Below, piece by piece: positions 1 to 46,763 of a stretch of DNA of 46,763 bases (positions are counted from its first letter, which is position 1; each line of letters begins with the position of its first letter). A model generated the notes under the pieces. It was not told where the DNA came from. It worked only from the letters and a program-made list of their open reading frames with translations, and searched no databases. A program made the translations under genes and the position numbers. The DNA comes from Nitrospirota bacterium (lineage in GTDB: Bacteria; Nitrospirota; Nitrospiria; Nitrospirales; Nitrospiraceae). The stretch lies in contig JAHRHE010000031.1 in assembly GCA_020027965.1 (NCBI GenBank), positions 1-46,763 on the forward strand. Direction: 5' to 3'.

Positions 1-66
1 GCGGGCATCACGAAGAGGACGCTGTGGGAGGAGCGGCTGCCGGTCGAGGACGTGGTCGCCTTTTGA
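1..66 (+). CDS. C-terminal tail of an unidentified protein (partial)
   Basis: An open frame enters from the left edge and ends at a TGA at 64-66, giving 21 residues that finish LPVEDVVAF. The composition is protein-like (charged residues, no low complexity), and the frame ends just before a hairpin shared with the convergent gene on the other strand. The fragment is too short to identify, so it may be the end of a real gene or a chance frame. Confidence 0.4.
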   Translation, partial: AGITKRTLWEERLPVEDVVAF

Positions 67-103
67 CTTTCGCTGACTACGCGCTTCTGTGAAAGGGCAG
101 GGG

Positions 104-146
104 CCGAACGGTAGCCGGACTAAAGGAACCGGCGTTACCGTTTCGG
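104..146. terminator. Inverted repeat between convergent genes
   Basis: An imperfect 14-15 bp stem with a roughly 10-nt loop lies between the end of the left-edge frame and the end of the minus-strand HAF gene, overlapping the last codons of the latter. It has no strong T-run on either side. It is a plausible bidirectional terminator. Confidence 0.45.
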
Positions 147-3100
147 CCGCTTGGCTTGGTTATTGCCCTCCGAAAGGAGGCCGCTCACGCTCCCGACCGC
201 TGTCCCATTCTGATCCCGGATCGTGATGGCGAAACTGTCCCGGCCTTTCCCCGGCTCCCCGGCGTCTGTAGCGCTGGCTTCGAACGAATACGCTTCATGG
301 CCATTCCATTTCCCTCGCCCCTGAAATACCACGGTATCCGCCTTCGTCCGACGGCCTCCGGGCATTAGGTCGGGATCATCGGTGAACACCACCTCGGTGA
401 TGCGCGTGGTTTCAAACCGGTCTGTGCGACCCCGATCACGCTTGCCATTCTTCACATTGCTGTCTTCAGGCGGATTGATCGCTCGTACTTTGAGCTCCAA
501 TTTGCCGCCATCCTTGCCCTTCACGGTTTCCTTCACATGGAAGTCGAAGTCGAAGCGTAATCCATCGGCTTCCACCCGTCCCTCGCCCTTCATGCGGCCG
601 GGTGGGGGGACGAAGACCGTCAAAGTCTTTGTCGTCGTGTTGTTGGCCGCATCGGCACACTGGACCGTCAGCGTATAGATTCGCCCGCTGCTTTCTCCAG
701 AACGCTCCCCGCGAAGTTTTACCGTCAAGGGGCCGGTGATCACCCAGTCCGGCTCCTTGTCACGGCGGCCCAGGCCAGCCACCGGTTCATTGCTGCTTAC
801 CGAAACGAGCCGGCAGGTCGGTGTGGTATCGCAGGCGTCCGCCACCGCTGCGGTGAGGCTCACGTCCAGCAATTCCCGCTTCCTCACGGGAAGGACGTCC
901 GGGCTGGCGGTCAGGCTGGCGATGGTGGGGGGTGTGGTGTCCACGACTCGCACGACGACCTGGTCTTGGGAAACGCCGCCTTTGCCGTCGCTCGCGACCA
1001 ACGTCAAGGTGTGAATTCCTAACGGCAACGTCAGATTCACAATTGCCGTGTTGCCAAGTTCTTGCCCAGCCGCGTCCAGCCAGGTGAAGGTCAGGCTGTC
1101 GCTATCCGGATCGGTGGACCCGGATCCGTTCAAGGTGACCGAGGTGCCGGCTGGGGTTGTGCAAGGCACCGTTTGATCCGGCCCCGCGTTGGCAACCGGT
1201 GGTCTGTTCGTGGGGAGGGTCTCCTGAGCCACGGCGAGGACGAAGGGACTCAAGGTGTCCACCCGTGCGAACAGGGTTCGGTGCTCGAAGTCGGGCGCGG
1301 GGATATCTGGTGCCAGGATCGTCCGGTCAACGAGGGTGTCCCCCTCACGATGGAAGAGCCGCAACCGAGAGAAGACCGCTGGGTCGTCGAGTTCATTGAC
1401 CAGAAAGGCGACCAGAATCGGGCCAGTACCTGTGCTTCCGCTGGTGCTGATATCCACGGCGGTGCTCTGGAACACCGAGAAGCCGGGCGGCAGGACTCCT
1501 GCGGTGGCCGGATCGATATTGGTAAACGTCGTTGTCCCGGGGACGGCATTCTCCGGAAACAGGACGGCCTGCAGCCCAGAATCGGGCGGACCGGTATCAT
1601 CAGGGGGCGGCCCCGCCAGAGGAGAGAAAAACAAGCCATGGACGAAAAAGGCATCGGCCGGCTGGTGGCCTGTGGGAGAGTACCAGAAGACATTGTCGGT
1701 ATTGACCACGGACTCGTCGTTCACGAGGTCCGCGAGGGTCCCGGCCGGATGCTCTTCTTCAGGTCTTGCGCGAACTACGGCGACCTCGACTGTTTGTGTC
1801 GAGCCCGCTGGAATGATCGGCTGACCCGGTGGCACGTCTCTGGGGAATTTCAAGAATGTCCCCCAACGCCAGTGCATGTGTACGCATTCCCAGCAACCTG
1901 GCGGTGGTTTGGGTTCTTTTATCTTCACGCCCGGCGGCTTGAAATGGGATTGATGCATATTGTCCGGCGTGTCCAGAAAGGTTGCGCCCGATACGATGGG
2001 GGTCCGGATGAGTTCGTGTGAGAGTGGGTTGTGCTCGATGACCTTGTACGGATGCAAGAAATTAGGAATCCCATAGCTCTCGTCGTCTCGGATGAGCAGG
2101 TGGGTGGCTTGGGGGCTCCCATCCACCTGGAAATGAAGTCGTTCAGGAACATTTAGTGAGATCAGGCTCTCTCCCTCCCGTGCAAGAAAGGCGTATTGGA
2201 TGATGGGGTTCAAGCGCGCACAGATCAGCCCTCTTCCAACAAAAGGTCGTGTAACCAATCCAGGAATGCCTGGAACGATCTGACTAGGCTCGCAGTGCCG
2301 TTCCGGCGGTGTTTGTTTATCATCTTCATCAATTTCCTTGAAGAACTCGTACCGCTGGGTCACGTGCAAGCAGCTTTTCCCCTGCGGAGAAATGCCGGTG
2401 ATCGCGTAGATGGCCTCGATCACGAATGGATCGAACTCTCCGGCTGGCTGGATCTCTCGGAAACTGATCAACCGGCTTGCGCCGGGGCCGCTGCTATTAT
2501 GCCACAAGGCTAACCGCGTTTGTGGAAAGAGAGTCGTCTCGAGGATCAGGTAGGGGACGCTGATCTTTCTGGCCATATAGCGCTCTCCCAGCGTCACGTC
2601 CTCCAACACTAACCCGTCCTGCTCAGACACGTGAGCCTTCATCCGCCAGCCATTCCCCTCTTTGAGGGTTGGCGAGGGTAGGGGATTGTCGATCCCTTTC
2701 GCGTCACACAGGTTAAGGATGTACCCATGTTGTCTACCGTTAATAAGCCCCCTCCCAACGACTTGTCCAAGGTCATTGATAGCGTTGGCCTCAGTAAGTT
2801 CCCAGCCGGAGTCCGCAGGGAGGAGTGTATTGAGGTCCGTCATCGCTCCGTTTCGCCAGAGGAAGGCATGCTCGTCGCCACTGGCGGTCAATGCGGAGCC
2901 GACTACCAGCCCTGCAGCGTTGATACCGCTGGCTCTGATGAAGCTCCCGCCCAACGTCCCCAGATCCGTCATCACCTCCTTTTGCCAGAGGAACACGTGT
3001 CTCTCCCCACTGGTGGTCTCCGAAGTGCCGACCACCTGCCCCGCATCGTTGATACCAGAAGCTTCGCTTTCTCCGCCGCCCAGGGTGCCAAGGTCCTTCA

Positions 3101-3758
3101 TCACCCCGTTCTGCCATAGGAAGGCATGCCGGAACTGACTTGCGGTGGCGGCGGTGCCGACCACCTGCCCTGCAGCGTTGATACCGCTGGCTGCACTATT
3201 GATCCCACCCAGGGTGCCCAGGTCGCTCATCCCACCGCTTTGCCAGAGGAACGCGTGGGACCTCCCACTGAGGTCCCGTGAAAAGCCGACCACCTGCCCC
3301 GCATTGTTGATGGCAAGGGCTGTGCTCTCCACGCCGCCCAGTGTGCCCAGAGTGGTCATCCCCCCGTTTTGCCAGAGGACTGCGAGGGGACGGCAGCAAG
3401 GGCAGATGGTCTGCGAAGTGCCGACCACCTGCCCTGCGTTGTTGACACCATATGCAACGCTCGGCCCGCCCAGGGTGCCCAGGCCGCTCATCACGCCGTT
3501 CTGCCAGATAAAGGCCTGCTGGTCCCCAGCGAGGAAGGCACACGTGTGACTGGTGTTTTCCGAAGTGCCAACCACCTGCCCCACGTTGTTGATACCGTTG
3601 GCGTTGCTAAACCCGCCGCCCAGGTCGCCCAGGTCTATGATTGTGGAGGTCTGGGCAGTCACAACCGCGGAGGTGCCTAAGCTCAACAGGCAGACCACCC
3701 CAAAGGCCAGGATGATTTTCTCGTAACAGCCTTTCATTTTCCTGCTCAATCGAATCAT
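135..3758 (-). CDS. Secreted HAF-repeat and PKD-domain protein
   Basis: This 1207-residue exported protein has a signal peptide (hydrophobic stretch around residues 15-34, ending VVTAQ). About eight HAF-family repeats follow over residues 38-345, each with the pattern DLGTLGG followed by A.GIN..GQVVG. The middle 500 residues are unrecognised. A PKD domain lies at about 852-938 (opening PVANAGPDQ), then an Ig-like or beta-rich tail. HAF repeats are known from bacterial extracellular proteins without an assigned enzymatic role, so adhesion or surface display is inference. The ATG at 3758 has little Shine-Dalgarno signal. The in-frame ATG at 3737 follows AGCAGGA and may be the true start. The gene is alone on its strand, with ygfZ upstream behind a perfect palindrome. 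Confidence 0.85.
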   Translation of the reverse strand: MIRLSRKMKGCYEKIILAFGVVCLLSLGTSAVVTAQTSTIIDLGDLGGGFSNANGINNVGQVVGTSENTSHTCAFLAGDQQAFIWQNGVMSGLGTLGGPSVAYGVNNAGQVVGTSQTICPCCRPLAVLWQNGGMTTLGTLGGVESTALAINNAGQVVGFSRDLSGRSHAFLWQSGGMSDLGTLGGINSAASGINAAGQVVGTAATASQFRHAFLWQNGVMKDLGTLGGGESEASGINDAGQVVGTSETTSGERHVFLWQKEVMTDLGTLGGSFIRASGINAAGLVVGSALTASGDEHAFLWRNGAMTDLNTLLPADSGWELTEANAINDLGQVVGRGLINGRQHGYILNLCDAKGIDNPLPSPTLKEGNGWRMKAHVSEQDGLVLEDVTLGERYMARKISVPYLILETTLFPQTRLALWHNSSGPGASRLISFREIQPAGEFDPFVIEAIYAITGISPQGKSCLHVTQRYEFFKEIDEDDKQTPPERHCEPSQIVPGIPGLVTRPFVGRGLICARLNPIIQYAFLAREGESLISLNVPERLHFQVDGSPQATHLLIRDDESYGIPNFLHPYKVIEHNPLSHELIRTPIVSGATFLDTPDNMHQSHFKPPGVKIKEPKPPPGCWECVHMHWRWGTFLKFPRDVPPGQPIIPAGSTQTVEVAVVRARPEEEHPAGTLADLVNDESVVNTDNVFWYSPTGHQPADAFFVHGLFFSPLAGPPPDDTGPPDSGLQAVLFPENAVPGTTTFTNIDPATAGVLPPGFSVFQSTAVDISTSGSTGTGPILVAFLVNELDDPAVFSRLRLFHREGDTLVDRTILAPDIPAPDFEHRTLFARVDTLSPFVLAVAQETLPTNRPPVANAGPDQTVPCTTPAGTSVTLNGSGSTDPDSDSLTFTWLDAAGQELGNTAIVNLTLPLGIHTLTLVASDGKGGVSQDQVVVRVVDTTPPTIASLTASPDVLPVRKRELLDVSLTAAVADACDTTPTCRLVSVSSNEPVAGLGRRDKEPDWVITGPLTVKLRGERSGESSGRIYTLTVQCADAANNTTTKTLTVFVPPPGRMKGEGRVEADGLRFDFDFHVKETVKGKDGGKLELKVRAINPPEDSNVKNGKRDRGRTDRFETTRITEVVFTDDPDLMPGGRRTKADTVVFQGRGKWNGHEAYSFEASATDAGEPGKGRDSFAITIRDQNGTAVGSVSGLLSEGNNQAKRPKR

Positions 3759-3794
3759 CTGACAGAACCAAAGGGAATTGTCTATAACGCAAAA

Positions 3795-3812
3795 GTAGGG
3801 GGTACCCCCTAC
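3795..3812. terminator. Perfect 18-bp palindrome, GTAGGGGGTACCCCCTAC
   Basis: This perfect palindrome sits between the end of ygfZ and the start of the HAF gene. Read on the minus strand it is followed by TTTTGCG, so it could act as a weak intrinsic terminator for ygfZ. A role as a dimeric repressor operator for the HAF gene is the alternative. Confidence 0.5.
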
Positions 3813-3830
3813 CTGAGCAGGGTGTATCTT

Positions 3831-4922
3831 TTAGGTTTTAGTGTAGAACGGCAGGGCGCGGACGGTGGCGGGGTGGCGGTGGCCCTCAATCTCGACGGTC
3901 AGGGCGGTGTCCGGGTTCGTGAAGTCGCGGAGGGGAAAGCCGAGGGCGATCGGGTGACCGAGCGACGGTGACTGTGCCGCGCTGCTCACCCAGCCGACCT
4001 CCCGGTCGCCGCTGAATACCTTGGCGCCCTTGGGCGGGAGCACGGCATCCTGGAGGACCAGGCCGACCAGCCGCCGCCGGACGCTGCCATAGGTGTCCAT
4101 GCGCGCGACGACCTCCTGACCGGGGTAGCAGCCTTTGCTCAGGCTGAAGGCGATGCCCTCCAGATTCGCCTCCGGCGGGACGATCTCTTCAGTCAAGTCT
4201 GCTCCTGCACGGGGCAGCCCGGCCTCCAGGCGCAGCACCTCGCGCGTCTGCGTCCCGAAAGGCTTGAGACCGATCGGCTGTCCGGCCGTCCAGAGCCGGT
4301 CCCAGGCCGGGGCGAGGCCGTCGGCGGGCAGGAGGATCTCGATGTCGGTCTCACCGGTCTCTTCTGTCCGGATCAGCAACGCCGTCTGACCGCCGATCTC
4401 CTGCGTCAGGAATGTGAGCGGCTTCAGGCCGCTGACGTCGGCTCCGAACGCGGCTTTGATCAACTCGGCAGCCTTTGGGCCGCTGACAAGCAGCAGTCCC
4501 CAACTCTCGGCGCAGTTCTCCATCTTGGCCTTCGTGCCGTAGAGGAGAAACTTGCGCAGGGTTTGGAAGGTGGTCTCGCCGATCTCGCCCACGTCCTCCA
4601 GCATGATCGCGTCGGGGAGGGGATAAACCCTGAAGTACGAGAGCATCTTTCCCTTGTGGGTAAGGACGCTGGAATAGAGTCCGCTACCGGGCGCCAGGGG
4701 AAGGATGTCATTGCTGATCACGCTTTGCAGCCACTTCACCCGGTCCTCGCCGGTTACCCGAACTTTGCCCCGATGAGACAGATCAGCCACTCCCACGCCG
4801 CGACGAACGGCGGCGTATTCAGCGTCGGGGGAGCCATAATGGATCGGCATTTCCCACCCGGTCACGTCGGCGAACGTCGCGCCGAGTTTTTGGTGCTGCT
4901 CATGCAGACGCGAGTGTTTCAT
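3831..4922 (-). CDS. ygfZ: YgfZ/GcvT-family folate-binding protein
   Basis: This 363-residue protein has the tetrahydrofolate-binding GcvT fold. The motif KGCYPGQE at about residues 263-270 is the YgfZ signature (K-G-C-Y/F-x-G-Q-E) and separates it from true aminomethyltransferase. No gcvH or gcvP lies nearby, which agrees. YgfZ proteins support maintenance or repair of certain Fe-S enzymes in a folate-dependent way. Several such enzymes are encoded here (ThiC, BioB, NadA), though a functional link is inference. The start overlaps the stop of the upstream receiver-like gene by four bases (ATGA), so the two are translationally coupled. Confidence 0.85.
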   Translation of the reverse strand: MKHSRLHEQHQKLGATFADVTGWEMPIHYGSPDAEYAAVRRGVGVADLSHRGKVRVTGEDRVKWLQSVISNDILPLAPGSGLYSSVLTHKGKMLSYFRVYPLPDAIMLEDVGEIGETTFQTLRKFLLYGTKAKMENCAESWGLLLVSGPKAAELIKAAFGADVSGLKPLTFLTQEIGGQTALLIRTEETGETDIEILLPADGLAPAWDRLWTAGQPIGLKPFGTQTREVLRLEAGLPRAGADLTEEIVPPEANLEGIAFSLSKGCYPGQEVVARMDTYGSVRRRLVGLVLQDAVLPPKGAKVFSGDREVGWVSSAAQSPSLGHPIALGFPLRDFTNPDTALTVEIEGHRHPATVRALPFYTKT

Positions 4923-5287
4923 CTTACGATTTCGTCGACCAGATCCCGCGTGCGGGAGGAAAATTCGTTCCGCGAGACGATCTTGGTCACGCCCAGCTCC
5001 CTGGCACGCCGCCAGGTTTCGACCTCATCGTGGTTGGCAAAAGCAAGCACCGACAGGCTGCCGGTGTCGGGATGTCCCTTGATCGCCTCCAGCGCCTTGA
5101 ATGCGTCGAGTTTCTCGTCGTTCATGTTCAGGATTACGGCAGCGGGGTGAAGGCTCGCCGCTTTGGCCGTGACTTCTTCCTGTGTTCTTGCCCGCTCCAG
5201 CGTATACCCTTTCGGCAGCAGCGCGTCGCGGATCTTCGTGTAGAAGAACACGTCACTCACGGCCACCAAAATGGTCTTCTGGATCAT
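4919..5287 (-). CDS. Degenerate CheY-like receiver (pseudo-receiver)
   Basis: This 122-residue protein has the alternating beta/alpha pattern of a response-regulator receiver. The phosphoacceptor position at the end of strand 3 reads VILNMND, with Asn (about N54) in place of Asp. The acidic pair after strand 1 is missing (ILVAVSD), and no conserved Lys is seen near the end (TKIVSRNEF). Phosphorylation is therefore unlikely, and a constitutive protein-interaction role is more plausible. There is no output domain or adjacent kinase. It overlaps ygfZ by ATGA, so the coupling may be functional. Confidence 0.75.
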   Translation of the reverse strand: MIQKTILVAVSDVFFYTKIRDALLPKGYTLERARTQEEVTAKAASLHPAAVILNMNDEKLDAFKALEAIKGHPDTGSLSVLAFANHDEVETWRRARELGVTKIVSRNEFSSRTRDLVDEIVR

Positions 5288-5290
5288 GTC

Positions 5291-5321
5291 GTTAAGGTCA
5301 AGGTTGAGGCTAAGGTTGAGC
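5291..5321. repeat. Hexad word array, left arm (YTRAGG)
   Basis: Five consecutive 6-bp units of the form YTRAGG run along the plus strand. The array overlaps the 3' end of the four-helix-bundle gene, whose TAG stop (5312-5310) and last codons lie inside it. The same word occurs in the opposite orientation on the other side of that gene. Confidence 0.8.
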
Positions 5322-5681
5322 TCGATTTTCGAGAGTCCGGATCAGGGCGTTCAAGCCCTTCCAAATTTCATCGATCGAGCCTTTCACTCGACAGCATTCC
5401 CCCTCTTTGAAGTACCCGACTCTCAGTCCATAGATGACATGGTTCCTTGTTTCGGCTAGTGACCCCCGCGATGCGTAATAGAACCGCAGTTTGTCCCTCG
5501 TGTGCCTGCGGCCAAATCCTTCTGCAATATTTCCGGCCACCGAAAGTGCCGAACGGCGAATCTGGGATGTCAGTCCGTAATCTTCTTTCCTCGATAGTCC
5601 GTCCGAGATCAAGAATATCTGCTGAGCGAGGTCCATACCCTTCTGCCAAACCGGCATGTCTTCGAAGGCATTAAAGCCCAT
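5310..5681 (-). CDS. Four-helix-bundle protein (23S rRNA intervening-sequence family)
   Basis: This 123-residue, almost entirely helical protein carries the family hallmarks: an N-terminal F.D..VWQ...L, a central SQIRRSALSVAGNIAEG segment and a C-terminal helix. The family was first seen inside 23S rRNA intervening sequences of spirochaetes and is related in fold to Avd of diversity-generating retroelements. Biochemical function is unknown. The ATG follows GAGTAGA, a weak Shine-Dalgarno. The gene is bracketed by inverted short-period arrays at 5291-5321 and 5699-5725, and the left array supplies its stop codon. That arrangement looks like a mobile cassette, which is inference. Confidence 0.88.
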   Translation of the reverse strand: MGFNAFEDMPVWQKGMDLAQQIFLISDGLSRKEDYGLTSQIRRSALSVAGNIAEGFGRRHTRDKLRFYYASRGSLAETRNHVIYGLRVGYFKEGECCRVKGSIDEIWKGLNALIRTLENRAQP

Positions 5682-5698
5682 TCTACTCCAAGCTTTTT

Positions 5699-5725
5699 CT
5701 CAGCCTCAGCCTCAGCCTCAGCCTA
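5699..5725. repeat. Hexad word array, right arm (CAGCCT x4)
   Basis: Four perfect tandem copies of CAGCCT occupy 5701-5724. On the minus strand they read CTGAGG, the same YTRAGG word found on the plus strand at 5291-5321. The two arrays are thus inverted arms around the four-helix-bundle gene. Confidence 0.85.
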
Positions 5726-5729
5726 CATT

Positions 5730-6245
5730 CTAATTCAGCATACTGATGAGCCTGCCCAGCGCGCGCTTCGCCAGCGCGTAGTTCGGGTTGAGCGCGAGCG
5801 CCTTCTTGTAACACTCCATGGCTTGGTTCCACTCGCCCTTGCGCTCGTAGACGCGCCCGAGGTTCAGATGCGGGAACGCAGGGCTCTCGTAGCGCTTGGC
5901 CTGCATGGCCTGGTGGAACCACGGAATGGCCTCTTCAAATTGCCCCTTCTCGATCAAATAGGCCCCGATGTCGTTGTACGGGTTGCCGAACTCCGGATCC
6001 GCCTGGATCGCGCGATGGCACTCCTCGATCGCCTCATCGAGTTTCCCCATAAAACTGTAGGTCCAACCCAGGAACGTGTACGCCTCGGCGGTGGGATGGC
6101 TTTCAATCGAGCGCTTGTACAGGTTCGCCGCCTCCTCGAGCTCGCCCTTCATCTGGTGCTCGTAGGCCTTCTGGAAATACTCCCAGGCCTCTCGCTTGTC
6201 TTCTTCCTTGCCTTCGCCTTGGATGAGAAAGTCTTGGAGATCCAT
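5730..6245 (-). CDS. TPR-repeat protein
   Basis: This soluble 171-residue protein lacks a signal peptide and is built of about four to five tetratricopeptide repeats from residue 20 onwards (for example AYTFLGWTYSFMGKLDEAIE and LGRVYERKGEWNQAMECYKK). TPR units form helical scaffolds for protein-protein contacts, and the partner is not evident. The N-terminal 20 residues are acidic and probably unstructured. The start lies at the edge of a word array, with CTTGGAGATC after rather than before the ATG, so the ribosome-binding site is weak. Confidence 0.85.
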   Translation of the reverse strand: MDLQDFLIQGEGKEEDKREAWEYFQKAYEHQMKGELEEAANLYKRSIESHPTAEAYTFLGWTYSFMGKLDEAIEECHRAIQADPEFGNPYNDIGAYLIEKGQFEEAIPWFHQAMQAKRYESPAFPHLNLGRVYERKGEWNQAMECYKKALALNPNYALAKRALGRLISMLN

Positions 6246-6251
6246 GGGAAT

Positions 6252-6367
6252 AGCTAATGGTTTATGGCTGATAGCTTATGGCTAGGGGCCAAGAAACCCT
6301 TGGATGAATGACTATGACTTTTCGGACGACCTTCTTGCCATTCGCTATAAGCTATACGCCATTAGCT
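6252..6367. repeat. Inverted heptad-array element, copy with conserved core
   Basis: Two 31-bp arms (6252-6282 and 6337-6367) are inverted copies matching at 25 of 31 positions. Each consists of 7-bp words close to RGCTNAT. Between them lies a 54-bp core. Read on the minus strand, 6335-6287 aligns without gaps to 26413-26461 at 36 of 49 positions. The element lies between the TPR gene and thi4, and its outer flank carries the thi4 stop codon. Confidence 0.85.
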
Positions 6368-6395
6368 CTGTTTGTGTAACAGCCATACGCTCTTG

Positions 6396-7196
6396 TCATT
6401 CGTGTTTCAGCTTCTTCTTGATCAGCTCCGCCCCGTATCGCCCCGACAGCAGCATGGAGCCGAACGCGGGTCCCATCCGCGGAGTGCCGTGCACGGCGGC
6501 CACAGCCAGCCCCACCACGAAGCAGTTCGGATACACCTCGCCCGTGAGTTCCATGACCTGTTCTTCGGACCGCGAGACCCACATAGCGCCGTTGCCCGGC
6601 ACCGCCTGATAGAGATTTCTCCGGTGGAGCAGGTTCACCACCACGGCATCGTGGCCGGTGGCGTCCACCACGATCCGGCTCTCCAGCGCGATCGGATCCA
6701 CGTGGACCACGTCGTGTCCCGCCGCCTCCGCAGTCGTGTTGTTGACCACCACACCTTCGAGGACGCCGTCCTTCCTCAAGATGAGATCCACCACGCGAGT
6801 CAGGTTCAGGACCTTGGCGCCGGCCTTGTAAGCGGCAGCGATCAAGGCCCCGGTGGCGTGGGGCGGATCGACAATATACATCCCCTCGCAATCCTTGACC
6901 TGCTTGCAGGGGACGCTCAGCTCCTCCAGAATCTCGTTCGCCGGGGCGCAGATGGTCGCCTTGTTCATCAGATAGCCGCCGGACCAGAAGCCGCCGCCCA
7001 GCGCGAGGGCCTGCTCCACGATCAGTGTCCGGAAGCCCAGCGCGGCGAGGTCCCGGCCGCAGATCAGCCCGGAGGGGCCGGCGCCGACAATGATCACGTC
7101 GCTTTCGATGAGCTGGTCGAACTCTTTATAGTACTCCCGCGCGATCTGGCGGGTGATGTCTCGCTCCCGCAAGGGCGCCGGCTTCATTTTAGCCAT
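6396..7196 (-). CDS. thi4: Thi4-family thiazole synthase, sulfide-using type
   Basis: This 266-residue enzyme makes the thiazole moiety of thiamine from NAD and glycine. A dinucleotide-binding loop VGAGPSGL lies at about residues 37-44. The C-terminal signature RMGPAFGSMLLSG is typical of Thi4. Yeast Thi4 uses a cysteine as a suicide sulfur donor after the TGHDG segment. Here the equivalent position follows TGHDA and appears to be His191 (LLHRRN). This is the hallmark of catalytic, sulfide-dependent Thi4 of anaerobic archaea and some bacteria. It lies 43 bp downstream of thiC on the same strand and is probably co-transcribed under the TPP riboswitch. Confidence 0.9.
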   Translation of the reverse strand: MAKMKPAPLRERDITRQIAREYYKEFDQLIESDVIIVGAGPSGLICGRDLAALGFRTLIVEQALALGGGFWSGGYLMNKATICAPANEILEELSVPCKQVKDCEGMYIVDPPHATGALIAAAYKAGAKVLNLTRVVDLILRKDGVLEGVVVNNTTAEAAGHDVVHVDPIALESRIVVDATGHDAVVVNLLHRRNLYQAVPGNGAMWVSRSEEQVMELTGEVYPNCFVVGLAVAAVHGTPRMGPAFGSMLLSGRYGAELIKKKLKHE

Positions 7197-7239
7197 GGTG
7201 GACCTTCCTCATCGGCAATGGTGACCGTTCAACGAACCG

Positions 7240-9437
<2,198 letters not shown>

Positions 9438-9440
9438 TGA

Positions 9441-9470
9441 ATGGTACACCCCTGTTTTCAAGCTTGTCAA
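9441..9470 (-). promoter_or_regulatory. Sigma70-type promoter for thiC-thi4
   Basis: The minus strand shows TTGACA (9470-9465), an 18-bp spacer and TACCAT (9446-9441). The expected start near 9434 coincides with the 5' strand of aptamer P1. Confidence 0.7.
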
Positions 9471-9516
9471 CCGCCGCTTCTGCCCTCGCCCTTCCCCACC
9501 CGGCGCCGTCTCACCG

Positions 9517-9546
9517 TTGATTGTCCCTAGGGAGCTGTCGTAGAAT
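9517..9546 (+). promoter_or_regulatory. Sigma70-type promoter for nadA
   Basis: TTGATT (9517-9522), an 18-bp spacer and TAGAAT (9541-9546) precede the nadA start codon by about 36 bp. Confidence 0.6.
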
Positions 9547-9582
9547 GACCGATCTCAACCCGACGGAAGGCAGAGTTGACCG

Positions 9583-10695
9583 GTGACCTCTCCCCAATCA
9601 GTCCAGTCAGTGCAATTGCCGCTGGCGGAGTACCTGGCCCTGCCGGCCCAGGACCTCTCCGCGCGCACGGCGGAGGCCAAACGCGCGCTGGGCGACCGGG
9701 TCATGGTGCTGGGTCACAATTACCAGCGGGATGAGGTCATCCAGCATGCCGACTTTCGGGGCGATTCACTGTTACTCGCCAAGCTGGCGGCAGAGCGATC
9801 CGAGCGTTCCTATGTGGTGTTTTGCGGCGTCCATTTCATGGCCGAGACGGCCGACATCCTCAGCCGGTCGAACCAGACCGTGATCCTGCCCGATTTGGCT
9901 GCAGGGTGTTCCATGGCCGACATGGCGGCCATCGAGCAGGTCGATCAGTGCTGGGAGTCACTGGGTCGCGTCCTGCCGGTTGAGGAGACCGTGACGCCGG
10001 CGGTCTATGTGAACTCCGCCGCGGTGCTGAAGGCGTTCTGCGGCGAGCACGGGGGCATCACCTGCACCTCGTCGAATGCGCGGGCCGTGATGGAGTGGGC
10101 CTGGGCGCGTCGCGAAAAAATTCTCTTCTTCCCGGATGAGCATCTCGGTCGGAATACCGCAAACAAGATGGGGTTTCCGCGCGACCAGATGCTGGTGTGG
10201 GATCCGTATCTGCCCAACGGCGGACACACCGCCGAGGCGATCAGGAAGGCGCGCCTGCTGCTCTGGAAGGGCCACTGCAGCGTGCACCAGATGTTTCAGC
10301 CGGCGCATGTGGAGTATTTCCGGAAGCGGTACCCGGGTGTCCGAGTCATCGTCCACCCGGAGTGTCATGAGGAGGTGGTGAACCGGGCCGATCTCGTCGG
10401 CTCGACCGAATTCATCATCAGGACCGTCAGCCAGGCCCCGGCCGGGACCGCGTGGGCCGTCGGGACGGAACTGAATCTGGTCAACCGGCTCAAACGGGAC
10501 CAGGCGGACAAGCAGATCTTTTTCCTCTCGTCCACAGTCTGCCAATGTGCCACCATGTTCCGCATTGATGCGCCCCACCTTTGCTGGGCGATGGAAAACC
10601 TGGCCGAAGGGCACGTGGTCAACCACATCGTCGTGCCGGATGATGAGAAGGCCTGGGCCAAAATCGCGCTGGACCGCATGATGGCGGTCAGCTGA
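9583..10695 (+). CDS. nadA: Quinolinate synthase A
   Basis: This 370-residue enzyme condenses iminoaspartate with dihydroxyacetone phosphate to quinolinate in NAD biosynthesis. The conserved GHNYQRDEV at about 44-52 opens the first domain. Cysteine ligands of the [4Fe-4S] cluster are visible as AGCSMADM (C109), ITCTSSNA (C161) and the C-terminal VCQCATM. The start is a GTG with GGAAGGCAG upstream. No nadB or nadC lies in the window. The gene is followed by a word array and then ileS. Confidence 0.95.
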   Translation: MTSPQSVQSVQLPLAEYLALPAQDLSARTAEAKRALGDRVMVLGHNYQRDEVIQHADFRGDSLLLAKLAAERSERSYVVFCGVHFMAETADILSRSNQTVILPDLAAGCSMADMAAIEQVDQCWESLGRVLPVEETVTPAVYVNSAAVLKAFCGEHGGITCTSSNARAVMEWAWARREKILFFPDEHLGRNTANKMGFPRDQMLVWDPYLPNGGHTAEAIRKARLLLWKGHCSVHQMFQPAHVEYFRKRYPGVRVIVHPECHEEVVNRADLVGSTEFIIRTVSQAPAGTAWAVGTELNLVNRLKRDQADKQIFFLSSTVCQCATMFRIDAPHLCWAMENLAEGHVVNHIVVPDDEKAWAKIALDRMMAVS

Positions 10696-10711
10696 CCCCC
10701 CTAAGCATTTT

Positions 10712-10814
10712 GAATTCTGGATGGTGAATGTTGCATTATGCTGAGGGCTGCCTTACGAACGGTGGCGGGGGCACTCATCGCAATTTAAAATTCGAAATTC
10801 ACAATTCGAAATTC
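10712..10814. repeat. Inverted heptad-array element before ileS
   Basis: The arms at 10712-10737 and 10789-10814 are inverted copies matching at 19 of 26 positions. They are made of 7-bp words near AATTCGA, strikingly AT-rich against the local sequence. A 51-bp core separates them. The right arm ends five bases before the ileS ATG and occupies the place of its Shine-Dalgarno. Confidence 0.75.
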
Positions 10815-10819
10815 CGGGT

Positions 10820-13530
10820 ATGGACTATAAGGCCACACTGAACCTGCCTCAGACCGAATTTCCGATGAGGGCCAACCTGCCGCAGCGGGAGCCGGAGCTG
10901 CTCGCCCGGTGGGAGCAGGAGCATCTCTATGAGCGCATCCAGGAAGCGGGCAAGGGGCGCCCGCTGTATGTTCTGCACGACGGTCCGCCCTACGCGAATG
11001 GTCGCATCCACATCGGCCACGCGCTCAACAAGATCCTGAAAGACATCATCGTTAAGGCCAAGACGATGGCCGGCTTTCGGGCGCCGTATGTCCCCGGGTG
11101 GGATTGTCACGGGCTGCCCATCGAGCACCAGGTGCTGAAGGAGCTGGGGGAGAAGAAGAAGGGGCTGGACACGCTCGCGATCCGCACCCTCTGCCGTGAG
11201 TACGCGGAGAAATATTACCGCATCCAGCGCGACGAGTTCCGGCGGCTGGGCGTGCTGGGGGACTGGGAGCATCCATACCTCACGATGGACCCCGCCTATG
11301 AGGCCACGATCCTGCGCGAGTTCGGGAAGTTCGTCGCCACGGGAGGAGTCTACAAGGGGCTGAAGCCAGTGCTGTGGTGCACCGTGGATCACACGGCGCT
11401 AGCTGAAGCCGAGGTGGAGTATGAGGACCATACCTCGCCCTCGATTTACGTAAAGTTTCCGCTCGTCAATGCACCCAGCGTGTTGAGCCGTGCTGCGGGC
11501 TTCGACCTGTCCTTTCCCGCCGAGGTCAAGACCGTCTCGGTCGTCATCTGGACTACGACTCCCTGGACCCTCCCGGCGAACCAGGCCGTGTGCCTGCATC
11601 CCGACATCGATTACGCCTTCGTCAAGGTCGGGAACGAAGTCGTCATCGTCGCGCAGAGACTGGTTGAAGAGGTGGCCAAGGCCTGCGCGCTGGCGGACTA
11701 CACGATTCTCGGAACCAGGAAGGGAAGCCAGGGATTCGAAGGGCTGGAGACTCAGCGTCCGCTCGCGGACGGCTTCTCGCCGATCCTGCTCGGAGATTTC
11801 GTGACCCTAGATCAGGGGACCGGGTGCGTGCACATTGCTCCGGGCCATGGACAGGAAGACTATGCCCTGGTGCTCGACTATAATGCCTCCGCGGCGCCTG
11901 GCGAGCGACTCGAGATTCTGGCTCCCGTGGATGACGCCGGACGCTTCACCGAGGCCGTCAAGGAATTTGCGGGTCAGCCTGTGCTGAAGGCGAACGCCGG
12001 CATTATCGAGCGGCTGCGAGCGAACGGCGTGCTGCTCGGGAGCCAGACGCTCACCCACTCCTATCCGCACTGTTGGCGGTGCAAGCAGCCGGTGATCTTT
12101 CGGGCCACGGAGCAGTGGTTCGTCTCGATGGACGAACAGGGGCTGCGCCGTCATGCTCTCGACGAAATCGACCGGGTGACCTGGATTCCAGCCAGAGGAC
12201 ATGACCGCATCCACGGCATGGTCTCCAACCGTCCGGACTGGTGCCTCTCGCGGCAACGCACCTGGGGCACGCCGATCCCAGCCTTGATCTGCGCGGCCTG
12301 CCGGGCGGTGCTGGCTGATCCGCAGGTCATCAGCCATGTGGCGGACCTCGTGGCCGTGCATGGTGCCGACATCTGGTTCCAGAAGCCCGCGCAGGACCTG
12401 ATGCCCACGGGGACCGTCTGTCCGAAATGCGGGGGCCGACAGTTCGAGAAAGAGCGGGACATTCTGGATGTCTGGTTCGAGTCCGGCGTGAGCCACGCGG
12501 CCGTGCTGAAGCCGCGTGGACAAGGGTGGTGGCCGGCTGATCTCTATCTGGAAGGGTCGGATCAGCACCGGGGCTGGTTCCATAGCGCGCTGCTCGCCAA
12601 ATTCTCCGGCTGTGGGTGTCGGCGCAGGACTACCAGGAAGACCTTCGCATCTCCACGGAGATTTTGAATCAACTGGTGGAGCAGTACCGGAAAATCCGGA
12701 ACACCTGTCGGTTCCTGTTGAGCAATCTGTACGACTTCGACCCGAGCGCGCATCGCGTGCCCTATGAGCGTCTGCCGGAGTTGGACCGCTGGGCGCTGAC
12801 GCGCTGTCACCGATTGACCGCCACGGTCCGGCGCGCGTACGACGACTTCGACTTCCGCCAGATTGTTCATGAGATGGACTACTTCTGCTCGGTGGACATG
12901 AGCGCCATCTACCTGGACATTCTGAAGGATCGGCTCTACACCTTCCGCAAGGATTCGCCCTTGCGCCGCGGGTCTCAGACTGTGCTGCTCGAGGTGCTGG
13001 TGGCGCTGACGAGGCTGATGGCGCCGATTTTGAGCTTTACGGCAGAGGAAATTTGGCGGATGCTCCCGGAGGCCGCACGGGGCGATTCCCGCACGCCCAG
13101 CGTCCACTTGACGAGGTTGCCTGACGCGGATCCCCGGTGGGAGGACGCGGCGCTGAGCCAGCGCTGGGAGCGGGTACTCTCTGTGCGGACCGTCGTCCAG
13201 GGCGCCCTGGAACGGCAACGCCGGGAGAAGGTGATCGGGTCGTCCCTCGAAGCGAGAGTCGCGCTTCAGGCGGAGCCGACCACGTATGACTTTCTGAAAC
13301 CGTATGAGGCGGACTTGCCGAGTCTGCTCATCGTCTCCCAGGTCACGCTGAAGCGAGTCGAGGGGGTCTCTCGTGAAGGCCATCTCGTGAGTGACGCGTC
13401 GGGCTTCGCGGTGGACGTGTCCAGAGCCCATGGCGCGAAGTGCGAGCGCTGCTGGAACTACCGGCCTGAGGTCGGAACCTTCCCAGACCATCCGACGTTG
13501 TGCGATCGGTGCCTCGAGGCGATCCGGTGA
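10820..13530 (+). pseudogene. ileS: Isoleucyl-tRNA synthetase, internally deleted and frameshifted
   Basis: The N-terminal part (10820 to about 12597) has the HIGH motif at residues 64-67, the editing domain and GSDQHRGWF. Near 12595-12600 the frame shifts by one. The sequence resumes as [15 protein letters not shown] in the frame that runs to 13530 with a normal anticodon domain and the C-terminal zinc motif CERCWNY...CDRC. Compared with E. coli IleRS about 47-48 residues are missing, including the KMSKS catalytic loop. As written it cannot encode an active enzyme. An assembly deletion is most likely, and a decayed copy with a second ileS elsewhere is the alternative. The stop overlaps the lspA start. 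Confidence 0.9.
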
Positions 13531-14042
13531 TGGGCGCCGCGGCACGCTATGTGATCCTGACCATGGTCAGCCTCGGGACGGTCATGCTCGACCAGGCGAG
13601 CAAAGCCCACATCATGCAGACGATGCGCCTGCACGAGTCCATCCCGGTCATTCCCAATTTCTTCAGCCTCACCTACATCCGGAATCCGGGGGCGGCCTTC
13701 GGGATTCTGGCCTCCAGCAGTAACGGATTCCGGCTGCTGTTCTTCGGGTTCACCTCCCTGTTCGCACTCGCGCTCCTCGGCACGATCTTCTTCCGCCTGC
13801 GCCAGGACGACTGGGTCGGGCATCTCAGCATCGCCGGGATCCTGGGAGGGGCCATCGGCAACCTGTTGGACCGGCTCCGGTACGGAGAAGTCATCGATTT
13901 CCTGGATTTCTATCTCCAGGGCTACCATTGGCCTGCCTTCAATGTGGCGGACGCCGCCATCAGCGTCGGGGTTTTCTTCCTCATCTTCCACTTCGCGGTT
14001 GAGAAGAGCGGGCAAGCGGGGCCTGTCCACGAGCAATCCTGA
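13530..14042 (+). CDS. lspA: Lipoprotein signal peptidase
   Basis: This 170-residue inner-membrane aspartyl protease removes signal peptides from prolipoproteins. Four hydrophobic segments are visible. Family motifs include DQASKAH near residue 21, NPGAAFG at 52-58, GNLLDRLRYG with catalytic Asp114, and FNVADAAI with catalytic Asp141. The ATG at 13530 overlaps the ileS TGA by one base, so translation is coupled. The ileS-lspA order is common in bacteria. A likely substrate is the lipoprotein at 15284. Confidence 0.95.
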   Translation: MGAAARYVILTMVSLGTVMLDQASKAHIMQTMRLHESIPVIPNFFSLTYIRNPGAAFGILASSSNGFRLLFFGFTSLFALALLGTIFFRLRQDDWVGHLSIAGILGGAIGNLLDRLRYGEVIDFLDFYLQGYHWPAFNVADAAISVGVFFLIFHFAVEKSGQAGPVHEQS

Positions 14043-14059
14043 GGGGACAGGCGAGCAGC

Positions 14060-14136
14060 GACCGTTGACCGGTGACGGAGGACCGGGGACCGGTGACCAC
14101 TGACCGCCGACCGCTGACCGGGGACCGCAGACCGGG
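14060..14136. repeat. Eleven uninterrupted heptads (GACCGNN)
   Basis: Eleven consecutive 7-bp units run in perfect register. Nine of them begin GACCG and the last two bases vary. Unlike most arrays here it has a single orientation. It fills the gap between the convergent lspA and uppP genes. Confidence 0.9.
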
Positions 14137-14139
14137 GAA

Positions 14140-15036
14140 TTAACGAAAGATCAGCAGCACGGTGATGCCGAGCAGGATGCGATAGTAGGCGAACACGCGG
14201 AGACTGTGCCGCGTGACGAAGGCGAGAAAGGCGGCGATGACCGCCCAGGCCACCAGGAAAGACACGACCATCCCCAGCCCCAGCGCCAGGAGGTCGTCGC
14301 CGGTCATCAGGGCATGGGACTTGAGGGCCTTGTAGGTCGTGGCGGCGACCAGCGTCGGCAGGGCCAGGAAAAACGAGTACTCGGTGGCGACTTTCCGATC
14401 CATCCCGGCGAGCAGGCCTCCAATAATGGTGGCCGCGGAGCGTGAGACTCCCGGAACCAGCGACACGCATTGCGCCAGCCCGACCCAGAGCGCGGTCGGC
14501 ACGCCGATCCGGTGGAGCTGATCGAAGCGAACCCGAGGCCGCATCCCTTCCACGATGAGAATAACCACTCCCCCGGCGACCAGGGCGGCCGCCACCGTGC
14601 GGGGATTGAACAGGTAGGCTTCGATCCACCGATGGGCGATCAAGCCGACCACGGCCGCCGGCAGAAAAGCGACACCGAGTCCGATGAGGAACCAGAGATG
14701 TGGAGACGATTCAGTGGAGCGCCGCAGCAGCTCGGCCCAGCCCTGGACTCCCGGCCTCCTTGGCTCGACGCGATGTGCCCGGATCTCCGCACGCAGGGCT
14801 CCCTGCTCGCGAGCGGCGTCGGAGAGAAAAGAGGCCACCTTACGGCGCTCATAGGCGATCACCGCGAGGATGGCGCCGAGTTGGATGGAGATCTCGACGG
14901 AGGCGGCCAGATCGCCGGAAAAGCCGAGCAGGTGACCGACGAGGATCAGGTGTCCGGTGGAGGAGACCGGCAGGTATTCAGTCAGCCCTTCCACGACGCC
15001 GAGCACCACGGCCAGTTCGGGTCCCCATTCACGCAT
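14140..15036 (-). CDS. uppP: Undecaprenyl-diphosphatase (BacA/UppP family)
   Basis: This 298-residue multi-pass membrane protein dephosphorylates undecaprenyl pyrophosphate to recycle the lipid carrier for peptidoglycan and surface polymers. The motifs EGLTEYLPVSSTGHL near residue 19 and PGVSRSAATI near 195 are the two conserved catalytic loops. Between about residues 85 and 110 a charged insert (RVEPRRPGVQGW) is longer than in E. coli. It converges with lspA across a heptad array. Confidence 0.95.
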   Translation of the reverse strand: MREWGPELAVVLGVVEGLTEYLPVSSTGHLILVGHLLGFSGDLAASVEISIQLGAILAVIAYERRKVASFLSDAAREQGALRAEIRAHRVEPRRPGVQGWAELLRRSTESSPHLWFLIGLGVAFLPAAVVGLIAHRWIEAYLFNPRTVAAALVAGGVVILIVEGMRPRVRFDQLHRIGVPTALWVGLAQCVSLVPGVSRSAATIIGGLLAGMDRKVATEYSFFLALPTLVAATTYKALKSHALMTGDDLLALGLGMVVSFLVAWAVIAAFLAFVTRHSLRVFAYYRILLGITVLLIFR

Positions 15037-15047
15037 AGAAGAATTTT

Positions 15048-15179
15048 ATCATTGCTTGATTGATGATTGTGTCATTATCGGACTGTTTCTCCAGAAACAA
15101 TGACTAATCGACAAATTCTATCATTCATCGCTTCATCGGCGATGGATTCATTGTTTTCAATCACACAATGGCACAATGA
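15048..15179. repeat. Word array of ATTGATG/CACAATG type
   Basis: The stretch between uppP and the lipoprotein gene is made of short AT-rich words (ATTGATG, ATTGTGT, CATCGCT, CACAATG) with 7-8 bp spacing. Words at its left and right ends are complementary in orientation, as in the other inverted arrays. The middle is irregular. Confidence 0.6.
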
Positions 15180-15283
15180 CCAGATCGTCAATTCTTCCCG
15201 ATCCTATTGACAAAATGGCCCCCTTCAACTACACATCAGAGACATCAGACTCGCGTCAACCACATCGGGAGAGGGAGGGCTGG

Positions 15284-16000
15284 ATGAGGAACCAGGTGGT
15301 CATGGGCGTGGTGGTTTTGGCTGCGATCGCGACCGGCGGATGTGTCAGCAATAGTCAGTATACGGAGGCCGTCGGGGAGGCAGAGGCCGCCAAGGTTGAC
15401 TTAGAGAAGGCTCGCGCCCAGAAAAACGCACTCGAACAACAAGTAAAAAGTCTGAAGGAGTTGAACACGAAGCTCAGCGCGGATGCCGAGCTCATGTCCG
15501 CTGAGCTGCAGCGAGTGCGGGATACCCGTGAAAAGGAACGGGGCAATGTCAGCGGCCAGGTGAAGGATTACGAGCAGAAGGTGAGAGAGCTGACAAATGC
15601 CAACCGGTATTTGCGGAGGGAGAACGAGGACTACAAACACCGCCATGAAGTCCTGAAGTCCACGCTGGCCCGCTACCAGAAAGAGCTGAAAGAACGGCCG
15701 AGGAGCCTCGAGCCGGCCACCGCGCCGCGTACCCCTCCCGCGACTCCGCCACCGGCTCCGCCGGCGAGCCCCGCAGTGGCGATCCCGCCTGTTCCACCTC
15801 CTGTCCCTGTCGCAGAATCCGTGAACATCAACACGGCCTCCGCCGATACCTTGATGGCTTCCTTGAGGGTGACCAAGGACGTGGCAGACCGTATGGTGGC
15901 GAATCGGCCGTACCGGCTCAAGGGTGAGCTGGTCGCCAGGAATGTCATTCCCAAGGAGACCTTCGACCTGATCAAGGACAGAATCACGGTTGCACAGTGA
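15284..16000 (+). CDS. Lipoprotein with coiled coil and helix-hairpin-helix tail
   Basis: This is a 238-residue lipoprotein. The signal ends at a lipobox-like ATGGC, which would leave a lipidated Cys. A heptad-rich coiled coil spans about residues 30-140. A proline-rich linker (about 145-178) leads to a C-terminal domain opening NINTASADTLMASL. That is the ComEA/T2SK-like helix-hairpin-helix pattern. The ATG at 15284 has GGGAGGG upstream and is preferred over the in-frame ATG at 15176, which would bury the signal peptide. HhH units usually bind DNA, so an envelope-anchored DNA contact is a possibility but is inference. A strong terminator follows. Confidence 0.82.
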   Translation: MRNQVVMGVVVLAAIATGGCVSNSQYTEAVGEAEAAKVDLEKARAQKNALEQQVKSLKELNTKLSADAELMSAELQRVRDTREKERGNVSGQVKDYEQKVRELTNANRYLRRENEDYKHRHEVLKSTLARYQKELKERPRSLEPATAPRTPPATPPPAPPASPAVAIPPVPPPVPVAESVNINTASADTLMASLRVTKDVADRMVANRPYRLKGELVARNVIPKETFDLIKDRITVAQ

Positions 16001-16062
16001 TCGTGGTCAGATAAACGCCACTGATACGTGAACCGGCGCGCGCTCGTCGCGCACACGATCGA

Positions 16063-16099
16063 GGCCATCCGCTTTCGAGCGGATGGCCTTGTTTGTTTC
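16063..16099 (+). terminator. Intrinsic terminator after the lipoprotein gene
   Basis: A perfect 11-bp stem (16063-16073 with 16078-16088) closed by a TTCG tetraloop is followed by TTGTTTGTTTC. Confidence 0.85.
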
Positions 16100-16197
16100 A
16101 AGCGGGTTTTGTGTCCGCAGTGGATATTGGTGAATGATCCACGTTACAATGGATCTCAACTCACTCAGTCCGACTACGCAGAGGACCGCGGAACACG

Positions 16198-17499
16198 GTG
16201 AAGGCAGTGCGCAAAGCCATCTGGATTGTCGGCATCGTAGCGGTGGGCCTGGCCATCGGGGGATACGTGTTCTTCGGTGGCGAGCGCAAGGCCCCCATCC
16301 GGTACAAGACGGCGGCCGTCGAGCGCGGAGCCGTGGTCTCGGTGGTCACGGCGACCGGTACGATCAATCCGGTGGTGTCGGTGCAGGTCGGCAGCCAGGT
16401 CTCGGGCATGATCCAGAGCCTCCACGCGGATTTCAATTCCGTCGTGACGGCGGGGCAGGTGGTGGCCCGGATCGATCCGGCTCCGTTCCAGGCTCGTCGA
16501 GACCAGGCGAAGGCGAATCTGGAGATTGCGAAGGCCAACCTCGCGAGAGCCCGCACCGACCTCGCGCAGCGAAAGCGGGAACTGGACCGCGCGAAATCGC
16601 TGCTGGAGCAACATTTCGTGTCGCAGAGTGAGGTCGATGTGGCCATCACCGCCCAGCAGGCCGCCGTCGCGCAGCTTGACGTCTCGGAGGCCCAGGTCAA
16701 GCAGGCCGCCGCCACCCTCGACGCGGCCGAGCTGGATCTCAAGTACACCGTCATTCGATCCCCGGTGAAGGGCATCGTGATCGCCCGGAATGTGGAAGTC
16801 GGCCAGACCGTCGCCGCGAGCTTCGCGACGCCCAATCTCTTTCTCATCGCCCTCGATCTGACGAAGATGCAGGTGGATACCAACGTCAGCGAGGCGGATA
16901 TCGGCGGCATCGTGGACGGGAAGGAGGCGGCGTTCACCGTTGATGCGTACCCCGGAGAGCTGTTCCGCGGGACTGTGAGGCAGGTCCGCAATGCCCCGCT
17001 CAGCGTCCAGAATGTCGTCACCTATGACGTGGTGGTCGGGGTGAACAACTCTGATTTGCGACTGAAACCCGGCATGACCGCGAGCGTGTCGATCATCGTG
17101 GCCCGTCGGGAGGAGGCGCTGAAACTGCCGAACTCCGCGCTGCGGTTCACCCCGCCAAAGATCGAACGCGCCGAGTCGCGGCCCACGGCCTCCGCGTCCG
17201 GCGGGGAGCCGGTCCGGTCGAGCGCTCCGACCGCGGGCGCGACCGCCTCGCTCGATGGACAGGGCATGCCGTCGAAGACTGTGTGGAGACTCGGCGCCGA
17301 CGGCGATCCGGAAGCCGTGCCCGTTCAGATCGGGATCTCGGACGGGAATGCGACCGAGCTGCTCAGAGGAGACCTCAAAGAGGGCGACGAGGTAATCGTG
17401 GGCGTCGACTCGTCGAAGGGACCGCAGGCCTCACAAGCGCTGCCGCCTGGATTCGGGTCCGGCCAGCGGCGCCCAACTTCCCGCGACCGCGGCCTCTGA
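16198..17499 (+). CDS. macA: MacA-like periplasmic adaptor (membrane fusion protein)
   Basis: This 433-residue adaptor has an N-terminal membrane anchor (residues 7-27) and a lipoyl/barrel-sandwich half opening VQVGSQVSG. A long alpha-hairpin with heptad character (about 100-170) is followed by the second lipoyl half and beta-barrel. A membrane-proximal domain ends the protein. An Ala/Ser/Thr-rich insert around 325-355 is unusual. It would link the inner-membrane exporter encoded next to an outer-membrane channel not found in this window. The start is a GTG preceded by AGAGGA at a long spacing, so the start is moderately certain. Confidence 0.88.
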   Translation: MKAVRKAIWIVGIVAVGLAIGGYVFFGGERKAPIRYKTAAVERGAVVSVVTATGTINPVVSVQVGSQVSGMIQSLHADFNSVVTAGQVVARIDPAPFQARRDQAKANLEIAKANLARARTDLAQRKRELDRAKSLLEQHFVSQSEVDVAITAQQAAVAQLDVSEAQVKQAAATLDAAELDLKYTVIRSPVKGIVIARNVEVGQTVAASFATPNLFLIALDLTKMQVDTNVSEADIGGIVDGKEAAFTVDAYPGELFRGTVRQVRNAPLSVQNVVTYDVVVGVNNSDLRLKPGMTASVSIIVARREEALKLPNSALRFTPPKIERAESRPTASASGGEPVRSSAPTAGATASLDGQGMPSKTVWRLGADGDPEAVPVQIGISDGNATELLRGDLKEGDEVIVGVDSSKGPQASQALPPGFGSGQRRPTSRDRGL

Positions 17500-17503
17500 T
17501 CGA

Positions 17504-17630
17504 GACTCGTTATACGTGAAGCGTATCTCGCAGACGATCGGACGAGATACGAACGACCCGTCGAGAGCCTCTGGGTCGAGCGACGAGATACGAGAGACGC
17601 AGCTCGAGGGACGCTTCACGAGTGACGAGG
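17504..17630. repeat. Inverted word array between macA and the ATPase gene
   Basis: Words such as CGTTATA, CGTGAAG and CGAGATA run at near 7-bp spacing. The left side (17504-17559) and right side (17574-17630) are inverted versions of each other and meet at a hairpin CGACCC/GGGTCG. The array separates two genes of what should be a single operon. Confidence 0.7.
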
Positions 17631-17637
17631 AGCTTAG

Positions 17638-18339
17638 ATGGGCTCGCTGATCGCTTGCCAGGACATCTGGAAGATCTATCGCCTCGGAGACGTCGATGTC
17701 CAGGCTCTCCGCGGCGTCAGCCTGGAGATTGCGCAAGGCGAGTTCGTGGCCGTCATGGGGGCCTCCGGGTCGGGGAAGACCACCCTCATGAACATTCTGG
17801 GCTGCCTGGATCAGCCGAGCCGGGGCCACTACTGGCTGAACGGACGGGATATCGGGCGGCTCAATCAGAATGAGCTGGCCGAGATCCGGAATCGCGAGAT
17901 CGGGTTCGTCTTCCAGAGTTTCAACCTCATTCCCAGAACCAGCGCCTTGGAAAATGTGCAGCTCCCCCTGTTCTACCGGGGCGAACCGCTGCGCGTGCAG
18001 CGAGCGCAGGCCGCCGCCTCGCTCGCGCGCGTGGGGCTAACCGGCCGCGAGCGGCACTATCCGGCCCAACTGTCGGGAGGGCAGCAGCAGCGAGTCGCCA
18101 TCGCGCGCGCCCTGGTGGCATCACCGTCGATCCTGCTGGCCGATGAGCCGACCGGGAACCTGGACACCGAATCCAGCCGGGAGATCATGGCGGTGCTGGA
18201 GCGCCTGAACCAACAGGACCGCATCACGATCGTCCTCGTGACGCACGAAGCGGAGATCGCCGCCTACGCGGCCCGCGAGCTGGTCGTGAAGGACGGGCAG
18301 CTTGTGAGCGACCGACGCACCACTTCCACTCATGCGTGA
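17638..18339 (+). CDS. macB: MacB-type ABC transporter ATPase subunit
   Basis: This 233-residue nucleotide-binding protein has Walker [10 protein letters not shown] near residue 40, signature [15 protein letters not shown] and Walker [13 protein letters not shown]. It is the ATPase half of a MacB-like exporter. In E. coli it is fused to the permease, but here the permease is the next gene. The ATG at 17638 follows GAGGAGCTTAG. Its TGA stop lies inside the first word of the following repeat array (GCGTGAAGCGT). Confidence 0.93.
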
Positions 18340-18409
18340 AGCGTCTCTTGTCGTTCGTGAAGCGTCGCGTGCACAGAGCGGGCCTTCTGACGAGTAACGA
18401 ATAACGACT
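18336..18409. repeat. Word array CGTGAAG between ATPase and permease genes
   Basis: Direct 7-bp words CGTGAAG and CGTCTCT occupy the left half, and inverted relatives (AACGAATAACGAC) the right half, around a core near 18373-18385. The left edge carries the stop codon of the ATPase gene. Confidence 0.65.
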
Positions 18410-18428
18410 CCCCAATCACGGGGTTAGG

Positions 18429-19664
18429 ATGAACGCATTCCTGCTCCTCACGATTGTGACCGCCTTCCGTATCCTGGGCCGGAATCGACTCCGGGCCGGC
18501 CTCACGATGCTCGGGATCATTATCGGGGTCGGGGCCGTGATCGCGATGGTCAGCATCGGGCAGGGGGCCAAAGCCGTGGTCCGCACGCAGATCGCCAGCA
18601 TGGGTACCAACGTGATCATCATCCTGCCCGGAGCGATGACGGTCAGCGGCGTGCGCGGGGGGCAGGGGAGTTCCGTGACCCTCACGGTGTCCGATGCGCT
18701 GGACCTGAAGAAACGGGTGCCGCTGTTGAGCGATACCGCCTGGGCCAAACGGGATGTGATGCAGATCGTCTACGGGAACCGGAACTGGAACGGGCCTGTG
18801 AACGGCATCTCGCCGGCGTACCTGACGATCCGGGACTGGGCCTATACGAGCGGCGGGCCGATCACGCAGGCCGACATGGATGCCGCCGCGCGGGTGGCGC
18901 TCGTGGGCCAGACCGTCGTCGAGAACCTGTTCGAGCCGGGGGAGGAACCGACCGGCTCCACGATCCGCATCAAGAACGTCCCGTTCAAAGTCATCGGGGT
19001 GCTCGCTCCGAAAGGACAATCCGCGCAAGGGTCGGATCAGGATGACATCATCTTCATCCCGTTCACGACCGCGGAGCGAAAGCTCCTGGGCACCCAATTT
19101 CTCGGCTCGGTGGGCGCGATCTTTGCGTCCACCGACCGGCCCGACGAACTCCCTGAAGCGGTCGAGGGGATCCGTGCGGGGCTCAGAGCCCGCCACCGCC
19201 TCCAGCCGGATCAGCCCGATGACTTCACGATCCGGACCCAGGTGGACATCGGGAAGGTGCAGGAAGGCGCCGGTCAGACGCTCACGATCATGATGTTCGC
19301 GGTCGCCTCGATTTCGCTGCTGGTCGGCGGCATCGGCATCATGAACATTTTGCTGGTGTCGGTGACGGAGCGGACCCGGGAGATCGGTCTGCGGATGGCC
19401 GTCGGCGCCAAGCGGCGCCACATCCTGATCCAGTTCCTGATCGAGGCCATGACCCTCAGTCTGGTGGGGGGAGTGCTGGGGATCGTGTTCGGCATTCTCG
19501 GGGCCCGCGCGATGACGGTGGTCGCCGGGTGGCCCACCATCACCTCGGTGGAATCCGTGGTTCTGTCGTTCCTGTTCTCGCTCGCCGTGGGACTGTTTTT
19601 CGGTCTGTACCCTGCCAACAAGGCTTCTCGGTTGAACCCGATAGAGGCGCTGCGCTACGAATAA
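18429..19664 (+). CDS. MacB-type ABC transporter permease (FtsX fold)
   Basis: This 411-residue permease has the MacB core arrangement. Transmembrane segment 1 lies at about residues 18-42, a large periplasmic domain at about 45-285, and three C-terminal helices with the FtsX signature (ISLLVGGIGIMNILLVSVTERTREIG split over the second helix). With macA and the preceding ATPase it forms a tripartite-type exporter. The substrate is not predictable from sequence, with macrolides, siderophores or peptides all known for the family. A hairpin with ATTGGGGG at 19754-19773 follows in the intergenic region. Confidence 0.92.
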   Translation: MNAFLLLTIVTAFRILGRNRLRAGLTMLGIIIGVGAVIAMVSIGQGAKAVVRTQIASMGTNVIIILPGAMTVSGVRGGQGSSVTLTVSDALDLKKRVPLLSDTAWAKRDVMQIVYGNRNWNGPVNGISPAYLTIRDWAYTSGGPITQADMDAAARVALVGQTVVENLFEPGEEPTGSTIRIKNVPFKVIGVLAPKGQSAQGSDQDDIIFIPFTTAERKLLGTQFLGSVGAIFASTDRPDELPEAVEGIRAGLRARHRLQPDQPDDFTIRTQVDIGKVQEGAGQTLTIMMFAVASISLLVGGIGIMNILLVSVTERTREIGLRMAVGAKRRHILIQFLIEAMTLSLVGGVLGIVFGILGARAMTVVAGWPTITSVESVVLSFLFSLAVGLFFGLYPANKASRLNPIEALRYE

Positions 19665-20100
19665 GGAGCGGGCCGCCAAGGCGGTGCGCAGACTCCGGTG
19701 CGTGCTCGCCTCGCTGCTGTAGCTACCGGAAGAACGGCTGTGGCTCCCCCCATCCCCCAATCAGAATTGGGGGTTCTCCGATCCGCGCATGCCCGTTACA
19801 CCCGTTGCATCGAGAAGAGCAACGGGTACCCGAGGCACGCGCGGTCGGGCCTCGCTCGTTCTTCCGCCACGCACATCAGCGTGGCTCGCCCGCAAGGTCG
19901 CTCCTGCACCGTCTTGGCGGCCCTTTGGGATGGTGGTGAAGGTGCCGGGTACCCGGCACCTTAGCGTGGTTCGCGCACAGAGACTCTCCGTCGGCCGCGC
20001 CTAGTACCTGTCGTCTTGACGAGGGGAAAAGTCAGGTCTATTGTGACGCATCAGGAGTCGGTGCAGTGGAGTTACTAGTTAGGCTTCAAGGGGCGAAGAA
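19665..20100. other. Non-coding stretch holding a large nested inverted repeat
   Basis: No convincing gene is seen. Outer arms at 19670-19687 and 19906-19923 match at 17 of 18 as inverted copies. Nested within are 19728-19736 with 19857-19865 (9 of 9), 19778-19793 with 19834-19848 (nearly complete), 19801-19808 with 19819-19826 (8 of 8), and a side hairpin at 19754-19773. A perfect 24-bp palindrome follows at 19939-19962. The nesting suggests a folded RNA or a miniature inverted-repeat element. Confidence 0.7.
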
Positions 20101-20331
20101 ATGAGCACGCATATTAAGTTGGCACTGAAGTCTACGGATTTCATAATTCGTGAGTATGTAAGAAAGCTGGAAGCGGAGAACGCGAAACTTCAGACAAAGA
20201 TTGCGAAGCTTGAGTGCAGTGACATGTCTAAAAAGCACGAAATTTCAGCTTTGAAAAAGAGGCTTGATGCGTATCTTAAAAAAGGTCATTTGACTGTGGT
20301 CGTTAACAGAAATGTTGGGGTTAAAACCTAA
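20101..20331 (+). CDS. Small coiled-coil protein, unrecognised
   Basis: This 76-residue, lysine-rich, highly helical protein has heptads of Leu/Ile around residues 12-62 (VRKLEAENAKLQTKIAKLE), predicting a parallel coiled coil. An AAGGGG element lies about nine bases before the ATG. Base composition is visibly more AT-rich than the neighbouring core genes, which suggests acquisition. No family is recognised. Its position after a large inverted repeat and before a broken gene makes it part of a variable patch. Confidence 0.6.
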   Translation: MSTHIKLALKSTDFIIREYVRKLEAENAKLQTKIAKLECSDMSKKHEISALKKRLDAYLKKGHLTVVVNRNVGVKT

Positions 20332-20393
20332 CAGTTCGTGCGATCGGACGTACCGCACGCAGAGCGCTGGTCACCTCTATCGTTAAAGGCCTC

Positions 20394-20834
20394 ATGCGGA
20401 GACAGTCGCTTCACCTGATTAGATAGTCGTGCGCTGGAATTGCCCTCCTGGGGCTCGTCAACGTCTTCGCGGGCAAGGCGCACGGCGACGAGCGGTTCGC
20501 GACACCGGACGCAACGCTTGAGACGTACATAAACGCGCTGAGGAAGGGCGATCGGTCGGCCGTCGGCGAGTGCTTTGACCCGCCAGCGGCGGACTTCCAC
20601 CTTCCGAGCCCGATACTGGTGGGCGATTATCTTATTCAGCGACGTATTGTGTATGGCGCCGCCGAGATTAAGGACTGGAACTCAAAGGGTATCATCCCGC
20701 CCGCGCGCGGGGGAGACGTTGAGCTTCAGGTCCGAGAGATCATCAGAGGGAAGCCGCAGATGTTCTCCTACAATCTCCGCAAGGTCGCAAGCGGCTGGAA
20801 GATCTATTCACATGCCGCGTGGGGTGTGGACTAA
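20394..20834 (+). pseudogene. Secreted NTF2-like protein gene interrupted by an amber codon
   Basis: The frame starts MRRQSLHLIR and hits TAG at codon 11 (20424-20426). It then continues without a break as SCAGIALLGLVNVFAGKAHGDERF and about 110 more residues to TGA at 20834. The interrupted stretch is a textbook signal peptide. The mature part begins ATPDATLETYINALRKGD, like SnoaL/DUF4878-type small alpha+beta proteins. No ATG, GTG or TTG lies between the amber codon and the hydrophobic core. It is a recent nonsense pseudogene, a sequencing error or, less likely, a read-through gene. Confidence 0.65.
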
Positions 20835-20858
20835 GCGCTCTCTCACCATAGGGGGACG

Positions 20859-20871
20859 AAAAGGCGTCAGG
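20859..20871 (+). repeat. GAAAAGGCGTCAG, copy 1
   Basis: This 13-mer recurs exactly at 22699-22711 in the same orientation. Both copies are in non-coding sequence at the edges of the variable patch. It may be the remnant of a REP-like repeat. Confidence 0.5.
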
Positions 20872-21075
20872 ACCCTTGTGTTGACGGGATGGGGCCCGCG
20901 AGCGACGAGCCGGGGTGAGGGGGCGCCCGTGACGGGCGTCCGCGGGCGGTGTGCTGACGAAGAAGTTTTTGACGCATTTTCGTTCAACCCTAAACATCTC
21001 TACGATTATCGAACTTCTGGTACTGCGGCCGATCTTCAAAGGGGAAGTGGCCCGTTACCAGTTCAATAACGTATT

Positions 21076-21582
21076 ATGAAGAAGACAGTTTCGTATCTTT
21101 TGGTACGGGTTGGTGGACTCGTCCTCGTTGTGGTTTGCCTATTTCTGGCTTATTTCATGAGTACCGGCGGTCTTGGATTGCCAATGAAGTGGGAGATACC
21201 GCCTGGGTACAAGGGGTGGGTTATTCTTCGTTCAGGCGATCCGTCATGTAGACCCTATGAGCGCCGCGGGTTCTGGCTTGTTGTGCAGGTGGCCAATGAT
21301 GGAAAAGCATGTACAAGTGATCCTCGAGATACTAAATGGCGCTTCCAATATTATGTGTATGTGCATCCTGATGGAAGTACCACAGGGGTTGATGAAGTAG
21401 CTGGGGAACATGCACACTACGAGGGTACCACGAAGGTTGATGAGATAACTGGGCTGGCCAAACATTATGCCTCATCAGATAAAGTGGTTGATGCATTTTT
21501 TATTGGCTCTGAGACCGAGCTAAGGCAGTGGGAGAAGAAAAGAGGAGAAACGAAAAGGGGGCGCCCAGCGGAGAAGAGATAG
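21076..21582 (+). CDS. Membrane-anchored protein, DUF6843-like
   Basis: This 168-residue protein has one N-terminal membrane segment (about 7-30) and then an exported domain opening PPGYKGWVILRSGDPSC. That pattern resembles DUF6843-type proteins (recognised from memory and not searched). Three cysteines in the exported part (SCRP, ACTS) may form a disulfide. The tail is a charged helix rich in Lys/Arg/Glu. The sequence is AT-rich relative to its surroundings, and the Shine-Dalgarno is weak (AATAACG before the ATG). Function is unknown. Confidence 0.7.
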   Translation: MKKTVSYLLVRVGGLVLVVVCLFLAYFMSTGGLGLPMKWEIPPGYKGWVILRSGDPSCRPYERRGFWLVVQVANDGKACTSDPRDTKWRFQYYVYVHPDGSTTGVDEVAGEHAHYEGTTKVDEITGLAKHYASSDKVVDAFFIGSETELRQWEKKRGETKRGRPAEKR

Positions 21583-21880
21583 GGGTCGCCTTGCTTGAGG
21601 TGACAAAAAGGGGATAAATCCGATTATTGACGCCGGTCGTCTCGTCGATTTAAGGTACGGTCATGCCTCGGATAGCCTGACCCACCGCGGCGGAGCTTCT
21701 GGGGCGACATCACCATGCCGATGTTCTGACCCCCGCGCTTCCCTGCCTCCTATACGATTGCAAACGCATGGGCGTCCGACCTACCCTAGAGGTGAGACAT
21801 TTCTGATCGCAAGGAAGACCACCAAGGGCGAAAGGTTTCCTGGCCGGATGACACCCGAAGAGCGGGTGGAGGAGGCTGCT
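21583..21880. other. Intergenic stretch without a recognisable gene
   Basis: The stretch starts with an AAAAAGGGGATAAAT motif reminiscent of flanks of REP-associated transposases. No transposase frame is seen. It ends with the strong Shine-Dalgarno GGTGGAGGAGG of the ACT gene. Confidence 0.4.
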
Positions 21881-22294
21881 ATGGCAGACCCAATTCGAAC
21901 TGCTGAATACTTCAAGGTGCAGGTCGCGGACAAGCCCGGGCAGGTGGCCAGCGTGCTCGGTCCCCTCCGCAATGCGAACGTGAATCTGCTGGCGTTGTAC
22001 ACTTTCCCGCGGAATCGCCGCACCCAGGTTGACCTGGTTCCCGAAGATCCCGCCGCATTCAAGATGGTGGCCAGGCAGGCCAAGTGGAAAGTGCAGGGGC
22101 CGAAACTCTGCTTTCTGGTGGAGGGAGATGATCGCCCCGGCGCGCTGGCGGATCTGACCGCGCGGCTGGGGGCAGCGAAGATCAACATCACCGCCGTAAA
22201 TGGTCTCACCGCCGGCCAGGGCCGCTTCGGCGCGCTCCTCTGGGTGAAGCCGGGGGCTGTGAAAAAGGCGGCGAAAGCCCTCGGCATCGGGTAA
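21881..22294 (+). CDS. Tandem ACT-domain protein
   Basis: This 137-residue protein consists of two ACT modules. The first opens KVQVADKPGQVASVLGPLRNANVNLLAL (residues about 11-38) and the second opens CFLVEGDDRPGALADLTARLGAAKINI (about 71-97). ACT domains bind small ligands, typically amino acids. A stand-alone pair suggests a sensor or an allosteric subunit, and the target is not shown by context. The ATG at 21881 follows GGAGGAGG at ideal spacing and is chosen over in-frame upstream starts. Confidence 0.85.
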   Translation: MADPIRTAEYFKVQVADKPGQVASVLGPLRNANVNLLALYTFPRNRRTQVDLVPEDPAAFKMVARQAKWKVQGPKLCFLVEGDDRPGALADLTARLGAAKINITAVNGLTAGQGRFGALLWVKPGAVKKAAKALGIG

Positions 22295-22366
22295 GGTCGA
22301 CAGAAAAGGGGTCGTCGACAGAAAGATGTGCAGGTGCAGTAGACTTACGAGTTAACCACCGCTTTC

Positions 22367-22681
22367 ATGATGCGAGCCCTCTGGAGTTTTCAGCGTCTCA
22401 AGCACGCCGCGCTGATCGCCGTGCTGTCGCTGCCGCCGCTGATCGTATTCGCAACCGCCTGCGGCCATATCCATGGCAGGGTATGCGGAGTTCTCCAGTT
22501 CTTCGCCCTTCTGTTCGTGATTCCCCCTCTGGTCGTGTCGTCCATTCTCGCACCGAGCGATGCCAGCGACCGCACGTTCTGGATGGCGTTCGTATGCGTC
22601 AATTTTCTGATTGTCGGCGCTCTGGCTTACTTCGGACTGTACCTCTTCGCTGTATTTCGGCGCTCTCCGGGTACAGACTGA
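22367..22681 (+). CDS. Small integral membrane protein, unrecognised
   Basis: This 104-residue protein has three hydrophobic segments (about 12-30, 40-60 and 72-95) separated by short polar loops. It holds three Cys residues (ACGHIHGRVCG, VCVN). No family is recognised and the Shine-Dalgarno is poor. Composition and hydrophobic periodicity support a real gene. Confidence 0.5.
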   Translation: MMRALWSFQRLKHAALIAVLSLPPLIVFATACGHIHGRVCGVLQFFALLFVIPPLVVSSILAPSDASDRTFWMAFVCVNFLIVGALAYFGLYLFAVFRRSPGTD

Positions 22682-22698
22682 TGCTGTGCAGTCAGATG

Positions 22699-22711
22699 GA
22701 AAAGGCGTCAG
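22699..22711 (+). repeat. GAAAAGGCGTCAG, copy 2
   Basis: Exact match to 20859-20871. It is followed by a short stem AGCCCC/GGGGCT at 22719-22732. Confidence 0.5.
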
Positions 22712-22774
22712 AAAAGCTAGCCCCACGGGGCTTCGCTGGCCGCAGGTCTTGCGCATCACGGCTATGTTGGGGAG

Positions 22775-23380
22775 TCAGAGCCGGGTCAAGGCCGACGGGC
22801 AGAGGGAGATCTCGATGCGAGGGTGGGCTGGATCGAGGGCTTTGAAGAGGTGAATCTCCAGGATCCGATTGTCATTGATGCTGAGCGCTTCACACAGGGC
22901 ATCCTGCGCGATCTTCAACCCACCATCCACATCCCGGCGGAGCCGCGAGGTGAAGTGAAAGCGGACGGAGAGGGCGAGGAAGTCCGCGCGCAAGGCCTTC
23001 AGCAGCGCGTCGCGGTGGGCTGAGCGCGAGAGCGCGACCATCACCTGCCGGGCGACCAGCAATTTGTACCCACGTCCAACGGCGGAGAGCACCCGACGGC
23101 CGTTGACGGTGGCGTACTGGTGATTGATGCTCGGTGGCACGGGCAGAGTCAGGAGGAGACGGTCGGCTAAGACCGACGTCAACAGGGGGCTCGCGCCCTG
23201 GAGGCCAGCCGGAATCCGAGCGGGCCGTGCACGGCGAAGGATCGGTGTGAACCCACCCGACGTGTGATGTGCCCCGCCATTCTGCCTTGGGCCGGCTGTG
23301 CCTTCATGGGGGCGATAGGAGGTCAGACGCAGCGAGATCAGTTTGGCTTTCGGTGAGACTCTGTGGCGTGGCCGTGGCAA
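22775..23380 (-). CDS. RusA-family Holliday junction resolvase
   Basis: The RusA fold covers about residues 72-195, opening LTLPVPPSINHQYATVNGRR. The metal-binding acidic residues are present as RRDVDGGLK (D150, D152) and IND (D170), in the spacing of E. coli RusA. RusA cuts four-way junctions and is often phage-derived. The first 65 residues are low-complexity and Arg/Pro-rich and may be untranslated. The annotated TTG at 23380 lies seven bases after the mraZ stop, and the real start may be the TTG near residue 67. It is probably read from the mraZ transcript. Confidence 0.78.
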   Translation of the reverse strand: MPRPRHRVSPKAKLISLRLTSYRPHEGTAGPRQNGGAHHTSGGFTPILRRARPARIPAGLQGASPLLTSVLADRLLLTLPVPPSINHQYATVNGRRVLSAVGRGYKLLVARQVMVALSRSAHRDALLKALRADFLALSVRFHFTSRLRRDVDGGLKIAQDALCEALSINDNRILEIHLFKALDPAHPRIEISLCPSALTRL

Positions 23381-23387
23381 GACGGAG

Positions 23388-23828
23388 TCAGAGGATGTTC
23401 GAGATCTTGCCGAGGTGCTGCTCGTTCTGATCTTCGGTTCGGCTCAGATACCGGCGCCACTCCGCCGGATTCCAGATTTCCAGATGGCGGTAGAGGCCGA
23501 CCAGCACGACCTCCTGATCTTCATCCACCGGCACGAGCTTCCGGAGGCGGCCCGGAATCAGGATCCGACCGGTCTTGTCCACCTCCGAGGTTCCGGCCTC
23601 GGAGACGAGGGTATGCATGAAGAGCCGGCTTTGATCCTCGTTGAGGCTGGCGTGCGCGCGTTCGAGCACCTTCTCCCATTCCACGGCAGAATAGAACCAG
23701 ATCGCCTGGTCAGGTCCTTTTAGGAAGACGACCACACTGCCCTCGGCCTCCAGCCGCTCGCGGATGGGGGAGGGCACGATGAAACGGCCCTTCTCATCTA
23801 GTTTGCAGAGGTATTCGCCAGCAAACAT
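23388..23828 (-). CDS. mraZ: MraZ transcriptional regulator
   Basis: This 146-residue DNA-binding protein has two AbrB/SpoVT-like MraZ modules, with motifs FAGEYLCKLDEKGRFIVP at the start and EVDKTGRILIPGRLR near residue 85. The ATG at 23828 has AGGAGG eight bases upstream and fits the family start MF.GEY. MraZ normally heads the division and cell-wall cluster and represses it. Here the next gene is rusA-like and not rsmH or ftsL, so it is uncoupled from that cluster. AGTG-type MraZ boxes are not evident upstream. Confidence 0.93.
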   Translation of the reverse strand: MFAGEYLCKLDEKGRFIVPSPIRERLEAEGSVVVFLKGPDQAIWFYSAVEWEKVLERAHASLNEDQSRLFMHTLVSEAGTSEVDKTGRILIPGRLRKLVPVDEDQEVVLVGLYRHLEIWNPAEWRRYLSRTEDQNEQHLGKISNIL

Positions 23829-23871
23829 CGTGGGCCTCCTAGACTGTGTGCCCATTCATTTGTCCGGACCG

Positions 23872-24066
23872 CTACTTGTGTCTTGCCGTCGCCCGCGAGC
23901 GGATCCATTGCTGAAGATCCGAGCGGACGAATCGCCATTCCTTGCCCAGCTTGAAGGCCGGCATCCGGCGGTCCTGGATGTACCGATAGAGCGTCCGGGG
24001 AGAGATCTTGAGATAGCGGCACGTCTCGGCCGCCGTGAGCAATTCGTCCTTCGCCTGTTGTTGCAT
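23872..24066 (-). CDS. Excisionase-type helix-turn-helix protein
   Basis: This 64-residue MerR/Xis-like DNA-binding protein has the signature LLTAAETCRYLKISPRTLYRYIQDRRMPAFKLG followed by WRF...L..WI. Such one-domain proteins act as regulators or as phage and transposon excisionases. It lies 43 bp upstream of mraZ on the same strand, so a regulatory role over mraZ-rusA is possible. No integrase is present. Confidence 0.85.
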   Translation of the reverse strand: MQQQAKDELLTAAETCRYLKISPRTLYRYIQDRRMPAFKLGKEWRFVRSDLQQWIRSRATARHK

Positions 24067-24168
24067 CCGTGATCACGAGCAATTTATGCAACCCTGGGAG
24101 AGGCACCTAGGTCGAAATCATAGAAAAGGGCCGGTAAAATGTCAAGAAATTTGTCCTGACAATACCGG

Positions 24169-24513
24169 TCATTCCATGTCAGTGGGGTCCGATTCCGCCA
24201 CCTCCTCGCCGGGTCCTTCGAGCGCCTCATCCAGATCACCGCCGAAGTCTTCCCCCATGTCCTGTCCCATCTTTTTCATGAACCGCGCCATGCTCTGGGG
24301 GTCGTTCTCATCGAGATCGCCGAGCCGGCTTGGATCGGCCATTGCCTCCAGACGCGCCTCCTCAGACTTCGGGGCGGCGAATCTGGACATGATCCGTTCC
24401 AGGTTGGCGCTGCGGCAATGCTGGCACGCGACCGGTGCCGGGTTGGCGACGCTCAGGACCAGCACGCTGCTTCGCTTTCCACAGTCCCTGCAGCGGTATT
24501 CGTAGATCGGCAT
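24169..24513 (-). CDS. FmdB-family zinc-ribbon protein
   Basis: This 114-residue protein begins MPIYEYRCRDCGKRSSV and has a second CxxC as VACQHCRSANLERI, together forming the CxxC...CxxC zinc ribbon of the FmdB family. The C-terminal half is acidic and methionine-rich and probably disordered. The role is unknown, and the family includes putative regulators. The ATG has AGAGGGAGGC upstream. Confidence 0.88.
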   Translation of the reverse strand: MPIYEYRCRDCGKRSSVLVLSVANPAPVACQHCRSANLERIMSRFAAPKSEEARLEAMADPSRLGDLDENDPQSMARFMKKMGQDMGEDFGGDLDEALEGPGEEVAESDPTDME

Positions 24514-24534
24514 GCCTCCCTCTTCAGAGCGAAT

Positions 24535-24719
24535 GGTCGATGGCGTATGGCTGATGGTTTACACCAATGACCCAGGTAAATGCAAAAGGCTCAGGCCCTC
24601 AGCTCTTAGCTCTGAGCCCCTCGACTTTGCTCGGGGCAGGCCATCAGCTATTAGCCATATGCCATGTGCCATTTGCGATGGCCCTTAGCTCTCAGCTATC
24701 AGCCATTAGCTCTTCATCT
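24535..24719. repeat. Inverted heptad arrays between fmdB-like and comF genes
   Basis: The left arm (24530-24563) consists of 7-bp words near RGCGNAT. The right arm (24641-24715) consists of their complements, near GCCATNN and AGCTNTC. Between them is a core with the hairpin CCCCTCGA/TCGGGG and additional AGCTCTT words. Words are the same dialect as at 6252-6367 and 26381-26496, but the core differs. Confidence 0.75.
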
Positions 24720-24721
24720 GT

Positions 24722-25456
24722 TCAGAGGGTCCGCGCCAGCGTGCACACATACACATCCGCTGCGCCTGCTTTGCGCAGGGTCTTGGCGCATTCATTCACG
24801 GTCGTTCCCGTGGTGAACACATCGTCCACGAGCAGGATGCGCTTGCCCGCCACCTTATCCGGTCGCATGACGACAAACGCACGGCGCAGGTTTTTGCGCC
24901 GCTGCTGGCGGGTGAGCTCGGTCTGCGGAGGCGTCTGGCGCCGTCTCACGAGGTTGTGACAGGACACCGGCAGCCGGAGCCGTCGGTTCAGCCGATCCAC
25001 CAGGAGCAGGGACTGATTGAACTCGCGCTCCCGGAGCCGGGCCGGGTGGAGTGGCACCGGCATGAGCAGATCCACCTCAGGGGCACCTGGCCACGCGGCA
25101 CACATGAGGTCTCCCAGCGCGTCCGCCAGCGCCACTTTGCCCTTGTACTTGAACAGCGTGATCGCTTCACGGAGCGGCGGTGCGTAGGCATAAGAGGACC
25201 AGGCGCGCGTATAGGCGGGCGGGCGCAGCCGGCAGGCGCTGCACAGGTGTGCCGGGCTGTACCGCAGGGCCACCGGTGATGCGAAGGGGTGGCCGCAGCG
25301 GGAACAGGCCGGCCCGCGGAGCGGTGTGATCCCCTCCCAACACCGGCGGCAGAAGAACGGGATCGGATCGTCGCCCAGGGCCACGCCGCAGCCGGCGCAC
25401 TCGACCGGCAGCAGGGCATGCAGGACCTGCCTCATGATGGCAGCCAGATTCGGCAT
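24722..25456 (-). CDS. comF: ComF-family phosphoribosyltransferase-like protein
   Basis: This 244-residue protein has an N-terminal double zinc ribbon (CAGC...CRRC, CSRCG...CSACR within residues 20-80). A phosphoribosyltransferase fold follows with the PRPP loop RILLVDDVFTTGTT at about 208-221. ComF is needed for DNA uptake in naturally competent bacteria, probably in processing incoming single strands. The C-terminus is complete. The gene is divergent from the ABC ATPase gene. Confidence 0.92.
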   Translation of the reverse strand: MPNLAAIMRQVLHALLPVECAGCGVALGDDPIPFFCRRCWEGITPLRGPACSRCGHPFASPVALRYSPAHLCSACRLRPPAYTRAWSSYAYAPPLREAITLFKYKGKVALADALGDLMCAAWPGAPEVDLLMPVPLHPARLREREFNQSLLLVDRLNRRLRLPVSCHNLVRRRQTPPQTELTRQQRRKNLRRAFVVMRPDKVAGKRILLVDDVFTTGTTVNECAKTLRKAGAADVYVCTLARTL

Positions 25457-25665
25457 CGTGCGCTCCTCCAGCGCGCTTCCAGGGAATGCCGTGAGGGGGC
25501 TCTCAACCGTGTGTACGGAATCAGCTCGACGTCTGTCAAGTGCGCGGCGCGTGACGAGCCCGCGAGGCCGGGCCGGTCCTTGTGGGCGCGCAAGGGGTTA
25601 TGGTATAGGAGTGCTCGGCAACGCCCTCGTCTTTCCGATTTCCGAGCACGAGCAGCTCGACGGGT

Positions 25666-26328
25666 GTGGTCAAGCTTCATCATGTCCACAAGCAGTACGT
25701 CCGCGGGGGAAGCGCCGTGATGGCGCTCCGGGACGTGACGCTTCACGTGCCTAAGGGCGAGTTCTGCGCGCTGATGGGTCCGAGCGGATGCGGGAAGACG
25801 ACCCTCCTCAACCTCGTGGCCGGCCTGGATGTTCCGACGTCGGGCGAGGTGGTCCTCGCAGGCCGATCTACAGAGCATTTTACGGACTCGGACTGGACCA
25901 GGCTGCGACGAGATTGCATCGGGATGGTGTTCCAGGATTTCCATCTCATCCCCGGTCTCACCGCCCTCGAAAACGTCGCGTTGCCCCTGCTGCTCAGGGG
26001 CGAGGCCGGCGACGTCGCGCGGACGCGGGCTGCGGAGAGCCTGGATGCGGTCGGCATGGGCCAACGGGCCCAGCACCGGCCGGACGAGCTCTCGGGGGGC
26101 GAGAAGCAGCGCGTGGCGATCGCGCGGGCGCTGGTCCATCGACCGCAAGTGATCCTCGCGGACGAGCCGACCGGCAACCTGGATTCCAAGAACGGAGAGG
26201 AGATCGTCGCGCTGCTGCGTTCCCTGCCGCAGCAGTTCGGACAGACCGTCATGCTGGCCACCCACAGTGCGGCCGCCGCGCGACACGCCGACCGTGTGCA
26301 CAGGATGCGAGACGGGCAGTTGGAATGA
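25666..26328 (+). CDS. LolD-like ABC transporter ATPase
   Basis: This 220-residue nucleotide-binding subunit has Walker [10 protein letters not shown] near residue 38, Q-loop [11 protein letters not shown], signature [15 protein letters not shown] and Walker [13 protein letters not shown]. It belongs to the MacB/LolD group that partners FtsX-fold permeases. The most likely partner is the 865-residue permease 1.5 kb downstream, with pyrD and an antisense HTH gene between them. The start is GTG with only a weak Shine-Dalgarno. Confidence 0.9.
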
Positions 26329-26380
26329 GAAGGGAGGAGCTAAGGGCTGAGGGCTAAGGGCGTATGGCGGTTACACGCAG

Positions 26381-26496
26381 AGCTCATGGCGTATAGCTTA
26401 TAGCCAATGGCGAGAAGGCTGTCCGAAAACTCAAATCTGATCACTCAAGAATTTCTTGGCCATTAGCCATAGGCCATAAGCCATTCGCTATCCGCT
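26381..26496. repeat. Inverted heptad-array element, second copy of the shared core
   Basis: The arms at 26381-26411 and 26466-26496 are inverted copies matching at 24 of 31. The core at 26413-26461 aligns gap-free to the minus strand of 6335-6287 at 36 of 49. A further run of the same words (AGCTAAG, GGCTGAG) precedes it from 26338. The right arm ends just before the pyrD Shine-Dalgarno CAGGAGA. Confidence 0.85.
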
Positions 26497-26506
26497 CAGG
26501 AGAACC

Positions 26507-27433
26507 ATGGATCTCTCCACGACCATTGCCGGTGTCCGATTCCCACGCTGCCTGATGAACGCCGCCGGGGCGCTCTGTGTGACGCGTGAGGAACTCGAAG
26601 CGCTGGGACGCTCGCGCGCGGGTGCGATTGTCACGAAGTCCATGACGCTGGAGGCGCGCCGAGGCAATCCCGAACCGAGGTACTACAGCTTTGGGTCCGG
26701 CTCCATCAATTCCATGGGCCTTCCCAATCTCGGCTATCTCGCCTATGCGGCGCTGATTCCGCAACTGCGGAAGTTCGGGAAACCCGTCGTGGCCAGCGTC
26801 GCCGGATTCGCCGCCCGTGATTTTGTCCAGATCGCCAAAGCCATCAACGACAGTCGGCCAGACTTGATCGAGATCAACCTCTCCTGTCCGAACATCCCCG
26901 GTGAGCCGCAGATCGGGTATGACGCCGAGGCGTCTGAGCGTCTGCTCAGCGAGGTGCGGACAGTGGTGTCGGTGCCCATCGGCGTGAAACTGCCGCCCTA
27001 TTTCGATCCGGCTCATCAGGAGAAGATGGCGAAGGTCTTGGAGCGAGTCGAGGTGCAGTTCCTCTCGCTCATCAATTCGGTCGGCAACGGCCTGGTGGTG
27101 GACGCCGACCGTGAGTCCGCGGTGATCAAGCCGAAGGGGGGATTCGGCGGTCTCGGCGGCGCGCTGATCAAACCCGTCGCGTTGGCCAATGTGCGGGCGT
27201 TCTGGAGGTTGTTCGAGGGCCGGCTGCCGATCATCGGAACCGGTGGCATCGTCACCGGCTCGGATGTGTTCGAACACCTGCTCTGTGGGGCATCAGCCGT
27301 GCAGGTCGGGACGACGCTGGTGGACGAAGGGCTAGGAGCCTTTGACCGGCTCGAGCAGGAGTTGGTGGCCGTCCTTGAAAAGAAGGGCTATACGTCTCCG
27401 GCGGCCTGCCGCGGAGTGCTGAAAGAGCTCTGA
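26507..27433 (+). CDS. pyrD: Dihydroorotate dehydrogenase, class 1A type
   Basis: This 308-residue flavoenzyme oxidises dihydroorotate to orotate in pyrimidine synthesis. The active-site segment NLSCPNIPGEPQ places a Cys (C127) as catalytic base, which marks class 1. The following GEPQIGYD and the NSMGLPN loop resemble the soluble fumarate-using class 1A. No pyrK-like subunit gene adjoins, as class 1B would need. FMN-binding GTGGI is near residue 245. The CAGGAGA site precedes the ATG. Confidence 0.9.
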   Translation: MDLSTTIAGVRFPRCLMNAAGALCVTREELEALGRSRAGAIVTKSMTLEARRGNPEPRYYSFGSGSINSMGLPNLGYLAYAALIPQLRKFGKPVVASVAGFAARDFVQIAKAINDSRPDLIEINLSCPNIPGEPQIGYDAEASERLLSEVRTVVSVPIGVKLPPYFDPAHQEKMAKVLERVEVQFLSLINSVGNGLVVDADRESAVIKPKGGFGGLGGALIKPVALANVRAFWRLFEGRLPIIGTGGIVTGSDVFEHLLCGASAVQVGTTLVDEGLGAFDRLEQELVAVLEKKGYTSPAACRGVLKEL

Positions 27434-27438
27434 GGGTC

Positions 27439-27738
27439 TTATCTGAACGAGAAGTTTCTGGGCAAGAGGCGCTGAAGCAGCGCCTGGCGGAGCAGTTGGG
27501 CCACGTTCCGTACCTTCAGCCGTCTCATTAAGTTGAACCGGTGGACCTCGACCGTCCGCACGCTGATATCGAGATGGTTGGCGATCTCGCGGTTCGTCAT
27601 CCCCTGGGCCACCAGGCGAAGAATCACTTTTTGACGCGGCGTCAGAGTTCCCGTCCTTGTGGCTCTCCGGGAGGAGCGTCTCCGCCGCTGTTTCCGCCTG
27701 GTGCGCAACCTGGCCATGGTCCTGCTGATCCTGCTCAA
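27439..27738 (-). CDS. Stand-alone LuxR/GerE-type HTH protein
   Basis: This 99-residue protein has a C-terminal LuxR-type helix-turn-helix (LTPRQKVILRLVAQGMTNREIANHLDISVRTVEVHR split at residues about 32-67). It lacks a receiver or sensor domain. The N-terminal 28 residues are extremely Arg-rich (RTRRKQRRRRSSRRATR), suggesting nucleic-acid contact in addition to the HTH. It converges with pyrD, with five bases between stops, and is divergent from the permease, whose expression it could control. Confidence 0.82.
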   Translation of the reverse strand: MSRISRTMARLRTRRKQRRRRSSRRATRTGTLTPRQKVILRLVAQGMTNREIANHLDISVRTVEVHRFNLMRRLKVRNVAQLLRQALLQRLLPRNFSFR

Positions 27739-27818
27739 CTAATGGAACGAGTCTATCAGAAACCTCCTATTCTGTAAACCACTAACCCGAATTTTTCATT
27801 ACGAATAAGGTCTGCCTT

Positions 27819-30416
27819 ATGTTTGAGGCCCTGCGCGTGCTGGCTACTTGCCACGTGATGGAGCGCCCTGTCCGCACCCTCATCACCGTGCTCGGGATTG
27901 CCCTGGGGACCTCCGTCGCCATCGCCATCCGGACGGCCAATGTGGAGGTGCTGAAGTCGTTTGAAGAGTCCGTGACCGAGGTGGCAGGTCGGGCGACGCT
28001 CCAAGTCTCCGGCGGGGACCTGGGTCTGGATGAGCGCGTCATCGCGGACATCAGGCGCCACCCCGCGGTGCTGTCCGCTACGCCTGTTCTGCATGAAGGC
28101 GCCCGCGTCGCGACAGGGCCGAACCAAGGCAAGTCGTTCGTCGTGATGGGTCTTGATCTATTGGAGGCGGGAGACCTCAAGAATTTTCGCCTGCGGGATG
28201 ACGGCGCCGCACGGTCGCTTGACCGGTTGCTTTCGCGCGAGGCCCTGTTTGTCGGCGCCAGACTCGCCTCGGACTGGGGTCTCGAAGTGGGCCACCCGCT
28301 CGAACTTGTGGTCGGAACGCAGGTGTACCGGGTCATGATTCAAGGGGTGGTGGAATCTGGCGGCAGGGTGTCCTCTGTGTGGGACCGCGTGGCCGTGATG
28401 GACATTGCGGCGGCGCAGGCGCTCTTCGGACTGGTCGGGCGGCTGGACCGGATCGATCTCGTCACCGCCCCCGGTTATGCGGTCGCGCAGATCGCGGACA
28501 AATTGCGACGCACGCTCCCGCCGATGGTGACGGTTAGCCGGCCCTCGCAGCGGAATGAACAGATTGAGCGGATGCTGAACGCGTTTCAGCTCAATCTGGC
28601 CACGTTGAGTGCGGTGGGCCTCCTGGTCGGGTTCTTCCTTGTCTACAACACCGTGTCCTTTGCCGTGGTGCAACGACGCCGGGAGATCGGTATTCTCCGT
28701 GCGCTGGGTCTGTCCCGCGGAGGCGTCACGGCGTTGTTCCTGAGCGAGGCGGCGCTCATGGGTCTGGTCGGCGGGGTCATCGGAAGCGCTCTCGGGGTTC
28801 TGCTTGCACGAAGCGTAGTGCGGCTGATGAGTCGGACCGTCTCGGACCTGTACCTCCCCGTCGCCGTCGGGCCGGGCGATTTCCTGGATATGCCCACCGG
28901 GATCTGGCTTGCCGGCGGCGCGCTGGGACTCGCCGTGGCCATGCTCGGGGCGATCGCACCGAGTGTGGGCGCCAGCCGAACCGCAGCCGCGCGGGCTCTG
29001 GCGCCCGGTGAATATGAGGCCAGCCAGACCTTGCGGACCGGTCTCCTGGCGTGGATCGGCTGCGGAGGCTTGGTTCTGGCGGCGGCGCTGGCGATCCCGG
29101 GTCCGGTCCGGGGACTTCCTCTCTTCGGGTACGCCTCGGCCTTCTGCCTCCTATTGAGTCTCTCGTTCCTGGCTCCGGCGCTCGTGCGCGGAACGCGCGC
29201 GGTCGCTGGAGTGCGCTGGGGGCCTGCGCGGATGACGGGTCGTTCCGCGGCGCTGGGCCGCCTTGCCGCCGAGCAGGTGGCGCGCGCTCCCGGGAGAAAC
29301 GCGGTCACGATCGCCGCCCTGATGGTCGGAATCGCCATCATGGTGGGAGTCGGGATCATGATCCAGAGCTTCCGCCACACGGTTGATCTCTGGATTAACC
29401 AGACCATTATGGCCGATCACATCATCGCACCGACCTCCTGGTTGCAGGGCGAGCAGAGCGGCATGCTGACGAACCGCCTTCCACGGTCCTGGGCCGATCG
29501 CGTGGCGTTGCTTCCCGGCGTCGAGGCTGTCGACACCTATCGGGACGTGACGATCACCATCAACGGACGACCGGTGGCGCTGGTCTCGCGGGACCTGCGC
29601 CTGCATGCCGAGCGGAGCCGATACCTCTTCGTCGAGGGGGATTCGCAAGTCCTCCTGCCCCGTACCGTTTCTGCCAAGGGTGTGGTTGTCTCCGAGGTGC
29701 TCGCGTCGGCCCTGGGCGTGCGGGTCGGGGACTCCCTTCCGCTCATGACCCCGGCCGGAGAGAGGCGGTTCCCGGTGATGGGGATATTCCATGACTATGC
29801 GACCGATGGAGGCAAGGTGGTCATGGATCGCGAGTTATATGCGCGGATCTGGGAGGATGACACGGTGACGGTGATCCCCGTCTATACGACGCCCGGGGCC
29901 GACGCCGGCTCGGTCCGTCGTCGCATCGAGGAGACCCTAAGCCGCGAAGGGCACCTGGTGGTGGTCGGCAACGCCGAGCTCAAGCAGGAAATTCTGGCCA
30001 TCTTCGATCGGACCTTCACGATCACGTACGCGCTCGAACTCATCGCCGTGGTCGTCGCCCTGCTGGGGATCGTGAACACGCTGTTGACCGCCGTGCTGGA
30101 GCGCCAACGGGAGCTGGCCACGCTCAGAGCGATCGGAGCCAGCGCGCGGCAGATCCGCGGATTGGTGCTGTGGGAGTCGGCCTATCTCGGTCTGCTCGGC
30201 TCCGCTCTGGGCCTGATCGGGGGCATTCTGCTCTCGATCCTGCTGGTCCACGTGATCAACAAGCAATCCTTCGGCTGGACGATTCTGTTCGTGCTCCCGG
30301 AGGGGCTGCTCGTCGAGGCGGTGGGGCTGGCCTTGGCTGCGGCGCTGGTGGCCGGCTACCTGCCGGCCCGGTGGGCGGCCAAGCAACCAGTCGTGGATGG
30401 GCTCAGATACGAGTGA
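27819..30416 (+). CDS. Large FtsX-fold ABC exporter permease
   Basis: This 865-residue permease has two FtsX modules. Its order is TM1 (about 20-40), an extracytoplasmic domain, three helices around 265-375, two central helices near 400-460, TM (about 500-515), a second extracytoplasmic domain, and three helices around 740-850. This duplicated layout matches LolC/E-like and lipoprotein or peptide exporters with 10 segments. It should pair with the LolD-like ATPase at 25666. The final TGA (30414-30416) is the first TGA of a heptad array. Confidence 0.9.
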   Translation: MFEALRVLATCHVMERPVRTLITVLGIALGTSVAIAIRTANVEVLKSFEESVTEVAGRATLQVSGGDLGLDERVIADIRRHPAVLSATPVLHEGARVATGPNQGKSFVVMGLDLLEAGDLKNFRLRDDGAARSLDRLLSREALFVGARLASDWGLEVGHPLELVVGTQVYRVMIQGVVESGGRVSSVWDRVAVMDIAAAQALFGLVGRLDRIDLVTAPGYAVAQIADKLRRTLPPMVTVSRPSQRNEQIERMLNAFQLNLATLSAVGLLVGFFLVYNTVSFAVVQRRREIGILRALGLSRGGVTALFLSEAALMGLVGGVIGSALGVLLARSVVRLMSRTVSDLYLPVAVGPGDFLDMPTGIWLAGGALGLAVAMLGAIAPSVGASRTAAARALAPGEYEASQTLRTGLLAWIGCGGLVLAAALAIPGPVRGLPLFGYASAFCLLLSLSFLAPALVRGTRAVAGVRWGPARMTGRSAALGRLAAEQVARAPGRNAVTIAALMVGIAIMVGVGIMIQSFRHTVDLWINQTIMADHIIAPTSWLQGEQSGMLTNRLPRSWADRVALLPGVEAVDTYRDVTITINGRPVALVSRDLRLHAERSRYLFVEGDSQVLLPRTVSAKGVVVSEVLASALGVRVGDSLPLMTPAGERRFPVMGIFHDYATDGGKVVMDRELYARIWEDDTVTVIPVYTTPGADAGSVRRRIEETLSREGHLVVVGNAELKQEILAIFDRTFTITYALELIAVVVALLGIVNTLLTAVLERQRELATLRAIGASARQIRGLVLWESAYLGLLGSALGLIGGILLSILLVHVINKQSFGWTILFVLPEGLLVEAVGLALAAALVAGYLPARWAAKQPVVDGLRYE

Positions 30417-30491
30417 CGGGTGACCGGTGACGGATGACCGCTGACGGGTGACGAGGGAAGAGTTCCCTAACCCGTCACGCGTCACGCATGA
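30414..30491. repeat. Inverted heptad array joining permease and bioB 3' ends
   Basis: Six perfect 7-bp units TGACSNN (30414-30455) are followed by a GGGAA/TTCCC apex and three inverted units (30471-30491). The TGA of the first unit is the stop of the permease. On the other strand the TGA at 30477-30475 is the stop of bioB. Confidence 0.88.
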
Positions 30492-31473
30492 CAGGGCTGT
30501 ACTCTGCTTGGATCTCAAACCCCAGATCCGAGATCATCTTCCATGCGTCGGCGGCCGGTTGGCCGGGTGTCGTGAGGTACCCGCCGACGAACAGCGAATC
30601 GGCCGCGTAGAGGGCCAGCGGCTGGAGGGTCCGGAGGTTGAACTCCCGGCCTCCTGCGATCCGGATCTCGGTGTGCGGGTGAAGAAAACGGAAGAGGCAG
30701 AGCACCTTCAAGCAGCGCTGCGGCGTCAGGTGATTACAGCCCTCCAAGGGAGTGCCGGGCACGGGATGGAGCATGTTGACCGGGATCGAATCCGGCTTCA
30801 CCTCCCTGAGCGCGAGCGCCAGGTCGATTACGTCCTCGTCGCGTTCACCCATGCCGATGATCCCCCCGGAGCAGATCTCCAATCCGGCGGCCCTCGCATG
30901 ACGGATCGTGGTCAGCCGGTCCCGGAAGGTATGCGTGGTGCAGATCGCCTGGTGATAGGCCTCACTGGTGTTCAGGTTGTGATTGATGCGATCCACGCCA
31001 GCCGCCTTGAGCGTTCGGGCCTGCTCCTCATTGAGGAGGCCGAGGGAGCAGCAGACCTGGACGGGGACCTCGCGCTTGATGGCCTTGACGGCCTCGGAGA
31101 TCTCGGCGATCTCGCGATCCAGAGGACTACGCCCGCTGATCACGATGCAGTAGCGCTGGGCCTTCGCCTCCGCGGCGCGCCGGGCTCCTTGCAGCATTTG
31201 GTCCGTGGGCAGCAGCCCGTACCGCTCGATGTCGGCCGTGGAGACGGCGGATTGTGAGCAGTAGTGGCAATCCTCCTGACACGCACCGCTCTTGGCGTTC
31301 AGGAGCATCTGCAGCCTGACTGTCCTGCCGAAGTAGCGTTCCCGCACCGTGAAGGCGGCGTCCAGGAGCTCCAGCACCCGGGAGTCCGGCGCCTCCAGGA
31401 CGGCGCGACACTCCGCGCGCGTCAACTCAATGTCCCTGATGGCTTTGTCCGCAAGCTCCTGGAAGTCAGTCAT
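30475..31473 (-). CDS. bioB: Biotin synthase
   Basis: This 332-residue radical-SAM enzyme inserts sulfur into dethiobiotin. The SAM cluster motif CQEDCHYC gives C65, C69 and C72. Conserved CIVISGR, NHNLNTS and SGGIIGMGE follow, as in the family. The start at 31473 (MTDFQEL) has AGGGGAG upstream and is preferred to an in-frame ATG 27 bases earlier. The last four codons and the stop lie in a heptad array. It is the distal gene of the rplU-to-bioB run and there are no other bio genes here. Confidence 0.95.
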   Translation of the reverse strand: MTDFQELADKAIRDIELTRAECRAVLEAPDSRVLELLDAAFTVRERYFGRTVRLQMLLNAKSGACQEDCHYCSQSAVSTADIERYGLLPTDQMLQGARRAAEAKAQRYCIVISGRSPLDREIAEISEAVKAIKREVPVQVCCSLGLLNEEQARTLKAAGVDRINHNLNTSEAYHQAICTTHTFRDRLTTIRHARAAGLEICSGGIIGMGERDEDVIDLALALREVKPDSIPVNMLHPVPGTPLEGCNHLTPQRCLKVLCLFRFLHPHTEIRIAGGREFNLRTLQPLALYAADSLFVGGYLTTPGQPAADAWKMISDLGFEIQAEYSPVMRDA

Positions 31474-31527
31474 CGGTTCTCCCCTTCTATTCAACTCCAT
31501 CGCCCCGTGCCTCTCTCCCTTGTCCCT

Positions 31528-31551
31528 CGTGACGCGTGACGGGTAAACTGT
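31528..31551. repeat. Short CGTGACG word array upstream of bioB
   Basis: Two direct units CGTGACG and a partial third (GGTAAAC) lie between lapAB and bioB. The word is the same as in the array after bioB. Confidence 0.6.
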
Positions 31552-32952
31552 CTACACGGTTTCGAACGGGGAGGCGAGACTCTGATACGGAACCGAGCCG
31601 GTCTCCACGGCTCGATCGCCGGACTGGGACGCGGCGCTGCTGGGGTCCACCCAGGGCCGCACCACGAACGTATTCCACTGGCCGCACCGGCGGCACCTCC
31701 CGGACCATTCGATGGACTCCAACTCGCACTGGGTACAGACGTAGGGCACGATGACCCGTTTCTTCAGCCCCAACGCCTTCTTCAACTCCTCCACCGCTTC
31801 CTCCATGTGCTGCTTTCGCAGGTAGAGGTTGGCCAGGATCTTGTGCAGGTCGGACATCTGGTCCGGAGGCCCGTCCAGGTTCGAGAGCAGGTCAAACGCC
31901 TCGTCGATCATTTCGAGCCGGTAATACAGCTTGCCCAAGTAGAACTTCAGGACCGGCTGCTGGGGATTCCGCTGCACGGCTTCCTGATAGACCCGGATGA
32001 TTTCGCCGGGCTCTCCCATCTCGAGGTAGACTTCTTCGAGGCGGTGCAGCAGGATGATGTTGCCGGTCTTACGGTAGACCTTCTCGAGAATCTCAACCGC
32101 GTTCTTGGTCTTACCTTCGCGCAGGAGGGCCTCACCGAGCCCGATGTAGGCCGGCAGGAAGTTCTTGTCGCGTTTGATGGCCCCACGGAAATAGCGTCGG
32201 GCCTTCTCCGGGTGCCCCCGCCCCAGCAGTTGGCGGCCCACCTCATACGTAATGGCGACCAGCATGGCCGCCTCGGCGCGCTTGTCGTGGTCGGGCAGAG
32301 CGGCTTTCACCAGGCGATGCTGGGCCTCGAGCGCATCGCTCCATTGCTCGAGTCTGACGTGCAGGTCGCGCTTGCACATCAAGGCCGTGAGGTTCGTTTG
32401 GTCCAGTTTCAGGATTTCTTGAAGCGTCTGCAGCGCTTCTTCGAACCGCTTGGCCCCCTCCAGGTCCTTCGCGAGCGGCAGCAGCACGTCCACATTCTTC
32501 TCCGCAAGGGCGCGCGCAGCCCGGTGCAGGCGGATGGCCTCCGGATAGTTCTGCTCGTATCGGTAGGTATTGCCGAGCCACAACAATGAGTCGGTGTGAT
32601 TGGGATCCAGAGTCAAGGCCTTTTGGAACAAGTCGATCGCTTCGGCCGTCCGCCTCGACAGGAACGCATGGATCCCAGCCCGGTGGAGGGACTCGACCTT
32701 CTCTTCCCGCCGGCGGAGCCGGGTGCTTCGCCAGTTCATGATCATATGCTTCGTCTCGCGAACTCCGACCAGGAAGGTCACGATCACCGCCCCCGCGGCC
32801 AAGGAGAGCAGGACGAGGGAGACCGGGCTGAGCTGAAAGGTGGTCGTCGGGGCGGTCCGGATGGTGATCAAGCCGGGGTTCAAGTCGTGCAGATAGACGT
32901 AGAGGGCGCCGGCCAGGGTGACCAGGATCACTGTCAGCAGCAGGCGGATCAT
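31552..32952 (-). CDS. LapA-LapB fusion-like TPR and rubredoxin protein
   Basis: This 466-residue membrane protein begins with two transmembrane segments (about 2-20 and 42-64) separated by a short loop, in the pattern of LapA (DUF1049). TPR repeats follow over about 85-400, and a rubredoxin-like zinc site CTQC...CRRCG lies near 407-425. The second part is the layout of LapB/YciM, which controls LpxC turnover and LPS assembly. In E. coli lapA and lapB are separate adjacent genes. A Ser/Ala-rich tail of about 40 residues ends the protein. The ATG at 32952 has AGGAGAG upstream, and longer upstream frames overlap rsfS. Confidence 0.85.
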   Translation of the reverse strand: MIRLLLTVILVTLAGALYVYLHDLNPGLITIRTAPTTTFQLSPVSLVLLSLAAGAVIVTFLVGVRETKHMIMNWRSTRLRRREEKVESLHRAGIHAFLSRRTAEAIDLFQKALTLDPNHTDSLLWLGNTYRYEQNYPEAIRLHRAARALAEKNVDVLLPLAKDLEGAKRFEEALQTLQEILKLDQTNLTALMCKRDLHVRLEQWSDALEAQHRLVKAALPDHDKRAEAAMLVAITYEVGRQLLGRGHPEKARRYFRGAIKRDKNFLPAYIGLGEALLREGKTKNAVEILEKVYRKTGNIILLHRLEEVYLEMGEPGEIIRVYQEAVQRNPQQPVLKFYLGKLYYRLEMIDEAFDLLSNLDGPPDQMSDLHKILANLYLRKQHMEEAVEELKKALGLKKRVIVPYVCTQCELESIEWSGRCRRCGQWNTFVVRPWVDPSSAASQSGDRAVETGSVPYQSLASPFETV

Positions 32953-32977
32953 TGGATCTCTCCTGGCATCTCTCCGG

Positions 32978-33400
32978 CTATCTCCGTTCGCGCGCGCGCG
33001 CGGAACGTTTCTTGGGCACCGCCAGAGCGGGAACCGACGCCGCCGCCTTCTGGGTCGGCGGTCGGACCCGTTTGGCATCGCCCCAGAGCTTCTCCAGGCC
33101 GTAGTGCGCTCGAATGTCGGTGCGAAAGACGTGCACGACCACATCCCCGAAGTCCATCAGGATCCAGTGGGCGGTGGAGGCCCCTTCCATGCTGAGCAGA
33201 TGGACGCGTTGGGCTGAGAGGATGCCCTCAATGTGGTCCGCGATGGCTTTGACTTGTCGCTCTGAGTCTCCGGAGCAGAGAACCAAATAATCGGCGAAGG
33301 AGGTCAGCTTGGCGATATCAAGGATTAGGACGTCGGTGGCCTTCTTCTCGAGAGACGCCTGGGCGATGGCGAGCGCTTTAGCCTTGGACTCCGGTACGAT
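32978..33400 (-). CDS. rsfS: Ribosomal silencing factor RsfS, probable ATC start
   Basis: This 140-residue protein binds uL14 and blocks subunit joining in starvation. Family motifs are ATDVLILDI, SFADYLVLCSG, GDVVVHVF and YGLEKLWGDA. No ATG, GTG or TTG exists in frame between the upstream M codons at 33520-33515, deep in nadD, and the first conserved residues. The ATC at 33400-33398 is preceded by GGGAGGAG at a six-base spacing, so initiation there is the best fit. It overlaps nadD by 23 bases. The tail is basic (KKRSARARERR). Confidence 0.85.
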   Translation of the reverse strand: MVPESKAKALAIAQASLEKKATDVLILDIAKLTSFADYLVLCSGDSERQVKAIADHIEGILSAQRVHLLSMEGASTAHWILMDFGDVVVHVFRTDIRAHYGLEKLWGDAKRVRPPTQKAAASVPALAVPKKRSARARERR

Positions 33401-34070
33401 CGGTCTCCTCCCGATACAGATTGACCTGCAGTATATAAGATTCCACTGCCACTGGCAACAGGCCGGCCACGCTGACCTGCTTTCGAAGCCGCGCGCGGAT
33501 CTCGGAGGCTGACGCATCACAGGGGGGAAGTCCGAGGAGGATCAGGCCGACCCCGCCGGGGATCGGGATGTCCAGCCGATCCTGCTGGCCGGCATCCAAT
33601 GCGGCCAGAGAGGCAGGGGCGATCGGCGGCAGGAGAGGCAAGTCGAGCAGGGTGCGAAACACGGTGCCCGGGCGGGACACCACCACAAAGTGGCAGGCCC
33701 GAAGCAGCTCGCTGGGCTGCCGCCAGCTCGGCAGGTCCAGGAAGGCATCCAGGCCGATGATGAAGAACAAGTCCGCGTCCGGCCCGTACTCGCGGCGAAA
33801 CAGGCCCACCGTCTCGATCGTGTAGGACTTGGCCGCGCGCCGGGTTTCCGCCTCAGAGACCGTAAACGAGGGATCGCCGGCGATGGCCCGCCGCACCATC
33901 TCCAGGCGATGGCTGGCCGGGGCGAGCGACTCTGGTCCTTTATGCGGGGGGTCCCCCGAGGGGATGAAGACGATGCGATCCAGGTGAAGCCGGTCCCTCG
34001 TCTGCGCTGCGACGGCCAGGTGGCAGCGGTGGGGAGGGTTGAAGGCTCCGCCAAATAGACCGATCTTCAT
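33378..34070 (-). CDS. nadD: Nicotinate-nucleotide adenylyltransferase
   Basis: This 230-residue enzyme adenylates nicotinate mononucleotide in NAD synthesis, the step that follows the NadA route. It shows the nucleotidyltransferase motif GGAFNPPHRCHL (residues about 7-18), FIPSGDPPHK and the C-terminal ASASEIRARL. The ATG at 34070 matches the family start MKIGLFGG. The region before it is a word array that leaves no clear Shine-Dalgarno. It overlaps rsfS, as in many bacteria. Confidence 0.94.
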   Translation of the reverse strand: MKIGLFGGAFNPPHRCHLAVAAQTRDRLHLDRIVFIPSGDPPHKGPESLAPASHRLEMVRRAIAGDPSFTVSEAETRRAAKSYTIETVGLFRREYGPDADLFFIIGLDAFLDLPSWRQPSELLRACHFVVVSRPGTVFRTLLDLPLLPPIAPASLAALDAGQQDRLDIPIPGGVGLILLGLPPCDASASEIRARLRKQVSVAGLLPVAVESYILQVNLYREETDRTGVQG

Positions 34071-34079
34071 GGGGTCAAA

Positions 34080-34160
34080 TTTTGAAATTCGAATTGTGAA
34101 TTTTGGATTTGCTGCGGCCGAGAATTCAACATTCGAAATTCGCAATCACAAAATCACCAA
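34080..34160. repeat. Inverted AT-rich heptad array between proB and nadD
   Basis: Words near TTGAATT and its complement at 7-bp spacing form two inverted arms around the core GCTGCGGCCGAG (34112-34123). The array contains the proB stop codon (34148-34146) and its last codons. Its dialect is that of the array before ileS. Confidence 0.75.
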
Positions 34161-35270
34161 ATTGTCTCTGTGGATTACCTCCTCATACTCCTGGGCGCCG
34201 ATGGACTTCTGGATGTCCGCGGTCTTCAATCCTTTCATCCGTTCCAGCGTGTCGGAGGAGAAGTTGACCAGCCCCTTCGCGAACTCCTTGCCATGCCGGT
34301 CGGTGCAGGCCACCGCGTCGCCGGGGCCAAACTGGCCGCTCACTGCGACGATCCCGGACGGGAGCAGGCTTTTCCCGCGGCGCACCAGCGCCTCGACGGC
34401 GCCGTCGTCCAGGGCGAGCTTCCCTTTGGCGCGCAGGGTGAAGGCAATCCAATGCTTCCGGCTGGTGAGCCGCCGCCCACGGGGCAGGATGAAGGTACCG
34501 GCCTGGGACGTCCCCTCGAAGACGGCCGGCAAGAGGCCGGGCGTCTCGCCGTTCAGGATCAGGGTGGCCACGCCGTACTCCGCCACTTTCTTGGCTGCCT
34601 GGATCTTGGTGGCCATGCCGCCGGTGCCCTCGAAACTGCTGGAGACCCCGGCGCGTCGCTCGATGTCCTTCGTGATCTCGGGCACGACGGACATCAGGGT
34701 GGCAGAGGGATTCCGCCGCGGATCGTCACTGAACAGACCGTCCACGTCCGACAAGATCACGAGCAGATCGGCGTCCACCAGGTGAGCGACCTGTCCGGCC
34801 AGGGTGTCGTTATCCCCGAACCGGATCTCGTCCACGGCGACGGTGTCATTCTCATTGATGACAGGGATCACCCCGAATTCAATCAGGGTGGTCAGCGTGT
34901 GACGGGAGTTCATGAAGCGCCGGCGGTCTGCCAGGTCCTGGTGGGTGAGCAGGATCTGGGCGACTTTTTGATCCAGCCGCTCGAAGGCCTTCTCATACGC
35001 CCACATCAGGCGGCTCTGACCCACTGCCGCCGCCGCCTGCTTCACCGGCAAGCTCTTCGGATAGGCCTTCAAGCCCAGCTTCTGGATGCCGGACACGATG
35101 GCTCCCGAGGAGACCAGCAGCACCTCCCGACCGCTGGACCTCACCGCGGACATCTCGCCGGCCAGGCGGTCGATGCGATCAGCCCTGAGGCCCGAGTCCC
35201 GGGAGGCCACGAGGCTGCTCCCGATCTTGACCACGACGCGTCTGGCCTGCTTCAGGAGTTGGTCGCGCAC
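34146..35270 (-). CDS. proB: Glutamate 5-kinase
   Basis: This 374-residue enzyme phosphorylates glutamate in proline synthesis. The amino-acid kinase domain shows VVKIGSSLV, LLVSSGAI, NENDTVAVDEI and GTGGMATKIQAA, and a C-terminal PUA domain spans about 285-365. The GTG start at 35270 lies inside the 3' end of obgE (19-base overlap), so translation is coupled. ProA is not in the window. Confidence 0.95.
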   Translation of the reverse strand: MRDQLLKQARRVVVKIGSSLVASRDSGLRADRIDRLAGEMSAVRSSGREVLLVSSGAIVSGIQKLGLKAYPKSLPVKQAAAAVGQSRLMWAYEKAFERLDQKVAQILLTHQDLADRRRFMNSRHTLTTLIEFGVIPVINENDTVAVDEIRFGDNDTLAGQVAHLVDADLLVILSDVDGLFSDDPRRNPSATLMSVVPEITKDIERRAGVSSSFEGTGGMATKIQAAKKVAEYGVATLILNGETPGLLPAVFEGTSQAGTFILPRGRRLTSRKHWIAFTLRAKGKLALDDGAVEALVRRGKSLLPSGIVAVSGQFGPGDAVACTDRHGKEFAKGLVNFSSDTLERMKGLKTADIQKSIGAQEYEEVIHRDNLVIL

Positions 35271-36274
35271 GGCGCCCTCAACGATTCGACCTGTTTGCCC
35301 ACGAAGCCGAGTAGCGCCTCCAGTCCCTCCCGGGAGACGGACGAGATCGGGAAGAACCGTAGACGATGGCGCTTACAATAGGTCCGCAGTCGTTCCAGCC
35401 GTTCCCCGTTGCCGCGGATGTCCAGCTTGGTTCCCACCACTGCGAAGGGCCTGGTCGTCAGCGGCGGCTCATACGCGGCCAGCTCTTTCCGCATGACTTC
35501 GAAACTAGTGACCGGCTCCTCGGTGGCCCACTCGGAAATGTCCACCAGGTGGAGCAGGAATGCGGTGCGCTCGATATGCCGGAGAAACTGCATCCCCAAC
35601 CCCTTGCCCTCGTGCGCCCCCTCGATCAAGCCCGGGATGTCGGCCATCACGAAGCTGCCGTCGTCCCCCCAGGAGACCACCCCGAGGTTCGGAACCAGGG
35701 TCGTGAACGGGTAGTCGGCGATCTTGGGCCGGGCCGACGAGAGGGCTGCGATTAGCGTGGACTTGCCGGCATTGGGAAACCCGACCAGCCCGACGTCCGC
35801 CAGCAGCTTCAGCTCTAGTCGGAGCCAGCGCTCCTCTCCCGGTGTCCCGGGCTCGAACTGGGTCGGCACGCGGTTGGTGGACGTCGCGAAATGGGTGTTG
35901 CCCCGGCCCCCCCGTCCCCCTTGCGCCACGACGGCCTCCTGTCCGTCGGCCGTCAGATCTACCAGCATCTCGCCGGTGGCATCATCGAACACGATCGTCC
36001 CGACGGGCACCTGGATGAGCACGTTCGGCGCCGTCTTCCCGTGGCGATTGGATCCTTCGCCGGGTCCGCCCGGTTTGGCCTGGTAGTGCTGCTGATAGCG
36101 AAGGTCCAACAGCGTGGTGAGCCGCCGAGAGGCGACGACCACGACCTGCCCCCCGTTCCCGCCATCCCCACCGTCCGGGCCTCCGCGCGGGACGAATTTT
36201 TCGCGCCGAAAACTGCAGACGCCGTCCCCGCCTCGCCCGGCTTTGACGAAGATGCGAACCTCATCAACAAACAT
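35252..36274 (-). CDS. obgE: GTPase Obg/CgtA
   Basis: This 340-residue ribosome-associated GTPase has the Gly-rich Obg fold (residues 1-158, with repeats such as GGDGGNGG). The G domain follows with GFPNAGKST (G1), DIPGLIEGA (G3) and the region GTKLDI (G4). The variable C-terminal domain is very short. It acts in 50S assembly and stress response. Its place after rpmA and before proB is common in bacteria. Confidence 0.96.
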   Translation of the reverse strand: MFVDEVRIFVKAGRGGDGVCSFRREKFVPRGGPDGGDGGNGGQVVVVASRRLTTLLDLRYQQHYQAKPGGPGEGSNRHGKTAPNVLIQVPVGTIVFDDATGEMLVDLTADGQEAVVAQGGRGGRGNTHFATSTNRVPTQFEPGTPGEERWLRLELKLLADVGLVGFPNAGKSTLIAALSSARPKIADYPFTTLVPNLGVVSWGDDGSFVMADIPGLIEGAHEGKGLGMQFLRHIERTAFLLHLVDISEWATEEPVTSFEVMRKELAAYEPPLTTRPFAVVGTKLDIRGNGERLERLRTYCKRHRLRFFPISSVSREGLEALLGFVGKQVESLRAPCATNS

Positions 36275-36369
36275 GATATACCACCCTGCGAGTGACCCGT
36301 GGGCTCGAGAGGATCGGGCGGGCGGACAAAACGGGCGGATGAGCCGGAGCAGGAGAGCGGACGGAGCGG

Positions 36370-36651
36370 TCAGGAGGCCGGGGAATGAGAGGCGTTCGGC
36401 GCGTTCGGATACACGCTGACTCTCTGACGGTCACGTCCACCTTCATATTTCACGACCCCGGAGACCATCGCGAACAGCGTGTGGTCGCGCCCGATCCCGA
36501 CGTTGAACCCGGGGTGGATCCTGGCGCCCCTCTGCCGGACGATAATACTGCCGGCTGTGACGCTCTCGCCTCCGTACGCTTTGACGCCGAGGTACTGCGG
36601 GTTGCTGTCGCGTCCGTTCCGGGATGAACCGCCGCCTTTCTTCGTTGCCAT
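36370..36651 (-). CDS. rpmA: 50S ribosomal protein L27 (bL27)
   Basis: The 93-residue protein has the canonical start [16 protein letters not shown] and core GSIIVRQRG and GRDHTLFA. It ends with a short extension ([11 protein letters not shown]) beyond the usual length. The N-terminal tail reaches the peptidyl-transferase centre. The ATG has AGAAAGAAGGAGC upstream. Confidence 0.95.
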
Positions 36652-36695
36652 CGACCGCTCCTTCTTTCGATCTTACGATCCGTCGCTCGCGTGGT

Positions 36696-36889
36696 TCAGG
36701 CCGTCGCGATGTCGGTGATTCGCACCTGCGTGAAGCTCTGGCGGTGCCCTTTGGTCCGCCGGTAGTTTTTCCGCCGCTTCTTCTTGAAGACCATGATGGA
36801 TCGGGTCCGTCCCTGGGCGATGATTTCGGCGGTCACGCGCGCGTGGTCAACCCACGGGCGCCCGCGCCGGTCTCGACGATTGCGTACAT
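36696..36889 (-). pseudogene. rplU: 50S ribosomal protein L21, internally deleted and frameshifted
   Basis: The ATG at 36889 (GAGGAG ten bases upstream) opens MYAIVETG, the exact start of bL21. At about 36866-36862 the frame changes. The other frame continues RPWVDHARVTAEIIAQGR through KKKRRKNYRRTKGHRQSF, the correct C-terminus. About 40 central residues of the family are missing. As in ileS, the gene is essential, so a lost segment in the assembly is the most likely cause. A 79-residue frame starting at 36935 exists but its N-terminus is not L21-like. Confidence 0.88.
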
Positions 36890-36922
36890 CTGATGGGGCT
36901 CCTCGATTCAGAAAGCTTGTTT

Positions 36923-36951
36923 CTTTAACATACATCGCGAAAGGGTGTCAA
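36923..36951 (-). promoter_or_regulatory. Promoter of the rplU-to-bioB operon
   Basis: The minus strand shows TTGACA (36951-36946), a 17-bp spacer and TTAAAG (36928-36923), ending 33 bases before the rplU ATG. The -35 is perfect and the -10 is weak. Confidence 0.5.
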
Positions 36952-37062
36952 GGTTGACGGGCGATCGAGCACACGGCCGCAGGCCCGAGCGGAGTCGCGG
37001 CGAAATCAGCCGCGTGGTGTCCGCGTCGGCCTGCCGGGGTATGCGGGCTGTCGTGCAGTCGC

Positions 37063-37092
37063 TTGACGGCCTTTCTGGAGCGCTGCTATAGT
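37063..37092 (+). promoter_or_regulatory. Sigma70-type promoter for ilvE
   Basis: TTGACG (37063-37068), an 18-bp spacer and TATAGT (37087-37092) lie 52 bases before the ilvE ATG. Confidence 0.7.
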
Positions 37093-37144
37093 GGCTCCTG
37101 TCCGCGGTCAGGCCGCTGCGAACGGTTCTCAACGGACCCGAGTC

Positions 37145-38059
37145 ATGCTTCAGCCCAGCGAGAAAATCTGGATGGATGGGACCTTCGTGAACTGGAGCGA
37201 CGCTTCGGTGCACGTCCTGACCCATTCGCTGCACTACGGGCTGGCCGCCTTCGAGGGCATCCGCTGTTACAAGGGCCGTGACGGGTCCGCGATCTTTCGC
37301 CTCCCGGAGCACGTGGATCGGCTCTTCGAGTCGGCCCACATCGCCATGATGGAGATCCCCTACGACAAGAAGCAGATCACGGACGCGATCGTGGAAACGG
37401 TCCGCGTCAATAAGCTGGACGCTTGCTATATCAGGCCGTTGGTCTATATCGGCTACGGCACGATGGGACTCTATCCGGGGGACAACCCGATCAAGGTGGC
37501 GATTGCAGCCTGGCGATGGGGCACCTACCTCGGAGAGGAGGCGCTGACCAACGGCGTCCGGGCGAAGATCTCCTCCTTCACCCGCCACCATGTCAACGTG
37601 TCCATGACTCGCGCCAAGATCTCCGGTTACTACGTCAACTCGATCCTGGCCAAGCGTGAGGTGAAGGCGGACGGCTACGACGAGGCGATCCTCCTCGACC
37701 CGGACGGCTACGTGGCCGAATGTACGGGTGAAAACATCTTCATGGTCCGGAAGGGGCAGCTCAAGACCACTCCGCTCACCTCCATCCTGGAGGGCATCAC
37801 ACGCAACTCCGTCCTGCAACTGGCCCGCGAACGGAATCTGCCGGTGAGCGAGGAGCGATTCACGCGCGACGCGATGTACGTCGCCGATGAGGTGTTCCTG
37901 ACCGGCACGGCCGCCGAAGTGACGCCCGTGCGCGAGATCGACGGCCGCCGGATCGGCAACGGCACGCCGGGCCCCATCACCAGGGATCTCCAGAAGACCT
38001 TCTTCCAGATCGTCCGTGGCGAGGATCGCGCCCACCAGGCGTGGCTCACCCGCGTCTAA
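37145..38059 (+). CDS. ilvE: Branched-chain amino acid aminotransferase
   Basis: This 304-residue fold-type IV PLP enzyme interconverts Leu, Ile and Val with their keto acids. The PLP lysine is K158 in TRAKISGYY, and GYVAECTGENIF and FLTGTAAEVTPV are family motifs. The ATG at 37145 lies downstream of the promoter -10 and gives the normal length. The gene is monocistronic and convergent with secG across a heptad array. Confidence 0.95.
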   Translation: MLQPSEKIWMDGTFVNWSDASVHVLTHSLHYGLAAFEGIRCYKGRDGSAIFRLPEHVDRLFESAHIAMMEIPYDKKQITDAIVETVRVNKLDACYIRPLVYIGYGTMGLYPGDNPIKVAIAAWRWGTYLGEEALTNGVRAKISSFTRHHVNVSMTRAKISGYYVNSILAKREVKADGYDEAILLDPDGYVAECTGENIFMVRKGQLKTTPLTSILEGITRNSVLQLARERNLPVSEERFTRDAMYVADEVFLTGTAAEVTPVREIDGRRIGNGTPGPITRDLQKTFFQIVRGEDRAHQAWLTRV

Positions 38060-38070
38060 TTCCTTCGCGT

Positions 38071-38119
38071 TCAGCCCTCAGCGCTCACCCGTCAGCCGTC
38101 AACAGTCAGCGGTCAACTT
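38071..38119. repeat. Seven uninterrupted heptads (TCANNNN)
   Basis: Seven consecutive 7-bp units begin TCA (mostly TCAGC or TCAAC) and fill the gap between convergent ilvE and secG. They have a single orientation, as at 14060-14136. Confidence 0.88.
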
Positions 38120-38125
38120 CGGAAG

Positions 38126-38539
38126 CTACGGGTTCGCCGGGGCAGGTGCCTGGGTTCCACCGGCGGGCGAGGACTCAGCCGATGGCGCCTCCGTGGGGGG
38201 AGTCTGAGTCGGCGGGGAGGCGGGTGAAGACTGGGCTCCGGCCGCCGGCGCATCCGTCGACCCAGCCGGGGCGTTGCTCTTATTGAGATCAATGACCGTC
38301 GAGGAGAAGGTTCGTTCTTTGGAGAGGACGGCCAGCCCGAGAGACGTCAGCATGAAAATGATCGCCGCCGCCACCGTGACCTTACTCAGGAAGTTGGCAG
38401 GACCACGGCTTCCGAACACCGTCTGACTTGATCCACCGAAGGCCGCGCCGATCTCGGCTCCCTTCCCGGCCTGCAGCAAAATCGCGCCGATCATCAGAAA
38501 GCAAACGATGACGTGGATCACGACGGCCAGGGTATACAT
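38126..38539 (-). CDS. secG: Preprotein translocase subunit SecG
   Basis: This 137-residue protein has two transmembrane helices (about 2-22 and 54-74) linked by the conserved GAFGGSSQTVFGSRG. A long Pro/Ala/Ser/Thr-rich tail (about 85-137) is presumably disordered and is longer than in E. coli. SecG stimulates SecYEG-driven export. It is last in the gap-pgk-tpiA-secG run, 27 bases after tpiA. Confidence 0.93.
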   Translation of the reverse strand: MYTLAVVIHVIVCFLMIGAILLQAGKGAEIGAAFGGSSQTVFGSRGPANFLSKVTVAAAIIFMLTSLGLAVLSKERTFSSTVIDLNKSNAPAGSTDAPAAGAQSSPASPPTQTPPTEAPSAESSPAGGTQAPAPANP

Positions 38540-38566
38540 GGAGCCTCCTTCTTCCCTTCTGAGCGG

Positions 38567-39337
38567 TTACCGGGCGGCGCCCTGTGCAAGACCAATGATT
38601 GTAGCAAAGGACTGAGGGTCCAGACAAGCTCCTCCCACCAGTGCCCCGTCCACCTGAGGGGAGGCCAGAAAACCGCCGACATTCGTGGTGGACACGCTGC
38701 CCCCGTACAGGATCCGGATCGCCTGCGCCGCCTCGCTGCCCCACTCGCGCGCAATCACGGCGCGGAGCCGCTCGTGCACCAGGGTGACCTGCCCGGGTGG
38801 CGCAGCGCGGCCGCCTCCGATCGCCCAGACCGGCTCGTAGGAAAGCGTGACCATGAGCAGCCCGTCCTTGGAGGTTCCGGCGAGCCCCCCGAGGAGCTGG
38901 CCGGTGACTACCTCCTCGGTGCGCCCGGCCTCGCGCTCCGGGAGCGTCTCTCCCAGACAGAGGATGGGCCGCAGCTCGTGCCGGAGCGCCGCGAGCACCT
39001 TCTGGTTGATCTCGGCGTCGCTCTCCCTGAACAGCCGCCGTCGCTCCGAGTGCCCCACGATCACGGACCGGCAGCCGAGCTCTTTGAGCATGGGCGCAGA
39101 GACTTCGCCCGTAAAGGCGCCCTGGTCTTCCCAGTGCAGATTCTGCGCGGCGAGCGTGAAAGGACTGGACCGCGGCAGCGCCTGGGCGACGGCGTGCAGG
39201 GCGGTGAAGGGCGGCGCCAGGATGACATCGACGCCGTCGGCTTTGGGGACGAGGACCGAAAGACGATGCACGAGATCGGCCGCTTCAGACGCGGTCTTGT
39301 GCATCTTCCAGTTCCCCACGATGAGGATTCGACGCAC
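38567..39337 (-). CDS. tpiA: Triosephosphate isomerase
   Basis: This 256-residue TIM-barrel enzyme interconverts DHAP and glyceraldehyde 3-phosphate. Catalytic residues are Lys11 (GNWKMHK), His96 (VGHSERR) and Glu168 (YEPVWAIG), with the phosphate loop YGGSV present. The GTG start at 39337 follows GAGG at six bases and gives the family start MRRILIVGNWK, whereas a longer upstream frame overlaps pgk. Confidence 0.96.
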   Translation of the reverse strand: MRRILIVGNWKMHKTASEAADLVHRLSVLVPKADGVDVILAPPFTALHAVAQALPRSSPFTLAAQNLHWEDQGAFTGEVSAPMLKELGCRSVIVGHSERRRLFRESDAEINQKVLAALRHELRPILCLGETLPEREAGRTEEVVTGQLLGGLAGTSKDGLLMVTLSYEPVWAIGGGRAAPPGQVTLVHERLRAVIAREWGSEAAQAIRILYGGSVSTTNVGGFLASPQVDGALVGGACLDPQSFATIIGLAQGAAR

Positions 39338-39383
39338 AGCTACCTCGGAGACATCCGGCGGGTCGCGCACGCAGGGTGAGCGT

Positions 39384-40583
39384 TCAGTGCTGCTGGTCCG
39401 GCAGCGCCGCGAGGCCGGGCAACTCCTTCCCTTCGAGGAGTTGGAGGGTGGCGCCGCCGCCCGTGGAGATGAACGACATGCTCTCGGATTCGCCGGCACG
39501 ATGCACCGCATCGCCGGTGTCGCCTCCGCCGACGATCGTCAGGGCATACGCGTTGGCGACGGCATGGGCCAAGGCGAACGTTCCGCGCGAAAACGCGTCC
39601 ACCTCGAACACGCCCATCGGGCCATTCCAGAGGATCGTCTTCGCATTCTGGACCGCTTCGCCGAACAACCTGACGGAGGCCGGCCCGATGTCCATCCCGT
39701 ACCAGCCTTTCGGGATTTCCTGCACGGGCACGATCTTGGTCTCGGCTCCAGGGTCGCGCCCCGCCGCCACCACGCAGTCCACCGGCAGGTAGAACTTCAC
39801 CCCGCGCGCGAACGCGTGCTCCTGGACGCCTTTGGCAAACTCCAGCATATCGTCCTCGACCAGGGAATCACCGATCTCGAGGCCCATCGCCTTGATGAAC
39901 GTGAAGGCCATGCCGCCGCCGATGATGACCTTGTCCACCCGCCTGCCGAGGTTTTCGATCACCCCGATTTTCCCCGACACCTTGGCCCCGCCCAGGATGG
40001 CCACGAAGGGCCGCATCGGGTTCGCCACCGCGCCTTCCATGTACTCGATTTCTTTTTTCATGAGATAGCCGGCCGCGGCTTCTTTGATGAACTTCGGCAC
40101 GCCCACGATCGACGCGTGTGCCCGATGGGCGGCCCCGAATGCATCATTAATATAGACATCGCCCAAGGAGGCGAGGCTCCGGGCAAACTTCTCCTCGTTC
40201 TGTTCCTCTTCCCCGTGGAAGCGGAGGTTTTCCAGCAGCAGCACGTCGCCGGGTTTCATGCGGCTGACCATTCGCTCGACCTCCGGGCCGACGCAATCCG
40301 GCGCGAAGGCGACCTCTTTGCCCAGCAACCGCTGCAGCCGTCTGGCGACCGGAGCCAGGCTGAATCTCGGGTCGGGTTTGCCCTTGGGGCGGCCCAGGTG
40401 GGAGCACAGGATGACCTTGGCGCCCTCATCGACGGCGCGATTGATCGTGGGCAGGGTAGACCTGATGCGGGTGTCGTCCGTGATCTGCAGCGCAGGGTCG
40501 AGCGGGACGTTGAAGTCGGCCCGAATAATGACGCGCTTCTTGCGAAGGATCAGATCCTCGATCGTCTGCTTGCGCAGGTTCAT
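39384..40583 (-). CDS. pgk: Phosphoglycerate kinase
   Basis: This 399-residue two-domain kinase makes ATP from 1,3-bisphosphoglycerate. N-terminal RADFNVPLD, SHLGRPKG and NLRFHGEEE bind the substrate. C-terminal GPMGVFE and VGGGDT bind the nucleotide. The ATG has GAAGGAGGT directly upstream, an excellent Shine-Dalgarno. It is second in the glycolytic operon. Confidence 0.97.
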   Translation of the reverse strand: MNLRKQTIEDLILRKKRVIIRADFNVPLDPALQITDDTRIRSTLPTINRAVDEGAKVILCSHLGRPKGKPDPRFSLAPVARRLQRLLGKEVAFAPDCVGPEVERMVSRMKPGDVLLLENLRFHGEEEQNEEKFARSLASLGDVYINDAFGAAHRAHASIVGVPKFIKEAAAGYLMKKEIEYMEGAVANPMRPFVAILGGAKVSGKIGVIENLGRRVDKVIIGGGMAFTFIKAMGLEIGDSLVEDDMLEFAKGVQEHAFARGVKFYLPVDCVVAAGRDPGAETKIVPVQEIPKGWYGMDIGPASVRLFGEAVQNAKTILWNGPMGVFEVDAFSRGTFALAHAVANAYALTIVGGGDTGDAVHRAGESESMSFISTGGGATLQLLEGKELPGLAALPDQQH

Positions 40584-40672
40584 GGGACCTCCTTCAGCAT
40601 GCGTGCCCCGGCTCGTGTCCGGTGAGGCTGCGGACGGGTGAGGCGGGCAGGGTCGTCAGGCAAGGGGGACCA

Positions 40673-41842
<1,170 letters not shown>

Positions 41843-41864
41843 CTAGATATAGGGAGGCTGCGAG

Positions 41865-41891
41865 TTGACTTTCCCCGCAGAGTCGTATACA
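41865..41891 (+). promoter_or_regulatory. Candidate promoter of the fluoride-riboswitch transcript
   Basis: TTGACT (41865-41870) and TATACA (41886-41891) are 15 bp apart, shorter than ideal. The predicted start lies about 15 bases before the aptamer. Confidence 0.5.
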
Positions 41892-41913
41892 AGGGCGCTC
41901 GTTCTTGATGATC

Positions 41914-41974
41914 AGGTGATGGAGTTCACCTAAACCGCCCGGACCTTCGCGTCCTCGGCTGATAACTCCTACTG
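41914..41974 (+). promoter_or_regulatory. Fluoride riboswitch (crcB motif)
   Basis: The conserved blocks appear in order: GGTGATGGAGTTCACC, TAAACCGCC, a stem GGAC/GTCC, then GGCTGATAACTCCTACTG. P1 pairs GGTGA (41915-41919) with TCACC (41926-41930). The loop GGAGT (41921-41925) can pair with ACTCC (41965-41969) to form the ligand-organising pseudoknot. All the hallmark bases of the crcB RNA class are present. ACTCC is also the 5' arm of the terminator that follows, so fluoride binding should prevent termination and switch the gene on. Confidence 0.93.
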
Positions 41975-42004
41975 ACCTTCCCAGGTTCAGCGGGAGTTTT
42001 TTTT
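41964..42004 (+). terminator. Expression-platform terminator of the fluoride riboswitch
   Basis: AACTCC (41964-41969) pairs with GGAGTT (41993-41998), extended by CTGA/TCAG. Eight T residues follow (41997-42004). The 5' arm overlaps the aptamer pseudoknot. Confidence 0.88.
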
Positions 42005-42023
42005 GCCATCAGAGGAGGACGCG

Positions 42024-43172
42024 ATGATCGCATGGCCATCCGCTCGTTCGTGCTTCCGTCCAGCCGGCTTCAGAACTTCCCTGAGCATCCTTCTTTCGGT
42101 CCTCGTTCTATTCGTTGTCTCGACGGCAGCGCGGGGTGAGGACGGTCGGAAGGAAGACACGTCCTCGCCCTCGACACAAGCACGTTCCTGGTGGAATCCC
42201 CTGACCTGGAAGTGGACTCCTACGGAGGGGGAGATTCAGAACTATCGGCGCAGTTGGAATCCGATGGCGAATGGCCCCATCCTGCTGACCAGCGTCGACA
42301 TCTCTCCGAAAGGACAGTTCCTCTCGCAGTTCTTTGTCTTTGGAGAAACCGGTCACCTGAGCTTTGACAATAAGCTCACAACGCATCGTTCAGATTCGGC
42401 GACCCACCTCAATGCCATTGCTCCGTTTCTGCTTCTGGGTTATGGAATGACGGATAACTTCGAGATCAATGTCGCGCCCACCGCCATCTATTGGCAAGCG
42501 AATCAGACCACGAGCACCGGGGGCCGGATGCGCGAGGATGAGTTTGGTCTGGGAGACACGGCCATCTATCTGAAATACCGGCCCGTGGTGCAAGATCCTG
42601 ATTCGTGGCGGCCATCCGTGACCATCTATAATCAGATCAGTCTTCCAACCAGCGACTGGGCAGGGACTCGGCCGGTTCCGGGTGGGTTTTCACCCCTGGG
42701 GCGACTGCCTGCGACTCGCTTCGGCGCGCTCTCATTCACCGAAGGCATACTGTTTCGCAAGAACCTCCGTCCGTTTCGCCTGAGTGGAGGCATCTTTTAT
42801 ACGTATGACACACCCGGCAACAAGGACGGCATGAACACCTATGGGGGCGATATCGTCAATACCCGATTCATCATCGAACACATCCTCGACGATGATCGCG
42901 GGTTCGGCTACAACTTGGAATTTCTGACCCTCCATGTGGTTCCACATCGTCTGGACGGACATGACTTAAACCTCAAGCCGACCAGTTCGACAGTCTTCGG
43001 CATTGAACCGGCCATTCAATATAAATTCACTCGGAGCTCCTCTGGGTCGCAGCTCGTTGGTGCGGCAGGTGTGCAGTTCACAGTCGCCGGTCAAAACAAC
43101 CTCGCGGCCATCTATCCGAATATCTCCCTCTACTACTACTGGAGCAGCAAAGGGAAGGTCTTCATGCGATGA
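42024..43172 (+). CDS. Outer-membrane beta-barrel protein under fluoride control
   Basis: The 382-residue precursor has a signal peptide (hydrophobic core about 22-36, ending VVSTAARG). Alternating hydrophobic and polar strands with many aromatic residues follow (FLSQFFVFGETG, DNFEINVAPTAIYW, SLYYYWSSKG), typical of an outer-membrane barrel of the MetA/phenol-degradation transporter type. The ATG at 42024 has GAGGAGG upstream. Frames starting earlier begin within the terminator. The riboswitch lies only 50 bases upstream with no intervening gene, so this is its target. No CrcB/Fluc or CLC-F gene is seen nearby. The transported substance is unknown, and fluoride efflux support is inference. 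Confidence 0.82.
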   Translation: MIAWPSARSCFRPAGFRTSLSILLSVLVLFVVSTAARGEDGRKEDTSSPSTQARSWWNPLTWKWTPTEGEIQNYRRSWNPMANGPILLTSVDISPKGQFLSQFFVFGETGHLSFDNKLTTHRSDSATHLNAIAPFLLLGYGMTDNFEINVAPTAIYWQANQTTSTGGRMREDEFGLGDTAIYLKYRPVVQDPDSWRPSVTIYNQISLPTSDWAGTRPVPGGFSPLGRLPATRFGALSFTEGILFRKNLRPFRLSGGIFYTYDTPGNKDGMNTYGGDIVNTRFIIEHILDDDRGFGYNLEFLTLHVVPHRLDGHDLNLKPTSSTVFGIEPAIQYKFTRSSSGSQLVGAAGVQFTVAGQNNLAAIYPNISLYYYWSSKGKVFMR

Positions 43173-43354
43173 AGGACCGGTCGAAGAGGCAAGGACAGGC
43201 GGCCTCGTGGCGGCCACGTTGGTCCTCGCTGGCTGGACCTTATCACGTCACCTTCCGAGTGAACCGACGGGAGTCTCCTCCCGGAACAGTCTTTCAGGAA
43301 GCCAACGAATTGTCACAAGGTTAAAGATTTCTTAGCCTCCGGCCGGCCCTGGCC

Positions 43355-43360
43355 TATAAT
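43355..43360 (+). promoter_or_regulatory. Perfect -10 box TATAAT for the DUF2157-like gene
   Basis: A consensus TATAAT lies after a weak TTAGCC at 17 bp. Transcription would start near 43367, which excludes the in-frame ATG at 43359 and supports the start at 43443. Confidence 0.5.
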
Positions 43361-43442
43361 GGCCTGGAGCTGCCCGGCAGGGGAACGACCGGCCACTAGC
43401 GCAGCCGATCATCTTTCCGACCTTACAACGGAGTTGGCAGGG

Positions 43443-44534
43443 ATGACGGAGGATCGCCAGGCATCCTCGGCACCGGTGAATCGCGCGGAGGCGCAGCGTC
43501 GCGTCGATGAGATCCTGGCCTTCCGGGAAGAACTCCACCGGCTCGAACGGGAGGGCGTACTCGCTCTGCCCGAAGACCAACGGCAGCGGCTCACGTCGTA
43601 TCACGACGAGATCCTCGCCGTGCTGACCAGAGAGTTCGACGTCGACACGACCGTCACCGAGAAGCAGATGTCGTTGGGCATGCGCATCGTCTCGTTTCTG
43701 GGTGCCCTGGCGCTGGCCGCGAGCGTCTTCTTCTTTTTCTACCGGTTCTGGGGCGTGCTCTCCACGTCGCTCCAGGTTCTCATCCTCGCTGCGGCACCGC
43801 TCCTGGCAGTCGGCGCCATGGAGATCGCGGCGCGGAGGGAAAAGATATCCTACTTCACGACGCTGGCCGGGCTGATTGCCTTTGCGAGCTTTGTGCTCAA
43901 CCTCAGCCTGCTCGGCCACATCTTCAGTATCACCCCTTCCCAGAACGCCTTGCTCGTCTGGGGAGGGTTTGCTCTCGCGCTCGCCTATGGGTACGATCTG
44001 CACCTTCTGCTCGTGACCGGCATCCTCTGCCTCTTGGCGTATCTGTCCGCAACGACCGGTACGTGGCGCGGCCTGTACTGGCTGTCATTTGGCGAGCGAG
44101 CCGAAAATTTTATCCCGGCCGGCTTGCTCCTCTTCGCGGTGCCCGCGGTCCTCCCACATCGACGGTTTCCGGAGTTCCCGGGCTTCTACCGCGTGTTCGG
44201 ACTGCTGGCGGTGCTCCTGGCGATCCTGATCCTTTCCCACTGGGGTCGGGGCAGTTATCTTCCATGGCAACCAGACTCCGTGGAGACGGTGTATGTGATC
44301 CTGGGCTTCGTCGCCTCCGCACTCGTGATCTGGACGGGCATTCATTGGAGGTGGCAGGGCGTTACCAATCTGGGGAGCACGTTCTTTGTCGTTCAGCTCT
44401 ACACCAAGTTTTTTGATTGGTGGTGGGACTGGATGCCCAAGTACCTGTTCTTCCTCCTCCTCGGCCTCATCGCGGTGTTGCTGCTGCTGGTATTCCAGCG
44501 TCTTCGGGCGCACCTGAGGGAGGCGACGGCATGA
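43443..44534 (+). CDS. DUF2157-like multi-pass membrane protein
   Basis: The 363-residue protein has a soluble helical N-terminal part (about 1-80, rich in Arg/Glu) and about ten transmembrane segments from residue 83 to 355 (for example IVSFLGALALAASVFFFFYRF). DUF2157 membrane proteins have this layout with no known biochemical role. The start at 43443 is chosen because a -10 box overlaps the earlier ATG. The next gene overlaps the end by four bases (ATGA), so the two are coupled and probably form a complex. Confidence 0.75.
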   Translation: MTEDRQASSAPVNRAEAQRRVDEILAFREELHRLEREGVLALPEDQRQRLTSYHDEILAVLTREFDVDTTVTEKQMSLGMRIVSFLGALALAASVFFFFYRFWGVLSTSLQVLILAAAPLLAVGAMEIAARREKISYFTTLAGLIAFASFVLNLSLLGHIFSITPSQNALLVWGGFALALAYGYDLHLLLVTGILCLLAYLSATTGTWRGLYWLSFGERAENFIPAGLLLFAVPAVLPHRRFPEFPGFYRVFGLLAVLLAILILSHWGRGSYLPWQPDSVETVYVILGFVASALVIWTGIHWRWQGVTNLGSTFFVVQLYTKFFDWWWDWMPKYLFFLLLGLIAVLLLLVFQRLRAHLREATA

Positions 44535-45397
44535 TGCGGCTCCGGATGTGGGCAGCACTGGCGCTGGTTGTGGCCACGAACGCGGTGGTCCTGGCCGGAG
44601 TGGCCTACAATCGGTCGGGTGAGCCGGAGGCCACCGTCACCCTGACCGAGCGGGAGCTTTCGCTCGCCTACGCCGTCGAGGAAAACTCCGGCCTGGAGCT
44701 TCACCTGAACTGGCGGCTTTATCGGAGAGAGCGCTCGTTTCCCGGGGAACCGGGGCCTGGCTGGTTCCATCGGGAGAAGTTGGAAGCCGTGGGCTACGAC
44801 TGTAGTCGTCCGCTGACCGATCCCTCGGCACGGCTGGCGTATGAAAAGGCGCTCCCTCGCCAAGCGTTTGCAGTGCTGGAGTACGAGGGCGAGGCCTGGC
44901 GGGCAGCGATCGCGGAAGCTGAACAAGACCGGGATCGGATTGCTGCGCAGATGGGGCGCCAAGAAGCCACGCGAAAAGATCTCAAAGAGGTGGAGAAGGA
45001 CCTGGATCGCCTCCGGCGGACGAGTACGCGCCTGGCCGCGGTGGATGTGGCCCTGGACCCGGATGCCCTCCGCAGCCAATATCCGGACCGGGGGAAGTAT
45101 CTCATCGTGCAGGCCGAGGTTCGCCTCACGGTCGTCGATGCGCCTGTGGAGGAGAACGGGGTTCAGCACCCGGCCTCCCTCCGCGGTGTCATCTCCTCCA
45201 TCCTGGTGGACCGCATTGTGGTCCCCCGGGACCTCCACTCCGCCCTGGTCTTGCTCCGCAAAGACCGACGATCTTTTTCTGGCCCTCACGAGCCGCGCTA
45301 CCGCGTGACGGTGAACTACGGCCGACGCTACGAGCCCTGGATCCACGCCATCCAACCGATCAAGGCGGCTCGAGCAGGCCCGAAAAGAATCCCGTAA
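44531..45397 (+). CDS. DUF4824-like membrane-anchored protein
   Basis: This 288-residue protein has a membrane anchor (about residues 6-24) followed by VLAGVAYNRSGEPEATVTLTERELSL, the opening I recognise from DUF4824 proteins. A coiled-coil-like charged stretch lies around 130-175. It overlaps the membrane protein gene upstream by ATGA. DUF2157 and DUF4824/GDYXXLXY-type genes frequently occur as pairs. Function is unknown, and a periplasmic partner of the upstream permease-like protein is the natural reading. Confidence 0.8.
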   Translation: MMRLRMWAALALVVATNAVVLAGVAYNRSGEPEATVTLTERELSLAYAVEENSGLELHLNWRLYRRERSFPGEPGPGWFHREKLEAVGYDCSRPLTDPSARLAYEKALPRQAFAVLEYEGEAWRAAIAEAEQDRDRIAAQMGRQEATRKDLKEVEKDLDRLRRTSTRLAAVDVALDPDALRSQYPDRGKYLIVQAEVRLTVVDAPVEENGVQHPASLRGVISSILVDRIVVPRDLHSALVLLRKDRRSFSGPHEPRYRVTVNYGRRYEPWIHAIQPIKAARAGPKRIP

Positions 45398-45621
45398 CTT
45401 TTCCAACGGTGCGCAAATCCCTCATCCCCATCAAAGTCCATTTGCACAAGCTCAAAGGCCAAAGCGCCCCGGAATATCAGCGTCTCCCGTTTTTCGTCGT
45501 CGCGAGGCCGTGAGGTTTTGCGGAAAAGCATGACGGAACGATCCGACGGTGCTACAAAGGCTGGTAGGGGTCGGCTCGGGCTCCGATCCGGCACCTCCGC
45601 AACGTTGAAAGGAGGCATGCT

Positions 45622-46071
45622 ATGCGCTATGACCGCATGTACCGCGTGTTGTTATTGGTGGGAGCGTGTCTCTTGTGGGACACTCCTTCCACGCAAGCCG
45701 GCTCACCCATGACCATCACTGATGCAACCTTCACGGATGGGGTGGCCAATCGTACACCGCAAATGCGCGTGACCGCCTTCAGCCTCGGAGACCAGGGGAA
45801 CCAGGCTCGACTCTGGTTCTGGTTCCTGGTGAGCTGTGGCGATCCCTGTCAGGGAGGAGCTGCATCCATCACCGTCCGGTGGTCTCAGAAGGTCGGTGAT
45901 CAGTTTGCGGAGCAGCGAGCCATTCCGCTCACGATTCAGGGGCCGACCTGGCGGACCTGGGCCTACAAGGAGAATCTACAGCCTGGTACCTGGAAGGCAG
46001 AGGTCATATCCGAGCAGGGCCCGGTGTGCATGAGCGACAAGTGTGAGTTCACGATCGAAGTCACCCCGTGA
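45622..46071 (+). CDS. Small secreted DUF2914-like protein
   Basis: The 149-residue precursor has a signal peptide (residues 8-26, ending TQA). The mature domain shows LWFWFLVSC, a lone Trp in TVRWSQ, GPTWRTWAYKENLQPGTWKAEV and C-terminal EFTIEVTP, a beta-sandwich pattern like DUF2914. Two Cys pairs (SCGDPC, VCMSDKC) probably form disulfides. GGAGG lies eleven bases before the ATG. It is monocistronic, followed by a strong stem without a T-run. Confidence 0.78.
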   Translation: MRYDRMYRVLLLVGACLLWDTPSTQAGSPMTITDATFTDGVANRTPQMRVTAFSLGDQGNQARLWFWFLVSCGDPCQGGAASITVRWSQKVGDQFAEQRAIPLTIQGPTWRTWAYKENLQPGTWKAEVISEQGPVCMSDKCEFTIEVTP

Positions 46072-46097
46072 TGCACAAGGTCGGAGCCTGATTGATC

Positions 46098-46123
46098 GCC
46101 CGGCCTCGCCACCGAGGCCGGGC
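46098..46123 (+). terminator. GC-rich hairpin after the secreted-protein gene
   Basis: An 11-bp perfect stem (GCCCGGCCTCG with its complement) and 4-base loop. There is no T-tract, so termination may be weak or factor-assisted. Confidence 0.55.
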
Positions 46124-46343
46124 AGATCTTCACCCACGACTCTCTCCGCGCGGATTGCCCGACTGCAGTGAGATCGCTCTTCAGTCATCCTCCGTGTCGG
46201 GGAGGACGCTGGAAACGCTCGGCCTCGACGTTGACCCCTCCCGAAGCGCCCTATCCCTATCGAAGCCCCGCTGGCGTGGGATCAAGGACCAGAGACCCGG
46301 GGAATGAGACGGTGCCGCTGTCCGTGTTCGAGGGCATCGTATC

Positions 46344-46372
46344 TTGCGAGGGTGTATCACATCTGTTACACT
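46344..46372 (+). promoter_or_regulatory. Promoter and operator of the toxin-antitoxin pair
   Basis: TTGCGA (46344-46349), a 17-bp spacer and TACACT (46367-46372) form a sigma70-type promoter. An inverted repeat GTGTA (46352-46356)/TACAC (46367-46371) overlaps the spacer and -10. That is where an autorepressing antitoxin would bind. The stretch 46124-46343 before it shows no gene. Confidence 0.6.
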
Positions 46373-46396
46373 TGCAAAAAGGGCGGAGGTGCGGAT

Positions 46397-46645
46397 ATGC
46401 CGACCAAGAATCCACGGGTCAATGTTGTTTTGGAAGAACCGCTGTATGAGGGACTCCGGCGATGGGCCAAGCGGGATGGGATCTCACTCTCGCTAAAGGT
46501 ACGAGACGTCGTGAAGGAGGCCTTGGAGGACGAGGAGGATCGGGAACTAGTTCGGTTCGCGGAGGAACGGGAGCGGACCTTCGACCGGACGAAAGCGCTG
46601 ACTCACGCCCAGACCTGGACCCATCGGCGCCGTCCGAGGCGTTGA
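46397..46645 (+). CDS. Antitoxin of a RelE/ParE-type pair
   Basis: This 82-residue protein opens MPTKNPRVNVVLEEPLYEGLRRWAKRDG, an Arc/MetJ-like ribbon-helix-helix pattern (a short beta strand with alternating residues, then two helices). A charged helical tail follows that would wrap the toxin. GGAGG precedes the ATG at 46397. Its TGA is immediately followed by the GTG of the next gene, as expected for a toxin-antitoxin operon. Confidence 0.78.
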   Translation: MPTKNPRVNVVLEEPLYEGLRRWAKRDGISLSLKVRDVVKEALEDEEDRELVRFAEERERTFDRTKALTHAQTWTHRRRPRR

Positions 46646-46763
46646 GTGCCCTTCACGCTCGTCTACCATCCCAGCGTGGCCGAGAAAGATGTGCCGTCGC
46701 TGCCTCTCAATGTTCACCATCGAATCTCCCGCGCCATCGAAACCCGCCTCGGCGAGGCTCCTG
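46646..46763 (+). CDS. RelE/ParE-family toxin, N-terminal part (cut by window end)
   Basis: A GTG directly after the antitoxin stop opens MPFTLVYHPSVAEKDVPSLP, followed by NVHHRISRAIETRLGEAP at the edge. The beta strand, helical hairpin with conserved hydrophobics, and RI..AIE.RL segment are typical of RelE/ParE toxins that cut mRNA or inhibit gyrase. The catalytic C-terminus lies outside the window, so the subgroup cannot be assigned. Confidence 0.72.
   Translation, partial: MPFTLVYHPSVAEKDVPSLPLNVHHRISRAIETRLGEAP

Follow-up and report, generated by a model that had tools for sequence, protein, structure and literature searches.

The riboswitch and the gene behind it

The stretch of DNA analysed here (the window) is 46,763 nucleotides long and makes up the entire contig C112 of a Nitrospirota genome of 3.6 Mb assembled in 263 contigs, with 97% completeness and 3.7% contamination. 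It contains a fluoride riboswitch, the leader of which runs straight into the Shine-Dalgarno sequence of a gene for a predicted outer-membrane beta-barrel protein. The features of this locus, in window coordinates, are as follows.

41906-41978, + strand: fluoride riboswitch aptamer (RF01734), from the Rfam covariance scan
41914-41931, + strand: P1 hairpin, AGGTGATGGAGTTCACCT, from the sequence and the Rfam alignment
41921-41926, + strand: pseudoknot strand GGAGTT in the P1 hairpin loop
41947-41956, + strand: aptamer P3 segment, TCGCGTCCTC, perfect complement of 42015-42024
41964-41969, + strand: pseudoknot 3' strand AACTCC, also the 5' arm of the terminator
41964-42004, + strand: intrinsic terminator (stem 41964-41998), mutually exclusive with the pseudoknot
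41997-42004, + strand: run of eight T, TTTTTTTT, following the terminator stem
42012-42018, + strand: Shine-Dalgarno sequence GAGGAGG, from the sequence
42024-43172, + strand: predicted outer-membrane beta-barrel gene with signal peptide (P0001), 382 aa by translation, ATG at 42024, stop codon included
43443-44534, + strand: DUF2157 membrane gene, downstream of the barrel gene

The covariance scan (cmscan) scored the aptamer at 51.6 bits, against a gathering threshold of 34, with E-values of 1.6e-11 within the window and 2.9e-13 genome-wide. The other features expected of an RF01734 member, namely the GGAGU/ACUCC pseudoknot and an expression platform overlapping the aptamer, are also present. 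The match lies far above chance and confirms that the riboswitch is genuine. An earlier note, made from the sequence alone, had described a crcB-motif aptamer with a pseudoknot and had proposed the covariance search; the score and the presence of both pseudoknot strands bear it out. Its coordinates are correct, the Rfam match beginning 8 nt before them, as are the Shine-Dalgarno sequence, the T-run and the protein length. The overlapping terminator with eight T residues was likewise recovered, with a stem that uses the 3' strand of the pseudoknot and a folding energy of -16.3 kcal/mol (z -3.2).

In the fluoride (crcB) riboswitch class, ligand binding blocks the overlapping terminator in an ON-switch layout (PMC2864571), and the locus resembles the class as described there in its score above the cut-off, its pseudoknot and its overlapping terminator. 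By analogy with this established class, the RNA would bind fluoride and turn the gene on. The target, however, differs: the literature names fluoride exporters, Na+/H+ antiporters, pyrophosphatase, enolase, formate hydrogen lyase and mutS (PMC11139923, PMC2864571), whereas here the riboswitch precedes an outer-membrane barrel. The P3 segment can also pair perfectly over 10 nt with the Shine-Dalgarno and start region (42015-42024), a length equalled in 1 of 100 shuffles, and the minimum-energy fold contains this pairing; in this one sequence it may possibly provide a second, translational layer of control.

The genome-wide scan returned the aptamer of the window as the only RF01734 match in the source genome, and neither CRCB nor Voltage_CLC domains were detected in the genome or in the target (at 97% completeness, where an assembly gap is possible), in agreement with the earlier description of the barrel gene as the sole target. 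The absence of CrcB was first regarded as an odd feature, but CrcB was found in 68 of 175 genomes of the taxonomic family; since most family genomes are without it, its absence is unremarkable here. The antiporter type used by the riboswitches of relatives was not found in the source genome. The idea that this genome has no Na+/H+ antiporter at all was refuted by the presence of two PF00999 genes, neither of them beside the riboswitch.

The downstream DUF2157 gene belongs to a set of three closely related copies in the genome (83-85% identity), including one on contig C109 (G000:C109). It could be the main target, served by read-through with the barrel as a passenger, being on the same strand with no terminator found between the two genes. 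Yet about 190-270 nt lie between it and the barrel gene, and the two further genomic copies have no RF01734 match beside them. We hold this arrangement to be highly improbable.

The barrel protein and its relatives

Searches of Pfam and NCBIfam matched no family directly to the 382-aa protein, and a PDB sequence search with the barrel profile gave weak OmpA matches only. An AlphaFold2 model, built from 54 family sequences drawn from the loci gathered in the analysis, predicts a 12-strand barrel (pLDDT 83, pTM 0.82), in which the N-terminal residues 1-22, the region compared with the barrel-plugging N-terminus of COG4313 channels, fall below pLDDT 50. The closest structure by VIA-align is the COG4313 channel 4rl8 (Z 24.1, rmsd 2.7 over 251 residues), followed by the amyloid secretion channel FapF, 5o65 (Z 23.2); Foldseek places FapF first, so that the two are nearly tied. 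The assignment as a 12-strand, COG4313/FapF-like outer-membrane barrel is thus well supported by prediction, and the fold prediction proposed in the earlier note agrees with its claim of a barrel.

Both likenesses are confined to the fold. The protein shares the 12-strand barrel with 4rl8 but is only 11% identical to it, and it does not reach the corresponding Pfam model (Phenol_MetA_deg, PF13557), which 4 of the 54 family members do reach, with a best E-value of 3.9e-6; moreover, its relatives adjoin ion transport genes and not genes of aromatic degradation. Identity to FapF is 13%, and the neighbourhoods examined contained no recognisable Fap genes. Below 150 mV the COG4313 channel Pput2725 passes hardly any ions, and its proposed role is the uptake of hydrophobic molecules (PMC4493636).

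The barrel family is common in the taxonomic family of the window (37 of 100 sampled genomes, other families included, had a match), and distant members occur in a second family of the phylum. Most named records containing relatives are Nitrospirae or Nitrospira assemblies; a Leptospirillum plasmid also carries one, in the gene order ArsR-MFS-barrel. Relatives recur in several types of neighbourhood, in which Pfam domains were tested. The first combines a PHO4/PiT permease, what we take to be an arsenite-methyltransferase-like gene, a radical SAM/DUF3641 gene and an ArsR regulator; the second, an ABC transporter presumed from its sequence to be of the molybdate type (SBP_bac_11, BPD, ABC with TOBE) and a PBP_like regulator; the third, Porin_O_P, a relative of the phosphate-selective porin; and the fourth, pumps that we likewise read as RND. 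These types cluster on the family tree (none of 200 shuffles gave as low a value), where the 382-aa protein groups with the permease/arsenic-linked members (support 85/93). The source genome encodes three paralogues: that on contig C57 adjoins a PiT permease, that on C100 adjoins a molybdate-type ABC transporter, and the window copy lies behind the riboswitch.

Such neighbourhoods raise the question of phosphate or oxyanion uptake alone, whereby the barrel would import protective phosphate and fluoride would never pass through it. The nearest relatives and one paralogue of the same genome adjoin a PHO4/PiT permease, other paralogues adjoin Porin_O_P, and phosphate importers and phosphate protection have been reported in fluoride tolerance (PMC11139923). 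The window copy, however, has no adjoining permease, while the permease operons also carry arsenic genes and their traffic may be arsenical; as a complete account, uptake alone appears somewhat unlikely.

Fluoride riboswitch targets in related genomes

The association was examined from both the barrel and the riboswitch side. RF01734 was absent at gathering level from all homologue loci scanned, and at E-values up to 1 none was found in eight loci of near relatives. Conversely, no relative of the barrel was found near 102 other riboswitch matches of the taxonomic family in the stretches covered, nor did the pairing appear among the matches listed for 396 genomes of the phylum. A conserved partnership of riboswitch and barrel is not supported at the loci covered, and the survey of homologues for upstream crcB RNAs proposed in the earlier note turned out negative. 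Since the homologues examined consistently lack the riboswitch, the pairing is either a lineage-specific recruitment or an accident; the identification of the riboswitch itself is untouched.

An accident would mean that rearrangement, deletion or misassembly placed an old riboswitch here and that its original target, such as the antiporter of relatives, was lost. The pairing is a single instance in a metagenome-type assembly, with 263 contigs and 3.7% contamination; the locus shares no synteny with relatives, whose riboswitches mostly control an antiporter or an ABC exporter. Against this, the aptamer, terminator, Shine-Dalgarno sequence and start codon are all intact, as at functional loci, with 46 nt from aptamer to ATG, and the gene is intact and full length with a signal peptide. 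We consider such an accident unlikely, but a serious rival reading.

For the 102 other riboswitch loci of the family, the nearest recognised targets were sorted as follows.

37 loci: PF00999-type antiporter
31 loci: ABC exporter
9 loci: small secreted protein c5
3 loci: CrcB
other loci: MFS, dynamin-like GTPase and others

An ABC exporter of about 565 aa directly follows the riboswitch at L084, L077 and about 31 other loci, and in most of these genomes no CrcB was detected. At L085, L087 and L091 the riboswitch precedes genes for a dynamin-like GTPase and for the small secreted protein c16.

A second outer-membrane protein was found among the riboswitch loci of two sister genera, g6 and g10, where ten loci have a downstream protein of about 510 aa (L094, 5112-6632, - strand; L120, 1788-3314, + strand; and eight more). 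In a second search these ten proved to be all the full-length copies found in the two genera, each of them behind a fluoride riboswitch; genus g18 holds two more copies, with no riboswitch listed in front of them. Two results suggest an outer-membrane porin remotely related to DcaP: by tblastn the protein hits a Polaromonas sequence that has its own match to PF19577, and a profile search reaches 6eus, the structure of DcaP (E 1.6e-8). A structure model of the protein had a pLDDT of 27 and was left out of the analysis. In G041 the riboswitch and terminator lie about 110 nt before the start of the gene. At most other loci the small secreted GGQAG-repeat protein c5 intervenes, and there the porin gene would be co-transcribed with the riboswitch. 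Like the barrel of the window, the DcaP-related protein is a putative outer-membrane protein that follows a fluoride riboswitch, but it is unrelated in sequence, is about 510 aa long and often has c5 in between. Judging from these ten loci, fluoride riboswitches have outer-membrane targets beyond the window too. They lend independent support to the idea of an outer-membrane target put forward in the earlier note.

A possible outer-membrane step in fluoride tolerance

The reading that we prefer, with a probability of about 0.5, is that the barrel is an outer-membrane channel of the kind that partners transporters, recruited into the fluoride regulon, where it alters small-solute traffic. Fluoride, as a Mg-fluoride complex, would stabilise the aptamer pseudoknot and keep AACTCC from the terminator, so that transcription would reach the barrel gene. 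The product would be a COG4313/FapF-like 12-strand channel; its family, in Nitrospirota, has paralogues that often adjoin inner-membrane transport systems, and one of them would have been recruited in this lineage as the outer-membrane part of the fluoride response. By changing solute passage across the outer membrane, it may allow the exit of fluoride or a fluoride complex, or the entry of protective phosphate; its channel activity, substrate and benefit are putative. It counts against this reading that fluoride can cross general porins and that HF crosses membranes.

Between fluoride exit and the entry of phosphate or another anion, phosphate is somewhat favoured, because the nearest relatives adjoin a phosphate permease and because phosphate import and ion transport both figure in fluoride tolerance according to a review (PMC11139923). 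The earlier note had proposed a pore through which exported fluoride leaves the periplasm. That the barrel gene is the only riboswitch target in the genome agrees with such a pore, as does the occurrence of a second, unrelated porin as a fluoride-riboswitch target in relatives; but no fluoride exporter of known type was found in the genome to feed it, COG4313, its relative in structure, conducts ions poorly at low voltage (PMC4493636), and traffic in phosphate, oxyanions or metalloids would suit the neighbourhoods no less well. We regard an exit pore as unlikely.

To our knowledge, the known fluoride response comprises the cytoplasm and the inner membrane. A literature search, falling short of the full target list of Baker et al. 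2012, found no papers linking fluoride riboswitches to outer-membrane channels. The present data point to an outer-membrane step in fluoride tolerance, unstudied so far. More broadly, and tentatively, at slightly less than even odds, Nitrospirota may have a dedicated step of this kind, in which unrelated channels (COG4313-like and DcaP-related) came independently under fluoride riboswitches and control periplasmic solute exchange. With two unrelated outer-membrane proteins under the fluoride switch, an outer-membrane contribution becomes directly testable, and fluoride offers a stimulus by which a function might be assigned to this uncharacterised barrel family, which otherwise accompanies phosphate, arsenic, molybdate-type and efflux transporters.

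Two observations concern this family itself. The operons at L168, L169 and L165, containing ArsR, the arsenite-methyltransferase-like gene, radical SAM/DUF3641, the PiT permease and a barrel paralogue, form a cluster for arsenic modification that includes an outer-membrane protein of its own. A record titled uncultured Nitrosospira sp. (CAADGK; L033 and L045) contains Nitrospirota-type relatives of the barrel and is probably a misnamed Nitrospira bin.
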